Assembly: GCF_000426305.1 (NCBI RefSeq) | Contig: NZ_AUFC01000005.1 | Coordinates: 62,001-126,000 of the forward strand | Length of the DNA: 64,000 bases | Source: Anaerovorax odorimutans DSM 5092 | GTDB lineage: Bacteria; Bacillota; Clostridia; Peptostreptococcales; Anaerovoracaceae | Reading direction: 5' to 3' | Shown: positions 1 to 64,000 of the stretch, one piece after another | How the letters are laid out: each line of letters starts with the position of its first letter | Position numbering within the stretch: the first letter of the stretch is position 1 | Notes under the pieces: model-generated | Told to the model about the DNA's origin: nothing | The model's database searches: none | Seen by the model: only the letters and a program-made list of their open reading frames with translations | Program-made: the position numbers and the translations under genes

Positions 1-377
1 CAATCATACTGTAAATTTTTCATGTCCACATAACCGCTTAACGTCCTAAAAAAAGGAGGTAATAATTTGGCTTCATATTTACTAGCAGCCTCTTCAATCT
101 CAATTGTAATGTCCAAATTCTCTTGACTACCGTCAATAATGCAGTAAACCTTCTTTGCCAATTCCGTTTCCATCGGCACTCCATTTTTGGATAGTACAAA
201 GATTGGAATATCAAACTTTGTATCATAAATTTCAGAAATAAATTTTTGTTCAGAGTCAGTTAATATCACTGCTGCCACATCTGTATAATCCGTATTCTCA
301 ACTAAAACCAACTCTCTGTTCTTCAGTTGAAGGTAGGCTTTGGACTCCATAGTGCATGCAATCTTTAAAGGTTTCAC
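1..377 (-). CDS. Orn/Lys/Arg decarboxylase, N-terminal part (runs off the left edge)
   Basis: The minus frame is open from a GTG at 377 to the window edge, giving about 125 residues. An AGGAGG ribosome-binding site lies nine bases upstream of the GTG; an earlier in-frame ATG sits upstream of that site, so GTG is preferred. The product begins MKPLKIACTMESK and ends in KLLPPFFRTL, then SGYVDMKNLQYD. That is how the wing/linker region of PLP-dependent ornithine/lysine/arginine decarboxylases reads just before their CPGHQGG motif, which would lie outside the window. The family decarboxylates basic amino acids to polyamines in the cytosol. Substrate cannot be decided from this part. Symporter and peptidase genes with the same promoter type lie upstream, suggesting an amino-acid catabolic or acid-stress role. 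Confidence 0.8.
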   Translation of the reverse strand, partial: MKPLKIACTMESKAYLQLKNRELVLVENTDYTDVAAVILTDSEQKFISEIYDTKFDIPIFVLSKNGVPMETELAKKVYCIIDGSQENLDITIEIEEAASKYEAKLLPPFFRTLSGYVDMKNLQYD

Positions 378-463
378 GAGATGCTCTCCTCCTATCTCCA
401 TTTAATACATTTCAAATTTCTTTTTCATGTGAAAAGGAAAAGCCTTATTCACAATAAATTATT

Positions 464-520
464 GATTATTTCGAATTATATTGATAGGTTTCATAAAACT
501 TCAAAATAATTCATAGTGTA
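464..520 (-). promoter_or_regulatory. Promoter A with triple phased TTTGAA boxes (decarboxylase)
   Basis: On the minus strand a -10 TATAAT (475-480) is preceded at 18 bp by a -35-like TTGAAG (499-504). Three TTCA cores on the plus strand (490, 500, 510) are spaced exactly 10 bp apart and overlap the -35. The same layout recurs upstream of the symporter (twice) and the peptidase, which implies a common regulator on one face of the helix. The start codon is about 90 bp downstream. Confidence 0.65.
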
Positions 521-630
521 TTCTTTTTTTTATATAAATTAAAAATATTTACTCATAGCTAGGTGTAAAATATTAAAAGACAAAACAATTAAGCCTTTTT
601 ATAATAAGTGTCAGCCCCTTGCCAATTTTC

Positions 631-2109
631 TTAATTTTCATCTTTATTTTGTTTTGAATAATTTTTCTGTACAATACTTTTCCATAAACCAGCATTATTG
701 ATGCCACAACGTTCCGGATCAAATATAGGGTCCAGACCGGCTTTCTTCTGCTGATCATAATCTCTAACAGCACTCATGACCGGCTTAATAAGGAATAACA
801 TTCCAATCAGGTTAAACCAAGCAATGAGCCCTACACCGATATCAGCTATATTCCATGCTAAAGACGAGCTTTTGATACTGCCAAAGAAAATGGATAGCAT
901 TTGAACGCCCCCGATAAACAGCGTAATCTTTTTTAAATTCCTGCTTCCTTTTAGCAAGTAAGCCAAATTAGGCATTACATAGAAGCCGAAAGATAAAATT
1001 GTTGTGATAGCAAAGAAGAAAATGGCAACCGCAATAAAGATGGTACCTGTTCCTTTAGGAAGTGCTGTATCAATAGCAGCCTGAACATATGCAGTACCTG
1101 GATTTGCACCTGAAAGACCTTCTGTTATGAAGTTTCCGGATTTATCCACTACATTGTACATGCCAGTAACAAGAATCATAAGACCCGTAGACGTACATGC
1201 AAATATGGTATCTACATATACTGAGAAACCCTGCGCCAGACCTTGCTTAACTGGGTGAGATACTTCCGCAGATGCTGCTGCCTGAGCTCCTGATCCCATT
1301 CCTGCTTCAGTACTGTATACTGCTCTTTTTACACCCCATAGAATGGCACTACCCCAAATTCCTCCATAAGCAGCGTCAAGATTGAATGCACTTTTGAAAA
1401 TCAATGCGAACATTCCTGGAATCGCTTTAATATTTAAAACAAGAACGATAATCATAATTATAAAATAAGCTCCAGCCATAATAGGAACCACAAGTTCCGC
1501 AAAACGTCCAATTCTCTTCATGCCGCCAAATACAACAAACCCAAATAAAACAGCCACTACAATTCCCGTGATTACAGGATTGATTCCAAATGCATTTTGG
1601 GTTGCTTCTGCGATGTTAAAAGCCTGAATAGTAGGGCCGGTAAAACCAAAAGATATAATTGCGCAAATAGCAAAGGCCACTGCTATGGGCTTTAATTTAG
1701 CTCCTTTTTCTATATAGTAAGCCGGACCACCGCGATACTCTCCGCCAACGTCTTCCTTCCAGATCTGAGCCAGCACTGCTTCACCCAAAGCTGAAGCTGC
1801 ACCAAAGATAGCATAAATCCACATCCAGAAAATAGCACCCGGTCCGCCAAAACAAATAGCTGTAGCAACCCCAGCAATTGCACCGATACCAATTCTTCCA
1901 CCCAGTGCCATTGCAAAACCCTGGAAAGATGAAATTCCGCTTTCAGAATCTTCGCCGGTGATTAAATAATAAACCATGTCTTTGAAGCGGGTGATCTGAG
2001 GAAATTTAAGGGCAAAAGAATAAATAATGCCAACACCCAGACACAATACAATCATGGGTACACTCCAAAGCAAACCGACAATTTTGTCTATAATTGATAT
2101 GAAATCCAT
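631..2109 (-). CDS. Sodium/alanine symporter family (AGCS) amino-acid transporter
   Basis: 492 residues with about 11 hydrophobic segments and the AGCS signature region (GRIGIGAIAGVATAI, then GGPGAIFWMWIYA and YRGGPAYYIEKG). Family members import small neutral amino acids with Na+. The usual Asn of the GxxNIAGV motif is Ala here (GAIAGV), so substrate or ion coupling may differ from well-studied members. A GGAGG site lies close upstream of the ATG. It sits between the RocB-like peptidase and the decarboxylase and has two copies of the phased TTTGAA promoter upstream. Its base composition is visibly richer in G+C than most neighbours. The family is certain; the transported amino acid is not. 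Confidence 0.88.
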   Translation of the reverse strand: MDFISIIDKIVGLLWSVPMIVLCLGVGIIYSFALKFPQITRFKDMVYYLITGEDSESGISSFQGFAMALGGRIGIGAIAGVATAICFGGPGAIFWMWIYAIFGAASALGEAVLAQIWKEDVGGEYRGGPAYYIEKGAKLKPIAVAFAICAIISFGFTGPTIQAFNIAEATQNAFGINPVITGIVVAVLFGFVVFGGMKRIGRFAELVVPIMAGAYFIIMIIVLVLNIKAIPGMFALIFKSAFNLDAAYGGIWGSAILWGVKRAVYSTEAGMGSGAQAAASAEVSHPVKQGLAQGFSVYVDTIFACTSTGLMILVTGMYNVVDKSGNFITEGLSGANPGTAYVQAAIDTALPKGTGTIFIAVAIFFFAITTILSFGFYVMPNLAYLLKGSRNLKKITLFIGGVQMLSIFFGSIKSSSLAWNIADIGVGLIAWFNLIGMLFLIKPVMSAVRDYDQQKKAGLDPIFDPERCGINNAGLWKSIVQKNYSKQNKDEN

Positions 2110-2227
2110 TTCGTTTTCCTCCTTTAAAACTTGTAAGTTTTTTCTAAATCAGTCTGTTTTCTGCAGATATTTTTCAATATCTTCCTTTATTCCTCCCTTC
2201 TTTCTGTCCCAGCGCCCCTAATAAACT

Positions 2228-2283
2228 GATTATTTTGAATTATATCTATTAATTTCAAATTGCTTCAAAATGCCTCAAACTGT
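2228..2283 (-). promoter_or_regulatory. Promoter B with triple phased TTTGAA boxes (symporter, proximal)
   Basis: Minus-strand -10 TATAAT (2239-2244), 18-bp spacer, -35-like TTGAAG (2263-2268). Boxes with plus-strand cores TTCA, TTCA, CTCA lie at 2254, 2264 and 2274, a 10-bp period. It is about 120 bp upstream of the symporter start and matches promoters A, C and D. Confidence 0.65.
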
Positions 2284-2453
2284 TTTCTTTATTTTTCGTA
2301 AAGTCATGCTCATCCTCTTTATGATTCCTTCCAAAAGGAAGTCTTCTCTTAACTTTTCATTTGTAATATAAAGTTAAATCGTAGGATCAGCTGATAGTAT
2401 GGGCTTCTATTTGCAATATGTTTAACATAAGGATGCCTTTTGGATGAATAAAC

Positions 2454-2512
2454 TGATTATTTGGATTATATGAATGAGTTTCAAATTATCTCAAAATTCT
2501 TCAAAATTCTTT
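2454..2512 (-). promoter_or_regulatory. Promoter C with triple phased TTTGAA boxes (symporter, distal)
   Basis: Minus-strand -10 TATAAT (2465-2470), 18-bp spacer, TTGAGA at the -35 (2489-2494), and boxes at 2480, 2490 and 2500. It lies just downstream of the peptidase terminator and 226 bp upstream of promoter B, so the symporter appears to have two tandem promoters of the same type. Confidence 0.6.
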
Positions 2513-2526
2513 TTATTTTTTTTCAA

Positions 2527-2570
2527 AAAAAATCATGAGAACTCAGTACTAATCTGAATTTCTCATGACT
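2527..2570 (-). terminator. Intrinsic terminator of the RocB-like peptidase gene
   Basis: A stem with arms TCATGAGAA and TTCTCATGA is followed on the minus strand by a run of T. It lies about 80 bp past the peptidase stop codon and before promoter C, separating the two transcription units. Confidence 0.75.
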
Positions 2571-2648
2571 TTTATTTTTTATGGACTTTAAATTTGGCTT
2601 TGAACTGTTTTTCTTCCTTATAGAAAAATCCTTTAATTCTCTTTTTTA

Positions 2649-4286
2649 TTAATCTAATTTTAATAAACTTAGTACAGCTTCCAAAATAATATCTGCTGCT
2701 TTTTCAAAAGAATATGACATGCATATTCTTTCAGTATATTTATGCGCATCTTTTCCTAATGGGCCAACATTAATAAACGGAATGTTAAGTTTAGCAATAG
2801 TTTCTAATGGTACATGATAACTCATATCCCAAATAGGAAAGTTATTTGTTAATTGTGTAATGTCTACGTTCTTTGATAATCCCAAATAACTCATATCAGA
2901 TAACCCCATAAAAAAAGGTTCTATTTTTATGGTTTCATTAAACTTTTGCTTTGCAAATTTTACAATGTGCTTACTTACTTGTATAACTTTGTTATCTAAG
3001 TTTTGAATATCGGAATGAGGATAAAACGGCGGAGAATAAAAAACAACAATTATTGGATTTCTGTAAGGGCAAAATTTGTGTGCTTCCTTTACAATTTCAA
3101 TAGATAAATCACGTAAATCTTGATTTGATTTTTGATTATCAATAAACTTTTTTAAATGTAATTGGAATTTATCTCCATGAGTTTTATAGCATAATTTATA
3201 AAGTTCTTGAAAGGTGATAACCTTAGGTTCAATATTAGGTATGTTAAGTATTTCACCTGTACTTTCAGATAATTTTTCAATATTTGTTCTAATATCAGAT
3301 AAAACTTCTTTAAAAGAACTTTCTGCAATATTTATCATACTCTGCATTACTTCTTGTGGTGTTTTTACCAAAGTCATATAATTAAAATATGTGTAAGCCG
3401 AAGTAGGAGTTTGAACAGAATAGTCAATCTTAGTATCAGCTTGTTTTAAACATGCAGGTGGAGGAACAATCGTATCCATAACATAATCTGATAATTCAGG
3501 ATTAGAATCAATGTTTTCTATTAATTTTGCTGTTAAACGATTAGCATTTAACCCTGAAAAAGGTTCACAGACATGGGTTTCCTTGCCTACACAATAGAAA
3601 GAAGGTAACAGTTTTCCTACCGTTCCTGTATAAATATATTTTGTATCATCTTTAGGATACTTAGGAAAATGAGGTTCCGAAACTAAACAACAGCTATATT
3701 CTAACTGCTGTTCTTTTTTCAATGATTCCAATAATTCTACAGCTGCCAACATTCCGGCAGAATTAGCTTCTTCATCAGGTACTGAAAGAAATAAAAGATT
3801 TCCTTCAAAATTTGATAGTTCTTTTTCCATCGTATATAATATTTCAATGTCTGCAGCAATCCCAAATTTCATATCCATAATACCACGTCCAAACAAATAA
3901 TCTCCTGATTCCAAATCTGCTCTTGCTTCTTCGCTCATCTGTATTTGAGAATTATCTTTTAACTTTTGTGTATACGCAATTGGATCGAAAGCCAATTCTT
4001 TTAAGATGCCAAAGTCTTCTATACCTACAACGTCAAAATGACTTAGTAAAATTATAGTTTTAGAATTCTTTTTTTCACTCTTCATAAGTGCGTAAACAAA
4101 ACTACGATTATAAGGGTCTCCATTCATTGGGCAAACTTTAACCATCTCAGGATTATTTTTAAAATAATTAATTTCGTTTAATATTTTATAAATTTCATGA
4201 GCTATATCTATTTCACCATTAGTTTCAGAAATGCTTGGCACACTGCATAATCGCAATAGATTACTTAAAATTCTATTTTTTTTCAT
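2649..4286 (-). CDS. M20 family peptidase, RocB-like (arginine utilisation family)
   Basis: About 545 residues, matching the usual length of RocB-family proteins and longer than ordinary ArgE/DapE M20 enzymes. Probable zinc ligands are visible in order: LLSHFD, GRGIMDMKFG, VPDEEANSAG, a SEPHF stretch, and a C-terminal DAHKYTER His. The start is the ATG at 4286, because GGAGGAGATTG precedes it; the TTG one codon earlier lies inside that spacing. The RocB family is linked to arginine/ornithine catabolism, but its exact reaction is not settled and I infer only a di-/aminoacyl hydrolase. Promoter D lies upstream and an intrinsic terminator downstream. The promoter is shared in type with the symporter and decarboxylase. 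Confidence 0.82.
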   Translation of the reverse strand: MKKNRILSNLLRLCSVPSISETNGEIDIAHEIYKILNEINYFKNNPEMVKVCPMNGDPYNRSFVYALMKSEKKNSKTIILLSHFDVVGIEDFGILKELAFDPIAYTQKLKDNSQIQMSEEARADLESGDYLFGRGIMDMKFGIAADIEILYTMEKELSNFEGNLLFLSVPDEEANSAGMLAAVELLESLKKEQQLEYSCCLVSEPHFPKYPKDDTKYIYTGTVGKLLPSFYCVGKETHVCEPFSGLNANRLTAKLIENIDSNPELSDYVMDTIVPPPACLKQADTKIDYSVQTPTSAYTYFNYMTLVKTPQEVMQSMINIAESSFKEVLSDIRTNIEKLSESTGEILNIPNIEPKVITFQELYKLCYKTHGDKFQLHLKKFIDNQKSNQDLRDLSIEIVKEAHKFCPYRNPIIVVFYSPPFYPHSDIQNLDNKVIQVSKHIVKFAKQKFNETIKIEPFFMGLSDMSYLGLSKNVDITQLTNNFPIWDMSYHVPLETIAKLNIPFINVGPLGKDAHKYTERICMSYSFEKAADIILEAVLSLLKLD

Positions 4287-4349
4287 CAATCTCCTCCATT
4301 TTTATAAACTGATTTCTGCTCTTAAAAAATGTATGTCAAAATATCATAT

Positions 4350-4402
4350 ATTTTATTTTATAATATACTTCTATGCTTCAAATTATTTCACAATGCTTCA
4401 AC
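4350..4402 (-). promoter_or_regulatory. Promoter D with triple phased TTTGAA boxes (peptidase)
   Basis: Plus-strand TTCA cores at 4377, 4387 and 4397 (10-bp period), minus-strand -10 TATATT (4362-4367) and a GTGAAA at the -35 position. It fills the 120-bp gap between the kinase stop and the peptidase start and is the fourth copy of the arrangement. Confidence 0.6.
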
Positions 4403-4408
4403 AATAGA

Positions 4409-5698
4409 TTAATGTTTCTCGGGTATAATCGGCGGATCTGCTTTCAAGGAATTAATTGGAATCATTATTGTAAAAATTGTTCCTTTGTTCTCTAACGATT
4501 TTAAAGATAGACTTCCATGAAATATGTCTTGGACTAGATCCCTTACTAAAGTAAGTCCTATTCCTATTCCTATATTTCCTGTCTCTTTATCAAACTTTGT
4601 TGAAAATCCAGGATTAAATATAAATTCTATGTCATTTTTCTTAATTCCATTTCCATTATCAATAACATTAAATATATAATCTTCCCCTGACTGAAAAATC
4701 TCCAGTTTGATTTTACCATTTCTCTTACTATATAAACATTCTATGGAATTCGTAATCAAATTCTTTAAAATAGACATCAAATAAAAGTGCTCTTCTACAT
4801 AAAAACTTACTTTAACATCTACAGTAAAAATAATATCTAATTTTCCAATTCTTATTTGTTCATCGGTATCACTTTTCAAAATACGAATAATATCATTAAT
4901 ACTCATCCCTGATACGTCCAATTGTTCTATTGAAAGCTCTTTTAGACCTGCTATTACTCTTATATAATCCTTTTTTATTTCATGTATATCTTTTGAAATA
5001 TCAAGTGCTAAATTCTTTAATTCCTCCGAATATTTCTGCTCTTCTATAATTCTATAGGCCTTAAAGGCTTTTTTTGTTATATCTTCAATTTCGTTTATAT
5101 TTTTATTCATAAAATAAATTTCACTTTTAAAACTAGAGGATAAAATCATTAGTTTCATATACCGTCTTTCATGTTCTTCATGTATTAAAAATGATTTAAA
5201 GTTTTTCAAAAAAATTATAATTATTAATATAATGATAGCTCTCACTAATGCAATTATAATTAATCCTTTTATTATAATTGCACTAAATCCAATAATCCTT
5301 GTCCTTATACACATTTCAGCAATATTAGAAAATAGATCGCAGGCAAAAACTGTAAAGAAAAACCGAATATAATCATTCTCTTTTTTAGATCTGTAATAGA
5401 GAAAATAATAAAGAACTCCATAAGTGAAATAAAATATAATATCAGGTACTACTAAATACAATGATCTTTTTAAATCACCCATTTGTAAATACACTATTAT
5501 TTCCCTGAATATGGGTGACACAAACCCCGTAACTATGGCAGTCTTTATAGGATTTAATTTATGATAATTATCTAGAAAAATAGGAAAAAGAATAACGGAT
5601 AGAGTAATAATAAAGCCCTCTATAAAAAGGTCAATATGAAATAGAGATGCAAAAGCTATGCAAAAAGCTACAATTAATGTATGTTTTACTTTATTCAT
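4409..5698 (-). CDS. Orphan membrane sensor histidine kinase
   Basis: 429 residues. Residues 1 to about 170 hold five or six hydrophobic segments with no large external domain. A helical region follows with the phospho-acceptor motif DIHEIKKDY near residue 235. The ATPase domain has an N box (NLITNSIECL), G1 (DNGNGI) and G2 (GIGIGLTL). No response regulator gene is adjacent. The compact dimerisation motif recalls Spo0B/CitA-like kinases. The gene ends 6 bp from the TTTGAA operator of the peptidase gene. It may therefore sense an amino-acid or energy signal for that regulon, but this rests on position only. Confidence 0.85.
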   Translation of the reverse strand: MNKVKHTLIVAFCIAFASLFHIDLFIEGFIITLSVILFPIFLDNYHKLNPIKTAIVTGFVSPIFREIIVYLQMGDLKRSLYLVVPDIIFYFTYGVLYYFLYYRSKKENDYIRFFFTVFACDLFSNIAEMCIRTRIIGFSAIIIKGLIIIALVRAIIILIIIIFLKNFKSFLIHEEHERRYMKLMILSSSFKSEIYFMNKNINEIEDITKKAFKAYRIIEEQKYSEELKNLALDISKDIHEIKKDYIRVIAGLKELSIEQLDVSGMSINDIIRILKSDTDEQIRIGKLDIIFTVDVKVSFYVEEHFYLMSILKNLITNSIECLYSKRNGKIKLEIFQSGEDYIFNVIDNGNGIKKNDIEFIFNPGFSTKFDKETGNIGIGIGLTLVRDLVQDIFHGSLSLKSLENKGTIFTIMIPINSLKADPPIIPEKH

Positions 5699-6190
5699 AA
5701 AGATATTTCTCCCTTAAAATTATAAAAATTAAATATATATTATAAAATTAAAAAATAGAATATAACTTTGATAAAATATGCATTATCAAAAATAGATATA
5801 ATATATACCTTAACTTTTTTATTAATGAAGCATTCTCCCCTGATACAATGTTGGTCTCTAAGCCCTTTACAATAATTGCTTATTTCTTAAGTTTCTGAAT
5901 TTTAATTCTTTAATTCTTTAATTCTTTAGGTATTATACCATACTAGAAAGACTGCAGGGGGAATCATAATTCTTTATTTTAATTATTTCCAATATTAAAA
6001 AATTAATAATAATTAAAGTGCTATATGTTCCTTTAATATAAAATATATAACACTCCAATACTATTTCAATTTAGTATTTTGGTAATTTTCTTATATATAA
6101 AAACAAAAATCAACTATTTAATATTAAAACGTTGGTCACTTTATCTCTAAAGCATATCTTAACAAAAAAATTCTTTTGATTTTGCAATAG
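5699..6190. other. Intergenic stretch without a recognisable gene
   Basis: Very AT-rich. It contains a short tandem TTAATTC-type repeat around 5905-5928 and presumably the promoter of the sensor kinase, but I cannot assign -10 and -35 boxes with confidence. No ORF with a ribosome-binding site was found. Confidence 0.4.
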
Positions 6191-6195
6191 ATAAA

Positions 6196-6238
6196 AATAC
6201 TATAGCCCAGTACTTCCCATACTAAGCTATAGCTATTT
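6196..6238 (-). terminator. Intrinsic terminator of the methyltransferase gene
   Basis: Arms around CTATAGCTTAGTA and TACTGGGCTATAG form a hairpin followed by TATTTTTAT on the minus strand, directly past the methyltransferase stop codon. Confidence 0.6.
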
Positions 6239-6246
6239 ATTGAGAT

Positions 6247-6996
6247 TTAATATTCATTTCTCCCGACAATCATGCAAAAATTCATTTTAACCTTCTTTTT
6301 ATTTTCTTCATTACCCCAAATTCCTTTTATCTTTTTATAAGCATTAGAATAAAAATCAGTTCCTTCTGCTTCAATACATAATCTTGTTGCCGACCATGAT
6401 TGCATATATGCAAAAAGTTCATTTATGTCCCATTCAATACTCATCTCAATATCAGGAGAATTTATTTTTTTAAATGGTAAATTTATATTTTCATAATTGT
6501 CCCATAAGATTTTATTTTGTGGTGCCCAATATGTCCTAATTTTTTCACGAAATTCAGATTGTATTAATGTATCAATCTCTTTATCGATGTTGAACCATGA
6601 ATATCCCCAAGCCGCAAATATACCATCTTTTTTAAGAACTCTTTTTACTTCTGACCAAAAAGTATCATAGTTAAACCAATGAAGTGCTTGAGCAACACAA
6701 ATCAAATCAAAAGAATTATCCTTAAAATTCGTTTTATCTGACGATTGTACATAATATTCTATACCTTCATGTTTTATTGAGTTTGATATTTGATTCTCAC
6801 TTATATCTGTAGCATAAACTTTATTAAAATATCTAATTAAATCAATTGCGACTTGTCCATTTCCACATGCACAATCCCAAGCTACTCCTCTTTCTTTACA
6901 AATTGAATTTAAGTAATTATAAAGTTCTTTTGGATAAGCCGGGCGTGAACTTAAATATAATTTTGAATTTTTATTAAATAATTTACTATATTCCAT
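6247..6996 (-). CDS. Class I SAM-dependent methyltransferase
   Basis: 249 residues of Methyltransf_11/25 type. Motif I is AWDCACGNGQVA near residue 40, with an acidic residue ending the second strand (YATDIS). The motif IV region reads FDLICVAQALHWF, and a post-motif segment reads VLKKDGIFAAWGY. The ALHWF form is common in small-molecule methyltransferases annotated as UbiE/trans-aconitate-like. The start has a GGGGGAG ribosome-binding site. It appears to be a single-gene unit with its own terminator. The substrate cannot be predicted. Confidence 0.85.
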   Translation of the reverse strand: MEYSKLFNKNSKLYLSSRPAYPKELYNYLNSICKERGVAWDCACGNGQVAIDLIRYFNKVYATDISENQISNSIKHEGIEYYVQSSDKTNFKDNSFDLICVAQALHWFNYDTFWSEVKRVLKKDGIFAAWGYSWFNIDKEIDTLIQSEFREKIRTYWAPQNKILWDNYENINLPFKKINSPDIEMSIEWDINELFAYMQSWSATRLCIEAEGTDFYSNAYKKIKGIWGNEENKKKVKMNFCMIVGRNEY

Positions 6997-7083
6997 AATG
7001 CTCCCCCTGAACTAATTATCATATTTTAATATGTTTTTAAAATATAATTTAAAATAGCTTCTAACCTATTAAAATCAATAGAT

Positions 7084-7125
7084 TTAGAGTTTTAGTTTTG
7101 GAGGCAACATCCAGATTGGAACTGG
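7084..7125 (-). repeat. 3'-end copy of tRNA-Cys (possible attachment-site scar)
   Basis: Forty-two bases match 11495-11536 at 35 positions by my count. The match covers the T arm, acceptor strand and CCA of tRNA-Cys and part of its downstream terminator. The 5' half of a tRNA is absent. The orientation is the same as the intact tRNA-Cys, whose 3' end points toward this copy, as after integration of an element at a tRNA 3' end. Confidence 0.5.
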
Positions 7126-7132
7126 AATTACC

Positions 7133-9376
7133 CTACAAAATCTCTTTATTAAAATGTCCTCTTGTGTCTGTTTCCTGATTAAAGACAGCTTTATCCATCC
7201 CGCCATTTAATTTGCTGAAGGCTTTATTAATGGTTTTCACAACCTCCTCTTTAGATTCAACTGTAAAGTTCAATCTAAAGGCCTCGATTCCTTTTATGCA
7301 AGACATCTCGTCTAAAAGATTAAGCGTCTTCCCATTAAGGATAGTCGTTGTACAATCATCATGACAAATTATAGGGAATGTTCCGTGCTCATCTTTTAAC
7401 TCATAGCTTGACCTTTTACAAATACTGCATTGATTCATTTTCTTCAACGGGCAGTATTTTGTAAACATCAAAGGAGCCTTACCATATACAATCATTTCTA
7501 GTGCGGGATAGCCGTCATTTTCTTCATAATAGGCATTTATTAAATCTTCAATTTGTCTCTTATTCAATTCATAAGATAAAGTTACTCGTTTCGCACCTAA
7601 TCTATATAATTCATAACAACTAGCAGAATTAACAACATTTAGAGAATAGTCCGTAACAAAAGGATTAGTTTTTCTGTAGTGATAAATTCCACCATATCCT
7701 CCGATTAGTAGCTGCCCTTCTTTTTCCTTATAATCGTTCTGGTTTCTTCTAACAACGTTTTCAAAATAGATTTCTTTAATTCCACAGCTCACGCAAGCAT
7801 CATACTGTTCTTTAGTCATTACAGAGGCCGTAAGGTATGGTTTTTCAGGGGCAAAGCTTATTTTTTCTTTTTCTTTCAAAGCCTTGGTTCTTTTCTTTTG
7901 GCTGTTAAGCTTTAAGTCATATAAGCCGCATACAATATCTCTTCTTGCTGCATTTAAAAGTTTAGCTGGAATAAATGCACCCAATTCCTCAAAATCCACA
8001 TGATCAAGTTCGAATATAGTATCATTTAATCTTGAAAATTGTTTTATTACCTTCTCTTTTGTCGTTGGATTATTAATTGCTTTTTCTACTATTTCCTCGC
8101 TTTCATATAAATAATTAAAGCCTAAGCCTGAACCATCTATGATAAGCTTTGAATCTGGATATGCATACACTCTAATATCTAGTTTAAAACGCATAAATTC
8201 TTTTTCCAGTGATGATTCTAACTCTTTGTAATAGAAATAATCCTTAGTTATATATACTAAATCACCCTTAGAAATCTTTTCTTTGATTTTAATATAGCAG
8301 ACATCATCTGCTTTATTGATTAAATTGCCATCTTTATCGTACAGTTTTACAACAGTTAAATTAACATCTTCATTATTATGACTTATTCTGATTATATCAT
8401 TTTGATTTAAAGTACGTGTAAGTGTTATTTCATACATGTCTTTAACAATCTTGGTAATTCTACCAATTTCATAACCAAAATTATTAGGTCTTAAAATGTT
8501 TGTAATATCTTTCTTATCTTCATGAAACAAATATCCTTTAGTAAATGTTCTATTGAATGTTTTGTTCAGATTTTCTTTATCTTCTTCGGTTATTTTATTA
8601 TCTAAGGCCATGCGATATTTTGATACAACATTAGCAACATACGCAGGCTCTTTCATTCTACCTTCTATTTTTAAAGAATCAATTTCTTTTAGATCATTAA
8701 TATAATCGATTGTGTTTAAGTCCTTAGTAGATAGAATATAGTTTTTCCCTAAAGATGTATCTGTTGTCTTATCAATTAGTTCATACTCCTTACGACATGA
8801 GCCAACACATCTTCCTCGATTTCCGCTTCGGTAGCCTATAAGACCCGACATCAGACAGTTTCCAGAATAAGATACACATAAAGCACCGTGAACAAAAATT
8901 TCTATAGGTATTTTAGCTATTCTTTTTATCTCTTTTACTTTTTCAATGGGAACCTCACGGGCCATAACAACTCTTTTAGCACCAAGTTCTTTAAATAATA
9001 AAGTTCCATCTAAATCGTCTATTCCCATTTGAGTTGAACAATGTACTTCCATATCAAAAAAGTTTTTAACTACGTAATCAAAAGCAGCCAGATCCTGAAC
9101 GATAATCCCATCAACACCGATTTCATTTAATTCGTGCATCTGCGCTTTCATCTCTAAAACTTCATTCTCGAAAACGATGGTATTCATTGTTACATAGATT
9201 TTAACATTCCTCAAGTGTGCATACTGGACAGCTTCTTTTAATAATTCTAAATCAAAATTAGATGAGTATGCACGTGCACCAAATTTTTGCATTCCTAAGT
9301 ATATTGCATCACAACCATTAGAAATTGCAGCTTTTAAAGCTTGCATATTCCCTGCTGGAGCTAATAATTCAGTCAT
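7133..9376 (-). CDS. U32 family protein, RlhA/PrtC-like, long form
   Basis: About 747 residues. The ATG at 9376 is chosen because the upstream in-frame ATG at 9388 is part of the GGAGG site that serves it. The N-terminal U32 domain begins TELLAPAGNMQAL, and the family signature with clustered Cys (HGALCVSYSGNC, then GRCVGSC) is near residue 165. A middle DUF3656-like region follows. A C-terminal U32-like half contains YGKAPLMFTKYCPL and NQCSICKR. Long U32 proteins of this build include E. coli RlhA, which hydroxylates 23S rRNA cytidine; an RNA-hydroxylation role is inferred from family. The gene lies 13 bp after a 47-codon ORF and follows the ABC-F gene, perhaps in one transcript. Confidence 0.82.
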   Translation of the reverse strand: MTELLAPAGNMQALKAAISNGCDAIYLGMQKFGARAYSSNFDLELLKEAVQYAHLRNVKIYVTMNTIVFENEVLEMKAQMHELNEIGVDGIIVQDLAAFDYVVKNFFDMEVHCSTQMGIDDLDGTLLFKELGAKRVVMAREVPIEKVKEIKRIAKIPIEIFVHGALCVSYSGNCLMSGLIGYRSGNRGRCVGSCRKEYELIDKTTDTSLGKNYILSTKDLNTIDYINDLKEIDSLKIEGRMKEPAYVANVVSKYRMALDNKITEEDKENLNKTFNRTFTKGYLFHEDKKDITNILRPNNFGYEIGRITKIVKDMYEITLTRTLNQNDIIRISHNNEDVNLTVVKLYDKDGNLINKADDVCYIKIKEKISKGDLVYITKDYFYYKELESSLEKEFMRFKLDIRVYAYPDSKLIIDGSGLGFNYLYESEEIVEKAINNPTTKEKVIKQFSRLNDTIFELDHVDFEELGAFIPAKLLNAARRDIVCGLYDLKLNSQKKRTKALKEKEKISFAPEKPYLTASVMTKEQYDACVSCGIKEIYFENVVRRNQNDYKEKEGQLLIGGYGGIYHYRKTNPFVTDYSLNVVNSASCYELYRLGAKRVTLSYELNKRQIEDLINAYYEENDGYPALEMIVYGKAPLMFTKYCPLKKMNQCSICKRSSYELKDEHGTFPIICHDDCTTTILNGKTLNLLDEMSCIKGIEAFRLNFTVESKEEVVKTINKAFSKLNGGMDKAVFNQETDTRGHFNKEIL

Positions 9377-9389
9377 CTCTTCCTCCATA

Positions 9390-9533
9390 CTACTCGCTAC
9401 CTAGTACAGCGTATATAAAAGTAACTAGGTATAATACTTTTTCTGTATCTCCATATGCAGCCTCCCAAAAGCCTCGTTTTAGCTCTGCTACGACTGCGTT
9501 TTTGAAAACCACATCTAAAAATTCATCCTGCAT
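9390..9533 (-). CDS. Small hypothetical protein between ABC-F and U32 genes
   Basis: ATG at 9533 to TAG at 9390 encodes 47 residues starting MQDEFLDVVFKNAVVAELKR and ending YAVLGSE. It begins about 10 bp past the ABC-F stop and ends 13 bp before the U32 start, so the spacing fits translational coupling. The ribosome-binding site (GGTAAGAA) is weak. No family is recognised. Codon use looks natural, but the short length keeps this tentative. Confidence 0.4.
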   Translation of the reverse strand: MQDEFLDVVFKNAVVAELKRGFWEAAYGDTEKVLYLVTFIYAVLGSE

Positions 9534-9543
9534 TTCTTACCAG

Positions 9544-11295
9544 TTATTTATTATGCGGTGTACTAACGCTAAGCGCTTCTAACTGGTTGCAAAGTTTTTC
9601 TACAGTTATCAGCTCATTGTTTTTAAAGGCTAATGTAATATTGGCTTCTAATTCTTGCTTTTTCTTGTCTATTTCTAAATACTTCTGATCGAAATATTTA
9701 TCATATACCATTTTACGAAAAGAACGAGAACGCATACGTCTAATTGTATTGTCTTCTACAAGTAAAACGTAATCCGCACAATTAGCTACAAGATAGAAAT
9801 CGTGGCTTACCATGAGTACAGTTCCTTTATATTCGGACATGGCTTCTTCCAGAGCCATTTGTGCGTAAATATCTAAATGGCTAGTCGGTTCATCAAGAAT
9901 AAGAAGTTCTGCATTTGTATTTGCAATCATCGCAATTTGGAGTAAATTTTTTTCTCCACCAGATAACTGACCTACCTTCTGCTTTAAGGTATCACCTTCC
10001 AGACAATATTTTCCAAGATACTCACGGATACTTTCCCTTGTCTCAAAACCTAAGTCTTCCATAACCTCATATACCGTTTTTGTTTCATCTATATTCTCGC
10101 CCTGAAGCTGAGATAAACATGCATAGATTGTATTCTCATCAATATGAATGGAAGGATGGTTATTCCTTAAGATATCACGGATTAAAGTAGTTTTTCCTGT
10201 ACCATTTGCACCAACGATGGCTACTTTTTCCCCAGCTAATAATTCAAAATTGATATTTTTAAGTAAACTTTCATCAAATGAAACATTATAATCTGCAATG
10301 CTTAAAACAGTATGCTCTGTTAAAGCTTCTATTGCCGGAAGTTCAATCTTTGGCTCACGAAGCTCAATAAAAGGCTCCTTAATTTGTCTTGTACGTAAAC
10401 GGTCAAGTTGTGTTTGCTTTGCATTTACAGCACTTCCAATAACAGGATTGACAAGTAGCGTAGCTCTTGTGCGCAGAATATCAACCATTTTCTCAGTGCG
10501 CTCAATTTCTTCCTGCTCTTCCATACTCTGCAGTTTAAGTCTTAATTTTTCCTTTAGCTGGGAACAACGATATTCTGTATAGTTACCATCATATTCTTGA
10601 ATATCGCCGTTCTCTAAATGTAAAATCTTATTAAAACAATGATTTAATAGATATCTGTTATGCGTAATAACTAATAATGTGCCATTATAACCATTAATCA
10701 ACTGACACAGTCTATTTAAGTTTCCAAAATCAAGAAATACATCAGGTTCGTCCAAAACAAGAAGATTTTGAGATAATAACATTTCTCTCATAACCTGAAG
10801 TAATTTATACTCTCCACCACTAAGCTTCGATAGCTTTGTTTCTTCTAATTCACGCATGCCGGCTACATATAGCTGTTTACGGATATTGTTTGCATAATTA
10901 TCTCCGTCCATGGCCTCAAAGGCATCTAAAAGAGCCTGATATTTCTCAAATAATGGCTCAACATCTTCAGCCACTGCCATTTCTTCACACACAGCAACTG
11001 TCGCTTGTTGATTTTCCACGAATCTCTCACTTAGATATTCAAAAACAGTACATTCCTGCTCTTTATCTCTCACAACAAATTGGCTGGCATAACCAATACG
11101 GCAACTTGCATCTTTGATTATCTTTCCATCGTACAAATACTTATCCGGATGAATAATCATATCAACAAGAGTTGATTTTCCGGCGCCATTACTTCCAATA
11201 AAAGCGCAATGCTGCCCCATTTTCAATGTAAACGAAATCTCTTTATATAAATCTTTTGCAGGAAAACCATAGGAAAGTTTTTCTACTTGAATCAT
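9544..11295 (-). CDS. ABC-F family ATPase (two nucleotide-binding domains, no membrane part)
   Basis: 583 residues. Domain 1 has Walker A GSNGAGKS near residue 35, signature LSGGEYK, and a Walker B region reading LLVLDEPDVFLDF instead of the usual LDEPTNHLD. A charged linker follows. Domain 2 has Walker A GANGTGKT, signature LSGGEKN, and an orthodox LDEPTSHLD. ABC-F proteins act on the ribosome, as antibiotic protection or translation factors. The altered switch region of domain 1 sets it apart from housekeeping EttA/Uup/YdiF types. G+C appears higher than in flanking genes, and the gene lies inside the tRNA-Cys repeat-bounded segment, so recent acquisition is possible. Confidence 0.85.
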   Translation of the reverse strand: MIQVEKLSYGFPAKDLYKEISFTLKMGQHCAFIGSNGAGKSTLVDMIIHPDKYLYDGKIIKDASCRIGYASQFVVRDKEQECTVFEYLSERFVENQQATVAVCEEMAVAEDVEPLFEKYQALLDAFEAMDGDNYANNIRKQLYVAGMRELEETKLSKLSGGEYKLLQVMREMLLSQNLLVLDEPDVFLDFGNLNRLCQLINGYNGTLLVITHNRYLLNHCFNKILHLENGDIQEYDGNYTEYRCSQLKEKLRLKLQSMEEQEEIERTEKMVDILRTRATLLVNPVIGSAVNAKQTQLDRLRTRQIKEPFIELREPKIELPAIEALTEHTVLSIADYNVSFDESLLKNINFELLAGEKVAIVGANGTGKTTLIRDILRNNHPSIHIDENTIYACLSQLQGENIDETKTVYEVMEDLGFETRESIREYLGKYCLEGDTLKQKVGQLSGGEKNLLQIAMIANTNAELLILDEPTSHLDIYAQMALEEAMSEYKGTVLMVSHDFYLVANCADYVLLVEDNTIRRMRSRSFRKMVYDKYFDQKYLEIDKKKQELEANITLAFKNNELITVEKLCNQLEALSVSTPHNK

Positions 11296-11465
11296 TTTTG
11301 TTATCCTCTTTCTAAAAAATTTTCAATGTTTTCTACCCCAGATTAGTATAACAATTCACACTGCAAAGCACAAGAAAAGTTGCCAAAACAATGACATCTG
11401 ATTTAGGATAGTCTTTTTTTGATATTCCGTCATATCGCTTTCAGCGATATTTCCTACATAATAAA

Positions 11466-11505
11466 AAACTCTAAACCCATCAAATTTAATGTGTTTAGAG
11501 TTTCA
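11466..11505 (-). terminator. Terminator of the tRNA operon
   Basis: Arms AAACTCTAAA and TTTAGAGTTT enclose a loop just past the CCA of tRNA-Cys; a T-rich stretch follows on the minus strand. Confidence 0.65.
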
Positions 11506-11509
11506 ACTT

Positions 11510-11584
<75 letters not shown>

Positions 11585-11622
11585 GAATCGTGCATTAATA
11601 TAATATGCACTTAATATAAAAT

Positions 11623-11697
11623 TGGCTAGGGTAGAAGGATTCGAACCTTCGCATGATGGAATCAGAATCCATTGCCTTACCGCTTGGCTATACCCCA
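11623..11697 (-). tRNA. tRNA-Gln (CTG)
   Basis: 75 nt with CCA encoded. The acceptor TGGGGTA begins with the U1 typical of Gln tRNAs. The loop TTCTGAT gives anticodon CTG, reading CAG. The T arm is GTTCGAATC. Confidence 0.93.
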
Positions 11698-11719
11698 ATG
11701 TTTGTTTAATAAAATTTAG

Positions 11720-11796
11720 TGGGGTGGATAGTGGGATTTGAACCCACGCATACAGGAGCCACAACCCTGTGTCTTAACCACTTGACGATACCCACC
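11720..11796 (-). tRNA. tRNA-His (GTG)
   Basis: 77 nt including the extra 5' G (G-1) opposite C73, a hallmark of histidine tRNA. The anticodon loop TTGTGGC gives GTG, and CCA is encoded. Confidence 0.95.
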
Positions 11797-11804
11797 ACAT
11801 ACAT

Positions 11805-11881
11805 TGGCGATCCGGATCGGGTTCGAACCGACGACCTCCAGCGTGACAGGCTGGCATTCTAACCAACTGAACTACCGGACC
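11805..11881 (-). tRNA. tRNA-Asp (GTC)
   Basis: 77 nt. Acceptor GGTCCGG pairs with CCGGATC, followed by G73 and CCA. The anticodon loop CTGTCAC gives GTC. Confidence 0.95.
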
Positions 11882-11888
11882 GCAAAAT

Positions 11889-11964
11889 TGGTGGGCGCAA
11901 TAGGGCTCGAACCTATGACCCCCTGCTTGTAAGGCAGGTGCTCTCCCAGCTGAGCTATGCGCCC
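11889..11964 (-). tRNA. tRNA-Val (TAC)
   Basis: 76 nt. Acceptor GGGCGCA pairs with TGCGCCC, followed by A73 and CCA. The anticodon loop CTTACAA gives TAC. Confidence 0.95.
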
Positions 11965-12000
11965 AAATTTGCTGTATATAAGTGCTTTTAAATATTAAAA

Positions 12001-12077
12001 TGGTAGCGGCGAGTGGAGTCGAACCACCGACCTTCCGGGTATGAACCGGACGCTCTAGCCAACTAAGCTACACCGCC
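12001..12077 (-). tRNA. tRNA-Met (CAT), elongator type
   Basis: 77 nt. Acceptor GGCGGTG pairs with CGCCGCT, followed by A73 and CCA. The anticodon loop TTCATAC gives CAT. Position 1 is a paired G, so it is not an initiator tRNA, which has a C1-A72 mismatch. An Ile2 tRNA with modified CAT is less likely. It is the first gene of the operon. Confidence 0.9.
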
Positions 12078-12120
12078 ATACCTTACTGCGCTTTCTTTTG
12101 TTTGACACGCTGTAATAAAA

Positions 12121-12149
12121 ATAATACCAGTTTCCCTTATGTATGTCAA
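12121..12149 (-). promoter_or_regulatory. Promoter of the six-tRNA operon
   Basis: -35 TTGACA (12144-12149), 17-bp spacer, -10 TATTAT (12121-12126) on the minus strand, a near-consensus sigma-A promoter. The predicted start near 12113 is about 35 bp before tRNA-Met. Confidence 0.85.
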
Positions 12150-12371
12150 TAGATTTTTTTAATTTTTTTATAAAAATTCTTCTTATTATTGCAAGTATCA
12201 ACAAATTCTCTAATAGAGTAATATAATTGTTATACATCTTTAAATTTAATATTATATTAATGCCATTAAAAAGGATAAAAATTTCAAAATACAGGCTTTT
12301 TTATAAGAATAAATCAATAGCCTTATAAATGCATTTTATCCTTTATAGCTAATATTATTCAAGAATAATAT

Positions 12372-13223
12372 CTATTTTACTCCTCTTTTTACAGTATTGC
12401 TACTTCTATTTGATAATAATACAGAAATAATAATACTCAAAATCAAAATACCTACAATAAATCCAATTGATGTTAATATTGGAATATGTATATTAAAATA
12501 TAAAATTCCCAATTTTATTCCTGTAAACGTTAATATGATGGCAACACCATATTTTACATATTGAAAACGTTCTTGTAAATGATCAAGGACAAAATAAAGC
12601 TGCCTTAATCCTAAAATAGCAAAAATATTTGAGGTATAAATAATAAATAAATTTGTTGAAACAGAAAATGCAGCCGGAACAGAGTCTATGGCAAATAAAA
12701 TATCTGAGAACTCAATAAGCACTAATACTGCAAATAAAGGTGTTGCATATAAAATTTTGCCTCTTTTTACAAAAAATTTTTCCCCTACAAAATCTGGAGT
12801 TATTGGAATAATTTTGCCTAAATACTTTATAACTTTACTATTATTCGGAATTCCCTCTTCTTCTTTAGATTTAAACATTTTAATTCCGCTAATTATTAAA
12901 ATAATACCGAATAAATATAATACCCATTCAAAATGAGTTACAATTTTAACTCCTAGAAGAATAAAAATAAATCTTAGCACTACTGCTCCTGCTATCCCAT
13001 AAGCAAGAACTCTGTGCCTTGCATGTTCGGCAATACCGAAGCAAGTAAAAATTGTTACAAATAAAAATAAATTATCTATACTTAAGCTGAGTTCAATGAG
13101 ATATCCTCCAAGAAATTGAAGTGCTTTTTCAGAACCCATAAATGCCAGTATTCCCAAATTAAAAAGTATGGCTAAGCACATCCAAAATAGTACCCACTTC
13201 ATAGATTTAATGACTTTTTTCAA
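12372..13223 (-). CDS. TerC/Alx family membrane protein, probable Mn2+ exporter
   Basis: 283 residues with seven or more hydrophobic segments. The two family signatures with membrane-embedded acidic residues are SLSIDNLFLF near residue 46 and EFSDILFAIDSVPA near residue 170. TerC/Alx proteins such as E. coli Alx export manganese. Translation starts at TTG (13223), with AAGGAGG placed correctly upstream. A leader of over 400 nt carries a probable yybP-ykoY manganese riboswitch and terminator, which supports Mn2+ as substrate rather than tellurite. Confidence 0.88.
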   Translation of the reverse strand: MKKVIKSMKWVLFWMCLAILFNLGILAFMGSEKALQFLGGYLIELSLSIDNLFLFVTIFTCFGIAEHARHRVLAYGIAGAVVLRFIFILLGVKIVTHFEWVLYLFGIILIISGIKMFKSKEEEGIPNNSKVIKYLGKIIPITPDFVGEKFFVKRGKILYATPLFAVLVLIEFSDILFAIDSVPAAFSVSTNLFIIYTSNIFAILGLRQLYFVLDHLQERFQYVKYGVAIILTFTGIKLGILYFNIHIPILTSIGFIVGILILSIIISVLLSNRSSNTVKRGVK

Positions 13224-13412
13224 AAAAACAACCTCCTTAATAATATCTTTAGTTCTTATTATGTACTAATTAAATTTTCTTTAGCATAAGTTTTAATAAA
13301 TTAATTTTAAAATAACTTAAAAACTTAAATAAACCAATAATAAAAATACTCTTTAATTTTTTTCTCCTTTAAGATAATTTTTAAAATATAATCCGAAAAA
13401 TTTGTATAATAC

Positions 13413-13455
13413 AAAAATAAAAACCTTAATGCCTGCTTTATTACAAACATCAAGG
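13413..13455 (-). terminator. Leader terminator controlled by the Mn riboswitch
   Basis: Arms CCTTGATG (13448-13455) and CATTAAGG (13424-13431), pairing with one G-U, are followed by a T-rich tract on the minus strand. The 5' arm overlaps the GAGACCTT element that would close the riboswitch P1 helix, so the two folds exclude each other. Confidence 0.65.
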
Positions 13456-13634
13456 TCTCGCTTCTAGTCTAAATTTAGAATCATATAATAAGTGCAAATT
13501 TAAATTTTTTCACATTTTAATTGCTGGTATATTCTTATTTGTTAATATACCTTTTTATATTCCATCCATCGCAGTGTAATATTTTCTGCATATTAAAAAC
13601 CAGCTGATTCTGCCACCTCTAAGCTACTACCCTT
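13451..13634 (-). promoter_or_regulatory. Probable yybP-ykoY (manganese) riboswitch aptamer
   Basis: On the minus strand the element opens with AAGGGTAGTAGC and closes with AGCGAGACCTTG. These resemble the conserved 5' (GGGGAGUAGC) and 3' (GCGAGACCUU) blocks of yybP-ykoY riboswitches. The AAGG and CCTT ends can pair as P1, and an internal stem has arms GGTATATT and AATATACC. It precedes a TerC-family gene, a classic yybP-ykoY target. The 5' block has GGGTAG instead of GGGGAG, so covariance-model confirmation matters. Confidence 0.6.
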
Positions 13635-13699
13635 ATTAGTAAAAACAGTTTATCATATTTAAATACTGTGAGCAAGCCTTCATTTCTAATAAAATAATA

Positions 13700-13972
13700 C
13701 TATAATATAAAATTAATAAGATAAACTAATATACAAAAATTTAAAACAACCGCCGTCGGTAATAAAATTTTAAATTTGATCTTCTTTGTCTTATGTCTGA
13801 ATACTAAAGAACCTATAAAAGCACCTGCTCCTCCCATAAAAAAAGCTGATAATAACAAGGTCTTTTCACTTATCCTCCATTTATTATGTATTGACTTATA
13901 TTTATCTAGTCCCATTAATAAAAAAACAATTAAATTCCATATTATTAAAATTACTGCAAGTTTTAAATTCAT
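13700..13972 (-). CDS. DUF1294 family small membrane protein
   Basis: 90 residues with three hydrophobic segments. Conserved DUF1294 features are visible: GLDKYKS after the first helix, WRISEKTLL, a glycine-rich GGAGAFIGS, and FRHKTKKIKF. The function of the family is unknown. The ribosome-binding site is weak, but the ATG matches the usual family start. It reads toward the riboswitch leader of the TerC gene. Confidence 0.8.
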   Translation of the reverse strand: MNLKLAVILIIWNLIVFLLMGLDKYKSIHNKWRISEKTLLLSAFFMGGAGAFIGSLVFRHKTKKIKFKILLPTAVVLNFCILVYLINFIL

Positions 13973-14249
13973 TTATTACAATTATCCTTAATATTTTTCT
14001 CTTTATACTTCGTATAATAACATAATAACATAAAAAAAATATAAATTGCCAAATAAAAATTTATATTTTCGTAAATGTACAGTTTAATATAACTAAATTT
14101 TATAAACTTTTATATGATCATTTTGTACTAAGTTCATATATCTTTACTACTATTCTTTTTGCATAAAAGTTCAATTTAAAAATTAAGGAGAGCCTTTAAT
14201 CTTAAAAACCCTCCACATATAATAGTTTTTTCACAAAGAAATATATTTA

Positions 14250-16100
14250 TTATGAGCAAACGCCATTTTCACACAGAAAACCCTCTGTATAATAGTCCAT
14301 CATAAGTGCCATCATGGCAAAAGTGTAGCCTTCCGGGTATTGTTTGATGTTTTTTTCTAAAAAGATAAGTTGTTTTTTACACAAATCATCAATACTTTGC
14401 ATACTGGTTATTTTTTTTAATTTTACTAATACATATCCTGCAACTGAATTGCCCGATGGTATTGCACCATCATAGATTGCTTTTGGTCTATAGATTAAAC
14501 TTTCCGAATCATTAGCAGTAAGATAAAAACCTCCTGATTCTTCATCCCAAAATAAATTTTTCATGACCTTGATATAAAACATAGCCTTATCTAAATATTT
14601 AATGTCAAAAGTTACTTCATAAAGTGTAAGCAGCGACCAAATATAAAACGCATAATCATCTAATGTACCTTCTCCAGCAGAGTCATTGTCTCTGTATCTT
14701 ACATAAATTTTACCATTTTCTTTATTTATAAGTTTTTGGCTTATAAATTCCTCACATCTTACTGCCGCATCAAGATATTTTTTATTTTCTAATGCTCCAT
14801 ATGCTTTAGCAAAAGCAATCAACATAAGAGCATTCCAAGAAGTAAGTATTTTATCATCTTTATGCAGGCTCGTTCTCTTTAATCTATAATCATAAACTTT
14901 TTTACAAAGTTGATCTATTTTTTTATCATAGTTTTCGTTTTCATTTGAGAAAAGAGGATTGTTTATTAAATTAGGAATACTACCATCTTCAAAATTAGGT
15001 TTTTCATTAATCCCAAAATATGCGTTAAAAGCTTTTCCATCCAATTTACCTAATAATTGAGTTATTTCATCTGAAGTAAAAACATAATATTTTCCCTCTA
15101 TACCTTCGCTGTCAGCATCTTGCGCAGAATAAAAACCTCCCTCTTCACTTATCATTTCTCTAAGAACATAATCTAAAGTTTTTTCTGCTATAATTTTATA
15201 AAGTTCCTTCTTTGTAATTTGATAAGCTTCTAAATATGTTATAGAAAGCAACGCATTATCATATATCATTTTTTCAAAGTGAGGAACAAGCCATTTATCA
15301 TCAGTCGAATAGCGAGAGAATCCAAATCCAACATGATCAAAAATTCCTCCCATATACATATGTTTTAAAGTTGACAAAGTCATATTAAGAGCTTGTTCAT
15401 CTTTTTCATATTTATAATACCTAAGCAGAAACATTAAACTATGAGGTATAGGGAATTTGGGACTATTTCCAAATCCTCCATTTATTTTATCGTACTTACT
15501 TGTGAAACCTTCTTTTGCCTGAATAAATAATTGTCTTATATTATCATTTTGATATATTCCCTTATTATCAGAAGCTTCTTCTCCACCTTTTTTTTGTAAC
15601 GTTTTAACAATTTTATCTGCTGTATCAATAACCTGTGCTCTGTTTTCTTTCCAATTTTTAGTCATTGTATTTAATATTTCTGTTATTCCAGGCATATTAT
15701 ATACCCTTGTTTTAGGAAAATAAGTGCCTGCAAAAAACGGTTTTTGATCATATGTCATAATTATTGTCAAAGGCCATCCACCCTGCCCTGTCAACCCTTG
15801 ACAAACTGTCATATATACGGAATCTATATCTGCTCTTTCTTCTTTATCTACCTTTATTGAAACATAATCTCTATTTAAGATTTCTGAAACTTCTTCGTCT
15901 TCAAATGATTCATGCTCCATAACATGACACCAATGACATGTGGAATAACCTATTGATAAAAAAATAAGCTTATCCTCTGCTTTTGCCTTACTAAAAGCTT
16001 CTTCACCCCATGGATACCAATTAACAGGATTATGCGCATGTTGAAGTAAATAAGGACTCTTTTCATTTATCAAATTATTAGTATATTTATATTCAGTCAT
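14250..16100 (-). CDS. YyaL-like thioredoxin-domain protein (DUF255)
   Basis: 616 residues. The N-terminal thioredoxin-like domain has the family hallmarks [17 protein letters not shown] and [14 protein letters not shown], with a CHWC redox motif near residue 55. A long helical (alpha/alpha)6-barrel-like region follows, resembling mannose-isomerase-type folds. Relatives include B. subtilis YyaL and human SPATA20; no reaction is established. It appears monocistronic. It ends ENGVCS, so a Cys lies next to the C-terminus. Confidence 0.88.
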
Positions 16101-16241
16101 GGTATATTTCCTTTCTTATAAACTGTATAAATAAAATTACAATTTAATATTATTTTTAACAAAATTGAAAATTTTTATTAATAAAAATTTTATTAATACA
16201 TGATATACTGAATATCTCATAATTTTATAAATCAAGTTTAA

Positions 16242-16703
16242 TTATTTTTGAGCCTTTCCTGTTATATGTTCAATAGCGATCTTCACTACAGAAGTATTAT
16301 CCCATTCAATATTCATATATTTTATCCCATTTTCCATATATTCTTTTGAATATTTTTCTAATAAAGCAATTAATGCTTCCTTTTTTTCTTCTTGATCATT
16401 TACTAATTGCGCTTGGCCAAAAATAATTGCACTTCTAAATAAAGTATCAAACTTATCAGGTAAGATTTTTACACTATCCACCACACAAAATGAAACTGAA
16501 GGATTGAATTTTATGTTATCAATCCTATGACCTATATTTGCACCATGTACATATATACAGCCATTCAGGTATACATAATTTAGAGGAATGCCATAAGCAT
16601 AATTATCTGAACCTGTGGTAGAAAAAACACCGTATTCTCCTTTTAATAAAACTTCCTTTGTTTCCAATTCACTTATTGGACTGTTTCTTAACTCTCTAAA
16701 CAT
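16242..16703 (-). CDS. NimA-like pyridoxamine-phosphate oxidase family protein
   Basis: 153 residues with the split-barrel flavin-binding fold pattern of NimA/PNPOx-like proteins: YGVFSTTGSDNYAYGIPLNY, then CIYVHGANIGHRIDNI and VSFCVVDS. Such proteins bind FMN or haem, and some reduce nitroimidazoles; the substrate here is unknown. It lies 23 bp downstream of the EamA transporter gene in the same direction, so the two may be cotranscribed. Confidence 0.8.
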   Translation of the reverse strand: MFRELRNSPISELETKEVLLKGEYGVFSTTGSDNYAYGIPLNYVYLNGCIYVHGANIGHRIDNIKFNPSVSFCVVDSVKILPDKFDTLFRSAIIFGQAQLVNDQEEKKEALIALLEKYSKEYMENGIKYMNIEWDNTSVVKIAIEHITGKAQK

Positions 16704-16726
16704 TTTGACCCTCCTTAATTTTTCCG

Positions 16727-17605
16727 TTATTGAATCTTCTCACTTATAACAACATATAAAATGCCAGCTACTATTAAAATACTTCCTATAATAAAATTCA
16801 AGCTTAATACTTCACCTAAAATAAGAACACCTAAAAATGCTGAGGTAAGTGGTTGTAAAGGATAAAACAGAGAACATGTAGCTGCATCTATTAACTCTAA
16901 AGCTTTATTCCAAGAGAGCATACCACCTGCTGTACATACAATTCCTATATAAAAGATCCACACTATAACTGTTGGTTTAATGTCACTTATTATAACTGGG
17001 GAATGTATCAATTCAATAATTGATGCAGGTAACGAAAAAATCAATCCAACAATCATTCCATAAATGGTAACTGTAATAGAATCATATTTTTGACAAGAAA
17101 ACCTTACAATTACAGATGATAATGACCATGCAATCATAGAAACAAAAGAAAAGAATACTCCTAAAGATGTATTGCCATATCCTAAATTTCCGATTATTAC
17201 TACTGTTCCTATTAAAGTTATTCCAACTGCAAAAGTCTTACGTATTGTAATCTTTTCATGTAAGATGGGAATCGCCAGTAAAATTATCATAGCAGGATTC
17301 ATTGAATTAATCAAAGAAGCCATAGATGCATTACAATAGTGTGTTCCTAATAATTGAAACGCTATAGCAAGAAAATACCCTGCAAATCCAATTAATAAAA
17401 TATATTTATAATCTTTCTTTTCTATTTTTGACTTCTCATATTTGCGATAAAATATAAGTAGTACAAAAATTCCAATAGCATACCTTAAAAAAAGTAAAGT
17501 AAAACTAGGAATTATTTCCAAAACATATTTACCTGCAACATAAAAACTTCCCCAAGAGATTAAAGCTATAACTAAATATATATATGCTTTTTTTCTTAAT
17601 TCCAT
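16727..17605 (-). CDS. EamA/DMT family transporter
   Basis: 292 residues with ten hydrophobic segments in two five-helix EamA repeats: the first starts YLVIALISWGSFYVAG, the second FFSFVSMIAWSLSSVIV. The family exports or imports metabolites and amino acids across the cell membrane; the substrate is unpredictable. It appears to head a two-gene unit with the NimA-like gene. Confidence 0.85.
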   Translation of the reverse strand: MELRKKAYIYLVIALISWGSFYVAGKYVLEIIPSFTLLFLRYAIGIFVLLIFYRKYEKSKIEKKDYKYILLIGFAGYFLAIAFQLLGTHYCNASMASLINSMNPAMIILLAIPILHEKITIRKTFAVGITLIGTVVIIGNLGYGNTSLGVFFSFVSMIAWSLSSVIVRFSCQKYDSITVTIYGMIVGLIFSLPASIIELIHSPVIISDIKPTVIVWIFYIGIVCTAGGMLSWNKALELIDAATCSLFYPLQPLTSAFLGVLILGEVLSLNFIIGSILIVAGILYVVISEKIQ

Positions 17606-17637
17606 AATAGTTTCCTTTCTAATATATAAATAATCTA

Positions 17638-17692
17638 AAAAAGAGATTAATGTAAAACTAACTTATTAAGTTAATATGACAATAATCTCTTA
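17638..17692 (-). terminator. Terminator of the hydrogenase-like chemoreceptor gene
   Basis: Arms AAGAGATTA and TAATCTCTT flank a 37-nt loop region containing a second small AT stem; TTTTTAG follows on the minus strand. Confidence 0.55.
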
Positions 17693-17708
17693 TGTTAAGT
17701 ACTAATCT

Positions 17709-19649
17709 TTAATTGTTATTATTTAATAATTCATTTGTTTCAATAATCATATTTGATACTTTATCAGAAAGATTACTGATTTCTCCTATATTAAGAGCTA
17801 TTGAGCTTCCCTTGCCATTAACTATAAGAACATTTTCCTTTACTTTATTAATAATATTAAGAAGCTGTGATACCATATCTTCTATTGTTGATATGATGCT
17901 GGTTATTTTTTCAAGAGCATTTTTTACCTGAATACTGGAATCTTCTGCGTAATCAACTGCATTCTTAGAATTTGATGAAAGATTTCGTACTTCCTCTGCA
18001 ACCGCTGCGAATCCTTTACCTAAGGTCCCTGCATGAGCAGCTTCAATAGAAGCATTGAGTGCCAAAAGGTTAGTCTGGAAAGCAATACTGGAAATATCGT
18101 CTCGCATTTTACTATAGCTTTCAATGCAATCTTTAATGTCTTTTAATGCCACATTAATATTTACTGAGAAATCATTTAATTGAACGATATCCTGTGATAA
18201 TTGCATCATATCATTAGTATTTGTTTCATTAATAACATCAATATTTTCAACATCTTCTTTAACCGCATGAATATTTGATGTTAATGATTCAACTATCTCT
18301 TGCAGTTTTTCCGTTATTTGCTGAACTTCTACTGTCATTTGCAAAACATTATTTGTTTTTTCTTCCGCAATCTTTCTTGATTTATATAAACAGTTTTCCG
18401 GTACATTTATATTAACCGCAATGGCATGAGCCATTTCATAACAACTGCTGTATCCGCAAGCATGACAATCTATGGTTTTGTCTTTATCTGTATATTTATC
18501 TAATTTTTTGAAAGCCTCTTCTATTTGTCTATCAGATAAGTTTTGTAGATTAACCATCTCTTGCTTTGAGTAATCTCGAATAAAATCTTCTAATTCCAAT
18601 TCTTTATTAAACAATTCAAATTGCTTGTCTTTCCCAAAGTGTTTATTTTTCTTTCTTAATTTCTTCGTTTCATTTTCAGCAGAATGCATAATATTATACA
18701 TTGTAAAAAGATCACATTCTTCTCCCAGTGCTGGGCCGGATATACATCCATATTCACAACTTAGAACATCAAAAACAGAAGGTAATGAACTTTTACTACA
18801 ATTCATATAATCATCCAATTGCTTGTACACTTTATCCGGGCCCTCTGAATTAATAACTTTTAAATGCGGCATATGTGTCTCTATACACGATTTTAAGCCA
18901 CCCGGTCTTGGATATATAGACCCGTCTAATGCATCTTTATTATCGAACAAATTATCCTCATCATATTTAAATGAAGAAAGATTAATATTCTGTTTTTCAA
19001 ATAATTCTTTTAATGCTTTAAAAGTTACATTGTAATCTACCAAATCAGTCTTTTCAAACTCGTCTTTTTTAGCAATACAAGGAGATAAAGCCGCAATCTT
19101 CCCATTTATGTTTAAATATTTTTTTATATAAATTGCAGAGCATAACATAGGACTATGTACTGGCGAAAGATATTCTTTTAACTTAGGCTTATATTTTAAT
19201 ATATAATTTGTTATTGCTGCACATGGCTGAGAAATTAAATGTATATCCTCATTTTTTTTAATTAGTTCTAAATGACCCCATGTACAAATATCCGCTCCAA
19301 ATGAAACATCAATAATTGTTTTAACACCTATAGATCTAAGCCAACTAATTACATTTTTCCATTGATTTTTAAAAGCTACTTTAATTGCCGGTGCTACAAT
19401 TACAGTAATTTTTTCACCTTGTTTCAGATTTTGTAAAAACATCTGTGTATCATCTTTATAAGTTCTTGCACCATGGCTACTACAAGCCTTTATACATTCT
19501 CCACATTTAATACAATTAACATCATCAATTTCAATTATAAGCTTACCTTGATCATTAAATTTTGCAACATTTGCTACGTGTGTTGGACAAACTCTTACAC
19601 AAGAATTACAACCAATACATTTTTCTGCATCAATTACTATCGTACTCAT
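17709..19649 (-). CDS. [FeFe]-hydrogenase-like sensor fused to a chemoreceptor signalling domain
   Basis: 646 residues with no signal peptide or membrane segment. In order: a 2x[4Fe-4S] ferredoxin domain ([23 protein letters not shown]); an [FeFe]-hydrogenase large-subunit domain with H-cluster motif remnants SQPC (normally TSCCP), [12 protein letters not shown] and [12 protein letters not shown]; and a further Fe-S motif CHACGYSSC with a later Cys in PENCLYK. It ends in a methyl-accepting signalling hairpin with tip [19 protein letters not shown] and [15 protein letters not shown]. Group C HydS-type hydrogenases have the same front half, but usually with PAS and kinase or phosphatase outputs. 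Here the output is a CheA-coupling hairpin, so a cytosolic H2- or redox-sensing chemoreceptor is likely. The altered first H-cluster motif suggests sensing rather than catalysis. Confidence 0.85.
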
Positions 19650-19659
19650 TTTGCTGTTC

Positions 19660-20098
19660 TCCTCATAATTGGAATTAAAAATATAATAATATATAAAATA
19701 TAATTTATTATCTTTTATAAACTTCCAATTTTCTGCTTATTTTAAACTGTTTAAATAATATTAAATTACTTTGAAAAATCATTAATTTTTACATATTTAT
19801 AAGTAAAAAATCTTCTGGCTAATTATACCATGCGTAGATTAAAAATGTAAATATTTATGCTAATTAGATTATTTTTAATTATTCAAAAATGATTGCAATT
19901 TATTTGCTAATATAAAAATTATATTAAACTAAATACAGCTTCTACCTATTATTCAGTTATTTGTATTGTACCAATGAAGAAACACGAATTATATTTGCAA
20001 GCATCATAAAAAACTGCCAATAGGTTACACCCACTGACAGAAAAGATTTATTTTTTTATTGTACTTGACTAGAGATAGTTCTTTTTCTATATATTTAT
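19660..20098. other. Intergenic stretch without a recognisable gene
   Basis: AT-rich spacer between the chemoreceptor start and the end of the glycosyl-hydrolase-like gene. I see no ORF with a ribosome-binding site and no riboswitch consensus. A partial inverted pair AATTGGAA/TTCCAATT lies in the chemoreceptor leader (about 19666-19735). Confidence 0.35.
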
Positions 20099-20101
20099 TT
20101 T

Positions 20102-21685
20102 TTAGTTACTCTTTAAAATTGAAGTCAAATTATTCACCTCATTTTGTGTCGTATCATGATTAAAATAATCATATCTGAAAAAGGCAAACCCTGACACCTC
20201 ATTAGTATTTCGTGCTGCAATCACCTGCCTTTTTATAATGTCATTATATCTAAGCCATTCAGAAACACTATTACCATCCCAAATGTCACTCCCTGCATTG
20301 GCCATATTTAAACCTATGTATAAAGAAACATTACCTTTTTTCTTTAGATTAACCCAAGTATTCAAATTATTTTCATATGCATAAGCTGCTGGATTTCCGG
20401 AATAATCTTTTCTTTCAAAGCCCCAATATAATTGAGGCATGATATAATCTACATATCCATCATTAGACATCCATGTATTTATATCAACAAAATGACTATT
20501 ATCACTTAATAAATTATTTACATATCCGGCCGGACTGATTCCAAAAATAACATCAGGTTTTTGTGATTTAATTTCTTTATATACTGCTTTAACAAGTTCA
20601 TTTACATTATTTCTTCTCCACTCCGTTATACTGCTTGTACTACTGCAGAGTTGATATTCACCTTTATCAAAACATTTATTTACATCATTATCATCCAATG
20701 ATGGATAGAAATAATCATCAAAATGTATTCCATCCACATCATAATTTTTTACTATTTCAGAAACACCATTAACAACTAATTCCCTGACTTGTGAAATTGA
20801 TGGATTATAATAATAATATCCATTATGTAATAATACCCATCTATCATTATACGTTACATTATCAGTCAGCCATATTTTGGCCGGATTATCATCTGAAACT
20901 TCATTCCAATCCATACTGTATCCTGTAACTCTATATGGATTAATCCATGCATGGAATTCTAAATTTCTTTCATGCGCTGCATCAATCATATATTTAAGTG
21001 GGTCATATCCAGGATTTAAACCTTGCTTCCCGGATGCAAATTTTGACCAAGGATAATAATCAGAAGGATACATAGCATCACTGTCAGGTCTTACTTGCAC
21101 TATAACTGAATTCATTCCAAGCTCAACACATCTGTTAAACATTTTATCTATACTAGATTTAAAGTCTGACTCACTTTTAGGTAGTTCTGCAAACTCTAAA
21201 TAAGAAATCCACATAGCTCTTAATTCATCACTTTTTTCAACAACACTATCTGATCCATCCCTGTTTATTATCACCGTTTTAGTTAATTGATTCCATCCTA
21301 CCCCGGCACCAAAAGATTCTAATACAATACGAATAGGCAAATATGTTCTGCCATCTTTAATTAAAGCTACTGTATCATTTTCCATCTTGGTACCATTTTT
21401 TAAAATATATTTTTCTCCTATTGGTACTTCCACTTTAACATCATCTTTTTCTACAATAGCTATTCTGCTTTCCTCATCCCATGTTACTTTTGCCCCAAAT
21501 TTTTCCATAACACCTCGAAGTGGAACTAAAGTTCTATCATTAGAATCAATAAAAGGTACACTATCGGAATCCAAAATAATATTTTCTCCATCAAGATTTA
21601 TATTAATTTCACTTTCTGAATATGCATTAGTAGTCATTAAGCAACATAAAATCAACATAAATGCTAAGCCTATTAATTTTTTCAT
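20102..21685 (-). CDS. Secreted GH10-like (YngK/DUF187) glycosyl hydrolase with stalk domain
   Basis: 527 residues. A signal peptide (MKKLIGLAFMLILCCLMTTN, then AYSES) is followed by a copper-amine-oxidase-N-like stalk domain (residues about 28-150: two units with DRTLVPLRGVMEKFGAKVTW and GRTYLPIRIVLESFGAGVGW). A family-10-like TIM-barrel domain follows (AMWISYLEFAEL, VQVRPDSDAMYPS, FHAWINPYRV, DGIHFDDYFYP, YIMPQLYWG). Relatives are predicted to act on cell-wall or extracellular glycans. The stalk domain is common in clostridial surface proteins and also occurs in the protein at 55666-56598. It lies downstream of the nicotinamidase-like gene. Confidence 0.87.
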   Translation of the reverse strand: MKKLIGLAFMLILCCLMTTNAYSESEININLDGENIILDSDSVPFIDSNDRTLVPLRGVMEKFGAKVTWDEESRIAIVEKDDVKVEVPIGEKYILKNGTKMENDTVALIKDGRTYLPIRIVLESFGAGVGWNQLTKTVIINRDGSDSVVEKSDELRAMWISYLEFAELPKSESDFKSSIDKMFNRCVELGMNSVIVQVRPDSDAMYPSDYYPWSKFASGKQGLNPGYDPLKYMIDAAHERNLEFHAWINPYRVTGYSMDWNEVSDDNPAKIWLTDNVTYNDRWVLLHNGYYYYNPSISQVRELVVNGVSEIVKNYDVDGIHFDDYFYPSLDDNDVNKCFDKGEYQLCSSTSSITEWRRNNVNELVKAVYKEIKSQKPDVIFGISPAGYVNNLLSDNSHFVDINTWMSNDGYVDYIMPQLYWGFERKDYSGNPAAYAYENNLNTWVNLKKKGNVSLYIGLNMANAGSDIWDGNSVSEWLRYNDIIKRQVIAARNTNEVSGFAFFRYDYFNHDTTQNEVNNLTSILKSN

Positions 21686-21730
21686 ATGTAAGATTATTCC
21701 TTTCTGTTATTTTTGTTTTATGTTTTATAA

Positions 21731-21756
21731 AGATAATCTCTTAAAAGAGATTATCT
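21731..21756 (-). terminator. Hairpin at the end of the nicotinamidase-like gene
   Basis: Arms AGATAATCTCTT and AAGAGATTATCT form a perfect stem overlapping the stop codon, followed by TTATAAAAC on the minus strand. It is probably an intrinsic terminator, but the T-run is weak. Confidence 0.45.
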
Positions 21757-22278
21757 GTTAATTATTTTCATTTTTAAATTTTCCATTAAATCAAAAGCTT
21801 TTTGTTCCATAGACTGATTATTGCTTGCAACGCATAATGCATCTATTATAATTTCCGTTTCTGGCAGCGCTGATTTAACAAGGATGGCATTTGAAATAAC
21901 ACAAACATCTGTTGTGACCCCTACTAGTTCTACACTATCATAATCTTTACCTAACAAAAATTTTGCCATATCTATTGATCCAAATGTAAATTTACTGAAT
22001 TCTAAAGTTTCATTATTTTTAAGTTGTTCTACTTTGCCATATATATCCCATCCCGAATTATCATTTTCATAATTTTTTATTTTTAATTTTCTATCTTCAT
22101 CATTATAATCATGATTATGATAATGTGTATCAAGAGTAAAAATAACATCATAATTTTTATCTTGATATGATTTAACTTTATTATATATATTATTTTCAAT
22201 TTTTGACGCTTTAGGAAAACCTAAAGAACCCGTTACGAAATCATTTTGATAGTCTACGACTATTAATAATTTTTCCAA
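21751..22278 (-). CDS. Cysteine hydrolase, nicotinamidase/isochorismatase family
   Basis: 175 residues, typical length. Conserved elements: LLIVVDYQNDFVTGSLG with the catalytic-triad Asp (D9), a metal-binding DTHYHNH, a Lys in SKFTFG, and the nucleophile Cys in GVTTDVCVISNA. That pattern fits PncA-like nicotinamidases of the NAD salvage pathway, though other amide hydrolases in the family look similar. Translation starts at TTG with a GGAGG site upstream. Confidence 0.8.
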   Translation of the reverse strand: MEKLLIVVDYQNDFVTGSLGFPKASKIENNIYNKVKSYQDKNYDVIFTLDTHYHNHDYNDEDRKLKIKNYENDNSGWDIYGKVEQLKNNETLEFSKFTFGSIDMAKFLLGKDYDSVELVGVTTDVCVISNAILVKSALPETEIIIDALCVASNNQSMEQKAFDLMENLKMKIINR

Positions 22279-22586
22279 AATTTAAACCTCCTTATTATAA
22301 AATAATAAAAACCCAAAATCACAAGATTATAAGAAATTTACAGTATATTTCAGCAAATATGCCAAATTTTAATAAAAAAGTTTTTAATTTTACTAATTAT
22401 ACCATTTTCTTTTGTTTTTTCAATGAATCTTTTATATAAATAATATAAATTTAATATAAATATTTCGTAAAAAGTTTACCTTAGAATTTAAATTTATAAT
22501 TTAATTAGCTCATTTTAATTATGTTTATAGCTCAATATAATTATTTACTTAAAAAATTCTAGTTCTAGCGGCGATTTCCTGCTTAC

Positions 22587-22621
22587 AAAAATAGTAACAG
22601 GAAATTCCCTGTCACTATTTT
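22587..22621 (-). terminator. Terminator after the small-protein cluster
   Basis: Arms AAATAGTGACAGG and CCTGTTACTATTT with a short loop; TTTTTGT follows on the minus strand. It lies just past the 65-codon gene ending at 22631. Confidence 0.75.
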
Positions 22622-22630
22622 CTAACATAC

Positions 22631-22828
22631 TTATTCCGTTTTATTATTTTCTAAATCCCATTCTGTCTTATACCATCTCAAGTCATCATGCCCTATAGCT
22701 TCATTGATTTGCTTTGTAACGTTTCCATCATTTTTTAGTTTTACAATGTTATCAGTGTCCGCATTGCCGCTTTCTTTTTCAAGCCTATCTGCTTTTTTAG
22801 ACATCTCATATTTTTCTTTACGATTCAT
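22631..22828 (-). CDS. Small hydrophilic protein, 65 residues
   Basis: Highly charged, with no membrane segment and no Cys; it begins MNRKEKYEMSKKADRLEKES and contains DDLRWYKTEWDLE. An AGGTGAT ribosome-binding site is well placed. It starts 14 bp after the 51-residue gene and ends before a strong terminator. The composition recalls small acid-soluble or coat-associated spore proteins, but no family is recognised. Confidence 0.65.
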   Translation of the reverse strand: MNRKEKYEMSKKADRLEKESGNADTDNIVKLKNDGNVTKQINEAIGHDDLRWYKTEWDLENNKTE

Positions 22829-22842
22829 TAATAATCACCTGC

Positions 22843-22998
22843 CTAATCTACAATTTGGTTCCCCAATTTTCTTAAATCTTCAGAATTTAAAACCTTTTTA
22901 TTATTTATTGAATTTATATTATTACTTCTTTTATAACTTCTATTCGATAAATCATTTCTATAATTTCTATTAAACTCACTATTCAATCTGTTTCTCAT
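22843..22998 (-). CDS. Small Asn/Arg-rich protein, 51 residues
   Basis: The ATG at 22998 is chosen because AGGAGGTGGTTTT precedes it directly; the longer frame to 23055 has no site. The product starts MRNRLNSEFNRNYRNDLSNR and is dominated by Asn, Arg and Ser, with no hydrophobic core. Such low-complexity, polar mini-proteins are common among clostridial spore proteins; that link is inference from composition and neighbours. Confidence 0.6.
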   Translation of the reverse strand: MRNRLNSEFNRNYRNDLSNRSYKRSNNINSINNKKVLNSEDLRKLGNQIVD

Positions 22999-23094
22999 AA
23001 AACCACCTCCTGATATTACTTTTTCCATATGAAAACACTTTATACTATATATCAAAAGGCATATTATACATGTTTTTAAATTATATTAATTATT

Positions 23095-23256
23095 TTACAT
23101 TTCTTTAAAGTCTACCCATTCCTTTGCTTCAATAATGCTATCTTCAAAAGCAATTGGTAAATTTGCTTCTCCTTCATTATAATCAATTTCTTCTAATGGA
23201 AATGTTGTAAAATTAGGTACTTTTTCATCAAAATTATTAACTATTTTATTTTTCAT
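23095..23256 (-). CDS. Small protein resembling DUF3787/CDIF630_02480-type spore proteins
   Basis: 53 residues from ATG 23256 to TAA 23095, with a perfect GGAGGTGATTTT ribosome-binding site. It begins MKNKIVNNFDEKVPNFTTFP and ends EAKEWVDFKEM. The NLPIAFE plus AKEWVD tail resembles, from memory, the small clostridial spore-surface family DUF3787. With the two genes downstream it forms a cluster of three tiny proteins next to a signal-less LysM protein, suggesting a sporulation-controlled group. Confidence 0.6.
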   Translation of the reverse strand: MKNKIVNNFDEKVPNFTTFPLEEIDYNEGEANLPIAFEDSIIEAKEWVDFKEM

Positions 23257-23477
23257 AAAATCACCTCCAAAATTTATATGTTTTTATTATTTGAAATATA
23301 AATGAAGAATATGTATAAGTTATTCGAAAAAAGATTTTTTACTCATTAACAATTTCTTTTTTAATATTTTCAATAATTTTTTTATTGTTGAAAAGAAAAA
23401 AATTGTTTATTGTAGCAGTTCTTTTGTAATTTCATATACTAAATTGAATAATTAAAATACATAGAGGAGGTGTTAAA

Positions 23478-24230
23478 ATGCAACAATATGTTATACAACC
23501 TAATGATACATTATTTTTATTAGCTAAAAAATTTAAAATACCTTTAGTTCAGTTGATAAATGCAAATCCACAAATAAAAAATCCAAATATGCTTTACATT
23601 GGCCAAATTATACAAATTCCAGATTTATTACCAGTTCCTGAACAATTAGATAAAATTGATAGTCTGGCTAAAGAAATAATGGATAATGTCTATTTAAACG
23701 ATTGGAGTATTGCAAGAGATAATTTAAAATTATTGATAGTTAATTTTAATGAAGTATTGCCTATTCTTCAGCAAGTATGGGTACCCGATCAGCTAATTAA
23801 TAAAATGAAGCAAGCTATTATTTACTTAGATGAAAATATTAAACAAAAAGATGTAAAATTATCTATTATTCAAGCAAACAGAATTACTAATTACGTCACC
23901 GAAATGCTTGACTATTTTAACGTATTAGTCCCTACCGAAGTAAAAAAATTAGGTAATATAGCTAGACAGATTATAATTAATGTGGAAAATAACGATTGGA
24001 TTTCTGCAAAGAACAATTATTTAAGAGCTGTGAAAATTTGGGATAAATTAAAACTAGAAATAAATGAAAAATACGCAGCAGATATAGTCGAATTTGATAG
24101 AATTTTAAATAGTCTAGGTGAAGCTGTTAATTCAAAAAATTACCAAATGGCCATAGAAAATGCTCTTACTATGGATGACAAAGTAGATATATTGGAATTG
24201 AATTTTAGAGAACAAAACACAGAAATGTAA
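23478..24230 (+). CDS. LysM-domain protein without signal peptide
   Basis: 250 residues. One LysM motif at residues 3-48 (QYVIQPNDTLFLLAKKF, MLYIGQIIQIP) is followed by about 195 residues of amphipathic helix with two related blocks (VYLNDWSIARDNLKLL and VENNDWISAKNNYLRA). LysM binds glycan chains. The absence of a signal peptide suggests assembly from the mother cell onto a spore, as with SafA/SpoVID-type proteins, but this is inference. It has a strong GAGGAGGTG site and is divergent from the small-protein cluster. Confidence 0.8.
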   Translation: MQQYVIQPNDTLFLLAKKFKIPLVQLINANPQIKNPNMLYIGQIIQIPDLLPVPEQLDKIDSLAKEIMDNVYLNDWSIARDNLKLLIVNFNEVLPILQQVWVPDQLINKMKQAIIYLDENIKQKDVKLSIIQANRITNYVTEMLDYFNVLVPTEVKKLGNIARQIIINVENNDWISAKNNYLRAVKIWDKLKLEINEKYAADIVEFDRILNSLGEAVNSKNYQMAIENALTMDDKVDILELNFREQNTEM

Positions 24231-24237
24231 AAATAAA

Positions 24238-24272
24238 AGGGTTTCATAAATACTTGAAACCCTTTATTTTAT
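24238..24272. terminator. Bidirectional terminator between LysM and diguanylate cyclase genes
   Basis: Arms GGGTTTCA and TGAAACCC with T-rich sequence on both sides. It overlaps the last codons of the converging diguanylate cyclase gene. Confidence 0.75.
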
Positions 24273-25919
24273 TTTAATTGCACGTTTATTATGATACATA
24301 AGCTTATCTGCTTTTTTTAATAAATCATCAAAATTTAATTCTTTATTATTATCACAATTTGCATAACCTACTGCAATATCAAAATTATAAATTGTTTTAC
24401 AATTAATTTCATCAATATGTTTATTAAAAGAATCAATTGATTCTTCTAAATCTTCTTTTTTACAATTTAGCATAATACATGCAAATTCATCACCGCCGAT
24501 TCTGTAACAATTACCCAGCTTTGAAAAGTTTTTATTAATGCAATTATAACAATCTACAATTGCTCTGTCCCCCATTAGATGACCATATTTATCATTAATT
24601 TTTTTTAAATTATTTAAGTCAAACAAAGCTAGGGTTATATCAGGTCTATTTTCATCCTTAAAAATTTTGCTTACATCCATTAAATACGCAGTCCTGTTTT
24701 TTCCTTTTGTCAAAGAATCATGCTGTGCAAGCATTTCATAATATTTTTTTTCTCTACTTGTTTCAATAAGATTCTTAATTTTTAAAGCAATAAAAATACT
24801 GATAAATAATAAAAATACCAAACTTCCAATATCAATAAAATTAGATATTACATTGAAATTCTTAGTATAAAAATTAATAATCTCAATTAAACCTGTTATA
24901 GCTAAAACAGATAAAGAAACTCCTATGAATTCTGCTTCTTTATTTTTATGTTTTACAATCTCAATTATGATAGCAATACATAAATAAAGTATAGCTACAG
25001 TATTTAAAAAATTTGTATAAAAAGTCATTTGATAAAAATCACGTATTCCCCAAATTTGCAATATAACAGAAATCACAAAATTAAAACCATAGACCAAGCA
25101 AAATATAATTGTTATTTTTTTAAAATGACCACCTAATGTATGTACAAATAAGATCATAGGAATAAGTACTATCATTATTGTAAATAATGATATATTTGTT
25201 ACAACAAACTCATTGCCTATAAAAAATTGTAGCATCTTTGACTCTCCCAAAAGCCAAATCGATATTAATATTTCAAAGATTGATAGATATATTAAATTAT
25301 CAGTATTAATATTTATATATTTTAATGCTCTTAATAAGATATAGCATATAATTCCCATAATTAATAGAATAATGGCAACGAATAATCTAAATCCATAATC
25401 TTCTATTAATTTAAAGAGAATAGAACTTTTAGTTCCATAATAAATCGAATTTATCATTCCAGAAAAATCATCATATTTTGAATTAAAAGTAAGTTCAAGT
25501 TCCTTTCCCCCGTAGGATTTTAAAAGAGGTATTAAATTCCAAGAACTTCCTACACAAGTATTGAATTTATTATGTGTACCTATTCCATGCCGGTATATTT
25601 CCTCACCATCGATCTTAACTATTAAGGACTGCTGAGATGATCTTATACATAAGAATAATCCTTCTTCAAAAGCTTTTGGCAAATCCATTGCTATACTATA
25701 GTCACTTCCCTTTGGAACTAATAATTCAGTAGGTAAATTTATTTGCAGCTTGTCCCCACTATCAGTTATATATTTCCAGCCTTCATTAAGATTTTTAACA
25801 TCTTCAGAATTAAAACCAATATTTCTTCCATTGACATTTGTAGAAATACCTATGAATATTAGTACAATAAAGATAATTATTATATATAATATAAAAAGCT
25901 TTTTATCTTTTATTTTCAT
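24264..25919 (-). CDS. Membrane diguanylate cyclase (GGDEF) with extracellular sensor domain
   Basis: 551 residues. One N-terminal membrane helix and an external beta-rich domain (about 30-170) are followed by seven helices in a 7TMR-DISM-like arrangement (about 175-380). The C-terminal GGDEF domain contains YRIGGDEFACI near residue 465. The active-site motif is intact, so cyclic di-GMP synthesis is expected. No RxxD inhibitory site is seen just upstream (GNCYRIGGDEF), so feedback inhibition is probably absent. The ligand is unknown. Confidence 0.85.
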   Translation of the reverse strand: MKIKDKKLFILYIIIIFIVLIFIGISTNVNGRNIGFNSEDVKNLNEGWKYITDSGDKLQINLPTELLVPKGSDYSIAMDLPKAFEEGLFLCIRSSQQSLIVKIDGEEIYRHGIGTHNKFNTCVGSSWNLIPLLKSYGGKELELTFNSKYDDFSGMINSIYYGTKSSILFKLIEDYGFRLFVAIILLIMGIICYILLRALKYININTDNLIYLSIFEILISIWLLGESKMLQFFIGNEFVVTNISLFTIMIVLIPMILFVHTLGGHFKKITIIFCLVYGFNFVISVILQIWGIRDFYQMTFYTNFLNTVAILYLCIAIIIEIVKHKNKEAEFIGVSLSVLAITGLIEIINFYTKNFNVISNFIDIGSLVFLLFISIFIALKIKNLIETSREKKYYEMLAQHDSLTKGKNRTAYLMDVSKIFKDENRPDITLALFDLNNLKKINDKYGHLMGDRAIVDCYNCINKNFSKLGNCYRIGGDEFACIMLNCKKEDLEESIDSFNKHIDEINCKTIYNFDIAVGYANCDNNKELNFDDLLKKADKLMYHNKRAIKIK

Positions 25920-25988
25920 TGATATTCTTTATCTCCTTTTAAATAATTACATTGTTTTCTAGCACCTTAATACAAAAGACATGGTTCC

Positions 25989-27377
25989 TTATTCTTCTTG
26001 TAATAAATCAACAGCTTTCTGTAATACAGTTGCCGCAACAGGTCCTGCCACCGTTCCTCCCAAGCCTCCATTTTCAACTATAACAGCAAAAGCAAGAGGA
26101 CAATCTTCTCTGTCCATATATCCAACAAACCATGCATGAGGTTTTTTATCATTACCTACCTCAGCAGTACCTGATTTAGCACAAAGCTCAAGGCCTTTAT
26201 AATTATTTTCTCCATAAACTTGCATTACATCATTACGCATCATATCACCAAGTTTATCAGCTGTTTCTTTAGATAATATACGTTTTTTCCCAGTAACAGA
26301 GGTACATACGTTTGATAATATATTATCCTTTCTAATTCTAGGGGATATGCGAACACCATCATTTGCTATTGCTCCTACATAAGTCATAAAATTTAAGGGA
26401 TTTGCTAAATCAGTATATTGACCTATTCCAGCCCATGCTAAATCCGCTCCCTTTGCCTCCTTTAAGTCTACCTTTCCCACAGCAGTTTTAATATCATTTA
26501 CCTCAAGACTTGAATTAAATCCTGCTTTTTCAGCATATTTTTGTAAAGTATTTGCTCCAACATCAAGGGAAATTTCTGCAAAAGCTATATTGCATGATTC
26601 TGCGAGTGCTTCCTTGAAGGTAATATCTCCATGACTAGACATACAAGTCACTAATTTACCATTAATTTCTAAGTTCCCTTCGCAGTGATAAGTTTTTGAA
26701 TCTATATCATCAATGTTATCAATAGCTGCTGCTGCTGTTACTAACTTAAAAATGGAACCCGGTGTATATGTAGCAGATAAAAAACGATTTATATATACAC
26801 CTTCATATTTTTCCGGATTGCCATCTATATCAGGAGGATTCATAGGGTCAAAAGAAGGAGAACTTACCATACAAAGAATTTCACCTGTCTTATAATTATA
26901 TACTCCAACTGTTCCTTTTCTTCCATTCAAGGCCTTATATGCTGTAGCACATAGATCAGCATCTAATGTTAACTTTACATCACTACTAAACTTACTCAAC
27001 TTGTTATTAAATCTATAAGAACCATTAAGGAAATCCCATCCATTTAATCTGTCTGCAAAAACCACTCTTGCACTGGTGATTATATTTCCTCCCGAATCAC
27101 CAACCGCATGCATAACAGATTCCCTTATTAATTTATTTTCATTATATTTTCCGCTACCCTCTTCAATCTTAAAAAGGAACTTTCCATTCCTGTCATAAAT
27201 TGTACCTGTATTCATAAGCTGTCCATTTGCATATATATGCTTATTGGCAGGATACTGAGCCCAATCAGAAGCCTCTTTAGTATATTTTATGGAAAAAATA
27301 ATAAGACCTATAACAAGGAGTAAAGAAAGTATCAAAACTCCTAAAGCTCGCTTTGTTATTATTTTCAAATCATTCAC
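25989..27377 (-). CDS. Penicillin-binding protein (PbpA/FtsI-like transpeptidase)
   Basis: 462 residues, a short class B-type PBP lacking a large PASTA extension. One N-terminal membrane helix is followed by the transpeptidase motifs SIFK (in YTPGSIFKLVTAAA), SCN (LAESCNIAF) and KSG (CAKSGTAEVG). The start is GTG immediately after the FtsW stop codon, with GAGG inside the end of ftsW, so translation is coupled. It is the partner transpeptidase of the upstream SEDS glycosyltransferase. Confidence 0.87.
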   Translation of the reverse strand: MNDLKIITKRALGVLILSLLLVIGLIIFSIKYTKEASDWAQYPANKHIYANGQLMNTGTIYDRNGKFLFKIEEGSGKYNENKLIRESVMHAVGDSGGNIITSARVVFADRLNGWDFLNGSYRFNNKLSKFSSDVKLTLDADLCATAYKALNGRKGTVGVYNYKTGEILCMVSSPSFDPMNPPDIDGNPEKYEGVYINRFLSATYTPGSIFKLVTAAAAIDNIDDIDSKTYHCEGNLEINGKLVTCMSSHGDITFKEALAESCNIAFAEISLDVGANTLQKYAEKAGFNSSLEVNDIKTAVGKVDLKEAKGADLAWAGIGQYTDLANPLNFMTYVGAIANDGVRISPRIRKDNILSNVCTSVTGKKRILSKETADKLGDMMRNDVMQVYGENNYKGLELCAKSGTAEVGNDKKPHAWFVGYMDREDCPLAFAVIVENGGLGGTVAGPVAATVLQKAVDLLQEE

Positions 27378-29198
27378 CTATTCCTCTTCATCTAACTCAT
27401 ATTCATCATATTCATAAATATTATCTTCATTTTCTTCATATATTACCTCTTTATCAGGTCTGTAACGATCATCAGCAGCTTTAACAAATGCTAAAAGAGC
27501 CCATGATGTAATCATAGATGATCCTCCGTTAGATATAAAGGGTAATGTTACTCCTGTTAAAGGTAAAAAATCTATCGATCCAAAAATATTCAATATTGTC
27601 TGCATGAGATATATTGAAACTGCTCCGCTAGCTGCTATGGCATAAAAAGATGATTTACATCCTCTTATTATAAATACTGCAAAGATTGCAAGAAAGACAA
27701 TAATTAAAACTGCTGTAACACCAACAATAAGTCCCCATTCTTCACACAAGATTCCAAATACCAAATCAGTATCAGAAGCAGGAATATTCACAAGGAAACC
27801 TCTCCCGCCGCCAACACCTAAAAATCCTCCGCTAGCTATAGCAATCATTGTACGAGTCTGCTGATATCCTAATGAATCAGCAAACTCCCAAACATGCCCC
27901 CAAGCCTCAAAACGAGCTGCAATATACGGTATAAAAGATACAACTACAAAAGCTCCAAGTATTGCGCCAGAACATATTAAAGCAATAGTTCTAAAATCTC
28001 CCGAACGCATAAACGCAATTACCAAAAAAGCTCCAAAGAAAATTACCGCAGTTCCCAAATCACTCATTATTATAAGTGCACCTATGCATATACCTGAAAA
28101 TCCTATAAAAGCAGTCAAATTACGAGTAGTAAGAAGCTTGTCTAAAGTAGCTGTACCGGCAAGTACAAAAGCAATCTTTACAAACTCCATTGGCTGGAAT
28201 GTTATAAACCCTAAATTAATCCAATTTCTAGCTCCAAAACGAGATTCACCCAATATTAAATTTAATAACATCAAAAGAATTGAAAATACAACAAGAATAT
28301 ATTTTAATTTACGAGCTCTTGTCAAATCATTTATAATTACTTGGAGAATGAAGTATACTATTATACCTAAAATTATTGCTATTAATTGTTTAAATAAAAA
28401 AGCAGGAGCTGCCGAAGCCACAACAAGCAAATTTAATCCACAGAGGAAGAATATTATTAATTCAAGCTCCAGATACTTTTTACTGTATTTTTTTAATATT
28501 AGATAATAGAAACATTCAACAATGATAAACAACAGAAAAGTTAATAATATAGAAGTATTTTTATCTTCCCATGAAGATAAAAAAATTTGAATACTCCCTA
28601 TAAGTTGAAATATCAAAATAAATAACAAAGTCTTTCCGGAATTAATGTTTTTTGTAAGATTAAAGAAATTAAAGAAATGGTTTTCTTTTTTATCCTGAGT
28701 AGGTTCAGACAAATGAAATAGAAAATCAGCTGATGCAAGTGAAACCATATCCCCATCTTCAACCATTTCTGAATTATCAACTTTATTTCCATTTACAAAA
28801 ACACCCCCTTTTGATCCAAGATCAGTAACTACCCAATTACCCTCACTATAAGTAATTACCGCATGACTCCTTGATATAAAAGGAAGATTTATAACTATAT
28901 CAGAAAGTTTACTTCTGCCTATGGAATTTTCCCAATGCATTATAGGTATTTTATAACCATTTGGAATATCTAAAAATCCCCATACAGTATTATACCCTGC
29001 ATTACTTAAAAGAATGGAAATGCAGCGAAAAAAAATCATAACTGCCAATACTGGAATAATCCATCTAAAGACCAACGTATAAATTTCAGCAGGATTTATA
29101 TAATTTGATAAAAAAATTCCAAATTTAACACCTATGTTTTGCGACCATACAACTACTGTATTTAGCAATTGCTCTATAATATCTAAAATATTATCCAT
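27378..29198 (-). CDS. FHA-domain-containing FtsW/RodA/SpoVE family SEDS protein
   Basis: 606 residues. After an N-terminal membrane helix (about 45-65) there is an FHA domain at about 80-160 (SIGRSKLSDIVINLPFISRS, DLGSKGGVFVNG). About ten membrane helices with SEDS motifs follow (LGFITFQPMEFVKIAFVLAG, GYQQTRTMIAIASGGFLGVG, LPFISNGGSSMITSW). SEDS proteins polymerise peptidoglycan with a cognate PBP, encoded next. The FHA domain implies control by a Ser/Thr kinase, none of which is encoded nearby. The C-terminus is a Glu-rich tail. Confidence 0.9.
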   Translation of the reverse strand: MDNILDIIEQLLNTVVVWSQNIGVKFGIFLSNYINPAEIYTLVFRWIIPVLAVMIFFRCISILLSNAGYNTVWGFLDIPNGYKIPIMHWENSIGRSKLSDIVINLPFISRSHAVITYSEGNWVVTDLGSKGGVFVNGNKVDNSEMVEDGDMVSLASADFLFHLSEPTQDKKENHFFNFFNLTKNINSGKTLLFILIFQLIGSIQIFLSSWEDKNTSILLTFLLFIIVECFYYLILKKYSKKYLELELIIFFLCGLNLLVVASAAPAFLFKQLIAIILGIIVYFILQVIINDLTRARKLKYILVVFSILLMLLNLILGESRFGARNWINLGFITFQPMEFVKIAFVLAGTATLDKLLTTRNLTAFIGFSGICIGALIIMSDLGTAVIFFGAFLVIAFMRSGDFRTIALICSGAILGAFVVVSFIPYIAARFEAWGHVWEFADSLGYQQTRTMIAIASGGFLGVGGGRGFLVNIPASDTDLVFGILCEEWGLIVGVTAVLIIVFLAIFAVFIIRGCKSSFYAIAASGAVSIYLMQTILNIFGSIDFLPLTGVTLPFISNGGSSMITSWALLAFVKAADDRYRPDKEVIYEENEDNIYEYDEYELDEEE

Positions 29199-29356
29199 AT
29201 CAATTCCTTTTAATGCTTATTTTTCTCTAATGTATCAATAAAAAACATTACATATTATACATTCTCATTATATCACCGGTACATAAAGTTTAATATCTTT
29301 TATTTTTAGTATTAATATTTTATTAATATTTAAAAACCAATATTTATTACATAATA

Positions 29357-29397
29357 AAAAGACCTTATGCATTTTTAATAAACATAAGATCTTTTTA
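29357..29397 (-). terminator. Terminator of the chemoreceptor gene
   Basis: Arms AAAAAGATCTTATG and CATAAGGTCTTTTT (one mismatch) with a loop; a T-rich tail follows on the minus strand. It lies between the chemoreceptor stop and the ftsW-like start. Confidence 0.7.
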
Positions 29398-29442
29398 GTT
29401 AAAAATTATTTATACTAAATATTTTATTTAAAACTAATTTAA

Positions 29443-31641
29443 TTAATATTTAACATCTGAATCATCATCTTTTATATCATAATCTTCTAAATTTGAATTA
29501 TTATCATATTGTACATCATTTATAGACTGAGGATTATCCTTTAATATAAATTGATTAACCATATCCTTTAACATTTGTGCTTGACCTGAAAGTTCTTCAC
29601 TGGCTGCTGCACTTTCCTCTGCAGTAGCTGAATTAGTCTGAACCACAGATGAAATCTGATCTACACCTTCTGTAATTTGTGAAATTGCTATAGCCTGCGA
29701 ATCCGAAGCTTCTGTTATATCATTTATTAAAACAACTACATTTTCAACAACATCCACAACTGACATCATAGACTTTTCCGTTTCCGTTACAATATTTGTG
29801 CCATTTTCTACAGCCTTGACTGTTTCTTCAATCAATCCTGTAGTATTACGAGCAGCTTCTGCCGATTTGCTAGCAAGGTTACGAACTTCTTCAGCAACAA
29901 CAGCAAATCCCTTACCTGCCGCTCCTGCTCTTGCTGCTTCAACAGCTGCATTTAATGCAAGAATATTAGTTTGGAAAGCAATATCATCAATTGTCTTTAT
30001 AATTCTTCCTATTTCATTTGATTTATTGCTTATTTCAGATATAGCTTCAATCATTTCTTTCATCTGCTTATTACTTGCATCAACTTTATTACCTGCATCT
30101 GTAGCCGCTATATTTACATTTTTAGCATTTTCAGCACTTCTTTTAACTTGATCAGAAACTTCTGAAATTGTAGCAGACAATTCCTGTAATGAACTTGCTT
30201 GTTCCGTTGCGCCCTGACTTAATTCCTGAGCTCCAGCTGATACTTGTTCTGAACCTATAGATACCTGATCTGAAGATTGATTAATATCACCCATTACATC
30301 ATTCAAATTATTAATAATATTTTTCATTGAATTTTCAATTTGCTCCCAATCACCAACATAATCGGCAGATATATCTACATTCAAATTTTTATTTGCAATG
30401 CTATCTAAAACATAAGATATATCTTGTATTATAGTTTTTAAAGTTTTTGCTGTATCATCAAAAGTCTGAGTTAAAATACCTATTTCATCTTGTGATTTTG
30501 CTTCAAGATAGATATCAAAGTTACCATTGGATATATCTGTTGCTGCCTTCACTACATTCTGTATTGGATTAAGCATTTTTCTAAGCACAAAAATAACTAT
30601 AATAGCAATAGCAATAAGTGCTATAGCAGATATAATAATCAACCATAATACTGTAGTAGTTACAGCTTTATTCATATCTTTTATATCTACTTCTGTCAAT
30701 GCCCACCAGTAAGTATTTCCTGCTTTTATAGGATAAAAGAATCCATTTACTTTCTCCTTATCAGAATTAACCATTTTCATAGAAAAAGCTTCACCTTTAT
30801 CAAATAATTTCATTGCTTTTTCAAATTCGCCATCTTTATAAAAGCCTGTCATACTTTTTCCCACATCACCTGGATTCTCATAATCATAAACAATAGAACC
30901 ATCATTATCAAAAATAGTAGTATACATACTAGTATAACTTTCATTTTTTACATCTAATTTAGAAAAATTTGATATATTAAAATCAGCCATAATGACACCT
31001 TTTACTTCGCCATTATATAGAATTGGGGTTGCAGCTGTAACCATTAATATACCATTATACTCATATGGCTTTGTAAATACCATTTCTTTCTCTTGTGCGG
31101 CTTTTTGATAATATTCTTCTGTTGAATAAGCAGAATATTCTCCAAAAGGCTCAATTGTATCATCATCTGTTTCACTAGTATAAAATGCATAACTCTCAAT
31201 ATTTTTATCAAATTGATATGGTTCAAACATTACTCCAACCCCGACTATATCCTCATTATTTACAACAGTATTTCTCGCTGTTTGTGTAATATATCTTTCC
31301 ATTTGGTAATTGGAATCGCTTATCTCTTTGTTATATATTGTACTTATATTTTTATCTTCTTCAGATTGTTCGTCCGAATTCTCAACTTGGTTATTGGAAT
31401 ACTCTTTTATAACATAACTTTCTATATTTTCAGCAGTAGATTCTGTTTTTTCTATAATCTCCTGAACCTGAATACCATTTGATTTTGAAATATTATTAAA
31501 TTCTCCTACAGTACTGTTTTCAATTGCTTTTCCTGTAGAAATAGCTGAAAATCCTATAAGTATTATAAATATTACTATAAGCATAATTAATATAAGAATT
31601 GCTGTTTTGGTTGCTAAATTCATTTTGTTGAATAATTTCAT
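29443..31641 (-). CDS. Methyl-accepting chemotaxis protein with dCache-type sensor
   Basis: 732 residues. A membrane helix at about 13-35 precedes a large external Cache-like domain with the region [20 protein letters not shown] and a second lobe ending [11 protein letters not shown] second helix (about 330-352) leads into HAMP ([20 protein letters not shown]). The cytoplasmic hairpin has tip [20 protein letters not shown] and [15 protein letters not shown]. Cache receptors of this shape often bind amino acids or organic acids. The C-terminal tail is Asp/Asn-rich with no evident CheR-tethering pentapeptide. Confidence 0.9.
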
Positions 31642-32294
31642 TTTAGATTCCTTTCTACATTTCTAACAATATTACTTGTAATTTCACATTTTAATAAAAG
31701 AAAATATAACCTTAATTCCCACCATAAAAGTATAAGCCTTTATAAATATGCAATTAAATAAACATTAGATATGTTGTAATCATGATTTGTTGTACAAAAT
31801 GCTTTTAAAATAAAAAGTAAAACATACCTAGCTGCAAAGATTTTTATCATTCATGTCTCCCTTCCTGTTTACTATAATAATTTCTTTATTAATTGCTAAT
31901 AAAACTTATCCTAATATTATTAAACAAAATTGTATATAAATCAATATTTTATGCACAAGTTGACATATATCTGCACAAGTTGACAAAATAAGACTTAGTT
32001 TTATATATTTTTATACTTTTTTTACTTTATTATCCATATAATATATTGAAATATTCTTAATTTTGAATAAATTTATACGTTTTGAACTACAAATGCATAT
32101 TTTGTAATTTTACAATTAATATAACTTAATCTATTACATTGATATAATAGATTGGTATTGATAAAATTATAATAAAAAAATGCAACCCACATTATATTAA
32201 GTCGCATTTCTATTACATATCACATATATTCTAATAATAAACAATATTAGATTCCAAAATATTGAACTTTAATTATCTTATTGTGTATTTTTTA
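31642..32294. other. Long intergenic region upstream of the chemoreceptor
   Basis: No gene is seen. It holds a pair of direct repeats (TGCACAAGTTGACA) at 31952 and 31972, and on the minus strand a weak -35 TTGATT/-10 AATAAT pair just downstream of them. This is likely the regulated promoter region of the chemoreceptor gene. Confidence 0.4.
31952..31985 (-). repeat. Two 14-bp direct repeats at 20-bp spacing (operator-like)
   Basis: TGCACAAGTTGACA occurs identically at 31952-31965 and 31972-31985. The two-helical-turn period and the position about 310 bp upstream of the chemoreceptor start fit a regulator site. The core CAAGTTGAC recurs at 56828 and, inverted, at 50590-50598. Confidence 0.45.
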
Positions 32295-32981
32295 TCACCC
32301 TTTAAATCTATATCCAACACCCCAAACTGTTTCAATATATTGAACATTATCCATATTTGATTCAATTTTTTCCCTGATTCTCCTAATATGTACTGTAACC
32401 GTAAAAACATCTCCTATAGCATCCATTCCCCAAATACGGTCAAAGAGATGCTCTTTAGAAAAAACTCTATTTGGATTTTCTGCTAAGAATAATAATAAAT
32501 CATATTCTTTAGCAGGCATATTTTTTTCTTCACCATTTACAAATACCCGTCGCCCGTCCTTATCAATTTCAAGACCTCTAATTTTTAATACTTTGTTATT
32601 TGTAGAATGAGTTCCTGTTAATCTTTCATACCTTGAAATATGGCTTTTAACACGTGCCATAAGTTCATTTGGGCTAAAAGGTTTTGTCATATAATCATCA
32701 GCACCCAAACCTAAACCTCTTACTTTATCAATATCATCTTTTTTAGCTGATAAAAAAATAACTGGGGTATTCTTTTTTTCACGTAATTTTACGCACAACT
32801 CAAATCCATCCATGCCGGGAAGCATAATATCAAGTATAATCAATGCATAATCATTTTCAATTGCCATTTCCAATCCTTTAACTCCATCACCTACCACATC
32901 ACATTCATATCCATTGATTTCTAAATAATCACGTTCTAATTCTGCAATACTTTTATCATCCTCAATTACTAATATTCTCAT
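32295..32981 (-). CDS. OmpR/PhoB-family response regulator
   Basis: 228 residues. The receiver domain has phospho-acceptor D51 in LDIMLPGMDG, acidic pocket EDD at 7-9 and Lys in FLSAKK. The C-terminal winged helix ends WGVGYRFKG. Its ATG overlaps the kinase stop (ATGA), so the two are translationally coupled. It closes the five-gene operon and probably controls it. Confidence 0.93.
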   Translation of the reverse strand: MRILVIEDDKSIAELERDYLEINGYECDVVGDGVKGLEMAIENDYALIILDIMLPGMDGFELCVKLREKKNTPVIFLSAKKDDIDKVRGLGLGADDYMTKPFSPNELMARVKSHISRYERLTGTHSTNNKVLKIRGLEIDKDGRRVFVNGEEKNMPAKEYDLLLFLAENPNRVFSKEHLFDRIWGMDAIGDVFTVTVHIRRIREKIESNMDNVQYIETVWGVGYRFKG

Positions 32982-34117
32982 GTATCTTCCCTCACTCTCA
33001 ATGGCAAATATATAAATACTTCTGTACCTACATTTTCCTCACTTTTCATCCATATCTTCCCTCTATGCCTTCCGATAATTTCTTTTGCAATAGAAAGACC
33101 TAGTCCATTTCCTTTTATATTACTTCTTGAGGCATCTCCTCTATAAAAACCATCAAAAACTTTATTTATATTTTCACTGCTAATTCCATTTCCTGTATCG
33201 GAAATACAAATCAAGACTCCTTTTCCATCTGTTTGAGTACTCATAAAAATACTTCCATTTTGCTTATTGTATTTAATAGCATTTGATATTAAGTTATCCA
33301 ACACTCTTTTTAATTTACTGCAATCTGCAACTACAAATAACTGTTGTTCTAAAAATTTATATTCAAAATCAAGACCTACCAATTCAATATCCCTCTTGTA
33401 ATCCTCTACAACATCTTTTAAATATGAAGTAATATTCACATATTCAAAGGAGAATTGCATTCTTCCTAATTCTAGTTCGGAATACTCTGCCATATTATCT
33501 AATAATTTCTCAAGAATAAGTGCCTTATTATAAATAGTATCCAAATATCTTGATTGTTTTTCCGGAGTATCCGCAACCCCATCCTTAATACCTTCGATAT
33601 AGCCCTTAATAGTTGTGACAGGAGTTCTCATATCATGTGAAAGATTAGCCATGAGCATATTACGTTCTTCTTTATTTCTATACTGTTGATCTGCAGTTTC
33701 CTTTAATTTTTTTCTTATTTGATCAAAAGATTGACATAGTTTATTAATCTCCAAATCTTCGCAAGCTAAAATTTCGAAATCAAGATTTCCCTCTATAATA
33801 TTTATTGCTGCTTTTTGCAGTTCTTTTATAGGTTTTAAAACACTTCTTGACAAATTAAAGCTAAGTAAAACACATGTAAGTAAAATCAATCCTCCAACTA
33901 AAAAAGCCCAAAAAACTAAATATATAATAAGAGTGTTATCTCTTCCAAGATCTTTATGAAAAACTTCTTCAAATCCGTTAATTATTATTAAAAAACCATT
34001 TCTTTCACTAACTGAAAAAACAAATAAAAGCAGCAATGACACAAAAAGTACCAAAACTGCTGAAATAATAACCATCAATATATTTGTTCGAAAAAATCTT
34101 CCTTTTATAGATTGCAT
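32978..34117 (-). CDS. Sensor histidine kinase (HAMP, HisKA, HATPase)
   Basis: About 379 residues using the ATG at 34117, preceded by GAGAAGAGAAG and one base after the permease stop; a longer in-frame form would overlap the permease. Two membrane helices bracket a short external loop, followed by HAMP. H box NLSHDMRTPVTTIKGYIEG and ATPase boxes NLISNAIKYN, ISDTGNGIS and GNGLGLSIAKEI are present. The small sensor region and linkage to an ABC-2 transporter resemble systems that sense envelope stress or antimicrobial peptides through the transporter. Confidence 0.9.
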   Translation of the reverse strand: MQSIKGRFFRTNILMVIISAVLVLFVSLLLLFVFSVSERNGFLIIINGFEEVFHKDLGRDNTLIIYLVFWAFLVGGLILLTCVLLSFNLSRSVLKPIKELQKAAINIIEGNLDFEILACEDLEINKLCQSFDQIRKKLKETADQQYRNKEERNMLMANLSHDMRTPVTTIKGYIEGIKDGVADTPEKQSRYLDTIYNKALILEKLLDNMAEYSELELGRMQFSFEYVNITSYLKDVVEDYKRDIELVGLDFEYKFLEQQLFVVADCSKLKRVLDNLISNAIKYNKQNGSIFMSTQTDGKGVLICISDTGNGISSENINKVFDGFYRGDASRSNIKGNGLGLSIAKEIIGRHRGKIWMKSEENVGTEVFIYLPLRVREDT

Positions 34118-34118
34118 A

Positions 34119-34871
34119 TCATACTTCTCTTCTCTCAAATAAATAATAACCAATACATCCAAAAATCATTCCGTAACTAATCAGTATTCCCATCTTTATA
34201 ATTATCGCTTTAAACGGCATTAAAATGCCTAAAAACAGATTATGCCATTGTAAATATCCTGTGAAAAACAATCCACTCATAATAGGTACAAGAATACCAA
34301 TTACATAAAGAGCAATATATATTATAACACAAATAAAAAATGCAAGGGATGGACTGTTTGTAAATTGATTTAACATAGCTACAAATAATATTAATATAAA
34401 TAATGGTATTAAATCTAAAGAATATGCCAAAAAATTCTGTCCAAAATTTACAATTGAATTTGTTGTTATGACTTTCATAACAGTAGTAAGAACAAATAAA
34501 AATAATAAATATGCACCAGATAAAATCAATATTGCAAATATCTTTGAAAAATATTGTTTAAACCTGCTTACAGGTCTCATAAAAGTAGCTCTTATAGTTC
34601 CATCATTTACTTCCCCTGAAAACAAATCACATGTTGCCATGAAAATAATTAACGGTATATATATTTGCACAAAAAACGCTAACATAGTCATAGGCATATT
34701 AGAAAAAACAAGAGATGTGGAAATCATACCCGATGATGCTTTACTTATTACCAATTGGACCAAACCACTTAGTAGACATATAATAATTTCAATAATTAAA
34801 AATACCAGAAATTTCTTTCTTGATATAATTTTTTTTAATTCATTTTTCAAACTCGCTGTAAAAATTCTCAC
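34119..34871 (-). CDS. ABC-2 type transporter permease
   Basis: 250 residues with six hydrophobic segments and the characteristic cytosolic loop DLFSGEVNDGTIRATFMRPV. The start is GTG with a perfect GGAGG. It lies 36 bp after the ATPase gene and one base before the kinase gene. With the ATPase it forms a CcmA/LanFEG-like exporter; the cargo is unknown. Confidence 0.87.
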   Translation of the reverse strand: MRIFTASLKNELKKIISRKKFLVFLIIEIIICLLSGLVQLVISKASSGMISTSLVFSNMPMTMLAFFVQIYIPLIIFMATCDLFSGEVNDGTIRATFMRPVSRFKQYFSKIFAILILSGAYLLFLFVLTTVMKVITTNSIVNFGQNFLAYSLDLIPLFILILFVAMLNQFTNSPSLAFFICVIIYIALYVIGILVPIMSGLFFTGYLQWHNLFLGILMPFKAIIIKMGILISYGMIFGCIGYYLFERREV

Positions 34872-34907
34872 AAAATCCTCCTAATTTTTATTAATATAAA
34901 CATATTG

Positions 34908-35642
34908 TTAAATAAGTACAGAACCTCTTTTTTCTTTAACAATAGATAAAAAATAATCTTCCAAAGAAGGATTTAACCTTAATGCATCCTCTATAGATTC
35001 AAATGATAAAAGTTCTCCTTCATGTACAACTGCAACTTTATTACATATTTTTTCAATTTCAAAAGCCAAATGACTTGCTATTAAAAAAGAAGTACCTTTT
35101 TCAGCTGCCATCTTTGATATAACTTCACGAATCTCAACAGTTCCTTCAATATCCAACCCGTTTGTAGGTTCATCTAAAATAACTAACCCCGGGTCAGATA
35201 AAATAGCCATTGCAAGTCCCAAACGCTGTTTCATTCCCAATGAGAATTTTCCTGCTTTATCCTTTCCGTATTGGCGTAATCTTACCACATCTAAAACATG
35301 ATTAATCCTTGCCTCATCTACATTAGAATAAAAACGTCCCATCATTTTTAAATTATCAAATGCAGATAAATGTTCATAAATTGCCGGTCTTTCTATTAAT
35401 CCCCCAACATTTTGCAATGTTTTTTCCACATCAATCTCTACATCATTGCCAAAGATGGAAACGCACCCTTCATTAGCATGACAAAGGCCCATTATTGTTT
35501 TCATTATAGTAGTTTTGCCTGAGCCATTTGGTCCAAGCAAACCTACTACGTCCCCTTTTTCTATTGAAAAAGATATATTTTTAACCCCTCTTCCGTTTTT
35601 ATATAATTTACTTAGATTTTTAACATCCAAAACAGTTTCCAT
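34908..35642 (-). CDS. ABC transporter ATP-binding protein
   Basis: 244 residues. Walker A GPNGSGKT, signature FSLGMKQRLG, Walker B LVILDEPTNGLD and a switch His (IASHLAFE). The FSLGMKQR form is typical of ABC-2 type drug or lantibiotic-immunity ATPases (CcmA/BcrA class). It pairs with the permease downstream. Confidence 0.92.
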   Translation of the reverse strand: METVLDVKNLSKLYKNGRGVKNISFSIEKGDVVGLLGPNGSGKTTIMKTIMGLCHANEGCVSIFGNDVEIDVEKTLQNVGGLIERPAIYEHLSAFDNLKMMGRFYSNVDEARINHVLDVVRLRQYGKDKAGKFSLGMKQRLGLAMAILSDPGLVILDEPTNGLDIEGTVEIREVISKMAAEKGTSFLIASHLAFEIEKICNKVAVVHEGELLSFESIEDALRLNPSLEDYFLSIVKEKRGSVLI

Positions 35643-35670
35643 AATATCTCATCCTCTTATTTCATTACAA

Positions 35671-35702
35671 TATTCCGACAGGAAATTCCCATCGGAATAT
35701 TA
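35671..35702 (-). terminator. Hairpin between secreted-protein and ATPase genes
   Basis: Arms AATATTCCGA and TCGGAATATT with a 12-nt loop. There is no convincing T-run on the minus strand, so it may be a partial terminator or an mRNA-stabilising element that makes the first gene more abundant than the rest of the operon. Confidence 0.5.
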
Positions 35703-35716
35703 TATAGTATATTTTA

Positions 35717-36571
35717 TTATTCTGTTATTTCAACAGTATCCTCGCCATTTTCACATTCTTTACCTTTAGGATCAAATATATCCGCTGTGGTTTTTTCATA
35801 ATCACTTACTTTTAAATTAGCTTTTAAAACTGCATTATGATTGTTGCCGCTTAATGTAGCTTCCATACTATTTTTTACAATTCTTCCCTGTTCATCTAAT
35901 GATACCTTAACATTAACATTGTCAATATACGGATCATTTCCAAATTTAGAAAAGACTTCATCTTCATAATCTGAATTATTATTTCCTGCTGTAAACATTA
36001 AAGATAAACCTGCATTTACAATTTCAGGGATTTGATTACCCGAAACATTAATTGTATAGTTACTGATACCATCTTTTGAGGATTCCAATACTACATTGTT
36101 TTTCAAGTCTCCTACAATAGTATCTGTAAGAAGTTCTGCAAAACGAACAGCTTTCTTTGAAGTCGCATCATCCAAAGGGATCAAAGTTCCATTTTTATTT
36201 CCACTATTATAAAAATAGTAACTGTTATTTCTAATATCATAATTATAAACCTTGTCACCTTCTCTATAAGTGCAGTCTTCCCAAACATAATCATCTTCAT
36301 TAAGTGAATCTGTATTTTTCTGATAACTACTGCTGTTTCCATCTGAGCACTTATAGTTGCCTATATTATTCATCATTTCCTTTCCATCTATTGTAAGTGT
36401 CATGTCATAATCAGCTGTGAAGTTATTCTCTTCAAAAGCTAATTGCTTTAATGCATTTTTGTAATTTGAATACCCATTTGCATCGTCAAAGTTTGCGTAT
36501 ACAGTTGTTGTAAGTACAAGCATACCAACTATTAAACAAACTAAAGTCATAAAATGTTTTTTACGTCTCAT
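35717..36571 (-). CDS. Secreted protein of unknown function, first gene of the ABC/two-component operon
   Basis: 284 residues. A signal sequence with positive MRRKK and hydrophobic core VCLIVGMLVLTTTVYA is followed by a soluble, acidic, Asn- and Tyr-rich domain (FEENNFTADYDMTLTIDGKE, VYNYDIRNNSYYFYNS, VKVSLDEQGRIVKNSMEATL). No lipobox Cys. The repeated short beta-strand pattern looks like a lipoprotein-type half-barrel, but no family is recognised. Position suggests it is the substrate-binding, protective or sensing component that the transporter and kinase serve. Confidence 0.7.
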   Translation of the reverse strand: MRRKKHFMTLVCLIVGMLVLTTTVYANFDDANGYSNYKNALKQLAFEENNFTADYDMTLTIDGKEMMNNIGNYKCSDGNSSSYQKNTDSLNEDDYVWEDCTYREGDKVYNYDIRNNSYYFYNSGNKNGTLIPLDDATSKKAVRFAELLTDTIVGDLKNNVVLESSKDGISNYTINVSGNQIPEIVNAGLSLMFTAGNNNSDYEDEVFSKFGNDPYIDNVNVKVSLDEQGRIVKNSMEATLSGNNHNAVLKANLKVSDYEKTTADIFDPKGKECENGEDTVEITE

Positions 36572-37036
36572 AATCCTAAATCCTCCTTAAAACTTTGTAA
36601 TTAAATATTTAATATGCAGATACTCTGTAATGATTAAGCCCTGCATCCTTTATGTTTTTATTCTAAACCATAACTTTTAATATTATATAACTAAATTATT
36701 AATAAATTATTAACAAATATTAATTAACTATAACTTACTAAAGCTTTATAACTTTCAATAAAAATAGATAGTATAAAATATTTTGTGTAAATAAAAATGA
36801 GAAGTCACTCGTATATAGGGTTATAATTTTAAGTAACCAAACAAAAAATTTAATCAGTAGGACTTCTCTATGACTAATGATACCAAAAATTAAAGAAATC
36901 CTATACAATAATTTAGGATTTGAAAACTAAAATCTTAGTTATGTAATTCAATAGATGCTTTTTTTCATTTTTTGCCTATTTTAATATTAAAGCACAATCT
37001 AAAATATTAGGCATATGATAATATTATAAAATTGCG
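36572..37036. other. Intergenic region with an inverted repeat and possible mobile-element scar
   Basis: The divergent promoters of the secreted-protein and cupin genes should lie here. An inverted pair GAGAAGTC (36800 area) and GACTTCTC (36863 area) about 55 bp apart is followed by a short ATG-initiated frame that stops after seven codons. This could be the edge of a decayed insertion sequence or a MITE, which I cannot classify. Confidence 0.3.
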
Positions 37037-37051
37037 AAAGGAGTGAAAAAT

Positions 37052-37444
37052 ATGCATTATACGCTCATGGATTTTGGACCGGAACCACTTGTTTTAAATA
37101 TTGATAAAGTTACAAAACATAATGATACTTATCGTACAGCTTTATGGACAGGAGATAATTTACAAGTTACATTAATGTGTATTAATCCCGGAGATGACAT
37201 AGGGTTGGAAACTCATCCCAATGTGGATCAATTTATACGAATTGAAGACGGTCAAGGAATTGTTAAAATGGGAGACACAAAAGATAAACTAGATTATCAA
37301 GAAAGAATATATGATGACTATGCAATTATGATACCTGCAGGAAAATGGCATAATGTAATCAATACAGGGAATAAACCCCTTAAATTATACGCCATCTATG
37401 CCCCTCCCGAACATCCTCGTGGTACAATTAATAAAACAAAATAA
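37052..37444 (+). CDS. Cupin-domain protein
   Basis: About 130 residues. The start ATG at 37052 has GGAG eight bases upstream; the in-frame GTG at 37043 overlaps that site. Cupin motif 1 (GDDIGLETHPNVDQFIRIEDG) and motif 2 (PAGKWHNVINTGNKPLKLYA) hold the His/Glu metal ligands (H, D/Q, H). It is a single small cupin of the mannose-6-phosphate-isomerase-like group; the reaction is unknown. Confidence 0.85.
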   Translation: MHYTLMDFGPEPLVLNIDKVTKHNDTYRTALWTGDNLQVTLMCINPGDDIGLETHPNVDQFIRIEDGQGIVKMGDTKDKLDYQERIYDDYAIMIPAGKWHNVINTGNKPLKLYAIYAPPEHPRGTINKTK

Positions 37445-37456
37445 GAAAAAATGTAA

Positions 37457-37484
37457 AACGTTTCTGAAAAACTCAGAAACGTTT
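37457..37484. terminator. Bidirectional terminator between cupin gene and zinc-type operon
   Basis: Arms AAACGTTTCTGA and TCAGAAACGTTT, a perfect 12-bp stem, with T-rich flanks on both strands. It serves the converging cupin and YcgQ-like genes. Confidence 0.85.
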
Positions 37485-37492
37485 ATTTACTT

Positions 37493-38374
37493 TTAATAAG
37501 GATATATATAGTCTTGTTCAGGTTTCTCAATTGGCTCAATACTTTTTACTTCAAGAGAAGGAATAGTTTCTCCATTCAATTCAGTTTTTTTAATAGTACC
37601 TGTTACCCTTACCCAAGAATCCATTTTTAGCTCCGAAGATTTATCATAGTTACAAAGTAATCCTACAGTTTGCATATCAGCAGCACAGCACACCATCATA
37701 AGCCTTCCAAGAACAAAACTGGTATCAGGGAATTGCTGATTATCTTTAAATACAAAACCATAAGCTTCAACTCCTACACCTTCATAATCGTCTATATCAG
37801 AATAAAATTCATTCAAATAATGGTAAAATTTGTTACTATCCATAACAATATTGCCGTTTTCTATATCATAATTTGATCCGCTGCCATCATAGTTTTCGGA
37901 AAAGCTATCAAATTCTTCATCATAATTATCTTCATTATTTTCATCATTTGTACTATAACTGTTTTCTGGCTGCTTATCATTATTTTCATTGTTTGCAGTT
38001 TTACTGTTTCCCATACTGTTTTCTGTTGACAATTGAACAGAGCTTACATTTTTTGCACTTGAATCAAATTCCATAGGAGGAATAATGAAAGCCATAATTA
38101 AAGGTATTACAAAAAAAATTAACATTGAAACTTCCACTTTATCATTATTCTCGTTTATCTTCTTTTTTTTAACAAAAGTCTGATATATTAAAATAAACCC
38201 AATTATAATCATTGCTGCCGCAGCAAATAACATAAAAGGAATATTTCTCGGATGCACATATTGAGTAACTGACGAGGTTGTTATCGTTACAATAAAAAAA
38301 GCGGCAAATCCAAGAAGTACAAAAATCTCTATTAAAATATTTATATTATAAACCCATGCATTTTTTGATTTCAT
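37493..38374 (-). CDS. TIGR03943/YcgQ-like membrane protein, partner of the YcgR-like permease
   Basis: 293 residues. Three N-terminal membrane helices (about 10-30, 42-64, 80-100) are followed by a low-complexity Asn/Glu/Asp linker (about 110-165) and a C-terminal OB-like domain (CCAADMQTVGLLCNYD, WVRVTGTIKKTE). The family always accompanies UPF0718 permeases. The CCAAD motif may bind metal. It is the last gene of the zinc-type operon, 10 bp after the permease. Confidence 0.85.
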   Translation of the reverse strand: MKSKNAWVYNINILIEIFVLLGFAAFFIVTITTSSVTQYVHPRNIPFMLFAAAAMIIIGFILIYQTFVKKKKINENNDKVEVSMLIFFVIPLIMAFIIPPMEFDSSAKNVSSVQLSTENSMGNSKTANNENNDKQPENSYSTNDENNEDNYDEEFDSFSENYDGSGSNYDIENGNIVMDSNKFYHYLNEFYSDIDDYEGVGVEAYGFVFKDNQQFPDTSFVLGRLMMVCCAADMQTVGLLCNYDKSSELKMDSWVRVTGTIKKTELNGETIPSLEVKSIEPIEKPEQDYIYPY

Positions 38375-38383
38375 TTTATCCCC

Positions 38384-39481
38384 CTATAAAAACAAAGTTC
38401 CCATGAAATAAATCATTATAAAATTAATAAAAAAAACAAAAATACATAAACCAAAGACAAATTTCTTTTTAAAGCTTCCTAAAAGCATAAAAATATTTTT
38501 AATATCCATCATAGGACCAAAAACCATGAACCCCATTATAGAAGCTATTGAAAACTTATCTATAAAGCTTCTCGCAATAAAAGCATCTGATGTTGAACAA
38601 GCTGAAAATAAAAATGCTGCTGCCATCATAATAAAAAGAGATAAGCCATTTTGTGTATAAAGGTTTATAAAGACTTCTCTAGGTATTATAGCTTGAATCA
38701 AGCTTGTTATAAAAGCACCTAATACAAGATATCTTCCCACGCCAAAAAATTCTTCACCTGAGTGCAAAAATAATGCTTTTAGCTTTTCATTTAAACTAAT
38801 TTTATGGCTTACATGATTATGACCGCAGCATACGCAAGAGCAATCATGTGTATGATGTATATCATGTACATTTTTTAATGCGTCTTCTCCAAAGCCTGTA
38901 AAAAATAAAATAACTCCTATAATCAAAGCAATCATTAATCCAAATATAACTCTAAGTAATGCAATTTGCGGCTGACCCGGGAAAGCATATAAGGTTGATA
39001 AAATAACTATTGGATTTATAATGGGAGCTGAAAACATAAAAGTTAATGCAATTGGAAGCGCTACTCCTTTTTTGACAAGACCGGTCATCACAGGAACGAT
39101 TGCACATTCACATACAGGGAATAGTATACCTCCAAACATGGCGGTAAGAAAACCTAGTCCATATTTTCTGGGAAAAACCTTAACAATAAAATCATCTGGC
39201 ACAAAAACATGCAATGCTGAAGCTACAAATACTCCCACAAGCATAAAAGGAAATGCCTGCATAAGAATACTTATAAAAATAGTGTTAAAAACTTTTAATC
39301 CATTAAGGCTTAAATTATATGTTTCAATTGTACGTAAATACGAAAAAACTATGTAACATAGTGCAAAAACCATAATTATAATTGATAAAGCAACTGTCTT
39401 ATCTTTCTTTCTCTTTTCTTTATCCTTTGAATAAATTTCTTCTTCTAACCCAATTTCCATGCCCTTCATCTTTTCATTCAT
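38384..39481 (-). CDS. YcgR/YraQ-like permease (UPF0718) with Cys/His-rich loop
   Basis: About 365 residues; the ATG at 39481 follows GGAGAG, and the longer TTG form overlaps the regulator gene. Eight or more hydrophobic segments carry the family motif FPVCECAIVPVMTGLVKKGV and a second Cys-containing ACSTSDAF. The central cytosolic loop HDIHHTHDCSCVCCGHNHVS has five His and four Cys and is very likely metal-binding. The location inside a ZnuABC/Fur operon suggests metal or metallochaperone-linked transport. Confidence 0.85.
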   Translation of the reverse strand: MNEKMKGMEIGLEEEIYSKDKEKRKKDKTVALSIIIMVFALCYIVFSYLRTIETYNLSLNGLKVFNTIFISILMQAFPFMLVGVFVASALHVFVPDDFIVKVFPRKYGLGFLTAMFGGILFPVCECAIVPVMTGLVKKGVALPIALTFMFSAPIINPIVILSTLYAFPGQPQIALLRVIFGLMIALIIGVILFFTGFGEDALKNVHDIHHTHDCSCVCCGHNHVSHKISLNEKLKALFLHSGEEFFGVGRYLVLGAFITSLIQAIIPREVFINLYTQNGLSLFIMMAAAFLFSACSTSDAFIARSFIDKFSIASIMGFMVFGPMMDIKNIFMLLGSFKKKFVFGLCIFVFFINFIMIYFMGTLFL

Positions 39482-39485
39482 TAAA

Positions 39486-39929
39486 TCACTCTCCAATTAA
39501 TCCCTTTTTTTGACATTCAGGACAATATCCATATATATTTAACTTATGTCCTGTTATAATAAAATCTGTCTTCTCTTCAAGAAATTTTTCATAATCTCCT
39601 AACGGACAATTTTCAATAGATAACATTTTTTTACAGCTTATACAAACAAGAAAATGTTTATGTGCTTTATTATTATATTCATAAAGTGCTTTTTTCTCAT
39701 CTGTAACAATATGTTTTAATAGTAATTCTTTATTATATAAAGTCTCCAGTGTCCTATAAACAGTAGATAAATTAATAGAAATATTATTTTCTATCAAATG
39801 ATAATATATCTCTTCTGCATTGACAGGCTGTTTTACATTTTTTAAAAATTTTAAAACAGCTACTCTATGTTTAGTATTTTTCAATCCACTGTCTTTTAAC
39901 AAATTCTCAAGTTCTATATTTTTATCCAT
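39486..39929 (-). CDS. Fur-family metal regulator (probably Zur-type)
   Basis: 147 residues. An N-terminal winged helix (TKHRVAVLKFLKNVKQPVNA, STVYRTLETLYNKEL) precedes a dimerisation domain with KAHKHFLVCISCKKM and a terminal YCPECQK, giving the two CxxC pairs of the structural zinc site. Cotranscription with the ZnuABC-like transporter and a palindromic operator at the operon promoter argue for zinc, but Fur itself cannot be excluded. Confidence 0.85.
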   Translation of the reverse strand: MDKNIELENLLKDSGLKNTKHRVAVLKFLKNVKQPVNAEEIYYHLIENNISINLSTVYRTLETLYNKELLLKHIVTDEKKALYEYNNKAHKHFLVCISCKKMLSIENCPLGDYEKFLEEKTDFIITGHKLNIYGYCPECQKKGLIGE

Positions 39930-39957
39930 ATCTTGTATTCTCCATTTATTTTATTTC

Positions 39958-40794
39958 TTATACGTTTTTAATATGGCTCTTTTTAATTATTCTATCTATC
40001 CAACGTACTCCATAACATAAAAGATAACACAAAACTGATAAAATTACTATAGCAGCACCGGATGCTATATTTGTAATGTAAGAAATCCATAAACCAACAA
40101 AACAAAATAAAATCCCAAGAAAAATAGCATAAATCATTCGTTTTTTCAATTTCAAAGAAAATTTTTCTGCCGTTGCCGCAGGAGCAGTTAATAGTGATAA
40201 AACTAAAATAATTCCCACAACACGTATAAGTACAACTACTGTCATAGCAACAAGTATTAAAAGCAAATATTCTAAAAACGCAGTCCTTATACCAATAATG
40301 GAAGCAAATTCTTCATCAAAGAGATAAGCTTTCCAGGCATTAAATAAAATAATTATAATGAAAACCACAACAATAGTAAGCCCAAGCATTAAATAAATAT
40401 CTGATCTTGTCACTGATAAAATATTACCAAACAGGTAAGAAGTTAAATCAGGAGGATATCCCTTCATTAAAGAAATAAATAAAATCCCAAGAGCCATTCC
40501 AAGAGACCAAAATAGACCAATCACCACATCTGGACGAGCTCCTCCTTTTCTCTTTATAAAACCAATGCCTAAAGCTGCACCAACAGAAAAAATAAAAGCT
40601 CCCAAAATAGGTTCAAATCCCATAAGATATCCAAGTCCGACTCCTCCATAAGAAGTATGTGCTATTCCACCGCTCATCATTACCAGCTTTTTCTCTACAA
40701 TGATTACCCCGATAATTCCACAAACAATACTTGCAAGAAATCCTGCAACTAAAGCATTTTGTAAAAATTGGTATTTAAATATTGCATCAATCAA
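39958..40794 (-). CDS. znuB: Metal ABC transporter permease (ZnuB/AdcB-like)
   Basis: 278 residues with eight or nine hydrophobic segments of the ABC-3 family, including SGGIAHTSYGGVGLGYLMG and LLTAPAATAEKFS. The start is TTG inside the end of the ATPase gene (8-bp overlap). It forms the membrane channel for zinc or manganese import; zinc is favoured by the neighbouring regulator. Confidence 0.85.
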   Translation of the reverse strand: MIDAIFKYQFLQNALVAGFLASIVCGIIGVIIVEKKLVMMSGGIAHTSYGGVGLGYLMGFEPILGAFIFSVGAALGIGFIKRKGGARPDVVIGLFWSLGMALGILFISLMKGYPPDLTSYLFGNILSVTRSDIYLMLGLTIVVVFIIIILFNAWKAYLFDEEFASIIGIRTAFLEYLLLILVAMTVVVLIRVVGIILVLSLLTAPAATAEKFSLKLKKRMIYAIFLGILFCFVGLWISYITNIASGAAIVILSVLCYLLCYGVRWIDRIIKKSHIKNV

Positions 40795-41563
40795 AACTAT
40801 TTACCTCCTCATGACATTTTAAAACTCTGTGGGGGACACCGTGAGCAATTAAATCCACAGGACAGCCATAAAGACTTGTAACAATTTTTTCCGTAAGCTC
40901 AGGTTCTCCATGATAGACTAATTTTTCATTAAGGCAAGCAAGTTTAGTTACTTGTGATGAAACTGCCAGTAAATCATGAGTAACAAGAATAATTGTCATT
41001 TTTTTATTTAGTTCTCCAAGAAGACTATATATTTGATTTCTTGAAACTGCATCTACACTAGCAGTAGGCTCGTCCAGAAGCAAAATTTTAGGATTTACTG
41101 TTAAAGCCCTTGCAATTAACATACGCTGAAACTCTCCTCCAGACAATTCAGAAATCTGCCTGTGTGCCAAATGCTTGAGGCCTACATTTTCCAGCGCGTA
41201 AAAAGCTATTTCTTTATCTTGTTTACTAAATCTATAAAAAGGAGAAAGACCTTGATTAAGTCTTCCAGTCAACACAACTTCAATAACAGAAATAGGAAAA
41301 CGTTTATCCATTGTAGCTATTTGAGGAACATAACCTATTACTTTTCTATTTTTGCCTATCTTTTTACCATATATCTCAATACTTCCACTATTTATTGGAA
41401 TAAGACCTAAAATAGATTTTAAAAGTGTAGTCTTTCCTCCTCCATTTGGTCCTATTATACCTAAATATTCCCCTTCTTCAACATCAAAGCAAACACCTGT
41501 AATTGCAGGTGTTTGCTCATAATATACCGATAAATTTTCTATTTTAACAGCTACTTGACTCAC
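40787..41563 (-). CDS. znuC: Metal ABC transporter ATPase (ZnuC/AdcC-like)
   Basis: 258 residues. Walker A GPNGGGKT, signature LSGGEFQRMLIAR, Walker B ILLLDEPTASVD and switch His in LVTHDLLAV. GTG start overlapping the stop of the binding-protein gene (GTGA). Confidence 0.88.
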   Translation of the reverse strand: MSQVAVKIENLSVYYEQTPAITGVCFDVEEGEYLGIIGPNGGGKTTLLKSILGLIPINSGSIEIYGKKIGKNRKVIGYVPQIATMDKRFPISVIEVVLTGRLNQGLSPFYRFSKQDKEIAFYALENVGLKHLAHRQISELSGGEFQRMLIARALTVNPKILLLDEPTASVDAVSRNQIYSLLGELNKKMTIILVTHDLLAVSSQVTKLACLNEKLVYHGEPELTEKIVTSLYGCPVDLIAHGVPHRVLKCHEEVNSFD

Positions 41564-42459
41564 TCCATTACCTCCGCCATAGTCTTTGCCATTTCTTTAA
41601 GATTATCAATGTAATCTGCTGCAAGAGGTTCAAGTTTTATTGTCTTACCTCCTATTTCTTCTGCAAAAGCCTCTGATTGACTGCTGTCAATCTCTTCTTG
41701 GTAAAATATTACTTTAATGTTTTCTTTCTTTGCAAGGTCAATCATTTCTTGCAAACGTTGTGCCGTAGATTCCTTTCCCTCTTTCTCTAAAGCATACATC
41801 TGCAAACCATAATCATCTGCAAGATATCCAAAAGCCGGATGATAAACTATAAACTTCTTATTTTTTACACCCGTCAGAGAAGATACTATTTCTTTATCCA
41901 AATTATCTAACTTACTTATGTATTCATCAGCATTTTTCTCGTAAGTTTCTTTATTTTTCTCATCAAGTTTTCCCATTTCCTCTGAAATTGCTTCTACCAT
42001 AACTTTAGCTCTTTTAGGTGAAAGCCAAATGTGAGGATCTCTTTCTCCTGATTCAAATGTTCTATCCGGATAAACATCAGCTACCTTCTCTTGCAAGGAT
42101 ATGGTTTTGATATTACCTGCAGTGGGCAATATATTTGCTTCCTCTGTTGGAACTCCTATAGTAAAATAGACACTTGCATTTGAAAACTTTTCCATTTGCT
42201 GTGGCGTTGGTTCATAATTTTCCGGACTACTTCCTGGAGGAACCATAGTAATAACTTCTGCTAAGTCTCCGCATACTGCTTCTGCAAAAGTTTTTTCAGG
42301 AACAATTGTAACAGCGACAATCGGTTTTTCTGCCTTTTCTGCTTCACCATTGTTACTGTCATTATCCGCTGTATCATCTTTAGAACAACCTGCAAATAAT
42401 AATAAACTTGTTACAAGCATGCAGCAAGTTGCAATTCCGATTTTCTTCTTAATTTTCAT
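41560..42459 (-). CDS. znuA: Zinc-type substrate-binding lipoprotein (ZnuA/AdcA-like)
   Basis: 299 residues. Lipoprotein signal with lipobox LLFAGC, then an Asp/Asn linker and a cluster A-I metal-binding fold. Likely ligands are in PENYEPTPQQ, DPHIWLSPKRA, VYHPAFGYLADDYGL and a C-terminal Glu/Asp. The His-rich loop found in many ZnuA proteins is absent; the corresponding region is short, so the metal could also be Mn. It is the first gene of the six-gene operon. Confidence 0.87.
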   Translation of the reverse strand: MKIKKKIGIATCCMLVTSLLLFAGCSKDDTADNDSNNGEAEKAEKPIVAVTIVPEKTFAEAVCGDLAEVITMVPPGSSPENYEPTPQQMEKFSNASVYFTIGVPTEEANILPTAGNIKTISLQEKVADVYPDRTFESGERDPHIWLSPKRAKVMVEAISEEMGKLDEKNKETYEKNADEYISKLDNLDKEIVSSLTGVKNKKFIVYHPAFGYLADDYGLQMYALEKEGKESTAQRLQEMIDLAKKENIKVIFYQEEIDSSQSEAFAEEIGGKTIKLEPLAADYIDNLKEMAKTMAEVME

Positions 42460-42496
42460 AATTATACCCCTTTATCTTATTATAGTTTTTTAATTG

Positions 42497-42519
42497 CAAA
42501 TGCAAATTGTTTGCATTTG
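42497..42519 (-). promoter_or_regulatory. Palindromic operator of the zinc-type operon
   Basis: A perfect 10-bp inverted repeat, CAAATGCAAA and TTTGCATTTG, separated by TTG. It lies immediately downstream of the -10 box, so a bound repressor would block initiation. The presumed ligand is the Fur-family regulator encoded in the operon (autoregulation). The sequence differs from the Bacillus Zur consensus as I recall it. Confidence 0.75.
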
Positions 42520-42525
42520 TTTTAT

Positions 42526-42554
42526 AGTATACTATTATTTTTTTTATTATTCAA
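42526..42554 (-). promoter_or_regulatory. Promoter of the zinc-type operon
   Basis: -35 TTGAAT (42549-42554), 17-bp spacer, -10 TATACT (42526-42531) on the minus strand, abutting the palindromic operator. Confidence 0.75.
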
Positions 42555-42738
42555 TAACATTTTAATAATATTTTTAAATTTTTCCATTTATAAGCTTACT
42601 GAGATTTATCAAGAATAACTTAATAAATGATCATCTTTTAAGAATTAAATACTAATAAAATATCCTAATTCATCAATAATTAACAAAACACCTTTTTATA
42701 TTTATTCATTTTCAGCAAACTCCCATACTAAATCTAGT

Positions 42739-42770
42739 AAAAAAGATTAGATACTACTCTAATCTTTTTT
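42739..42770. terminator. Bidirectional terminator-like hairpin
   Basis: Arms AAAAAAGATTAGA and TCTAATCTTTTTT with a 6-nt loop, ideal on both strands. The nearest intact minus-strand gene (RND pump) ends about 590 bp away, so it may have served the now-decayed gene at 42953-43099. Confidence 0.7.
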
Positions 42771-42952
42771 AACTTAAAAATACGCTTATACTTTATTTTA
42801 ATGTAATCCAAAAATCTCATTTCCTAGCCTATTCCTAGATCTATTTCCAACCCCTAAAATCATCGTATTTTTTCATCAGAATAGGTTTCAGACGTATTAA
42901 TCCAAGTTCTAAACTGTAATTCATATTTTTTACCATTTTTCTTTATTAGGTC

Positions 42953-43099
42953 TTATGTAATCCGTTTACGTGATATAAATTCATCGATTTGTTCCATGAT
43001 CTCATTATGATTTCTTAGAAAAGTTTTACTTACACGCGTTTTTCGACATATTTCTGATTTTGAAATATTATACTGGTTAAATCCTCTAAATTTTTCCAT
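42953..43099 (-). pseudogene. Decayed TnpC/DUF6262-like transposon protein fragment
   Basis: A 48-codon minus frame contains an HTH-like stretch KSEICRKTRVSKTFLRNHNE followed by IMEQIDEFISRKR. It recalls the C-terminal HTH of Tn554-type TnpC proteins (AKEAGVSKSTLY... ERIE.LR). Related coding in another frame just upstream (MKKQVILSLLREWKN) suggests a frameshift. No transposase partner is present. Assigned from pattern memory only. Confidence 0.35.
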
Positions 43100-43357
43100 T
43101 CTCTTAATAAAGATAATATGACTTGCTTTTTCATTTTAACTTAAGAATTTTTTTATACCAATCAAAATTTTTATTATAAAAATTAGAATCTTTTTACATA
43201 TCATCTCATATTTTTCATGCAAGCTCTAATAGCAACTCCTTACGGTAACATCATATCTATAATAAGCTCAGGTTTGATTATACATGGGAAAAATTCCACA
43301 GTTAAATCAGAGAATAGTTTACAAAACAATTTATTTTAATTGCTTCTTATTATAATT

Positions 43358-46300
43358 TTATTTAGCTTCAATGAGTTCTTCCCCCATATTGATAGGTTCT
43401 TCCTTCGGTAGATTATACACAACTGCATATATAGCTGGCAAAATTAACAGAGTAAGTAATGTAGCAATAAAAATTCCAAAGCTCATTGCTACAGCCATAG
43501 GACCCCAGAACAAGTTTGGAATTAGTGGTATCAGTCCTAATATAGTTGACGCAGTAGTCAGCATAACAGGTCTAAATCTTACCACTGCCGCATTAATTAC
43601 AGCATGCCACATATCCTCTCCTTTGTTCAAATGCTCATCTACTTGTTCTATAAGAACCACACTGTTTCGCATAGTAATCCCAAACAATGCCAGAACACCC
43701 AACTTAGCAACAAACCCAAATGGATCATTAAATAATAGCAAGCCTATATTAACACCTATTATACAGAGAGGAGCTGTCAACATAGCAACCACCAATTTGG
43801 AGACTTTTTGTAACTGCAACATCAATACAAGTAATATTCCCAGTATCATCATGGGAGCTACTTTCATAACTTCTGCCAGACCCTTATCGCTTCTTTCAAG
43901 CGAACCTCCTATCTCTATAGTATATCCTTTTGGCAGATTATTTCGGATTTCTTTGATTTCCTCATATATATTTTCGGCTGCATTATCACCTGTTACACCT
44001 TCCACTGTTTGTGCCTGTGCGGTAATAGTCGGCTTCAAATTTCTTCTTGCTATCATCCCATCCTCCGTGTCAAATGAAATTTTCGCCACCTGTGTCAGAG
44101 GAACATAGGAACCACTTGCAATAGGAATACTTAAATTTTCCAGATTTGAAAGTGCACTGGTACTAAATTGCCCTTCTTTCAGCACTATATCTACTGTTTT
44201 ATCATCCTCTCTAAACTGTGAAACGGTTTTCCCTGAGATTTGTGCTTGTAGTGCTCCTGAAATTTGTTGACTGTCTAATTCAAGTTCTTTTATCTTATTT
44301 TGATCGATTTCCACATGCATTACCTTAATTTTTTCATACCAGTCAAGATTCACATTATACAAATCTTCATCTTTTTCCATAACTTTTCTTACTTGATTTG
44401 CGATATCTTTTACAGTATCCACGTCATTTCCAGAGATACGAAGCATTACAGGATATGCACTTGGAGGGCCATTCTGGATAACCCTTATATGACTATTTAC
44501 ACTTTCAAACCCATTTGCAAATAAATCATCCAGATATTTATTAACCTTTTCCCGCGCTTTTAAATCTTTTGCAACAATTACAAATTCTGCCGTATTTGAT
44601 GCCTGCCTTCCGGGCTCAAAAGAAAGCACGAATCTTGATGCACTTCTGCCTACATAAAAGGAATAATTTTCAATGTTTTTATCATCTTTTATAGCTTCTG
44701 AAAGCTTCTGTGCACACCTCTGAGTTTCTTCTATGGAACTCCCTTGTGGAAGAGTCAAATCAACTATTAACTCTGGTCTCGTTGCATCTGGGAAAAATTC
44801 TTTAGGCACAAAATGTGTTAAAGAAAATCCCGAAAAGCAGAATACTATAACTGTAATAATGAGAACCCTTTTCCTATTATTTAAGCAAAATTTTAATGTC
44901 TTTTTAAATCCGTTATAAAATCTAGAATTATACATGCCTTTGTTGTCTTTTGTAAACTTCTTTTGTATAATGCTATAACCTAGCAGTGGTGTCACACATA
45001 CAGATACTACCCATGAAAGTAACAATGCCATAGTAATTACACTAAAAATACTACCTGTATACTCAGAAGCGGGACCTTTTGAAAAGAATACTGGTGTAAA
45101 TGCTATACATGTTGCCAACGTTCCTGTCAACATAGGAAACGCAGTGGAGGTATATGCATAACAACCTGCTTTTAAGCGATCCCAACCTTCATCTATTTTT
45201 ACCGACATCATTTCTATAGCAATAATCTCATCATCCACTAAAAGCCCCAATGCAATAATCAGAGCTCCTAAGGAGACTTTATGTAGCGGGATTCCAAACG
45301 CATACATACCAACAAGAACTCCTGCGGTAACTAATGGTATGCAAAGTGCAACTACAGTTCCTGTCCTTATACCTAAACTTATAAAGCAAACAATAAGTAC
45401 AATGATAATAGCTAAAACAAGGGTTTCCACGAACTCATTTACAGATGATTCAACAGCTTCTGGTTGATTTGCAACTTGTGATATTTCAAGTCCTGCCGGT
45501 AGATCCTTTCTAATTTCTTTCAAATTGTTATCAAGATTTTCTCCTAAATTTATAATATTTCCGCCTTCATCCATGGATACTGCTATACCTATAGCCTCTT
45601 CACCATTATAATACATCTTTGGGTCTGACGGTTCAGAATATCCCCTTGTAATCTCAGCTATGTCTCCAAGCCTTATCAATCGTCCTCCTGCCTTTAGAGT
45701 CACATCTTCTATATTATACACATCATCAAACACGCCACTTACTCGTACGTAAACATTGTCCTGTGAAGTCTCCATCATCCCAGAGGGCATAACAGTATTT
45801 TGAGTAGCTAATGCATTCGATATCATGTTTGCCGTAATCCCCAGACTAGCCATTTTACTATTTTCAATCTTTATATATACCTTTTCTGATTGGACACCTA
45901 GAAGTTCAACTTTTTTAACATCATTTACACCCAGAAAAGTTCTTCTAATATTCTCTGCGGTTTCCCTCATATCTTCATACGAAAAGCCATCTGAAGTCAA
46001 TGCATATATACATCCATACACATCATCAAAACGGTCATTAAAAACTGGTCCTTGTACTGTAGATGGTAATTTCGACTTCATATCTATCACCAGATTTCGT
46101 ACTTCAACCCAAGTATCTCTTACCTGACTCTGCGGAACTGTATCTTTTAAAGCAATAAATATAATTGCCTGACCTGCCTTAGAATAGCTTCTTATGTAAT
46201 CCTTGTTTGGAATATCCTGCAGAGTTCTTTCTATATTATCTGTTACTTGTTTTTCTACTTGCTCTGCTGTAGCTCCCGGCCATGCCACTGTCATATACAT

Positions 46301-46441
46301 TTCACGCACAGCAAACTCTGGGTCCTCCATCCTGCCCAAATTCCCATAAGAAAAGATTCCCATCACAAAAGTAAGAAATACTACAAAATAAACTAGTTGC
46401 TTGTGATTAAGACACCATTCCGTCAAATTGAAATTCTTCAT
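43358..46441 (-). CDS. RND efflux pump, HAE-type permease
   Basis: 1027 residues, full length for the AcrB/HAE family. Twelve membrane helices in two halves with two large external loops. N-terminal motif GRMEDPEFAVREMYMTVAWP, TM4 proton-relay GLLVDDEIIAIE near residue 400, and a second-half repeat with LGVLALFGITMRNSVVLIEQ. It overlaps the adaptor gene by 4 bp. In a monoderm there is no outer-membrane channel, and none is encoded here, so the pump probably moves lipophilic substrates out of the membrane. Likely regulated by the adjacent TetR protein. Confidence 0.9.
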   Translation of the reverse strand: MKNFNLTEWCLNHKQLVYFVVFLTFVMGIFSYGNLGRMEDPEFAVREMYMTVAWPGATAEQVEKQVTDNIERTLQDIPNKDYIRSYSKAGQAIIFIALKDTVPQSQVRDTWVEVRNLVIDMKSKLPSTVQGPVFNDRFDDVYGCIYALTSDGFSYEDMRETAENIRRTFLGVNDVKKVELLGVQSEKVYIKIENSKMASLGITANMISNALATQNTVMPSGMMETSQDNVYVRVSGVFDDVYNIEDVTLKAGGRLIRLGDIAEITRGYSEPSDPKMYYNGEEAIGIAVSMDEGGNIINLGENLDNNLKEIRKDLPAGLEISQVANQPEAVESSVNEFVETLVLAIIIVLIVCFISLGIRTGTVVALCIPLVTAGVLVGMYAFGIPLHKVSLGALIIALGLLVDDEIIAIEMMSVKIDEGWDRLKAGCYAYTSTAFPMLTGTLATCIAFTPVFFSKGPASEYTGSIFSVITMALLLSWVVSVCVTPLLGYSIIQKKFTKDNKGMYNSRFYNGFKKTLKFCLNNRKRVLIITVIVFCFSGFSLTHFVPKEFFPDATRPELIVDLTLPQGSSIEETQRCAQKLSEAIKDDKNIENYSFYVGRSASRFVLSFEPGRQASNTAEFVIVAKDLKAREKVNKYLDDLFANGFESVNSHIRVIQNGPPSAYPVMLRISGNDVDTVKDIANQVRKVMEKDEDLYNVNLDWYEKIKVMHVEIDQNKIKELELDSQQISGALQAQISGKTVSQFREDDKTVDIVLKEGQFSTSALSNLENLSIPIASGSYVPLTQVAKISFDTEDGMIARRNLKPTITAQAQTVEGVTGDNAAENIYEEIKEIRNNLPKGYTIEIGGSLERSDKGLAEVMKVAPMMILGILLVLMLQLQKVSKLVVAMLTAPLCIIGVNIGLLLFNDPFGFVAKLGVLALFGITMRNSVVLIEQVDEHLNKGEDMWHAVINAAVVRFRPVMLTTASTILGLIPLIPNLFWGPMAVAMSFGIFIATLLTLLILPAIYAVVYNLPKEEPINMGEELIEAK

Positions 46442-47667
46442 TGGATCCTCCCCTCAGCTTTTACCTGTTGGCCATCAAAAAGCCTATGAACTCCTGCCGT
46501 TACTATTACATCTCCATCTTTAAGACCTTTTTCTATTTTTACATTATTTCCACTAAATTCTCCAACTTTTACCATTTGCTGTCTTACCATGTTATTTTCT
46601 ACAATCCATACAGCTGAATCTGAGGTAACTTGATATATAGCCTCAAGTGGAACAAAAATATTTTTTTGAGGATTATCTGGCAAAATTACTACCATAGCAG
46701 ACATACCTGGCTTTATATCCTTAGGAGGATTTATCAAGTCAAGTGTAACCTCATATGTACGAGAAGCAGCATCCGCTACAGGAGAAATTTCGCTTACATT
46801 TCCTTTTACCTCTATGCCCTTCAGTGCCCAGAAAGTAATATCCACATTACTGGATACTTTTATACTATCAATCTTATTTTCTGGTATGTTCACCTTGACT
46901 TGTAAATTATCGTCTTGTATTATAGTCACAACTACCTGCCCAGCCGATACTACCTGACCTTCCTCAACATTTATATCAGATATAATTCCTGATTTATCAG
47001 AAACTAAACGACAGTAATCAAGCTGATTGCGTCCTTGGGTATATGCTGCATTTGCCTGTTGCAATGCCGAAGATGCTGCCTGAAACGAATTTTGCGCATT
47101 TTGGTAATCAAGCTGGGTTGCAGCTCCATTTTGATACAAATCCGTAAATCTATCTAAGTTATCCTTTGCCAAAGCATACTGTGATCTTGCTGCCGAGACA
47201 GCAGCAGCTTTAATGCTGACACCTTGTTCCACATCCTGTGAATCAATTTCAAATAATACATCTCCTTCATGCACAGTATCACCTAAGGCTACATTTCGTT
47301 TTATAATTTTTCCACCAACCTGAAATGCCAGATTACTTTCATATTCTGCACATACTTCCCCTGCATAACTGTATTCAGATTTATCACCCGTTTTACTGAT
47401 TTCCATGGTTTTAACAAGTATAGGTTGCTTGTATTCAGTAGTTTTCATCATGTGGCTCCTCACATTTAGTGCTACTAATATTAAAAGAATCAACACAATC
47501 ACAAATATAATTTTTTTGCAATTTAGCCATCCAAATCTCTGTTTCAATTTACTACCTGCTTTCCCTGTTTTAATTGTAGCCAGTTCTTGCTTCTCATCCA
47601 GATTATCTACAGATTTATCTAACCTTCCTTTTACCTCATTTAATTTTTTATTCAACCAAGCTAACAT
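46438..47667 (-). CDS. RND/HlyD-type membrane-fusion adaptor
   Basis: About 409 residues. The ATG at 47667 is used; the in-frame GTG at 47676 is part of the AGGAGGTG ribosome-binding site. An unusual charged cytosolic tail of about 55 residues precedes one membrane helix (CKKIIFVIVLILLILVALNV). Then come the lipoyl/barrel-sandwich motif (GGKIIKRNVALGDTVHEGDV), a coiled-coil hairpin (KAAAVSAARSQYALAKDNLD) and beta-barrel/MPD domains (IKPGMSAMVVILPD). It lacks the lipobox typical of Gram-negative adaptors. Partner of the RND permease. Confidence 0.87.
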   Translation of the reverse strand: MLAWLNKKLNEVKGRLDKSVDNLDEKQELATIKTGKAGSKLKQRFGWLNCKKIIFVIVLILLILVALNVRSHMMKTTEYKQPILVKTMEISKTGDKSEYSYAGEVCAEYESNLAFQVGGKIIKRNVALGDTVHEGDVLFEIDSQDVEQGVSIKAAAVSAARSQYALAKDNLDRFTDLYQNGAATQLDYQNAQNSFQAASSALQQANAAYTQGRNQLDYCRLVSDKSGIISDINVEEGQVVSAGQVVVTIIQDDNLQVKVNIPENKIDSIKVSSNVDITFWALKGIEVKGNVSEISPVADAASRTYEVTLDLINPPKDIKPGMSAMVVILPDNPQKNIFVPLEAIYQVTSDSAVWIVENNMVRQQMVKVGEFSGNNVKIEKGLKDGDVIVTAGVHRLFDGQQVKAEGRIQ

Positions 47668-47713
47668 TATAAGCACCTCCTGAAATTAATCTTTAATATA
47701 AGCATAAGCTTTT

Positions 47714-47735
47714 ATTAAACAAACGTTTGTTTAAT
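47714..47735. promoter_or_regulatory. Palindromic operator upstream of the RND operon
   Basis: A perfect 22-bp palindrome with half-site ATTAAACAAAC. It lies about 45 bp upstream of the adaptor start. A related palindrome sits upstream of the TetR gene, so both are probably bound by that repressor. Confidence 0.75.
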
Positions 47736-47819
47736 AATTTTTTTTAATGAACCCTGTTTTTTAGCGCAGTTATTCTTAATTATCCAATTGCATAAATCTA
47801 TACAGTTATCAAATTTTCA

Positions 47820-48434
47820 TTATTCTTTAATCCTAATTCCATCAAAGTAGTTTTTCAAAGCTTCATTCATATATTCTTCAACTGAATTAATTTCTTTTAT
47901 AAATTTTTCCTTACTTAAGGGCAAAGTAAGGAAATAAAAATTAATGATACTAATAATAGACAGTGCTGCAACCGATGAATTTACATCCTGCCTTATTTTT
48001 CGGTTTTGCTTACCCTCTTCTATACATTCTCTTAGAAACATTTGCAAATTTCCGATTCCGCCCCTTACTACTTCACTAATGCTGTCTGTAGGATTTATTA
48101 TTTCATTAAGTGTAAGCCTTAACAAATGAGGATATTCCTTATGAAGCCTTATCATATTATTAGTGAAAAGTTGCATCTTTTCGTCTGCCAAAAGTTCCTC
48201 TTTTCTAATTATTGTTAGAGAATTACTTATAATTTCAAACTGTGTAGTAAGAATATGCTTATACAGGTTCTCTTTGCCATTAAAATAGTAAGAAATCAAA
48301 GCAAGATTTACATTTGCTGCTTTTGCCAATTCCCTTACCGATACCCCTGTAAAGCCCTTCATGGCAAATAATGGAATTGCCGCTTCTATGATTTTGTCCT
48401 GAATCGAAATTTCTTTGGGATTCTTTTCGCTCAT
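47820..48434 (-). CDS. TetR/AcrR-family repressor of the RND operon
   Basis: 204 residues. N-terminal TetR HTH: AIPLFAMKGFTGVSVRELAK, NLALISYYFNGKENLYKHI. The C-terminal ligand domain resembles the CerR-type (MKGFTGVSVRELAKAANVN class) regulators found next to RND pumps. RBS AAGGAG. Related palindromes lie on both sides of the gene. Confidence 0.9.
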   Translation of the reverse strand: MSEKNPKEISIQDKIIEAAIPLFAMKGFTGVSVRELAKAANVNLALISYYFNGKENLYKHILTTQFEIISNSLTIIRKEELLADEKMQLFTNNMIRLHKEYPHLLRLTLNEIINPTDSISEVVRGGIGNLQMFLRECIEEGKQNRKIRQDVNSSVAALSIISIINFYFLTLPLSKEKFIKEINSVEEYMNEALKNYFDGIRIKE

Positions 48435-48460
48435 AGCTTCTCCTTATCTTTAAATATTTT

Positions 48461-48484
48461 ATATTTAAACGTTTGTTTAAATAT
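48461..48484. promoter_or_regulatory. Palindromic operator upstream of the TetR gene
   Basis: Arms ATATTTAAAC and GTTTAAATAT around GTTT. It shares the AAACGTTTGTTTAA core with the operator at 47714 and lies just upstream of the TetR ribosome-binding site, as expected for autoregulation. Confidence 0.7.
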
Positions 48485-48801
48485 AAAATATCATATATAT
48501 TGACAATTGTCTAGTGTTTTTCAAATATTTATAATAGTTTGCATTCCAACGTTCCAATTCACCCATTTTATAGTTACTTGCTGCTTTTCATTTTTTTGTT
48601 CTTCTCCTTAAAATTAATTCAATAAATTTATTTATAATCTTTACATCAGTTTTATTTAAATAATGGTAATATAGAAAATGAAAATTTATAAGAATATTAC
48701 TTTTAAAGGTTTTTTAATTTAAAATATTTATATAAATTCTTGAAAAACAGTACCATATATGTTACCCTAAAGAAAATAATAAAAAGATAGGAGTTGAAAG
48801 G

Positions 48802-48822
48802 ATGAGCACTATTTCTTGCTAA
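48802..48822 (+). CDS. Leader peptide MSTISC of the ABC-F attenuator
   Basis: ATAGGAG, eight bases, then ATG and five more codons before TAA. It lies about 225 bp upstream of the ABC-F gene and ahead of two terminator-like hairpins. A stalled ribosome on such a peptide is the usual sensor in antibiotic-inducible ABC-F genes. Confidence 0.6.
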   Translation: MSTISC

Positions 48823-48850
48823 TCACTATGGATATAATAAAAATTTTTGT

Positions 48851-49017
48851 GAATGTAAATATACACATTCCTGCTTTTTTATTTATCTTATGCAAGAAAG
48901 CCTGCTGATTCTTATTACTCTATAAATATAAAAACACCTTACTTATGATTTATTTATAATGGCAAGGTTCTGTTTTGAAGTGTATTTAAGCTGCAGGAAT
49001 TGACTTTCTTGCAGCTT
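48851..49017 (+). promoter_or_regulatory. Transcription attenuator of the ABC-F gene
   Basis: Hairpin 1: GAATGT (48851) with ACATTC (48865), then a T-run. Hairpin 2 (terminator): AAGCTGCA (48988-48995) with TGCAGCTT (49010-49017), then ATTTAATTTT. An upstream TGCAAGAAAG (48891-48900) is exactly complementary to CTTTCTTGCA (49004-49013) within the terminator, so an antiterminator can compete. Drug-induced stalling on the leader peptide would favour read-through. Confidence 0.65.
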
Positions 49018-49047
49018 ATTTAATTTTCAAAGGAGGATAAAAAAGTT

Positions 49048-50532
49048 ATGTCATTAATAAATATTTCAAATGTAACTTTCGCTTATGATACCAGTTATGA
49101 TAACATTTTTGAAAATATCAGCTTTCAAATAGATACTGATTGGAAACTTGGTTTTATAGGAAGAAACGGTACCGGAAAAACAACTTTTCTAAATTTGCTG
49201 CTTAAAAAATATAAATTCACTGGTAATATATCAGCAGGTACTAATTTTGAATACTTTCCATATGAAGTCGAAAATAAATCTGTTATAACCACAGAAATAA
49301 TAGAAAAAGTTTATCCTGATTATATAAAATGGGAACTTATTCGTGAGCTTTCTTTTCTTGAACTATCAAAAAATGTTCTTGATCGTCCCTTTAACACCCT
49401 TTCAAACGGAGAACAGACAAAGGTCTTGCTTGCCCTGCTTTTTCTTAAAGATAATAGGTTTTTACTTATTGATGAACCTACAAACCATCTTGATTTAAAA
49501 GGCAGAAAAGTAGTAAGCGATTATTTAAACTCAAAAACAGGTTTTATCTTAGTATCCCACGATAGAACTTTTCTAGATGGATGTATAGATCACGTTATTT
49601 CAATCAATAGAACCAATATTGATATTCAACGAGGTAATTTTTCTTCTTGGCTTTTAAATAAAGAACGTCAGGATAACTTTGAAATTTCAAAAAATGAAAA
49701 ATTAAAAAAGGATATAAACCGACTTTCTTTTGCCGCAAAGCAAACTTCTAATTGGTCAGGTAAAGTTGAAAAAACCAAATATGGTACAAGAAATTCAGGA
49801 CTTAGACCTGACAGAGGTTATATCGGTCATAAAGCAGAAAAAATGATGAAGCGTTCTAAGTCAATTGAAAAGCGACTATCATCAAATATTGAAGAAAAAT
49901 CCATGTTGTTAAAGAACATTGAAAATCACGAAACTTTAAAAATATCTCAACTTGATTATAAAGCAAACAGGTTGATTACTTTTGATAAAGTTTCAATCTT
50001 CTATGGTAAAAAAACTGTTTGCTCTAATATTAGTTTTTCAATTGAAAGTGGTGAAAGAATTGCCCTTTGTGGAAAAAACGGCTCAGGAAAATCAAGTATT
50101 ATTAAACTTATTTGGGGTGAACATATAAAATATACAGGCAATTTTCAAAAAGGGAACAACCTGCAAATTTCATATGTAGCACAAGACACTTCTTCTCTGA
50201 GTGGCACCTTATCAAATTACGCTGCCCAAAACAATATAGATGAAAGTCTTTTCAAAACAATTCTCAGAAAACTTAATTTTTCCAGAGTTCAATTTGAAAA
50301 GGATATAAGTGATTTCAGCGAAGGACAAAAAAAGAAAGTATTAATTGCCCGAAGTCTTTGTGAAAAAGCGCATTTGCATATATGGGATGAGCCTCTTAAT
50401 TTCATTGATGTCATATCTCGTATACAAATTGAAGAATTATTGCTTGAATTTAAGCCAACAATTTTATTTGTGGAGCATGATAATGCATTTTGTGATAATA
50501 TTGCTACTAAGATTATTTCTTTAACACCTTAA
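49048..50532 (+). CDS. Lsa/CplR-type ABC-F ribosomal protection protein
   Basis: 494 residues with two ABC domains and no membrane segments. Domain 1: Walker A GRNGTGKT, signature LSNGEQTK, Walker B LLIDEPTNHLD. The linker (antibiotic-resistance-domain region) contains WSGKVEKTKYGTRNSGL and GYIGHKAEKMMKRSK, a combination characteristic of the Lsa/CplR group. Domain 2: GKNGSGKS, FSEGQKKK and a shortened WDEPLNFIDV. Members dislodge lincosamides, streptogramin A and pleuromutilins from the ribosome. The attenuator leader supports antibiotic induction. Confidence 0.88.
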   Translation: MSLINISNVTFAYDTSYDNIFENISFQIDTDWKLGFIGRNGTGKTTFLNLLLKKYKFTGNISAGTNFEYFPYEVENKSVITTEIIEKVYPDYIKWELIRELSFLELSKNVLDRPFNTLSNGEQTKVLLALLFLKDNRFLLIDEPTNHLDLKGRKVVSDYLNSKTGFILVSHDRTFLDGCIDHVISINRTNIDIQRGNFSSWLLNKERQDNFEISKNEKLKKDINRLSFAAKQTSNWSGKVEKTKYGTRNSGLRPDRGYIGHKAEKMMKRSKSIEKRLSSNIEEKSMLLKNIENHETLKISQLDYKANRLITFDKVSIFYGKKTVCSNISFSIESGERIALCGKNGSGKSSIIKLIWGEHIKYTGNFQKGNNLQISYVAQDTSSLSGTLSNYAAQNNIDESLFKTILRKLNFSRVQFEKDISDFSEGQKKKVLIARSLCEKAHLHIWDEPLNFIDVISRIQIEELLLEFKPTILFVEHDNAFCDNIATKIISLTP

Positions 50533-50589
50533 TGCAAAATAGCTATATTAATTATTAGTATTTTGTAAAAATTCATCACCACCAGCTCA

Positions 50590-50637
50590 GTCAACTTGTC
50601 AACTTAAGGTATAATCACCTTAACGATTATACCTTAA
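50590..50637. repeat. Tandem GTCAACTT followed by a 13-bp inverted repeat
   Basis: GTCAACTT occurs twice in tandem (50590-50605). An inverted repeat with arms TTAAGGTATAATC (50604-50616) and GATTATACCTTAA (50625-50637) follows with an 8-nt loop. It lies between the converging ABC-F and membrane-protein genes. A terminator is plausible, but neither strand has a proper T-run. Confidence 0.5.
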
Positions 50638-50642
50638 TAAAC

Positions 50643-51128
50643 TTACGTTGCAGACCAAAACCCTACATTTGTAAAAAGATATGAAAGAATCAGCATTGCT
50701 ATTGACCATAATATAAAAGACATGGCTAAGTCGTTCTTTGTTTTACCATATAAAACCACACCCATACACAGTAAAATAAAGCATATTATATCGAATAAAT
50801 AATAAAACAAATAAAGGAAGAAAATTATATATTGAGAAAAAAATACTGACAAGAAAAGTAAAACTGAAATAAGTTGAAATATTAAGCCAATCTTTTCTAA
50901 GTCTTTAAGTTGATTGTTTTTACGAACTTCTTTTTTTATATACTTTAAAGAATATGGTAAAACTAAAAAAAGCATTGATAATAAAATAAACTGTGCTATT
51001 AATAAAAATCCATGACTTAATTGATAATCTTTAAAAATATACCTTACTTCAAAGCACAGAATTATTATTGAAGACATACCTCCGAAAATCAGAGATATCA
51101 ATATATTCTTTGAGTTAAAATATCTCAT
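50643..51128 (-). CDS. Hypothetical multi-pass membrane protein
   Basis: 161 residues with five hydrophobic segments (around 10-30, 38-60, 82-100, 103-125, 133-155) and basic KYIKKEVRKNNQLKD between helices 2 and 3. Good AGGGAGGG ribosome-binding site. No family recognised and no evident functional link to the neighbours. Confidence 0.7.
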   Translation of the reverse strand: MRYFNSKNILISLIFGGMSSIIILCFEVRYIFKDYQLSHGFLLIAQFILLSMLFLVLPYSLKYIKKEVRKNNQLKDLEKIGLIFQLISVLLFLSVFFSQYIIFFLYLFYYLFDIICFILLCMGVVLYGKTKNDLAMSFILWSIAMLILSYLFTNVGFWSAT

Positions 51129-51335
51129 TTGAACCCTCCCTTATTAAATTGCAAAAATTATATCAGCTAACCTTTAAAAAATACAGTTTGTTTATTTTTA
51201 TTTTGTATTATTAGAAAATATCAAAATGAAATATTATTTTTACTTATTTTAAATCATTTCACTTTCTATCTATTTTAACATATTATAATATGAAATAATA
51301 ATTTAAAGTATTAGAATAAAAAAAGGAATTTAGCT

Positions 51336-52247
51336 ATGGATAGAGATATTTATGAGCTTAAAGAAAGTGAAGATTTTTATTTAAGTGAATATCAAGAAAA
51401 AACAGTTGATTTACAGTTAATAAAAGTACATCCTTTGTATAGTTCTTTACTAACTGGAAGAGTATTTAACAAAAGTTGTAATTCTATTGCTAATGCAACT
51501 ATAGAAGTATTTGATTTTAATTTAAATCCATTATGTCATACTTTAACTGATCCATTTGGTTTTTATAAGTTTAAAGATATGCTACCCGGTGAATATAAAC
51601 TAATAGCATCTGCAGATAATTATCTTGCTTCTAAATCAGAATCAGTAATAATACATTCAGGATGCAACAATATTTTAGATTTTAATTTAAGGTGTAATCC
51701 TATTGTCCAAAAAGGCATCTTGTATGGTGTTGTCTACGACAATTATAAGAATACTCCTATTAAAAATGTTAAAATTACTCTTGTTTATAAAGATTGCAAA
51801 ACAAAAATAGCTGCAACTACATTAACTAATGAAAAAGGACAATATTTAATATATAATCTATTACCAAACAATTATATTATTATAGCAACTCACCCGAATT
51901 ATCTACCCTGTGAGTCAATTGATATTAAAATAGGAAAAAAAGAAATGTCATTGATGAATCTTAACTTAATTCAGGATAATACTATTGCCACCTCAACAAT
52001 TAGTGGTACTATTAATTATCATGGTAATTTTGCAATAGGAATACCGGTTTTTTTATATGAAATCGATAATCAATCAGTTTATAAATTGATCCAAATACAA
52101 ATTACTAATCGTGATGGTATTTATTTGTTTTCCTCTGTTCCTCCCGGTAAATATATGATTAATGCAAAATTACAAATTGGTGATGAGATTTTTGATGAAC
52201 TTGTCATTGAAAAAAATCAAAAGATTAAAAAAATTCATAAACTATGA
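51336..52247 (+). CDS. Protein with three carboxypeptidase-regulatory-like (Ig-fold) repeats, copy 1
   Basis: 303 residues, no signal peptide, no anchor. A short N-terminal segment with KTVDLQL leads into three beta-sandwich repeats of about 90 residues (starting near 45, 135 and 230). Each has the pattern G.V....IANATIEVF and then DPFGFYKFKDMLPGEYKLIA. The fold is shared with CarboxypepD_reg and Cna-B domains. The next gene encodes a paralogue. Lack of a secretion signal suggests a cytosolic or mother-cell (spore-coat) location, which is inference. Confidence 0.75.
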   Translation: MDRDIYELKESEDFYLSEYQEKTVDLQLIKVHPLYSSLLTGRVFNKSCNSIANATIEVFDFNLNPLCHTLTDPFGFYKFKDMLPGEYKLIASADNYLASKSESVIIHSGCNNILDFNLRCNPIVQKGILYGVVYDNYKNTPIKNVKITLVYKDCKTKIAATTLTNEKGQYLIYNLLPNNYIIIATHPNYLPCESIDIKIGKKEMSLMNLNLIQDNTIATSTISGTINYHGNFAIGIPVFLYEIDNQSVYKLIQIQITNRDGIYLFSSVPPGKYMINAKLQIGDEIFDELVIEKNQKIKKIHKL

Positions 52248-52349
52248 TATAAAAAGTAAATAACATATGGCGGATTTAATCTTATCACAATTTAATTAAT
52301 TATTCATATATAAATAAAGAATAAAAAAGTATTAATGGAGAGATGAAAT

Positions 52350-53213
52350 ATGTCTTTTTATGATAAATATATTATAACTCAAAGTTCAGAGATAGAATCT
52401 GAAGGAAGGGAAGAAACACGTACAGACCTTCAATTACCAGTCAACCCAGATCAAAACGTTGGTACTGTTAGCGGAACAGTTTTAGACACGAGTGATAACC
52501 CAATAGATAATGCTACTATTAAATTATGCACATCAACATTACAGCCTTTCGCTCATACTAATACAAATCCTCAAGGGAAATTTACACTAACACAAGTTCC
52601 CTCTGGTTCTTATTTTATATCGGCTACTAAAGAAGATTATTTTCTTACAGTTCCTATTTCTGTAACAGTTATAAAAAATAGAATGTCAACAGTAACTATA
52701 ACGATTACACCTAATCCCGAGGCAAATAAAAATATAATTTATGGAACTGTTAAATCAAATATTGATAATACACCAATTGAAGAAGCAGTTGTTCAACTAT
52801 TTAAAAAACAAGACGAAGAAAATATCTACGTTGGTATTTCTTTTACAAATCCACAAGGACAATACCTTTTCATAGATTTAGATGATGGTGAATATTATGT
52901 TAATACTAGTAAATTAGGATATTTAACAACAGAAACACAACCTATTAGTATTTCCAGCAAAGAATATATTCCTCAAGATGTTATTCTTACTTCTGATCCC
53001 AATGCAAATACCGGTGTCATTTGTGGTATAATTACTGATGATACTACAGATATTCCTATCGCAAATGCACTTGTTGCTTTATATTCTGTTTCTGATGAAA
53101 CAGAAACACTCTTAAAGATAACTCAAACAAATATAGAGGGTAAATATCTATTTGGAGATATTGAAACAGGGAATTATCGTATTAAATCTACAGTTCAAAG
53201 TATTGAGGCATAA
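52350..53213 (+). CDS. Protein with three carboxypeptidase-regulatory-like (Ig-fold) repeats, copy 2
   Basis: 287 residues, same architecture as the preceding gene. N-terminal acidic segment with RTDLQLPVNPD (compare TVDLQL in copy 1), then three repeats with NPQGKFTLTQVPSGSYFISA, NPQGQYLFIDLDDGEYYVN and NIEGKYLFGDIETGNYRIKS. No signal peptide. A good GGAGAG site precedes the ATG, and a strong terminator follows. The pair arose by tandem duplication, and copy 2 has diverged in charge. Confidence 0.75.
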   Translation: MSFYDKYIITQSSEIESEGREETRTDLQLPVNPDQNVGTVSGTVLDTSDNPIDNATIKLCTSTLQPFAHTNTNPQGKFTLTQVPSGSYFISATKEDYFLTVPISVTVIKNRMSTVTITITPNPEANKNIIYGTVKSNIDNTPIEEAVVQLFKKQDEENIYVGISFTNPQGQYLFIDLDDGEYYVNTSKLGYLTTETQPISISSKEYIPQDVILTSDPNANTGVICGIITDDTTDIPIANALVALYSVSDETETLLKITQTNIEGKYLFGDIETGNYRIKSTVQSIEA

Positions 53214-53219
53214 AACAGA

Positions 53220-53255
53220 AGCCACCTCCGGGTGGCTCTTTTTATTTATTTTTTT
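53220..53255 (+). terminator. Terminator after the repeat-protein pair
   Basis: GCCACC and GGTGGC arms with a TCCG loop, followed by TCTTTTTATTT. It converges with the Fic gene. Confidence 0.9.
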
Positions 53256-53272
53256 ATGTTAATAAATCTATA

Positions 53273-54034
53273 TTACTTAATTCTGAACATCCTAAGGTAA
53301 TCTTTTTGTGCCTCTAATTCACATTCAGCAATTAATTGATTGAAAGCTTCTATAGATGGATTCTTTTCTCTTTGAGAAACTTGTAATGCTTCTATATATT
53401 CATGTCTTAATACAGGAGGTATAGAAACTATACAGTAGCCTTTATTTATTAATATCAAATTCATTAAAAGTCTTGCGGTTCTCCCGTTTCCATTTGCAAA
53501 TGGATGTATATCCACAAGCTTTTTATGTGCATAAGCAGCAAGTAATACAGGGTGTAAGTTTTCTTCATTTTTCTTTAATTGTAATAAAAACCCTTCCATT
53601 AAAGAAGGAATATCTTCTGCTATAGGAGGAATATACTCTGTTCCACTGATAAAAACTTGAAAACTTCTATAATTTCCTGCTTCTTCACTATCCTGCTTAT
53701 TATAAAACAGAAAATGAAGCTTTTTTATAATTTCTTCAGTAATTTCAAGAGCTCCGCCTCTTGCAAGCTTAATCATAAAATCATAAGCTTCCCCATGTCC
53801 TGTTGCTTCATAGCAATCTTTTATTGGTTTACCACTTACAGTCAATCCATTTTCAAGAAGAATTTTAGTTTCATTTAAAGTTAAAGTATTGCCCTCTAGG
53901 GCGTTACTGCTGTACGTTGTTCCGATTTTAAAATAATTATCCAGCTCTTGAATCTCTGCAAGTTTGAGAGGTCTAAATTCCTGTATTTTCTCCTTATTTT
54001 CTTCTATTTTATTCAGGATTTTTTTCAACTGCAT
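53273..54034 (-). CDS. Fic-domain protein (class II, self-inhibited)
   Basis: 253 residues. Catalytic motif HPFANGNGRTARLL near residue 180 is complete (HPFx[D/N]GNGRxxR), so AMP transfer to a protein hydroxyl is possible. An N-terminal helix carries SSNALEGN near residue 41, matching the (S/T)xxxE(G/N) inhibitory motif of class II Fic proteins, so it should be autoinhibited and possibly also remove AMP. Target unknown. No antitoxin gene adjacent, as expected for self-inhibited forms. Confidence 0.88.
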   Translation of the reverse strand: MQLKKILNKIEENKEKIQEFRPLKLAEIQELDNYFKIGTTYSSNALEGNTLTLNETKILLENGLTVSGKPIKDCYEATGHGEAYDFMIKLARGGALEITEEIIKKLHFLFYNKQDSEEAGNYRSFQVFISGTEYIPPIAEDIPSLMEGFLLQLKKNEENLHPVLLAAYAHKKLVDIHPFANGNGRTARLLMNLILINKGYCIVSIPPVLRHEYIEALQVSQREKNPSIEAFNQLIAECELEAQKDYLRMFRIK

Positions 54035-54202
54035 TTCGACTCCGTTCCGACTAATTTATTTTTGTCAGTCTTTTTTATACTTTGTAATTATTTTTTATTA
54101 TACTATAACTTATACGAAAAATAAATTAATTTAAATTTGAGTCAGAATTTAAATTAAAAAATTATGCAAAATATCATAGTAGTACTTAATTTTTATTATC
54201 CT

Positions 54203-54220
54203 TCTCAGAAGATTCTGAGA
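54203..54220 (-). terminator. Perfect short hairpin after the anti-sigma gene
   Basis: TCTCAGAA and TTCTGAGA arms separated by GA, about 30 bp past the stop codon. A clear T-run is missing, so termination efficiency is uncertain. Confidence 0.4.
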
Positions 54221-54247
54221 GCAAGATACGACACTCAATATATTAAA

Positions 54248-55105
54248 TTATTCTTTTCCTATGCTTCCAATAATAGCTTTTATATCGTCTTCTTCTGCTT
54301 GCACAGAAAAAGATAAAGAATAAGAGAAATCATCCTCTGTCCAAGTTGCCAAACTGATTAACGAGTTATTTCCTTTCAGTGTCACATTCCTATCCCCCAT
54401 AACCTCATCTCTCAATTCCCCATAATCATTATAGTCTCCACTTACATCATCTGTGCCTTTTGCTACCCTATATACTATAGAATCCTCCCCGTTAGAATAT
54501 ATAATTTGCGCCATTTCCCCTATAATAACAGAGGTACTATCTACTTTATATCCATTAGGAAGTTTATTTGGTACAAGTAACTCAAATGGAACTGTTTTTT
54601 TTAATTCCTCTATCCCTTGAGTATCAACAATAGGACTTCCTCCTGATACGTTTTGCTCTTCTTGTTCATTGTTTTCCTCAAGCCCTGCTACTGTTCCTAA
54701 ATTTAAATCTTGCTGTCCAAATTGGCAATCATTGCTTTCAGATTTTTCACTTGCTTTGGATTCTCCCTGTTGTTGTTTATCGTATTGTATGTTTTCACTT
54801 ATTTCTTCGCTTACTTCTGGTGCTTGTATTTTTTCCCCTTTTGACAATTCTTTAGTCTCTTTAGAACTACTTACAAGATTTTGAGTTTGGTAATCATTGC
54901 TTTTTAGTGTGGGATATATAATTACTATAGCAAGTATAATAGCAAAGCAAGCAGCAATAGAGCTTAATGGCTTCAACCATTTTTGATAAGAAGATTTCGA
55001 CTTTACATTGGTATACTCTTTTTTCTCTGTCAAATTCCTTAGAATATTTTCTTCCATTTGCGAAGTTACAATAATTTTTTCCATTGCAGAACGGTATTTA
55101 TTCAT
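54248..55105 (-). CDS. Membrane anti-sigma factor with DUF4367-like external domain
   Basis: 285 residues. A cytosolic segment of about 48 residues is followed by one membrane helix (PLSSIAACFAIILAIVIIYP), a Gln/Glu/Ser-rich linker (about 75-150) and a C-terminal domain of about 115 residues (PFELLVPNKLPNGYKVDSTS, GNNSLISLATWTEDDFSYSL). It overlaps the sigma gene by 8 bp, the usual arrangement for a cognate anti-sigma factor. The external domain is homologous to the C-terminus of the secreted protein at 55666-56598. Confidence 0.82.
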   Translation of the reverse strand: MNKYRSAMEKIIVTSQMEENILRNLTEKKEYTNVKSKSSYQKWLKPLSSIAACFAIILAIVIIYPTLKSNDYQTQNLVSSSKETKELSKGEKIQAPEVSEEISENIQYDKQQQGESKASEKSESNDCQFGQQDLNLGTVAGLEENNEQEEQNVSGGSPIVDTQGIEELKKTVPFELLVPNKLPNGYKVDSTSVIIGEMAQIIYSNGEDSIVYRVAKGTDDVSGDYNDYGELRDEVMGDRNVTLKGNNSLISLATWTEDDFSYSLSFSVQAEEDDIKAIIGSIGKE

Positions 55106-55595
55106 TAAAGTCGTACACTCCTTTCAGCACTTTTCTTAATCTTTCTCTTGCTCGACATAAAAGGGAACGAACAGTACTCTCTTTTTTTTGAAGAATAGAC
55201 GAAATTTCCAAAGTAGAATAACCTTCAAAATAAAAAAGATGTATTACCTCCCTATATTTTACTGGCAAATCATTCACTGCTTCCAACACCTCTGATTCTT
55301 CCTCTTCCATATATTCAATATCAAAGTTTTCCGGAATCTCAACAGTATGAAACCATGATGATTTTAATTTATTTTTGCATAGATTTATAGCAACACGCAT
55401 CAACCATGCTTTTTCATGTTCTGAATTTAAAAAAACAGGTTTATTTTTTATTAAACTGAGTAAAGTATCTTGCAATATATCTTCTGCCTCAGAAATACTA
55501 TGTAAATATGAATACGCTAATCTTAATATAGAATTACCGTAGACTTGTAATGCATGTACCACCGTTTCATCCGTACGTAATGAAACATCGGTCAC
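55098..55595 (-). CDS. ECF-type RNA polymerase sigma factor
   Basis: 165 residues. Region 2 is LAYSYLHSISEAEDILQDTL, and region 4 is LPVKYREVIHLFYFEGYSTL with EISSILQKKESTVRSLLCRA. GTG start with GAGGGGGA upstream. The anti-sigma gene follows immediately; a secreted protein gene lies 70 bp upstream and is a plausible target. Confidence 0.9.
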   Translation of the reverse strand: MTDVSLRTDETVVHALQVYGNSILRLAYSYLHSISEAEDILQDTLLSLIKNKPVFLNSEHEKAWLMRVAINLCKNKLKSSWFHTVEIPENFDIEYMEEEESEVLEAVNDLPVKYREVIHLFYFEGYSTLEISSILQKKESTVRSLLCRARERLRKVLKGVYDFNE

Positions 55596-55665
55596 TATAA
55601 ATTCCCCCTCTCTTCCAAATAAGACTTCGCTATAGTAAATCTTAGTTTTATTATTAATAAAGTTT

Positions 55666-56598
55666 CTATTTAATACTTTCTATAATATCAGCTAATGTTT
55701 TCTGATTAACAGGAACATCAAAAGCTAAAGAAAAACTGATTCCAGCATTTGACCATGTTGCCAAACTAATATTATCATCATTTCCTTTAATAGTAACTTT
55801 CATGTCTCCAATTGGTATTATATTAGTTTTTGAATAAGTATTATAATCACCACTAATATCTGCTTTACCTTTAGCTGTTCGATATAAAATTTCATTATCT
55901 CCCTGCTTGTAAAAAATCTCCGCCAGCTCGTTGCTTATAACAATTATATCTTTCATTTGATATTCAGATGGAATATCAGATGGTACAAAAAAGTTAAATC
56001 CAACTGCTTTTCGTGCCTCATCTATTGTTTGATAATCTACTAAAGGATTAGGAATCTGAGTTGAATCCTGCGTCACATCGTCGTCCACTGAATTGTAAGA
56101 AATTGCAATTTCATTCCCATTTATTTTAACACATTGTGAATCAGTCAATAAAGTTTTATAATAATTGACTGGTACATACCCACACCCATTAACGATTGTC
56201 GGTGCAACTCCAAGGCTCTCAGGACTTGTCATTCCAATGGCTTTACTACTATAAGCACTATAGTTATCAACACCAATACTAATATCAGACTGCATGATGC
56301 CGTCATCCAAATGAATCATTTTATTATCTTTATCCCACGTAACTTTAAATCCTAGTGACTCCGATATAATTCTAAGAGGTACCATTATTTGATCTTTAAT
56401 TTTGATAACTTTACAATTGCCTAACTCAACATATTTATCATTTATTTTAATTTTATACTGTTCCAACACTGATTGCTGACCTGCAAGAACAACAGTATTT
56501 GATGAGATTAAAATATTACTTGTCTCAGAAGCAAAAGATATAATTCCGGTAGACATTATAGTTGTAGCACATAAGACTCCAATTAATACTTTTTTCAT
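55666..56598 (-). CDS. Secreted stalk-domain protein sharing the anti-sigma sensor domain
   Basis: 310 residues. Signal peptide (VLIGVLCATTIMSTGIISFA, then SE) and a copper-amine-oxidase-N-like stalk (KDQIMVPLRIISESLGFKVT; second unit GCGYVPVNYYKTLL). The C-terminal domain of about 110 residues (GFNFFVPSDIPSEYQMKDII, GNDDNISLATWSNAGISFSL) aligns with the external part of the anti-sigma factor. It lies directly upstream of sigma/anti-sigma. Possible roles: signal mimic, competitor for the ligand, or structural target of the sigma factor. Confidence 0.8.
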   Translation of the reverse strand: MKKVLIGVLCATTIMSTGIISFASETSNILISSNTVVLAGQQSVLEQYKIKINDKYVELGNCKVIKIKDQIMVPLRIISESLGFKVTWDKDNKMIHLDDGIMQSDISIGVDNYSAYSSKAIGMTSPESLGVAPTIVNGCGYVPVNYYKTLLTDSQCVKINGNEIAISYNSVDDDVTQDSTQIPNPLVDYQTIDEARKAVGFNFFVPSDIPSEYQMKDIIVISNELAEIFYKQGDNEILYRTAKGKADISGDYNTYSKTNIIPIGDMKVTIKGNDDNISLATWSNAGISFSLAFDVPVNQKTLADIIESIK

Positions 56599-56875
56599 TT
56601 TTTAACATTCCTTTCTATTTACACTGAAATTAACTTTCTACTTTAAATACAAATAAATAATGGCAAATGTTGCAAAAAAATAAAAATTTTTTTAATGAGT
56701 TTTATTTCATTGTAATAATTTTATAGCTTAATATAAAAAGACATAATACACTTATGATTTTAAATTTTATTTTATAAAGAAAGAACTTTTATCGTTTTTG
56801 TTATACCAAACATTCTATAGAAATTTACAAGTTGACAGTTAAAATCAAAAACTATTCATTTTTGCAAAAACTAAA
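56599..56875. other. Intergenic region upstream of the sigma cluster
   Basis: AT-rich; no gene. A CAAGTTGACA sequence at 56828-56837 repeats the core of the 31952 direct repeats. Promoter elements of the secreted-protein gene must lie here but were not resolved. Confidence 0.35.
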
Positions 56876-56906
56876 TAACTCTGAATCCTTTAGAATTCAG
56901 AGTTTT
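56876..56906. terminator. Hairpin beside the tRNA-fMet remnant
   Basis: Arms AACTCTGAAT and ATTCAGAGTT with a 7-nt loop, T-rich on the plus side and weaker on the minus side. It is placed like the terminator of a tRNA gene and was probably copied with the tRNA 3' end. Confidence 0.65.
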
Positions 56907-56913
56907 ATTTCAT

Positions 56914-56959
56914 TGGCTGCAGGAAGAGGACTTGAACCTCTGACCTTTGAGTTATGAAA
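56914..56959 (-). repeat. 3' half of an initiator tRNA-Met (integration scar)
   Basis: On the minus strand the sequence runs from an anticodon loop with CAT (TTCATAA), through the variable loop AGGTC, a perfect T stem (AGAGG/CCTCT) and acceptor strand TCCTGCA, to GCCA. The A before position 73 fits the unpaired A72 of initiator tRNA. The 5' half is missing; homology stops at the anticodon stem. This is the typical remnant at the far end of an element integrated in a tRNA gene. Confidence 0.7.
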
Positions 56960-57153
56960 TATAGGAATTAAATTTTATTACTTCACATAGTCTCATGTAT
57001 CGTTAATTTTTCAAGCTTTTTATAAGGTTGACTTGTTATATTATTTTATCTTACTTTAGTAGAAATGATTGACGTTGTAGTCAAATGCATACTATTTCTT
57101 GCTTCACTTTTTAACGCTGACAGCATCTTATCACTTCTAGCAAAATACTATAC

Positions 57154-57483
57154 TTACCGCTTAGCTGGTCTTATAGTACATCTGTCATTCCCATTTCTTC
57201 CATTTACCGCTTTATACATATTCCACTCAGAATATTCCTTCAAGTTTAATCCTTTTAGTACTTCATCTAAATTCTCTCTATCTTTTGGAATAACAGTATT
57301 TTTAATATATCTCTTCACCATGGCATCGTCTGCCCTATGGTTAATTTTACCAATTCCAAACAATCTTCTTGGATAGTTGTTTGCATTTTTTTCGAGTAAT
57401 GCTTCAAAACGATCTGTTGAAGCATTATACGTAATCATCCCAATTTTCTGTTCCTTCCACAACAAATCATATTTTTCTAACAT
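57154..57483 (-). CDS. Small protein paired with the HipA-like kinase
   Basis: 109 residues, starting MLEKYDLLWKEQKIGMITYN and containing a conserved-looking VIPKDRENLDEVLKGLNLKE, then YSEWNMYKAVNGRNGNDRC. Overlaps the kinase gene by 17 bp with its own GGAGGATAG site, so expression is coupled. The WKEQKIGMITY start is reminiscent of the N-terminal subdomain of HipA (and of HipS in three-gene hipBST loci), but the order here is kinase first. Antitoxin or accessory role is inference. Confidence 0.65.
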   Translation of the reverse strand: MLEKYDLLWKEQKIGMITYNASTDRFEALLEKNANNYPRRLFGIGKINHRADDAMVKRYIKNTVIPKDRENLDEVLKGLNLKEYSEWNMYKAVNGRNGNDRCTIRPAKR

Positions 57484-58312
57484 ATTCTATCCTCCATTTC
57501 AAGAACTGAACAACTGATGTCCACCATTCTTTAGGCACTTCCTTATTCATTAGTTTATGCTCTTCCTTAATATTATTATACTCCATTTTTACTTCTTCTA
57601 CAATATATACAAGTTGTTCCTCTGAGATTCCTAAGTTTATAAAATCTTCTAAGTTATTTCTTTCTTTAATTTTTTGAATATAGGTTTCAATATATGAGAA
57701 TCTGTCATTATAGAAACTTGCATTACATACACAATTTTTAGCTTCTCTCTTGAAATCCTCACACATTTTGGGAACTGCATCATACAGCATGGAATATCCA
57801 TTATCATATATTGGAGATAAACTACCTTCATCTGCTTCACTATATATCCACGCAATATTTTGATTATGCCTATCTTCATTCATAATGATATAATCAAAAA
57901 TCATAAGTGACCATAACTTCTCATTTTCTGTCGGTATCTTCTTGTTTTTTATTAAATCTTCTATAGAGACATTTTCATTGATATCGTATACTTCAGCAAA
58001 ATCCTTAAGTTCAAGTAGTTCACTATCCTTTACAAAATCAGGTGAAATAGAAACTAGACTCACATATTCTTTATCGGTTTTTTTAAATTTAGCTACACCT
58101 AATCGTTGCTCCGCAATGTTAAGCCCTAAAAGTACCCCTAACTTATATGCAATTACTTCTATTATTGGTTCTATTCCTAATGCATCCATTCCTCTTACTT
58201 TCAGTCTTGCTGCTTTTATATACTCACCATTTACAAACCATTTTGTCAGTTTCCCTTTTATCATTTCGTTTGGTCTGTCATTATCAATAAAATTAAAATA
58301 TTGATATTTCAT
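57467..58312 (-). CDS. HipA/CtkA-like Ser/Thr kinase
   Basis: 281 residues, shorter than canonical HipA (about 440). Kinase motifs: ATP-anchoring Lys in ARLKVRG, catalytic loop IMNEDRHNQNIAW near residue 160, and metal-binding PIYDNGYSM. This matches the minimal HipA-C/CtkA class. Such kinases can act as toxins or in phage defence. The partner gene overlaps its 3' end. It lies inside the presumed tRNA-bounded defence island. Target unknown. Confidence 0.8.
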   Translation of the reverse strand: MKYQYFNFIDNDRPNEMIKGKLTKWFVNGEYIKAARLKVRGMDALGIEPIIEVIAYKLGVLLGLNIAEQRLGVAKFKKTDKEYVSLVSISPDFVKDSELLELKDFAEVYDINENVSIEDLIKNKKIPTENEKLWSLMIFDYIIMNEDRHNQNIAWIYSEADEGSLSPIYDNGYSMLYDAVPKMCEDFKREAKNCVCNASFYNDRFSYIETYIQKIKERNNLEDFINLGISEEQLVYIVEEVKMEYNNIKEEHKLMNKEVPKEWWTSVVQFLKWRIEYVRKI

Positions 58313-58627
58313 ACAGCATACTCCTTATTAGAATGCTTTTATATGATACGCATTCCTACTCTTTGGTATCCAATAATTATGTTATATTATACAAAAAAGA
58401 ATAAAAATAGTCCACATCAAAAATAATATTCTGTAAATTTTATACATATTTTAAATTTTATTACATTATTGTAGAAGCAATAAAATGTGATATTATGTAA
58501 TTTCATCATCAGTGATTTTATTATAAAATATTTTACCATAAAAAGGTATTATTTAGATAAATGACTAATCTATATTCTTTAACCTCTTTTCCCAACTTTT
58601 CATGACACGAAGACCAATTAACAGAAA
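58313..58627. other. Intergenic region in the defence island
   Basis: AT-rich, no ORF with a ribosome-binding site seen. It should contain the promoter of the kinase pair and any terminator of the hsdR unit; neither could be assigned. Confidence 0.35.
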
Positions 58628-58798
58628 TCAAAGCTTTATTCCCCCAAAGGTTTTTGACAATTTATCATTAAGGGACTCTTTACCATACTCGATTTTAAAA
58701 ATCAAATCAGCAATCATTTGCTCTAACTGAATAAGTTTATTTTTAATATCTTGTATTTCATGGCTATATTTTTTGCTAATATCAACTTTCTTTTCAAC
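58628..58798 (-). pseudogene. Coiled-coil ORF fragment behind hsdR
   Basis: An open frame of 56 codons without a normal start encodes VEKKVDISKKYSHEIQDIKN, then KLIQLEQMIADLIFKIEY and LNDKLSKTFGGIKL. It continues open into the 3' end of hsdR in another frame. It looks like the C-terminal tail of a larger, lost protein, or an hsdR tail separated by a frameshift. No family recognised. Confidence 0.4.
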
Positions 58799-58819
58799 CC
58801 TTTTTCTTCTCTCTCTCTC

Positions 58820-61800
58820 CTACATTTCCATCTGACTACTCATCAATTCAGCCTGCTTAATTACAGTGTCTATAGCACCTTGAGCTTTTTCTGGTGGATA
58901 CTTGTATTTTCTAAGTAATCTCTTTACCATAACACGCATAGCCGCTCTCGCAGATTCTTTCTTATCCCAGTCAATGGTTCTATTCCTTATAATCATTTCT
59001 GTAAGCTCATGCGCCATTTCTATTAGCACAGAATCCTGCATTTCCTTTAAGACTTGTGGGTCTGCAACTAGTGCATCATAGAAAGCATATTCTTCTACGG
59101 ATAATCCTTTTTCTTCCCCAGCATTATAAGAATCCACCATTTCTTGAGATAAATTTAATAATTGTTCAATGACTTCCGCACTAGTAATCAAACGATTATT
59201 ATATTTTTTTAGTACCTGCTTCATCTTTTCAGAAAATAATTCCGCTTTTACAACTCCAGTTCTACTAAAAACTTTTATGTTATCTTCTAATAGTTTCCTT
59301 AACATTTCAGCAGCAATATTCTTATGTTTCATATTTCGTATATTCTGCATATACTCATCAGACAATATAGAAATTTCTGGATTCTTCTTTCCAGCCTGCT
59401 CAAAGATGTTAATAACACCTTCTTGCTTAATTGCCTGCTCTAAAATTTTCTCTATTCTTGAATTTATTTCATTTGTTGTAAGACCTGTTCCCGGAGTTAC
59501 TTTACATACTCCTGCTTTAACTCCCTTAAAATATTCAATTTCCATTTTAAGTTCATCAGATAACATACTTCTACATAAGGTTTCCGCCTGACTAAGCGCT
59601 GTTGCCTCTCTTATGAAAATCTTCTTTTCTTCTTCCTCATGTCCTAAAACATATTCTACACCATCTAAGATAATATCTAAACGTGCTTTATTTGAAGATC
59701 CGAAGAATGGATTATAATCAAATCCATAAAAGAAGTCTCTCATGATTTCCAACTTTTCTAATGCAATATTTAATGCCTTACTCAAATCTGGAACTTTATC
59801 TTTATCACGATTTGTATATTGATTTAACGTATTTTTTAATTCAGCAGCCATTCCGATATAGTCTACGATTAATCCTGCTTCCTTATCTTTATATACACGA
59901 TTAACTCTTGCGATTGCCTGCATTAAATTATGCCCCTTCATAGGCTTGTCCACATACATTGTAGTCATAGACGGTACATCAAAGCCTGTAAGCCACATAT
60001 CAACTACAATTGCGATCTTAAATACACTATGTATATTCTTAAATTCTATTGCAAGCTGCTTTCTATATTCCTTATTGCCTATCATATCGTGCCATTCTTC
60101 ATTGTCCTTGTTACTCTCTGTTAACACAACTTTGACCTTTTCTTTCCATTCTGGTCTTTTATTTAGAATAGTTTTATATAAATTAATGGCTATTCTTCTG
60201 GTCATACAGACAATCATTGCTTTTCCTGTAAGAACATATTGCCTATCTTCATAATGAGCTATGATATCATCTGCAAGCATATCAAGTCTTTGTGATGAAC
60301 CTATTATTGTTTCAAGAGTTGATAGATCTTGTTTTGATTTTTCTATTGCCTGAGCCTTCGTTTGACCGTCCTCACTCATAGCTTTATATTCAGCATCTAT
60401 TTGTTTTAAAACAGATTCATCTAAACTTAACTTAGCTGTTCTGTTTTCATAATAAATAGGAACTGTAGCACCATCTTCAACTGCCTGTGTCATATCATAA
60501 ATGTCAATATAATCACCGAAAACTTCTACTGTGGATTTATCATCCATAGCAATTGGTGTTCCTGTAAAACCAATAAAGGTTGCATTAGGCAAGGCATCTC
60601 TCATATTCTTTGCATATCCATACTTCCATTCCCCAGTTGCTTTATCTAATTTAGCATCTAACCCATATTGGGAACGATGTGCTTCATCTGCAAGAAATAT
60701 AACATTTTTACGATCAGTTAATACCTCTGAACCTTCTTCAAATTTCTGAATTGTGGTGAAGACGATTCCCCCAGCATTTACTGATAATAGTTCCTTCAAA
60801 TTTATCCTATCTTTTGCCTGCTTTGGTTCCTGCCTTAGAAGTAATTTTGATGAAGATACAAAGGTTGAGAATAATTGATTGTCCAAATCATTCCTATCCG
60901 TAAGTACAACAATAGTGGGATTGTGAAACTCTGGATCACTCACAATGATTCCAGTATAAAATACCATTGAAAGGCTCTTACCACTACCTTGCGTATGCCA
61001 CACAACACCCACTTTTTTATCATTATTCATTAAAGCCTTTTTTGTTCGTTCTACTGCTTTTGTAACAGCAAAATATTGATGGTATCCTGCTACAATTTTA
61101 ACTGTACTACCTTCTATATCTTGAAAGACAATAAAATTACGAATAATATCCAATAAACGTTTCTTTTCAAAAACTCCATCTAGTAACACACCGATTGGAT
61201 TAAATTCTTTTTCAGGGGATTCACCATTTCTAGATTTCCAAGTCATATACCTTGTAAAATCAGCAGTAATTGTTCCCATACTTGCATTTATACCATCAGA
61301 AATAACATTAAATGCATTATATTGAAATAAGCTAGGTATATCTAATTGATAGTTTTTCACTTGCTTATATGCATTCTCTATTGTGGCATCCTCTTTTACT
61401 GCACTTTTTAGTTCAAAAAGTACCATAGGGATTCCATTTATAAAAATCAAAATATCAGGTCTTTTATTTTTATATTCAATAATGGTATATTGATTGATTA
61501 CCTTAAAATCATTAAGTTCTGGATTATCAAAATCAATCAGCTTAACTTGAAAGGTTTTATTGTCGGTACCTTTTTTATATGGAATCAATACACCTTCAAT
61601 CAGCATTTTATGAAAGGACGCATTAATATCTGCCAATTTCACTAAACCAATATTCTTAATTTGTTTATATGCTTCCTCAGCAATATCCATTGTAATACCT
61701 TTATTAATACGAAACATTGCATCATAAAAGTAAGACTCTAATATCACTTCATGATAATCACGTTCCATATCTGGTGCATATAAATGTTCATAACCTTTGG

Positions 61801-61852
61801 TTTCAAGCTCTTCTATTAAAGCCTGCTCTAAAGTATCTTCTGTAAATGGCAT
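58820..61852 (-). CDS. hsdR: Type I restriction enzyme HsdR subunit
   Basis: 1010 residues. The N-terminal PD-(D/E)XK nuclease region is RPDILIFINGIPMVLFELKS. Then come the SF2 helicase motor with Walker A WHTQGSGKSLSM, DEAH-type LADEAHRSQYG, motif III GFTGTP and motif VI region QAIARVNRVYKDKEAG, and a long helical C-terminal domain that docks to the methylase. HsdR cleaves DNA after translocation and needs HsdM and HsdS. Neither is within the window; they may lie beyond 64000. Frame intact; RBS GAAAGGAG. Confidence 0.93.
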   Translation of the reverse strand: MPFTEDTLEQALIEELETKGYEHLYAPDMERDYHEVILESYFYDAMFRINKGITMDIAEEAYKQIKNIGLVKLADINASFHKMLIEGVLIPYKKGTDNKTFQVKLIDFDNPELNDFKVINQYTIIEYKNKRPDILIFINGIPMVLFELKSAVKEDATIENAYKQVKNYQLDIPSLFQYNAFNVISDGINASMGTITADFTRYMTWKSRNGESPEKEFNPIGVLLDGVFEKKRLLDIIRNFIVFQDIEGSTVKIVAGYHQYFAVTKAVERTKKALMNNDKKVGVVWHTQGSGKSLSMVFYTGIIVSDPEFHNPTIVVLTDRNDLDNQLFSTFVSSSKLLLRQEPKQAKDRINLKELLSVNAGGIVFTTIQKFEEGSEVLTDRKNVIFLADEAHRSQYGLDAKLDKATGEWKYGYAKNMRDALPNATFIGFTGTPIAMDDKSTVEVFGDYIDIYDMTQAVEDGATVPIYYENRTAKLSLDESVLKQIDAEYKAMSEDGQTKAQAIEKSKQDLSTLETIIGSSQRLDMLADDIIAHYEDRQYVLTGKAMIVCMTRRIAINLYKTILNKRPEWKEKVKVVLTESNKDNEEWHDMIGNKEYRKQLAIEFKNIHSVFKIAIVVDMWLTGFDVPSMTTMYVDKPMKGHNLMQAIARVNRVYKDKEAGLIVDYIGMAAELKNTLNQYTNRDKDKVPDLSKALNIALEKLEIMRDFFYGFDYNPFFGSSNKARLDIILDGVEYVLGHEEEEKKIFIREATALSQAETLCRSMLSDELKMEIEYFKGVKAGVCKVTPGTGLTTNEINSRIEKILEQAIKQEGVINIFEQAGKKNPEISILSDEYMQNIRNMKHKNIAAEMLRKLLEDNIKVFSRTGVVKAELFSEKMKQVLKKYNNRLITSAEVIEQLLNLSQEMVDSYNAGEEKGLSVEEYAFYDALVADPQVLKEMQDSVLIEMAHELTEMIIRNRTIDWDKKESARAAMRVMVKRLLRKYKYPPEKAQGAIDTVIKQAELMSSQMEM

Positions 61853-61875
61853 TAATTACGCTCCTTTCATGTTTT

Positions 61876-61932
61876 AATCCTAAATTAACTTACTAGCTTA
61901 TAACCAAATTAAAATATAACCGCTATGTATAA
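61876..61932 (-). repeat. Island repeat copy R1 (after the GIY-YIG gene)
   Basis: A 57-bp AT-rich sequence, about 80% identical to R3 (63149-63205) by my alignment and sharing the TTACTA.CTTATAA core with R2. It is located just past the stop of the GIY-YIG gene and before hsdR, in the same orientation as the other copies. Confidence 0.5.
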
Positions 61933-61964
61933 ATAAACATAATGGAAAGTCTAACATAAGCCAT

Positions 61965-62789
61965 TTATTTGCCTCGTATCTCATCTAGCCCTTTAAAAAA
62001 CTTCCAACCATTTTCAGATAATCCTGTAATCAAATCAGCAGGGGCAGAAGGTGACTTAAATGCCAAATTTACTTGAGTTATAAACTTTCCATCTAACTCT
62101 TTTTCATTTTCTAAGTAACTATCTATTACTGAATTTCCTCTAATATAATGTCTCTTGTCTTTCCATTCTTTCGTTGATTCTGGAGGCCTTTTAATTTCGC
62201 TTCCTGCCGCTAATATAAATTTACCGTCTTTAATAAACAATTTAGCATTATGCTTTGTTGGTGGATAATAGTATTTAATTAGTTCATCTACATTCTCTTG
62301 CTCGTCAATATCAATCCCTTCTGCACTTAGTAGAAACTCAATTTGATTAATAAATGCTTCAAGATTGGGAAAATCATAAACACTAACATTTGGCTTATTA
62401 AGCCTTAAATCTTTATTTGTTAATAAATAACTGCTTTTCTTAAATCGTTGTATAAACTCATACTCCAAATAATCAATTGACAGCTTATCAAAGCTGTTAT
62501 TGTCTGTGACAAATAAAATAGCATATGACCAAAAGTCTTTAGCCCTAACATGTTCTTCAATTCTTTGTATACCGTTTACAGATTGCCCAACATAAACAAG
62601 GTCTTCATCTTCATTGTCATTGAACAGAAAGTAGATAGCATAGTTCATCGAATTTGGTAATTCATAAACTTGCTTATAACTTTCTCGCGTAAAATAAAAC
62701 GCCTTAATTTGATTTGTACGATCTTGGTACATTTTTAAATTTGCTGCATTTATTGCATCTGGATATAAATATGTTATTGTTTTCTGCAT
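61965..62789 (-). CDS. GIY-YIG nuclease-family protein with DUF4357-like C-terminus
   Basis: 274 residues. The GIY-YIG core is NYAIYFLFND ... LVYVGQSVNGIQRIEEH around residues 50-80. A C-terminal domain (KLFIKDGKFILAAGSEIKRP, ITGLSENGWKFFKGLDEIRG) resembles DUF4357. Such proteins are frequent companions of type I restriction systems and defence islands; DNA cleavage is plausible but unproven. RBS AGGGAGG. Confidence 0.82.
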   Translation of the reverse strand: MQKTITYLYPDAINAANLKMYQDRTNQIKAFYFTRESYKQVYELPNSMNYAIYFLFNDNEDEDLVYVGQSVNGIQRIEEHVRAKDFWSYAILFVTDNNSFDKLSIDYLEYEFIQRFKKSSYLLTNKDLRLNKPNVSVYDFPNLEAFINQIEFLLSAEGIDIDEQENVDELIKYYYPPTKHNAKLFIKDGKFILAAGSEIKRPPESTKEWKDKRHYIRGNSVIDSYLENEKELDGKFITQVNLAFKSPSAPADLITGLSENGWKFFKGLDEIRGK

Positions 62790-62816
62790 AATTCCTCCCT
62801 AACATAATTCAAGCCT

Positions 62817-62866
62817 AATCAAATCCCAATTTCGCTTACTATCTTATAACCAAATGATTTATGCAT
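62817..62866 (-). repeat. Island repeat copy R2 (3' end of the 86-residue gene)
   Basis: Shares AATCCCAATTT.GCTTACTATCTTATAA with R3 at 27 of 28 positions, then resumes at TTATGCATTA after an internal gap. It overlaps the last codons and stop of the small gene. Confidence 0.5.
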
Positions 62867-63079
62867 TAACACATAGTTTGCAATAATATAATCAGTAATA
62901 ACCCCTTTAGGCTTGGAAATATCTGCAATTACTTCATATACTGAATATATATATTGATTTAATCTATTTGTGAAATTATATTCAATCATATTTTCATTTA
63001 CAATTTTTTCTTGAATGCAATTCATTATGTTCTTATCTAAAAAACCATACCCATTCTGTTTATTATACTTATCTGACAT
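62819..63079 (-). CDS. Small hypothetical protein in the defence island
   Basis: 86 residues from the ATG at 63079 (GGGGGAC just upstream; the earlier ATG forms part of that site). It begins MSDKYNKQNGYGFLDKNIMN and ends SFGYKIVSEIGI, the last residues being encoded by the R2 repeat. No family recognised. It may be truncated or fused to repeat sequence at its 3' end. Confidence 0.5.
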   Translation of the reverse strand: MSDKYNKQNGYGFLDKNIMNCIQEKIVNENMIEYNFTNRLNQYIYSVYEVIADISKPKGVITDYIIANYVLMHKSFGYKIVSEIGI

Positions 63080-63148
63080 GATGTCCCCCATATTTTATTA
63101 AATGTTAAATTTTCTATTATGACTATCGTTTAAACCTAAAAATCACAA

Positions 63149-63205
63149 TCCCAATTTAGCTTACTATCTTATAAGCACGTTAAAATATAACAGTTATGCA
63201 TTATG
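63149..63205 (-). repeat. Island repeat copy R3 (after the Mrr-like gene)
   Basis: 57 bp matching R1 throughout and R2 in its first half. It lies in the gap between the Mrr-like gene and the 86-residue gene, about 145 bp past the former's stop. Confidence 0.5.
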
Positions 63206-63348
63206 AATTAGGAGATTGATTTTGAATTAGTTTTATTGTATCTAGAATCTAATGACTTTTCTCATACAATGAATACTCATCCGCCTCTACAATAATGCTA
63301 TTTTTAAAAGCTCATATAGAAATTCAAAGTTCTTAGTTATTTAGCGGT

Positions 63349-63909
63349 TTACTTACAGTTTTCTAAATACTTTTTTAGTGATAAGTTTTTACTTGATAGA
63401 TAAGAACAGTTTATTCCAACCCCTGTACTTGATTGCATAACTCCAATATACGGATAACCATCGTTGTACGGTATTCGATGATCATTCATAATTACATTTA
63501 ATTGAGCTCGCATTGCATATTGTTCACCTGCATCAGTTAGCTGAATTAATGCAATACCATGTTTTGAAGCGTATTTAATAGCGCCAGATTGAAAATTTGA
63601 AGATGATATTAATATACCTTTATTTGCACCGCAAGCACGAATTTTATCATATAGAACTTGAACTTTTTCTCTTGAAATGCTCGATTTATAGTGTTTACAC
63701 TCAATAATAGTTTTGTATGTTACTCCCATTAAGCAAAACTCAATATACCCATCTATCTGGTAATTTCCGTCATCAACTTCTATTATCTTGTTATGCTGAA
63801 TTTTGTAATTATTCAAATCTTTTACTTGCTGATTTAATACTTGCAAAGAATACTTTTCAAAGTCTGTAGGACTCATATCAAGAACTGATTCATATGTTGG
63901 TATAAACAT
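63349..63909 (-). CDS. Mrr-like restriction endonuclease domain protein
   Basis: 186 residues. The nuclease core of the Mrr_cat type shows YQIDGYIEF (Asp), TIIECKHYKSSISRE (E-x-K) and a following helix VQVLYDKIRACGANKGILIS. The C-terminal third carries no recognisable DNA-binding domain, so it is shorter than full Mrr (about 300). It may be a partner-dependent or solitary nuclease of the island. RBS GAAAGG. Confidence 0.82.
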   Translation of the reverse strand: MFIPTYESVLDMSPTDFEKYSLQVLNQQVKDLNNYKIQHNKIIEVDDGNYQIDGYIEFCLMGVTYKTIIECKHYKSSISREKVQVLYDKIRACGANKGILISSSNFQSGAIKYASKHGIALIQLTDAGEQYAMRAQLNVIMNDHRIPYNDGYPYIGVMQSSTGVGINCSYLSSKNLSLKKYLENCK

Positions 63910-64000
63910 GACTTTTACCTTTCTTCACATAAAATTAATAAGAACTTCTGAAATTATATTTCTATATTACATTCTACCTTCTTTATAAATTTAGCTGTAC

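Follow-up and report, generated by a model that had tools for sequence, protein, structure and literature searches.

Phased TTTTGAA-type boxes at four promoters of an ornithine catabolism locus in Anaerovorax odorimutans: most likely operators of a GlnL/YcbB-type response regulator

The window, a stretch of 64,000 nucleotides from Anaerovorax odorimutans DSM 5092, contains near its start four minus-strand genes, which are listed with their promoter sites in Table 1. The first encodes a SpeF-type ornithine decarboxylase, which gives the decarboxylase of a basic amino acid recognized in an earlier sequence-only reading its specific type; a GTG codon at 380 has a better ribosome site and is a likelier start than the ATG. 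Genes for OTC and then carbamate kinase (arcC) follow speF beyond the window edge. The M20-family hydrolase, named "RocB-like" in the earlier reading, matched only Pfam Peptidase_M20, and no NCBIfam model exceeded its cut-off over this gene. No response regulator gene was found beside the HK1 kinase gene, and a tblastn search (E 0.1) revealed no regulator remnant in positions 56001-72000 of its contig (C4). A search for RNA leaders in positions 1-8000 of the window gave no Rfam family at the gathering score.

Table 1. Genes and phased promoter sites at the start of the window.
Feature	Position (strand)	Details
speF-type ornithine decarboxylase, start	1..401 (-)	728 aa from ATG at 401; gene runs out of the window
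Site 1	475..516 (-)	boxes 490-516, -10 box TATAAT 475-480; upstream of speF-OTC-arcC
AGCS-family sodium/amino acid symporter	631..2109 (-)	492 aa
Site 2	2239..2280 (-)	boxes 2254-2280, -10 box TATAAT 2239-2244; proximal AGCS promoter
Site 3	2465..2506 (-)	boxes 2480-2506, -10 box TATAAT 2465-2470; distal AGCS promoter
M20-family hydrolase	2649..4289 (-)	
Site 4	4362..4403 (-)	boxes 4377-4403, -10 box TATATT 4362-4367; directly behind kinase gene HK1, upstream of M20 gene
HK1, GlnK-type membrane histidine kinase	4409..5698 (-)	71% identical to HK2 (contig C9)

The four promoters of the earlier reading, each with three boxes at a strict 10-bp period, were all present. The box period was exactly 10 bp at each site, and the -10 box (TATAAT three times, TATATT once) followed the third box after exactly 9 bp in all four cases, in agreement with the constant distance previously noted. 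The plus-strand TTCA cores of that reading exist; in strand terms, they correspond to TTTTGAA-type boxes of the form N-T-N-T-G-A-R on the minus strand, where the genes also lie. Its 18-bp spacer was likewise obtained when the -35 hexamer was placed over the middle box, and a good -35 hexamer was absent from all sites. Across the six sites of the genome (see below), T, G and A at box positions 4-6 were invariant in 18 of 18 boxes, position 6 being A and not T in every one, and the last box lay 9 bp from the -10 box in six of six sites.

The earlier reading had made its interpretation depend on a non-random distribution of the motif, and a genome-wide search revealed that the motif does not occur at random frequency. 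A strict pattern with up to three mismatches gave five matches in the whole genome (3.26 Mb) versus none in the reversed control, while a looser pattern gave nine versus four and added a sixth site. The six sites are restricted to two loci: four lie in the window, and two flank the gene of the sole YcbB-domain (GlnL-type) regulator, on contig C9. A tighter box pattern without the -10 box, allowing one mismatch, gave four genomic matches versus one in the control; all four were at sites 1, 3 and 6, one of them in a shifted register at site 6, and sites 2, 4 and 5 were missed. When the 9-bp spacer to the -10 box was replaced by one of 11 bp, only one site was found. Within the window, the triple box alone, at up to three mismatches, matched nine times, shifted registers and weak places included, compared with a mean of 1.39 and a largest value of 6 in 100 shuffles. 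With a matrix of all six sites, sites 1-4 scored 29.8-34.6, the next score in the window was 18.5 (an overlapping register) and the maximum in 60 Markov simulations of 64 kb was 21.7, with 4 of 60 above 20; the matrix was built including sites 1-4, so that these scores describe separation and are not an independent test.

The regulator on contig C9 (L002:605-1441) is composed of a PF00072 receiver domain and a subsequent PF08664 YcbB domain (108.6 bits, cut-off 27.4), and its gene is preceded by that of HK2, a GlnK-type membrane kinase (L010:5845-7122). In the Pfam search at E 0.001, only Response_reg and YcbB were found in this regulator, with neither an OmpR-type Trans_reg_C winged-helix output domain nor a LytTR output domain. 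OmpR-type and LytTR (AgrA-type) regulators were rejected as candidates because the regulator adjoining the sites has neither domain. Direct repeats with a spacing of about one helical turn near the -35 region are also a feature of OmpR/PhoB-type regulators, which differ from the present regulator in their winged-helix output domain. The earlier suggestion of an OmpR-type dimer chain was therefore not borne out, in view of the PF08664 output domain and its predicted Spo0A-like fold. The same reading had proposed, without naming it, one regulator governing a basic amino acid's transport, hydrolysis and decarboxylation. This core proposal is supported at the sequence level, and the most likely regulator of the four promoters is the GlnL/YcbB-type protein encoded on contig C9; sites of the same kind lie on both sides of its gene.

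The two loci are probably copies of one cluster. The C9 copy contains HK2 and the regulator together with decayed remnants of speF and arcC, and OTC is missing. The window copy contains the intact genes and HK1 without a detected regulator, and control would thus act in trans. We read this arrangement as a GlnK-GlnL-type system for ornithine/arginine catabolism after cluster duplication, in which binding, sign and signal would be as set out below. An arginine deiminase-like gene on contig C18, which at 471.8 bits falls short of its cut-off (489.1), had no site, the best score in its 4.2-kb locus being 9.5.

Seven matches outside the genome of origin were obtained in a blind exact scan that covered about 85,000 species, and all seven adjoin a homologous kinase-regulator pair. 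We then compared 56 further YcbB loci, which had not been used in defining the motif. Of 43 YcbB matches, 36 were taken in as new loci and four were already in the set (own genome, G038 and G040 twice), and a fragment (G212:C44), a second G190 piece inside a stretch taken in and a weak match (G234) were left out as loci of their own. The own-site matrix reached a score of at least 20 in 12 of the 56 loci at period 10 and in none at periods 7-9 or 11-14. With a widened box, set by hand after this result had been seen, 25 loci scored at least 13 at period 10 versus 0-2 at other periods within 6-15, and a clear phased site in the vicinity of the pair was missing in 31 of the 56. Under the strict rule, the count was 10 versus 0; of 10 strict loci outside the genome of origin, 7 had their last box 9-10 bp from the -10 box. 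Tandem boxes at a 10-bp period were found upstream of transporter genes, as expected of the GlnL/YcbB type. A homologous kinase gene was found beside the regulator gene in 60 of 64 loci (tblastn, E 1e-4), the exceptions being L117, L135, L138 and L146; in L066, it was near the regulator gene and not adjacent. As evident from these results, the sites are linked to the YcbB regulator family.

A loose pattern with three mismatches gave 63 matches in 60 relatives versus 30 in the control; these were mostly noise, occurred also in relatives without YcbB, and only the G037 match lay less than 1 kb from a YcbB gene. In G028, phased TTTGA boxes were observed upstream of a DeoR-like gene, with no YcbB match and no adjoining kinase or regulator, perhaps by chance.

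The structure of the DNA-binding domain was predicted with AlphaFold from six sequences (pLDDT 80.1). VIA-align matched this model to the Spo0A effector domain with Z-scores of 11.8 (1fc3_A, 112 of 119 residues aligned) and 11.3 (1lq1_C), followed by 3.6 for the next match, and warns that helical folds can attain such Z-scores by chance arrangement. A Foldseek search with the domain alone gave no match at E 0.001 and did not list Spo0A, and the model of the entire regulator, when searched for similar folds, gave receiver-domain matches. A profile comparison with Spo0A was weak (probability 10% and, for one comparison, E 0.003; 0.3% and 0.23 in the reversed control), and the profile alignment, also weak, was collinear over the recognition helix. 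The regulator is not Spo0A by the family model TIGR02875 (58.7 bits, cut-off 200), and a PF08769 search matched other genes and not the C9 regulator. The earlier statement that the motif is not a Spo0A box holds, yet the regulator, as modeled, seems structurally akin to Spo0A. Its predicted Spo0A-like fold would suit head-to-tail binding every 10 bp. The YcbB domain is named in PMC3406050 and is said to have a novel helix-turn-helix in PMC4395418. In searches of an open-access library, none of the titles and abstract starts listed gave the regulon, the box rule or the YcbB-Spo0A relation.

We consider it highly probable that one GlnL/YcbB-type regulator, fed by kinases, uses the four promoters as its operators, binds head-to-tail in a Spo0A-like manner and activates transcription on an ornithine/arginine-related signal, with control in trans after duplication of the cluster. 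We infer from sequence that the regulator binds the sites and that it activates and does not repress, and likewise the signal, HK1 input and the order of events. In particular, the GlnK-type membrane kinase HK2, and probably HK1 too, would sense the signal and phosphorylate the regulator. Its Spo0A-like DNA-binding domains would then line up head-to-tail, one per TTTTGAA box, on a single helix face over the -35 region, and the bound regulator may recruit RNA polymerase to the -10 box 9 bp after the last box. Besides the regulator's own gene, the putative targets comprise speF-OTC-arcC, the M20 hydrolase and the AGCS symporter, which has two promoters in tandem. After duplication, the C9 copy would have kept HK2 and the regulator while its speF and arcC decayed and OTC was lost, and the window copy would have kept the intact genes and HK1 under control in trans.

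The signal might also be glutamine, alanine or another amino acid, with the regulator and sites as described and the ornithine genes a side branch, a reading that we regard as possible but doubtful. Most YcbB pairs adjoin glutamate, dicarboxylate, alanine-type or branched-chain-type transporters, the commonest neighbors being AGCS (GlnT family), SDF, GltS and LivJ-type transporters, so that an ornithine signal would not be a family trait; PMC2743287 also gives the precedent of GlnK-GlnL responding to glutamine. On the other hand, speF-OTC-arcC is present here, and OTC-carbamate kinase operons adjoin the kinase-regulator pair in three distant genomes (L084, L087 and L141, from Streptococcus and Clostridia), in L141 together with an arginine-ornithine antiporter scoring over its cut-off.

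Repression, with the array excluding polymerase until the signal arrives, would also be suited by boxes covering the -35 region. However, GlnL activates glnT (PMC2743287), a good -35 hexamer is lacking at every site, as one would anticipate for promoters under activation, and the distance from the last box to the -10 box, fixed in the own-genome sites and 9-10 bp in most strict loci, suits polymerase contact; we regard a repressor as improbable. It is very unlikely that the boxes belong to Spo0A itself, placing the genes under stationary-phase control. The genome has a Spo0A gene, the YcbB domain shares the Spo0A fold by prediction, and 0A boxes likewise form 10-bp direct repeats near the -35 region; however, the present boxes lack the C of the 0A box (TGNCGAA), the targets are metabolic, the sites cluster at YcbB genes, and three genomes with phased boxes at YcbB loci (G040, 14.9; G051, 14.9; G056, 25.6) gave no Spo0A_C match. 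T runs that recur every 10 bp make DNA bend. However, it is likewise very unlikely that the boxes are bent-DNA or UP-type promoter elements instead of protein sites, as the invariant T, G and A are unlike plain T tracts, the pattern is nearly absent elsewhere in the genome and the seven blind matches all lie at YcbB pairs.

We compared the preferred reading, activation by a GlnL/YcbB-type regulator, with known systems. GlnK-GlnL (YcbA-YcbB) of Bacillus subtilis, which acts on glsA-glnT, similarly has a receiver and a YcbB domain, a kinase gene that immediately precedes that of the regulator and an AGCS symporter among its targets. Satomura et al. (2005) reportedly described tandem GlnL boxes at 10 bp (TTTTGTN4TTTTGT); box position 6 is T there and A here, where three or more boxes are present. 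The present system further differs in its putative ornithine decarboxylase, OTC, carbamate kinase and M20 hydrolase targets, in two kinases per regulator, in targets far from the regulator and in sites flanking the regulator gene. The arc (arginine deiminase) operons share OTC and carbamate kinase, and in L141 the antiporter; they are controlled by ArgR or Crp/Fnr types, in contrast to the proposed YcbB-type control here, where ornithine decarboxylase stands in front and the operons as read contain no deiminase. According to PMC2743287, ycbA-ycbB of B. subtilis was not induced by glutamine.

YcbB-domain regulators are a minor response-regulator class, now linked to a predicted Spo0A-type fold and given an operator pattern whose seven blind species-wide matches all lie at YcbB loci; one branch would be tied to arginine/ornithine catabolism. 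With somewhat more confidence than doubt, we propose that YcbB/GlnL regulators are relatives of Spo0A with metabolic functions and that their operator code is at least three head-to-tail TTTTG(A/T)A boxes, exactly one helical turn apart, the last of which generally lies 9-10 bp ahead of the -10 box, a code applied here to ornithine/arginine catabolism after a duplication that left one copy with the regulator and the other with the enzymes. Since A-type and T-type boxes divide along the deepest split in the tree of sampled regulators, the regulons of this little-studied family may be predictable, and if the proposal is true they could be read from sequence. The operator code, the letter change along the tree and the feeding of one regulator by two paralogous sensors are now directly testable. 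The labels A, T and mix were assigned by eye from the widened-box scan, L080 counting as none as its site (17.2) falls outside the scanned 400 bp. Left out of the tree were L084, whose regulator is cut at the contig end, and L138, which has no readable frame from the matched start; the tree program warned of long branches at L087, L076, L148, L073 and L135. The box letter follows a branch with 100/100 support, and the T-type boxes fall in the other half of the tree from the A-type boxes of A. odorimutans.

Each of the four promoters in the window (sites 1-4) was found to contain, on the minus strand, three N-T-N-T-G-A-R heptamers with a strict 10-bp period, followed by 9 bp and a -10 box, which was TATAAT in three sites and TATATT in one; all four were oriented into their genes. 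The sequence-only reading had described these promoters as three phased boxes ahead of a -10 box, and its coordinates, period, spacing and -10 calls were borne out when the minus strand was read. Without the -10 box, the triple box with three or fewer mismatches gave nine matches in the window, compared with a mean of 1.39 and a maximum of 6 in 100 shuffles. When the -10 box was included, five matches with up to three mismatches were present in the 3.26-Mb genome and none for the reversed pattern; these were sites 1-4 and a further site on contig C9 (site 5, C9:40425-40465). A looser pattern revealed nine matches in the genome versus four for the control: the six sites listed here, one overlapping register and two others on C1 and C32, which look like chance matches. 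Positions 4-6 of the box (T, G, A) were invariant in all 18 boxes of the six sites.

Coordinates of the window genes (window positions) and of the sixth site (contig C9)
Feature	Position	Strand	Remark
Decarboxylase start	1-401	minus	continues beyond window edge
AGCS symporter	631-2109	minus	
M20-family hydrolase	2649-4289	minus	
Membrane histidine kinase (HK1)	4409-5698	minus	
Site 6	C9:39135-39175		-10 box TATTAT; found by looser pattern

Site 5 lay immediately downstream, and site 6 immediately upstream, of a response regulator gene on C9, whose product consisted of a receiver and a YcbB domain (PF08664) and was the sole YcbB match in the genome. YcbB is a domain of B. subtilis GlnL and, among 14 control genomes, was matched by B. 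subtilis only. The gene just before that of the regulator encoded a kinase, HK2, with 71% identity to HK1 over 418 residues. The system was similar to GlnK-GlnL in its domains and box spacing but differed in its targets, box letter, box number and dispersed layout.

An exact-pattern scan of genome_contigs, covering 84,980 species with our own genome possibly left out, gave seven matches, and all seven directly adjoined a homologous kinase-regulator pair; five were located upstream of the kinase gene and divergent from it (L081, L082, L084, L085 and L087), and two immediately behind the regulator gene (L083 and L086). Additionally, we scored 56 YcbB loci, covering the gap within the kinase-regulator pair and flanks of at most 400 bp on either side; 20 loci came from 61 relatives (14 of these genomes, our own included, matched YcbB) and 36 were drawn from across the class (31 of 291 genomes matched). 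Using a matrix from our six sites, a score of 20 was reached by 12 loci when the period was 10 and by no locus when it was 7-9 or 11-14. A hand-set box that accepted either A or T as its sixth letter brought 25 of the 56 to a score of 13 at period 10, leaving 31 below it, and 0-2 at any other period between 6 and 15; since this box was widened after the matrix result was known, it is the comparison of periods that counts as fair. A strict yes/no box rule was satisfied by 10 of the 56 loci at period 10 and by no locus at any of the remaining periods between 6 and 15. Within 30 bp of the last box, the hexamer most like a -10 box began 9-10 bp downstream of that box in seven of these loci and 20 bp downstream in one; in the other two it began at 0 and 5.

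The number of boxes differed among relatives, with up to six phased in one row in L081 (5340-5410), and L082 and L085 each had two separate arrays upstream of the kinase gene. A run of phased TTTGA boxes was also seen ahead of a DeoR-like gene in L041, at about 1500 on its reverse strand; the genome concerned, G028, had no YcbB match. The YcbB regulator genes of L135, L138 and L146 had no kinase match in the fetched stretch, and the L135 receiver started with IFILDKN where an acidic pair is usual.

A tree of 62 regulators had a branch with support 100/100 that separated all 17 A-type and five mixed loci (28 rows on their side) from the nine T-type loci (34 rows on theirs). Boxes were assigned to types by eye, with 31 rows left unlabelled, and some long branches leave single placements unsure. 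The T-type box, TTTTGTA, resembles the GlnL site.

The window decarboxylase was identified as an ornithine decarboxylase (speF; full length, 728 aa), as the partial protein scored over the NF010092 cut-off. Behind it, beyond the window, ornithine carbamoyltransferase (OTC, TIGR00658) and carbamate kinase (arcC, TIGR00746), both over cut-off, followed with gaps of about 20 bp each. Two streptococci likewise had both genes behind phased sites next to the pair: Streptococcus uberis (L084), where they were scanned, and S. halichoeri (L087), where tblastn identified them. In L141 (G265), OTC and carbamate kinase (52% by tblastn) came behind the pair, as did an arginine-ornithine antiporter that scored over cut-off; a phased site lay upstream of the pair's kinase gene (20.2, own-site matrix) and a weaker one behind the regulator gene (14.9, hand-set box). 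In L148, which belongs to the family-level group of our genome, an AGCS symporter 50% identical to that of the window stood behind the regulator, with four boxes between, and in L146 an M20 hydrolase 34.6% identical to that of the window was divergent from the regulator. A transporter gene adjoined the pair in 16 of the 20 relatives' loci (Pfam or tblastn); of the other four, L072 resembles L070, and the scanned neighbours in L066, L067 and L076 were not transporters. Transporter types beside the pair were SDF, GltS, AGCS, NhaC, NMT1_3 and Peripla_BP_6, and the LivJ-type genes of L081, L082, L085 and L142-L146 were named by likeness to L080. YcbB pairs share a theme, the inducible import of amino acids or organic acids, and arginine/ornithine catabolism is one branch of it. 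Glutamine is reported to induce glnT through GlnK-GlnL (PMC2743287).

The DNA-binding domain of the L083 regulator, modelled from a six-sequence alignment (mean pLDDT 80.1), showed a Z-score of 11.8 with the Spo0A effector domain (112 of 119 residues) and 11.3 with the Spo0A-DNA complex, the next entry being 3.6; for this comparison, Foldseek had first narrowed the set to 245 chains, and by the tool's own caution a common arrangement can raise helical folds to Z-scores of this size. Foldseek by itself gave no significant match for this model. A profile comparison of 58 YcbB with 24 Spo0A domains gave a weak match, with a probability of 10% and E 0.003 (0.3% and 0.23 for the reversed control), and its collinear alignment placed the YcbB segment QRIRRAI on RAIRHAI of Spo0A; the Q, R, R and R of the former were invariant across the six aligned sequences. 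On its own targets, Spo0A binds head-to-tail to 0A boxes that are spaced by 10 bp across the -35 region. It is unlikely that Spo0A itself reads the boxes described here, because three genomes with phased boxes at their YcbB genes, G040, G051 and G056 (14.9, 14.9 and 25.6, hand-set box), had no Spo0A_C match. For the YcbB regulator, we infer that one domain would bind each box, that three would stand in a row on a single helix face, and that this row may substitute for the poor -35 and touch RNA polymerase. In the open-access literature searched, we found no description of the regulon, the box rule or a YcbB-Spo0A relation; the more general claims of this work are the rule for operators and the link to the Spo0A fold.

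The intact Spo0A of our genome (G000) was encoded at C2:279361-279672. Weak or broken Spo0A_C matches were seen at C9:36753-36932 and C2:94288-94530, one such match being about 1 kb upstream of HK2.

The gene order on C9 was HK2, site 6, regulator, site 5, broken speF and broken arcC, and that of the window cluster was HK1, site 4, M20, sites 3 and 2, AGCS, site 1, speF, OTC and arcC. The remnants behind site 5 comprised 43 bp of the N-terminal part (79%) and 227 bp of the C-terminal end (83%) of speF, with stops present, and 246 bp of the arcC 3' end (90%); OTC had no match behind this site. A regulator remnant was not found in the window cluster at E 0.1. Sites 4 and 6, each preceded by a kinase gene, had GAAGCATTGTGAA in common, and sites 2, 3 and 5 were similar over 57-97 bp. 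As the simplest reading of these sequences, the cluster would have been duplicated, with a sensor kept in both copies, the regulator in one and the enzymes in the other; we infer the order of these events. Similarity of the AGCS promoters (2220-2296 and 2447-2520) and the speF promoter (463-531) extended past the boxes and the -10 box, around and after which they shared, in the plus-strand reading, GATTATTT(C/T/G)GAATTATA; from this similarity, the three are likely copies of one promoter segment. We also observed an inverted repeat (TCATGAGAA / TTCTCATGA) at 2521-2580, between the M20 gene end and site 3, with T runs flanking both sides; it resembles a two-way terminator, and a similar repeat was seen in the sequence upstream of site 5 on C9.
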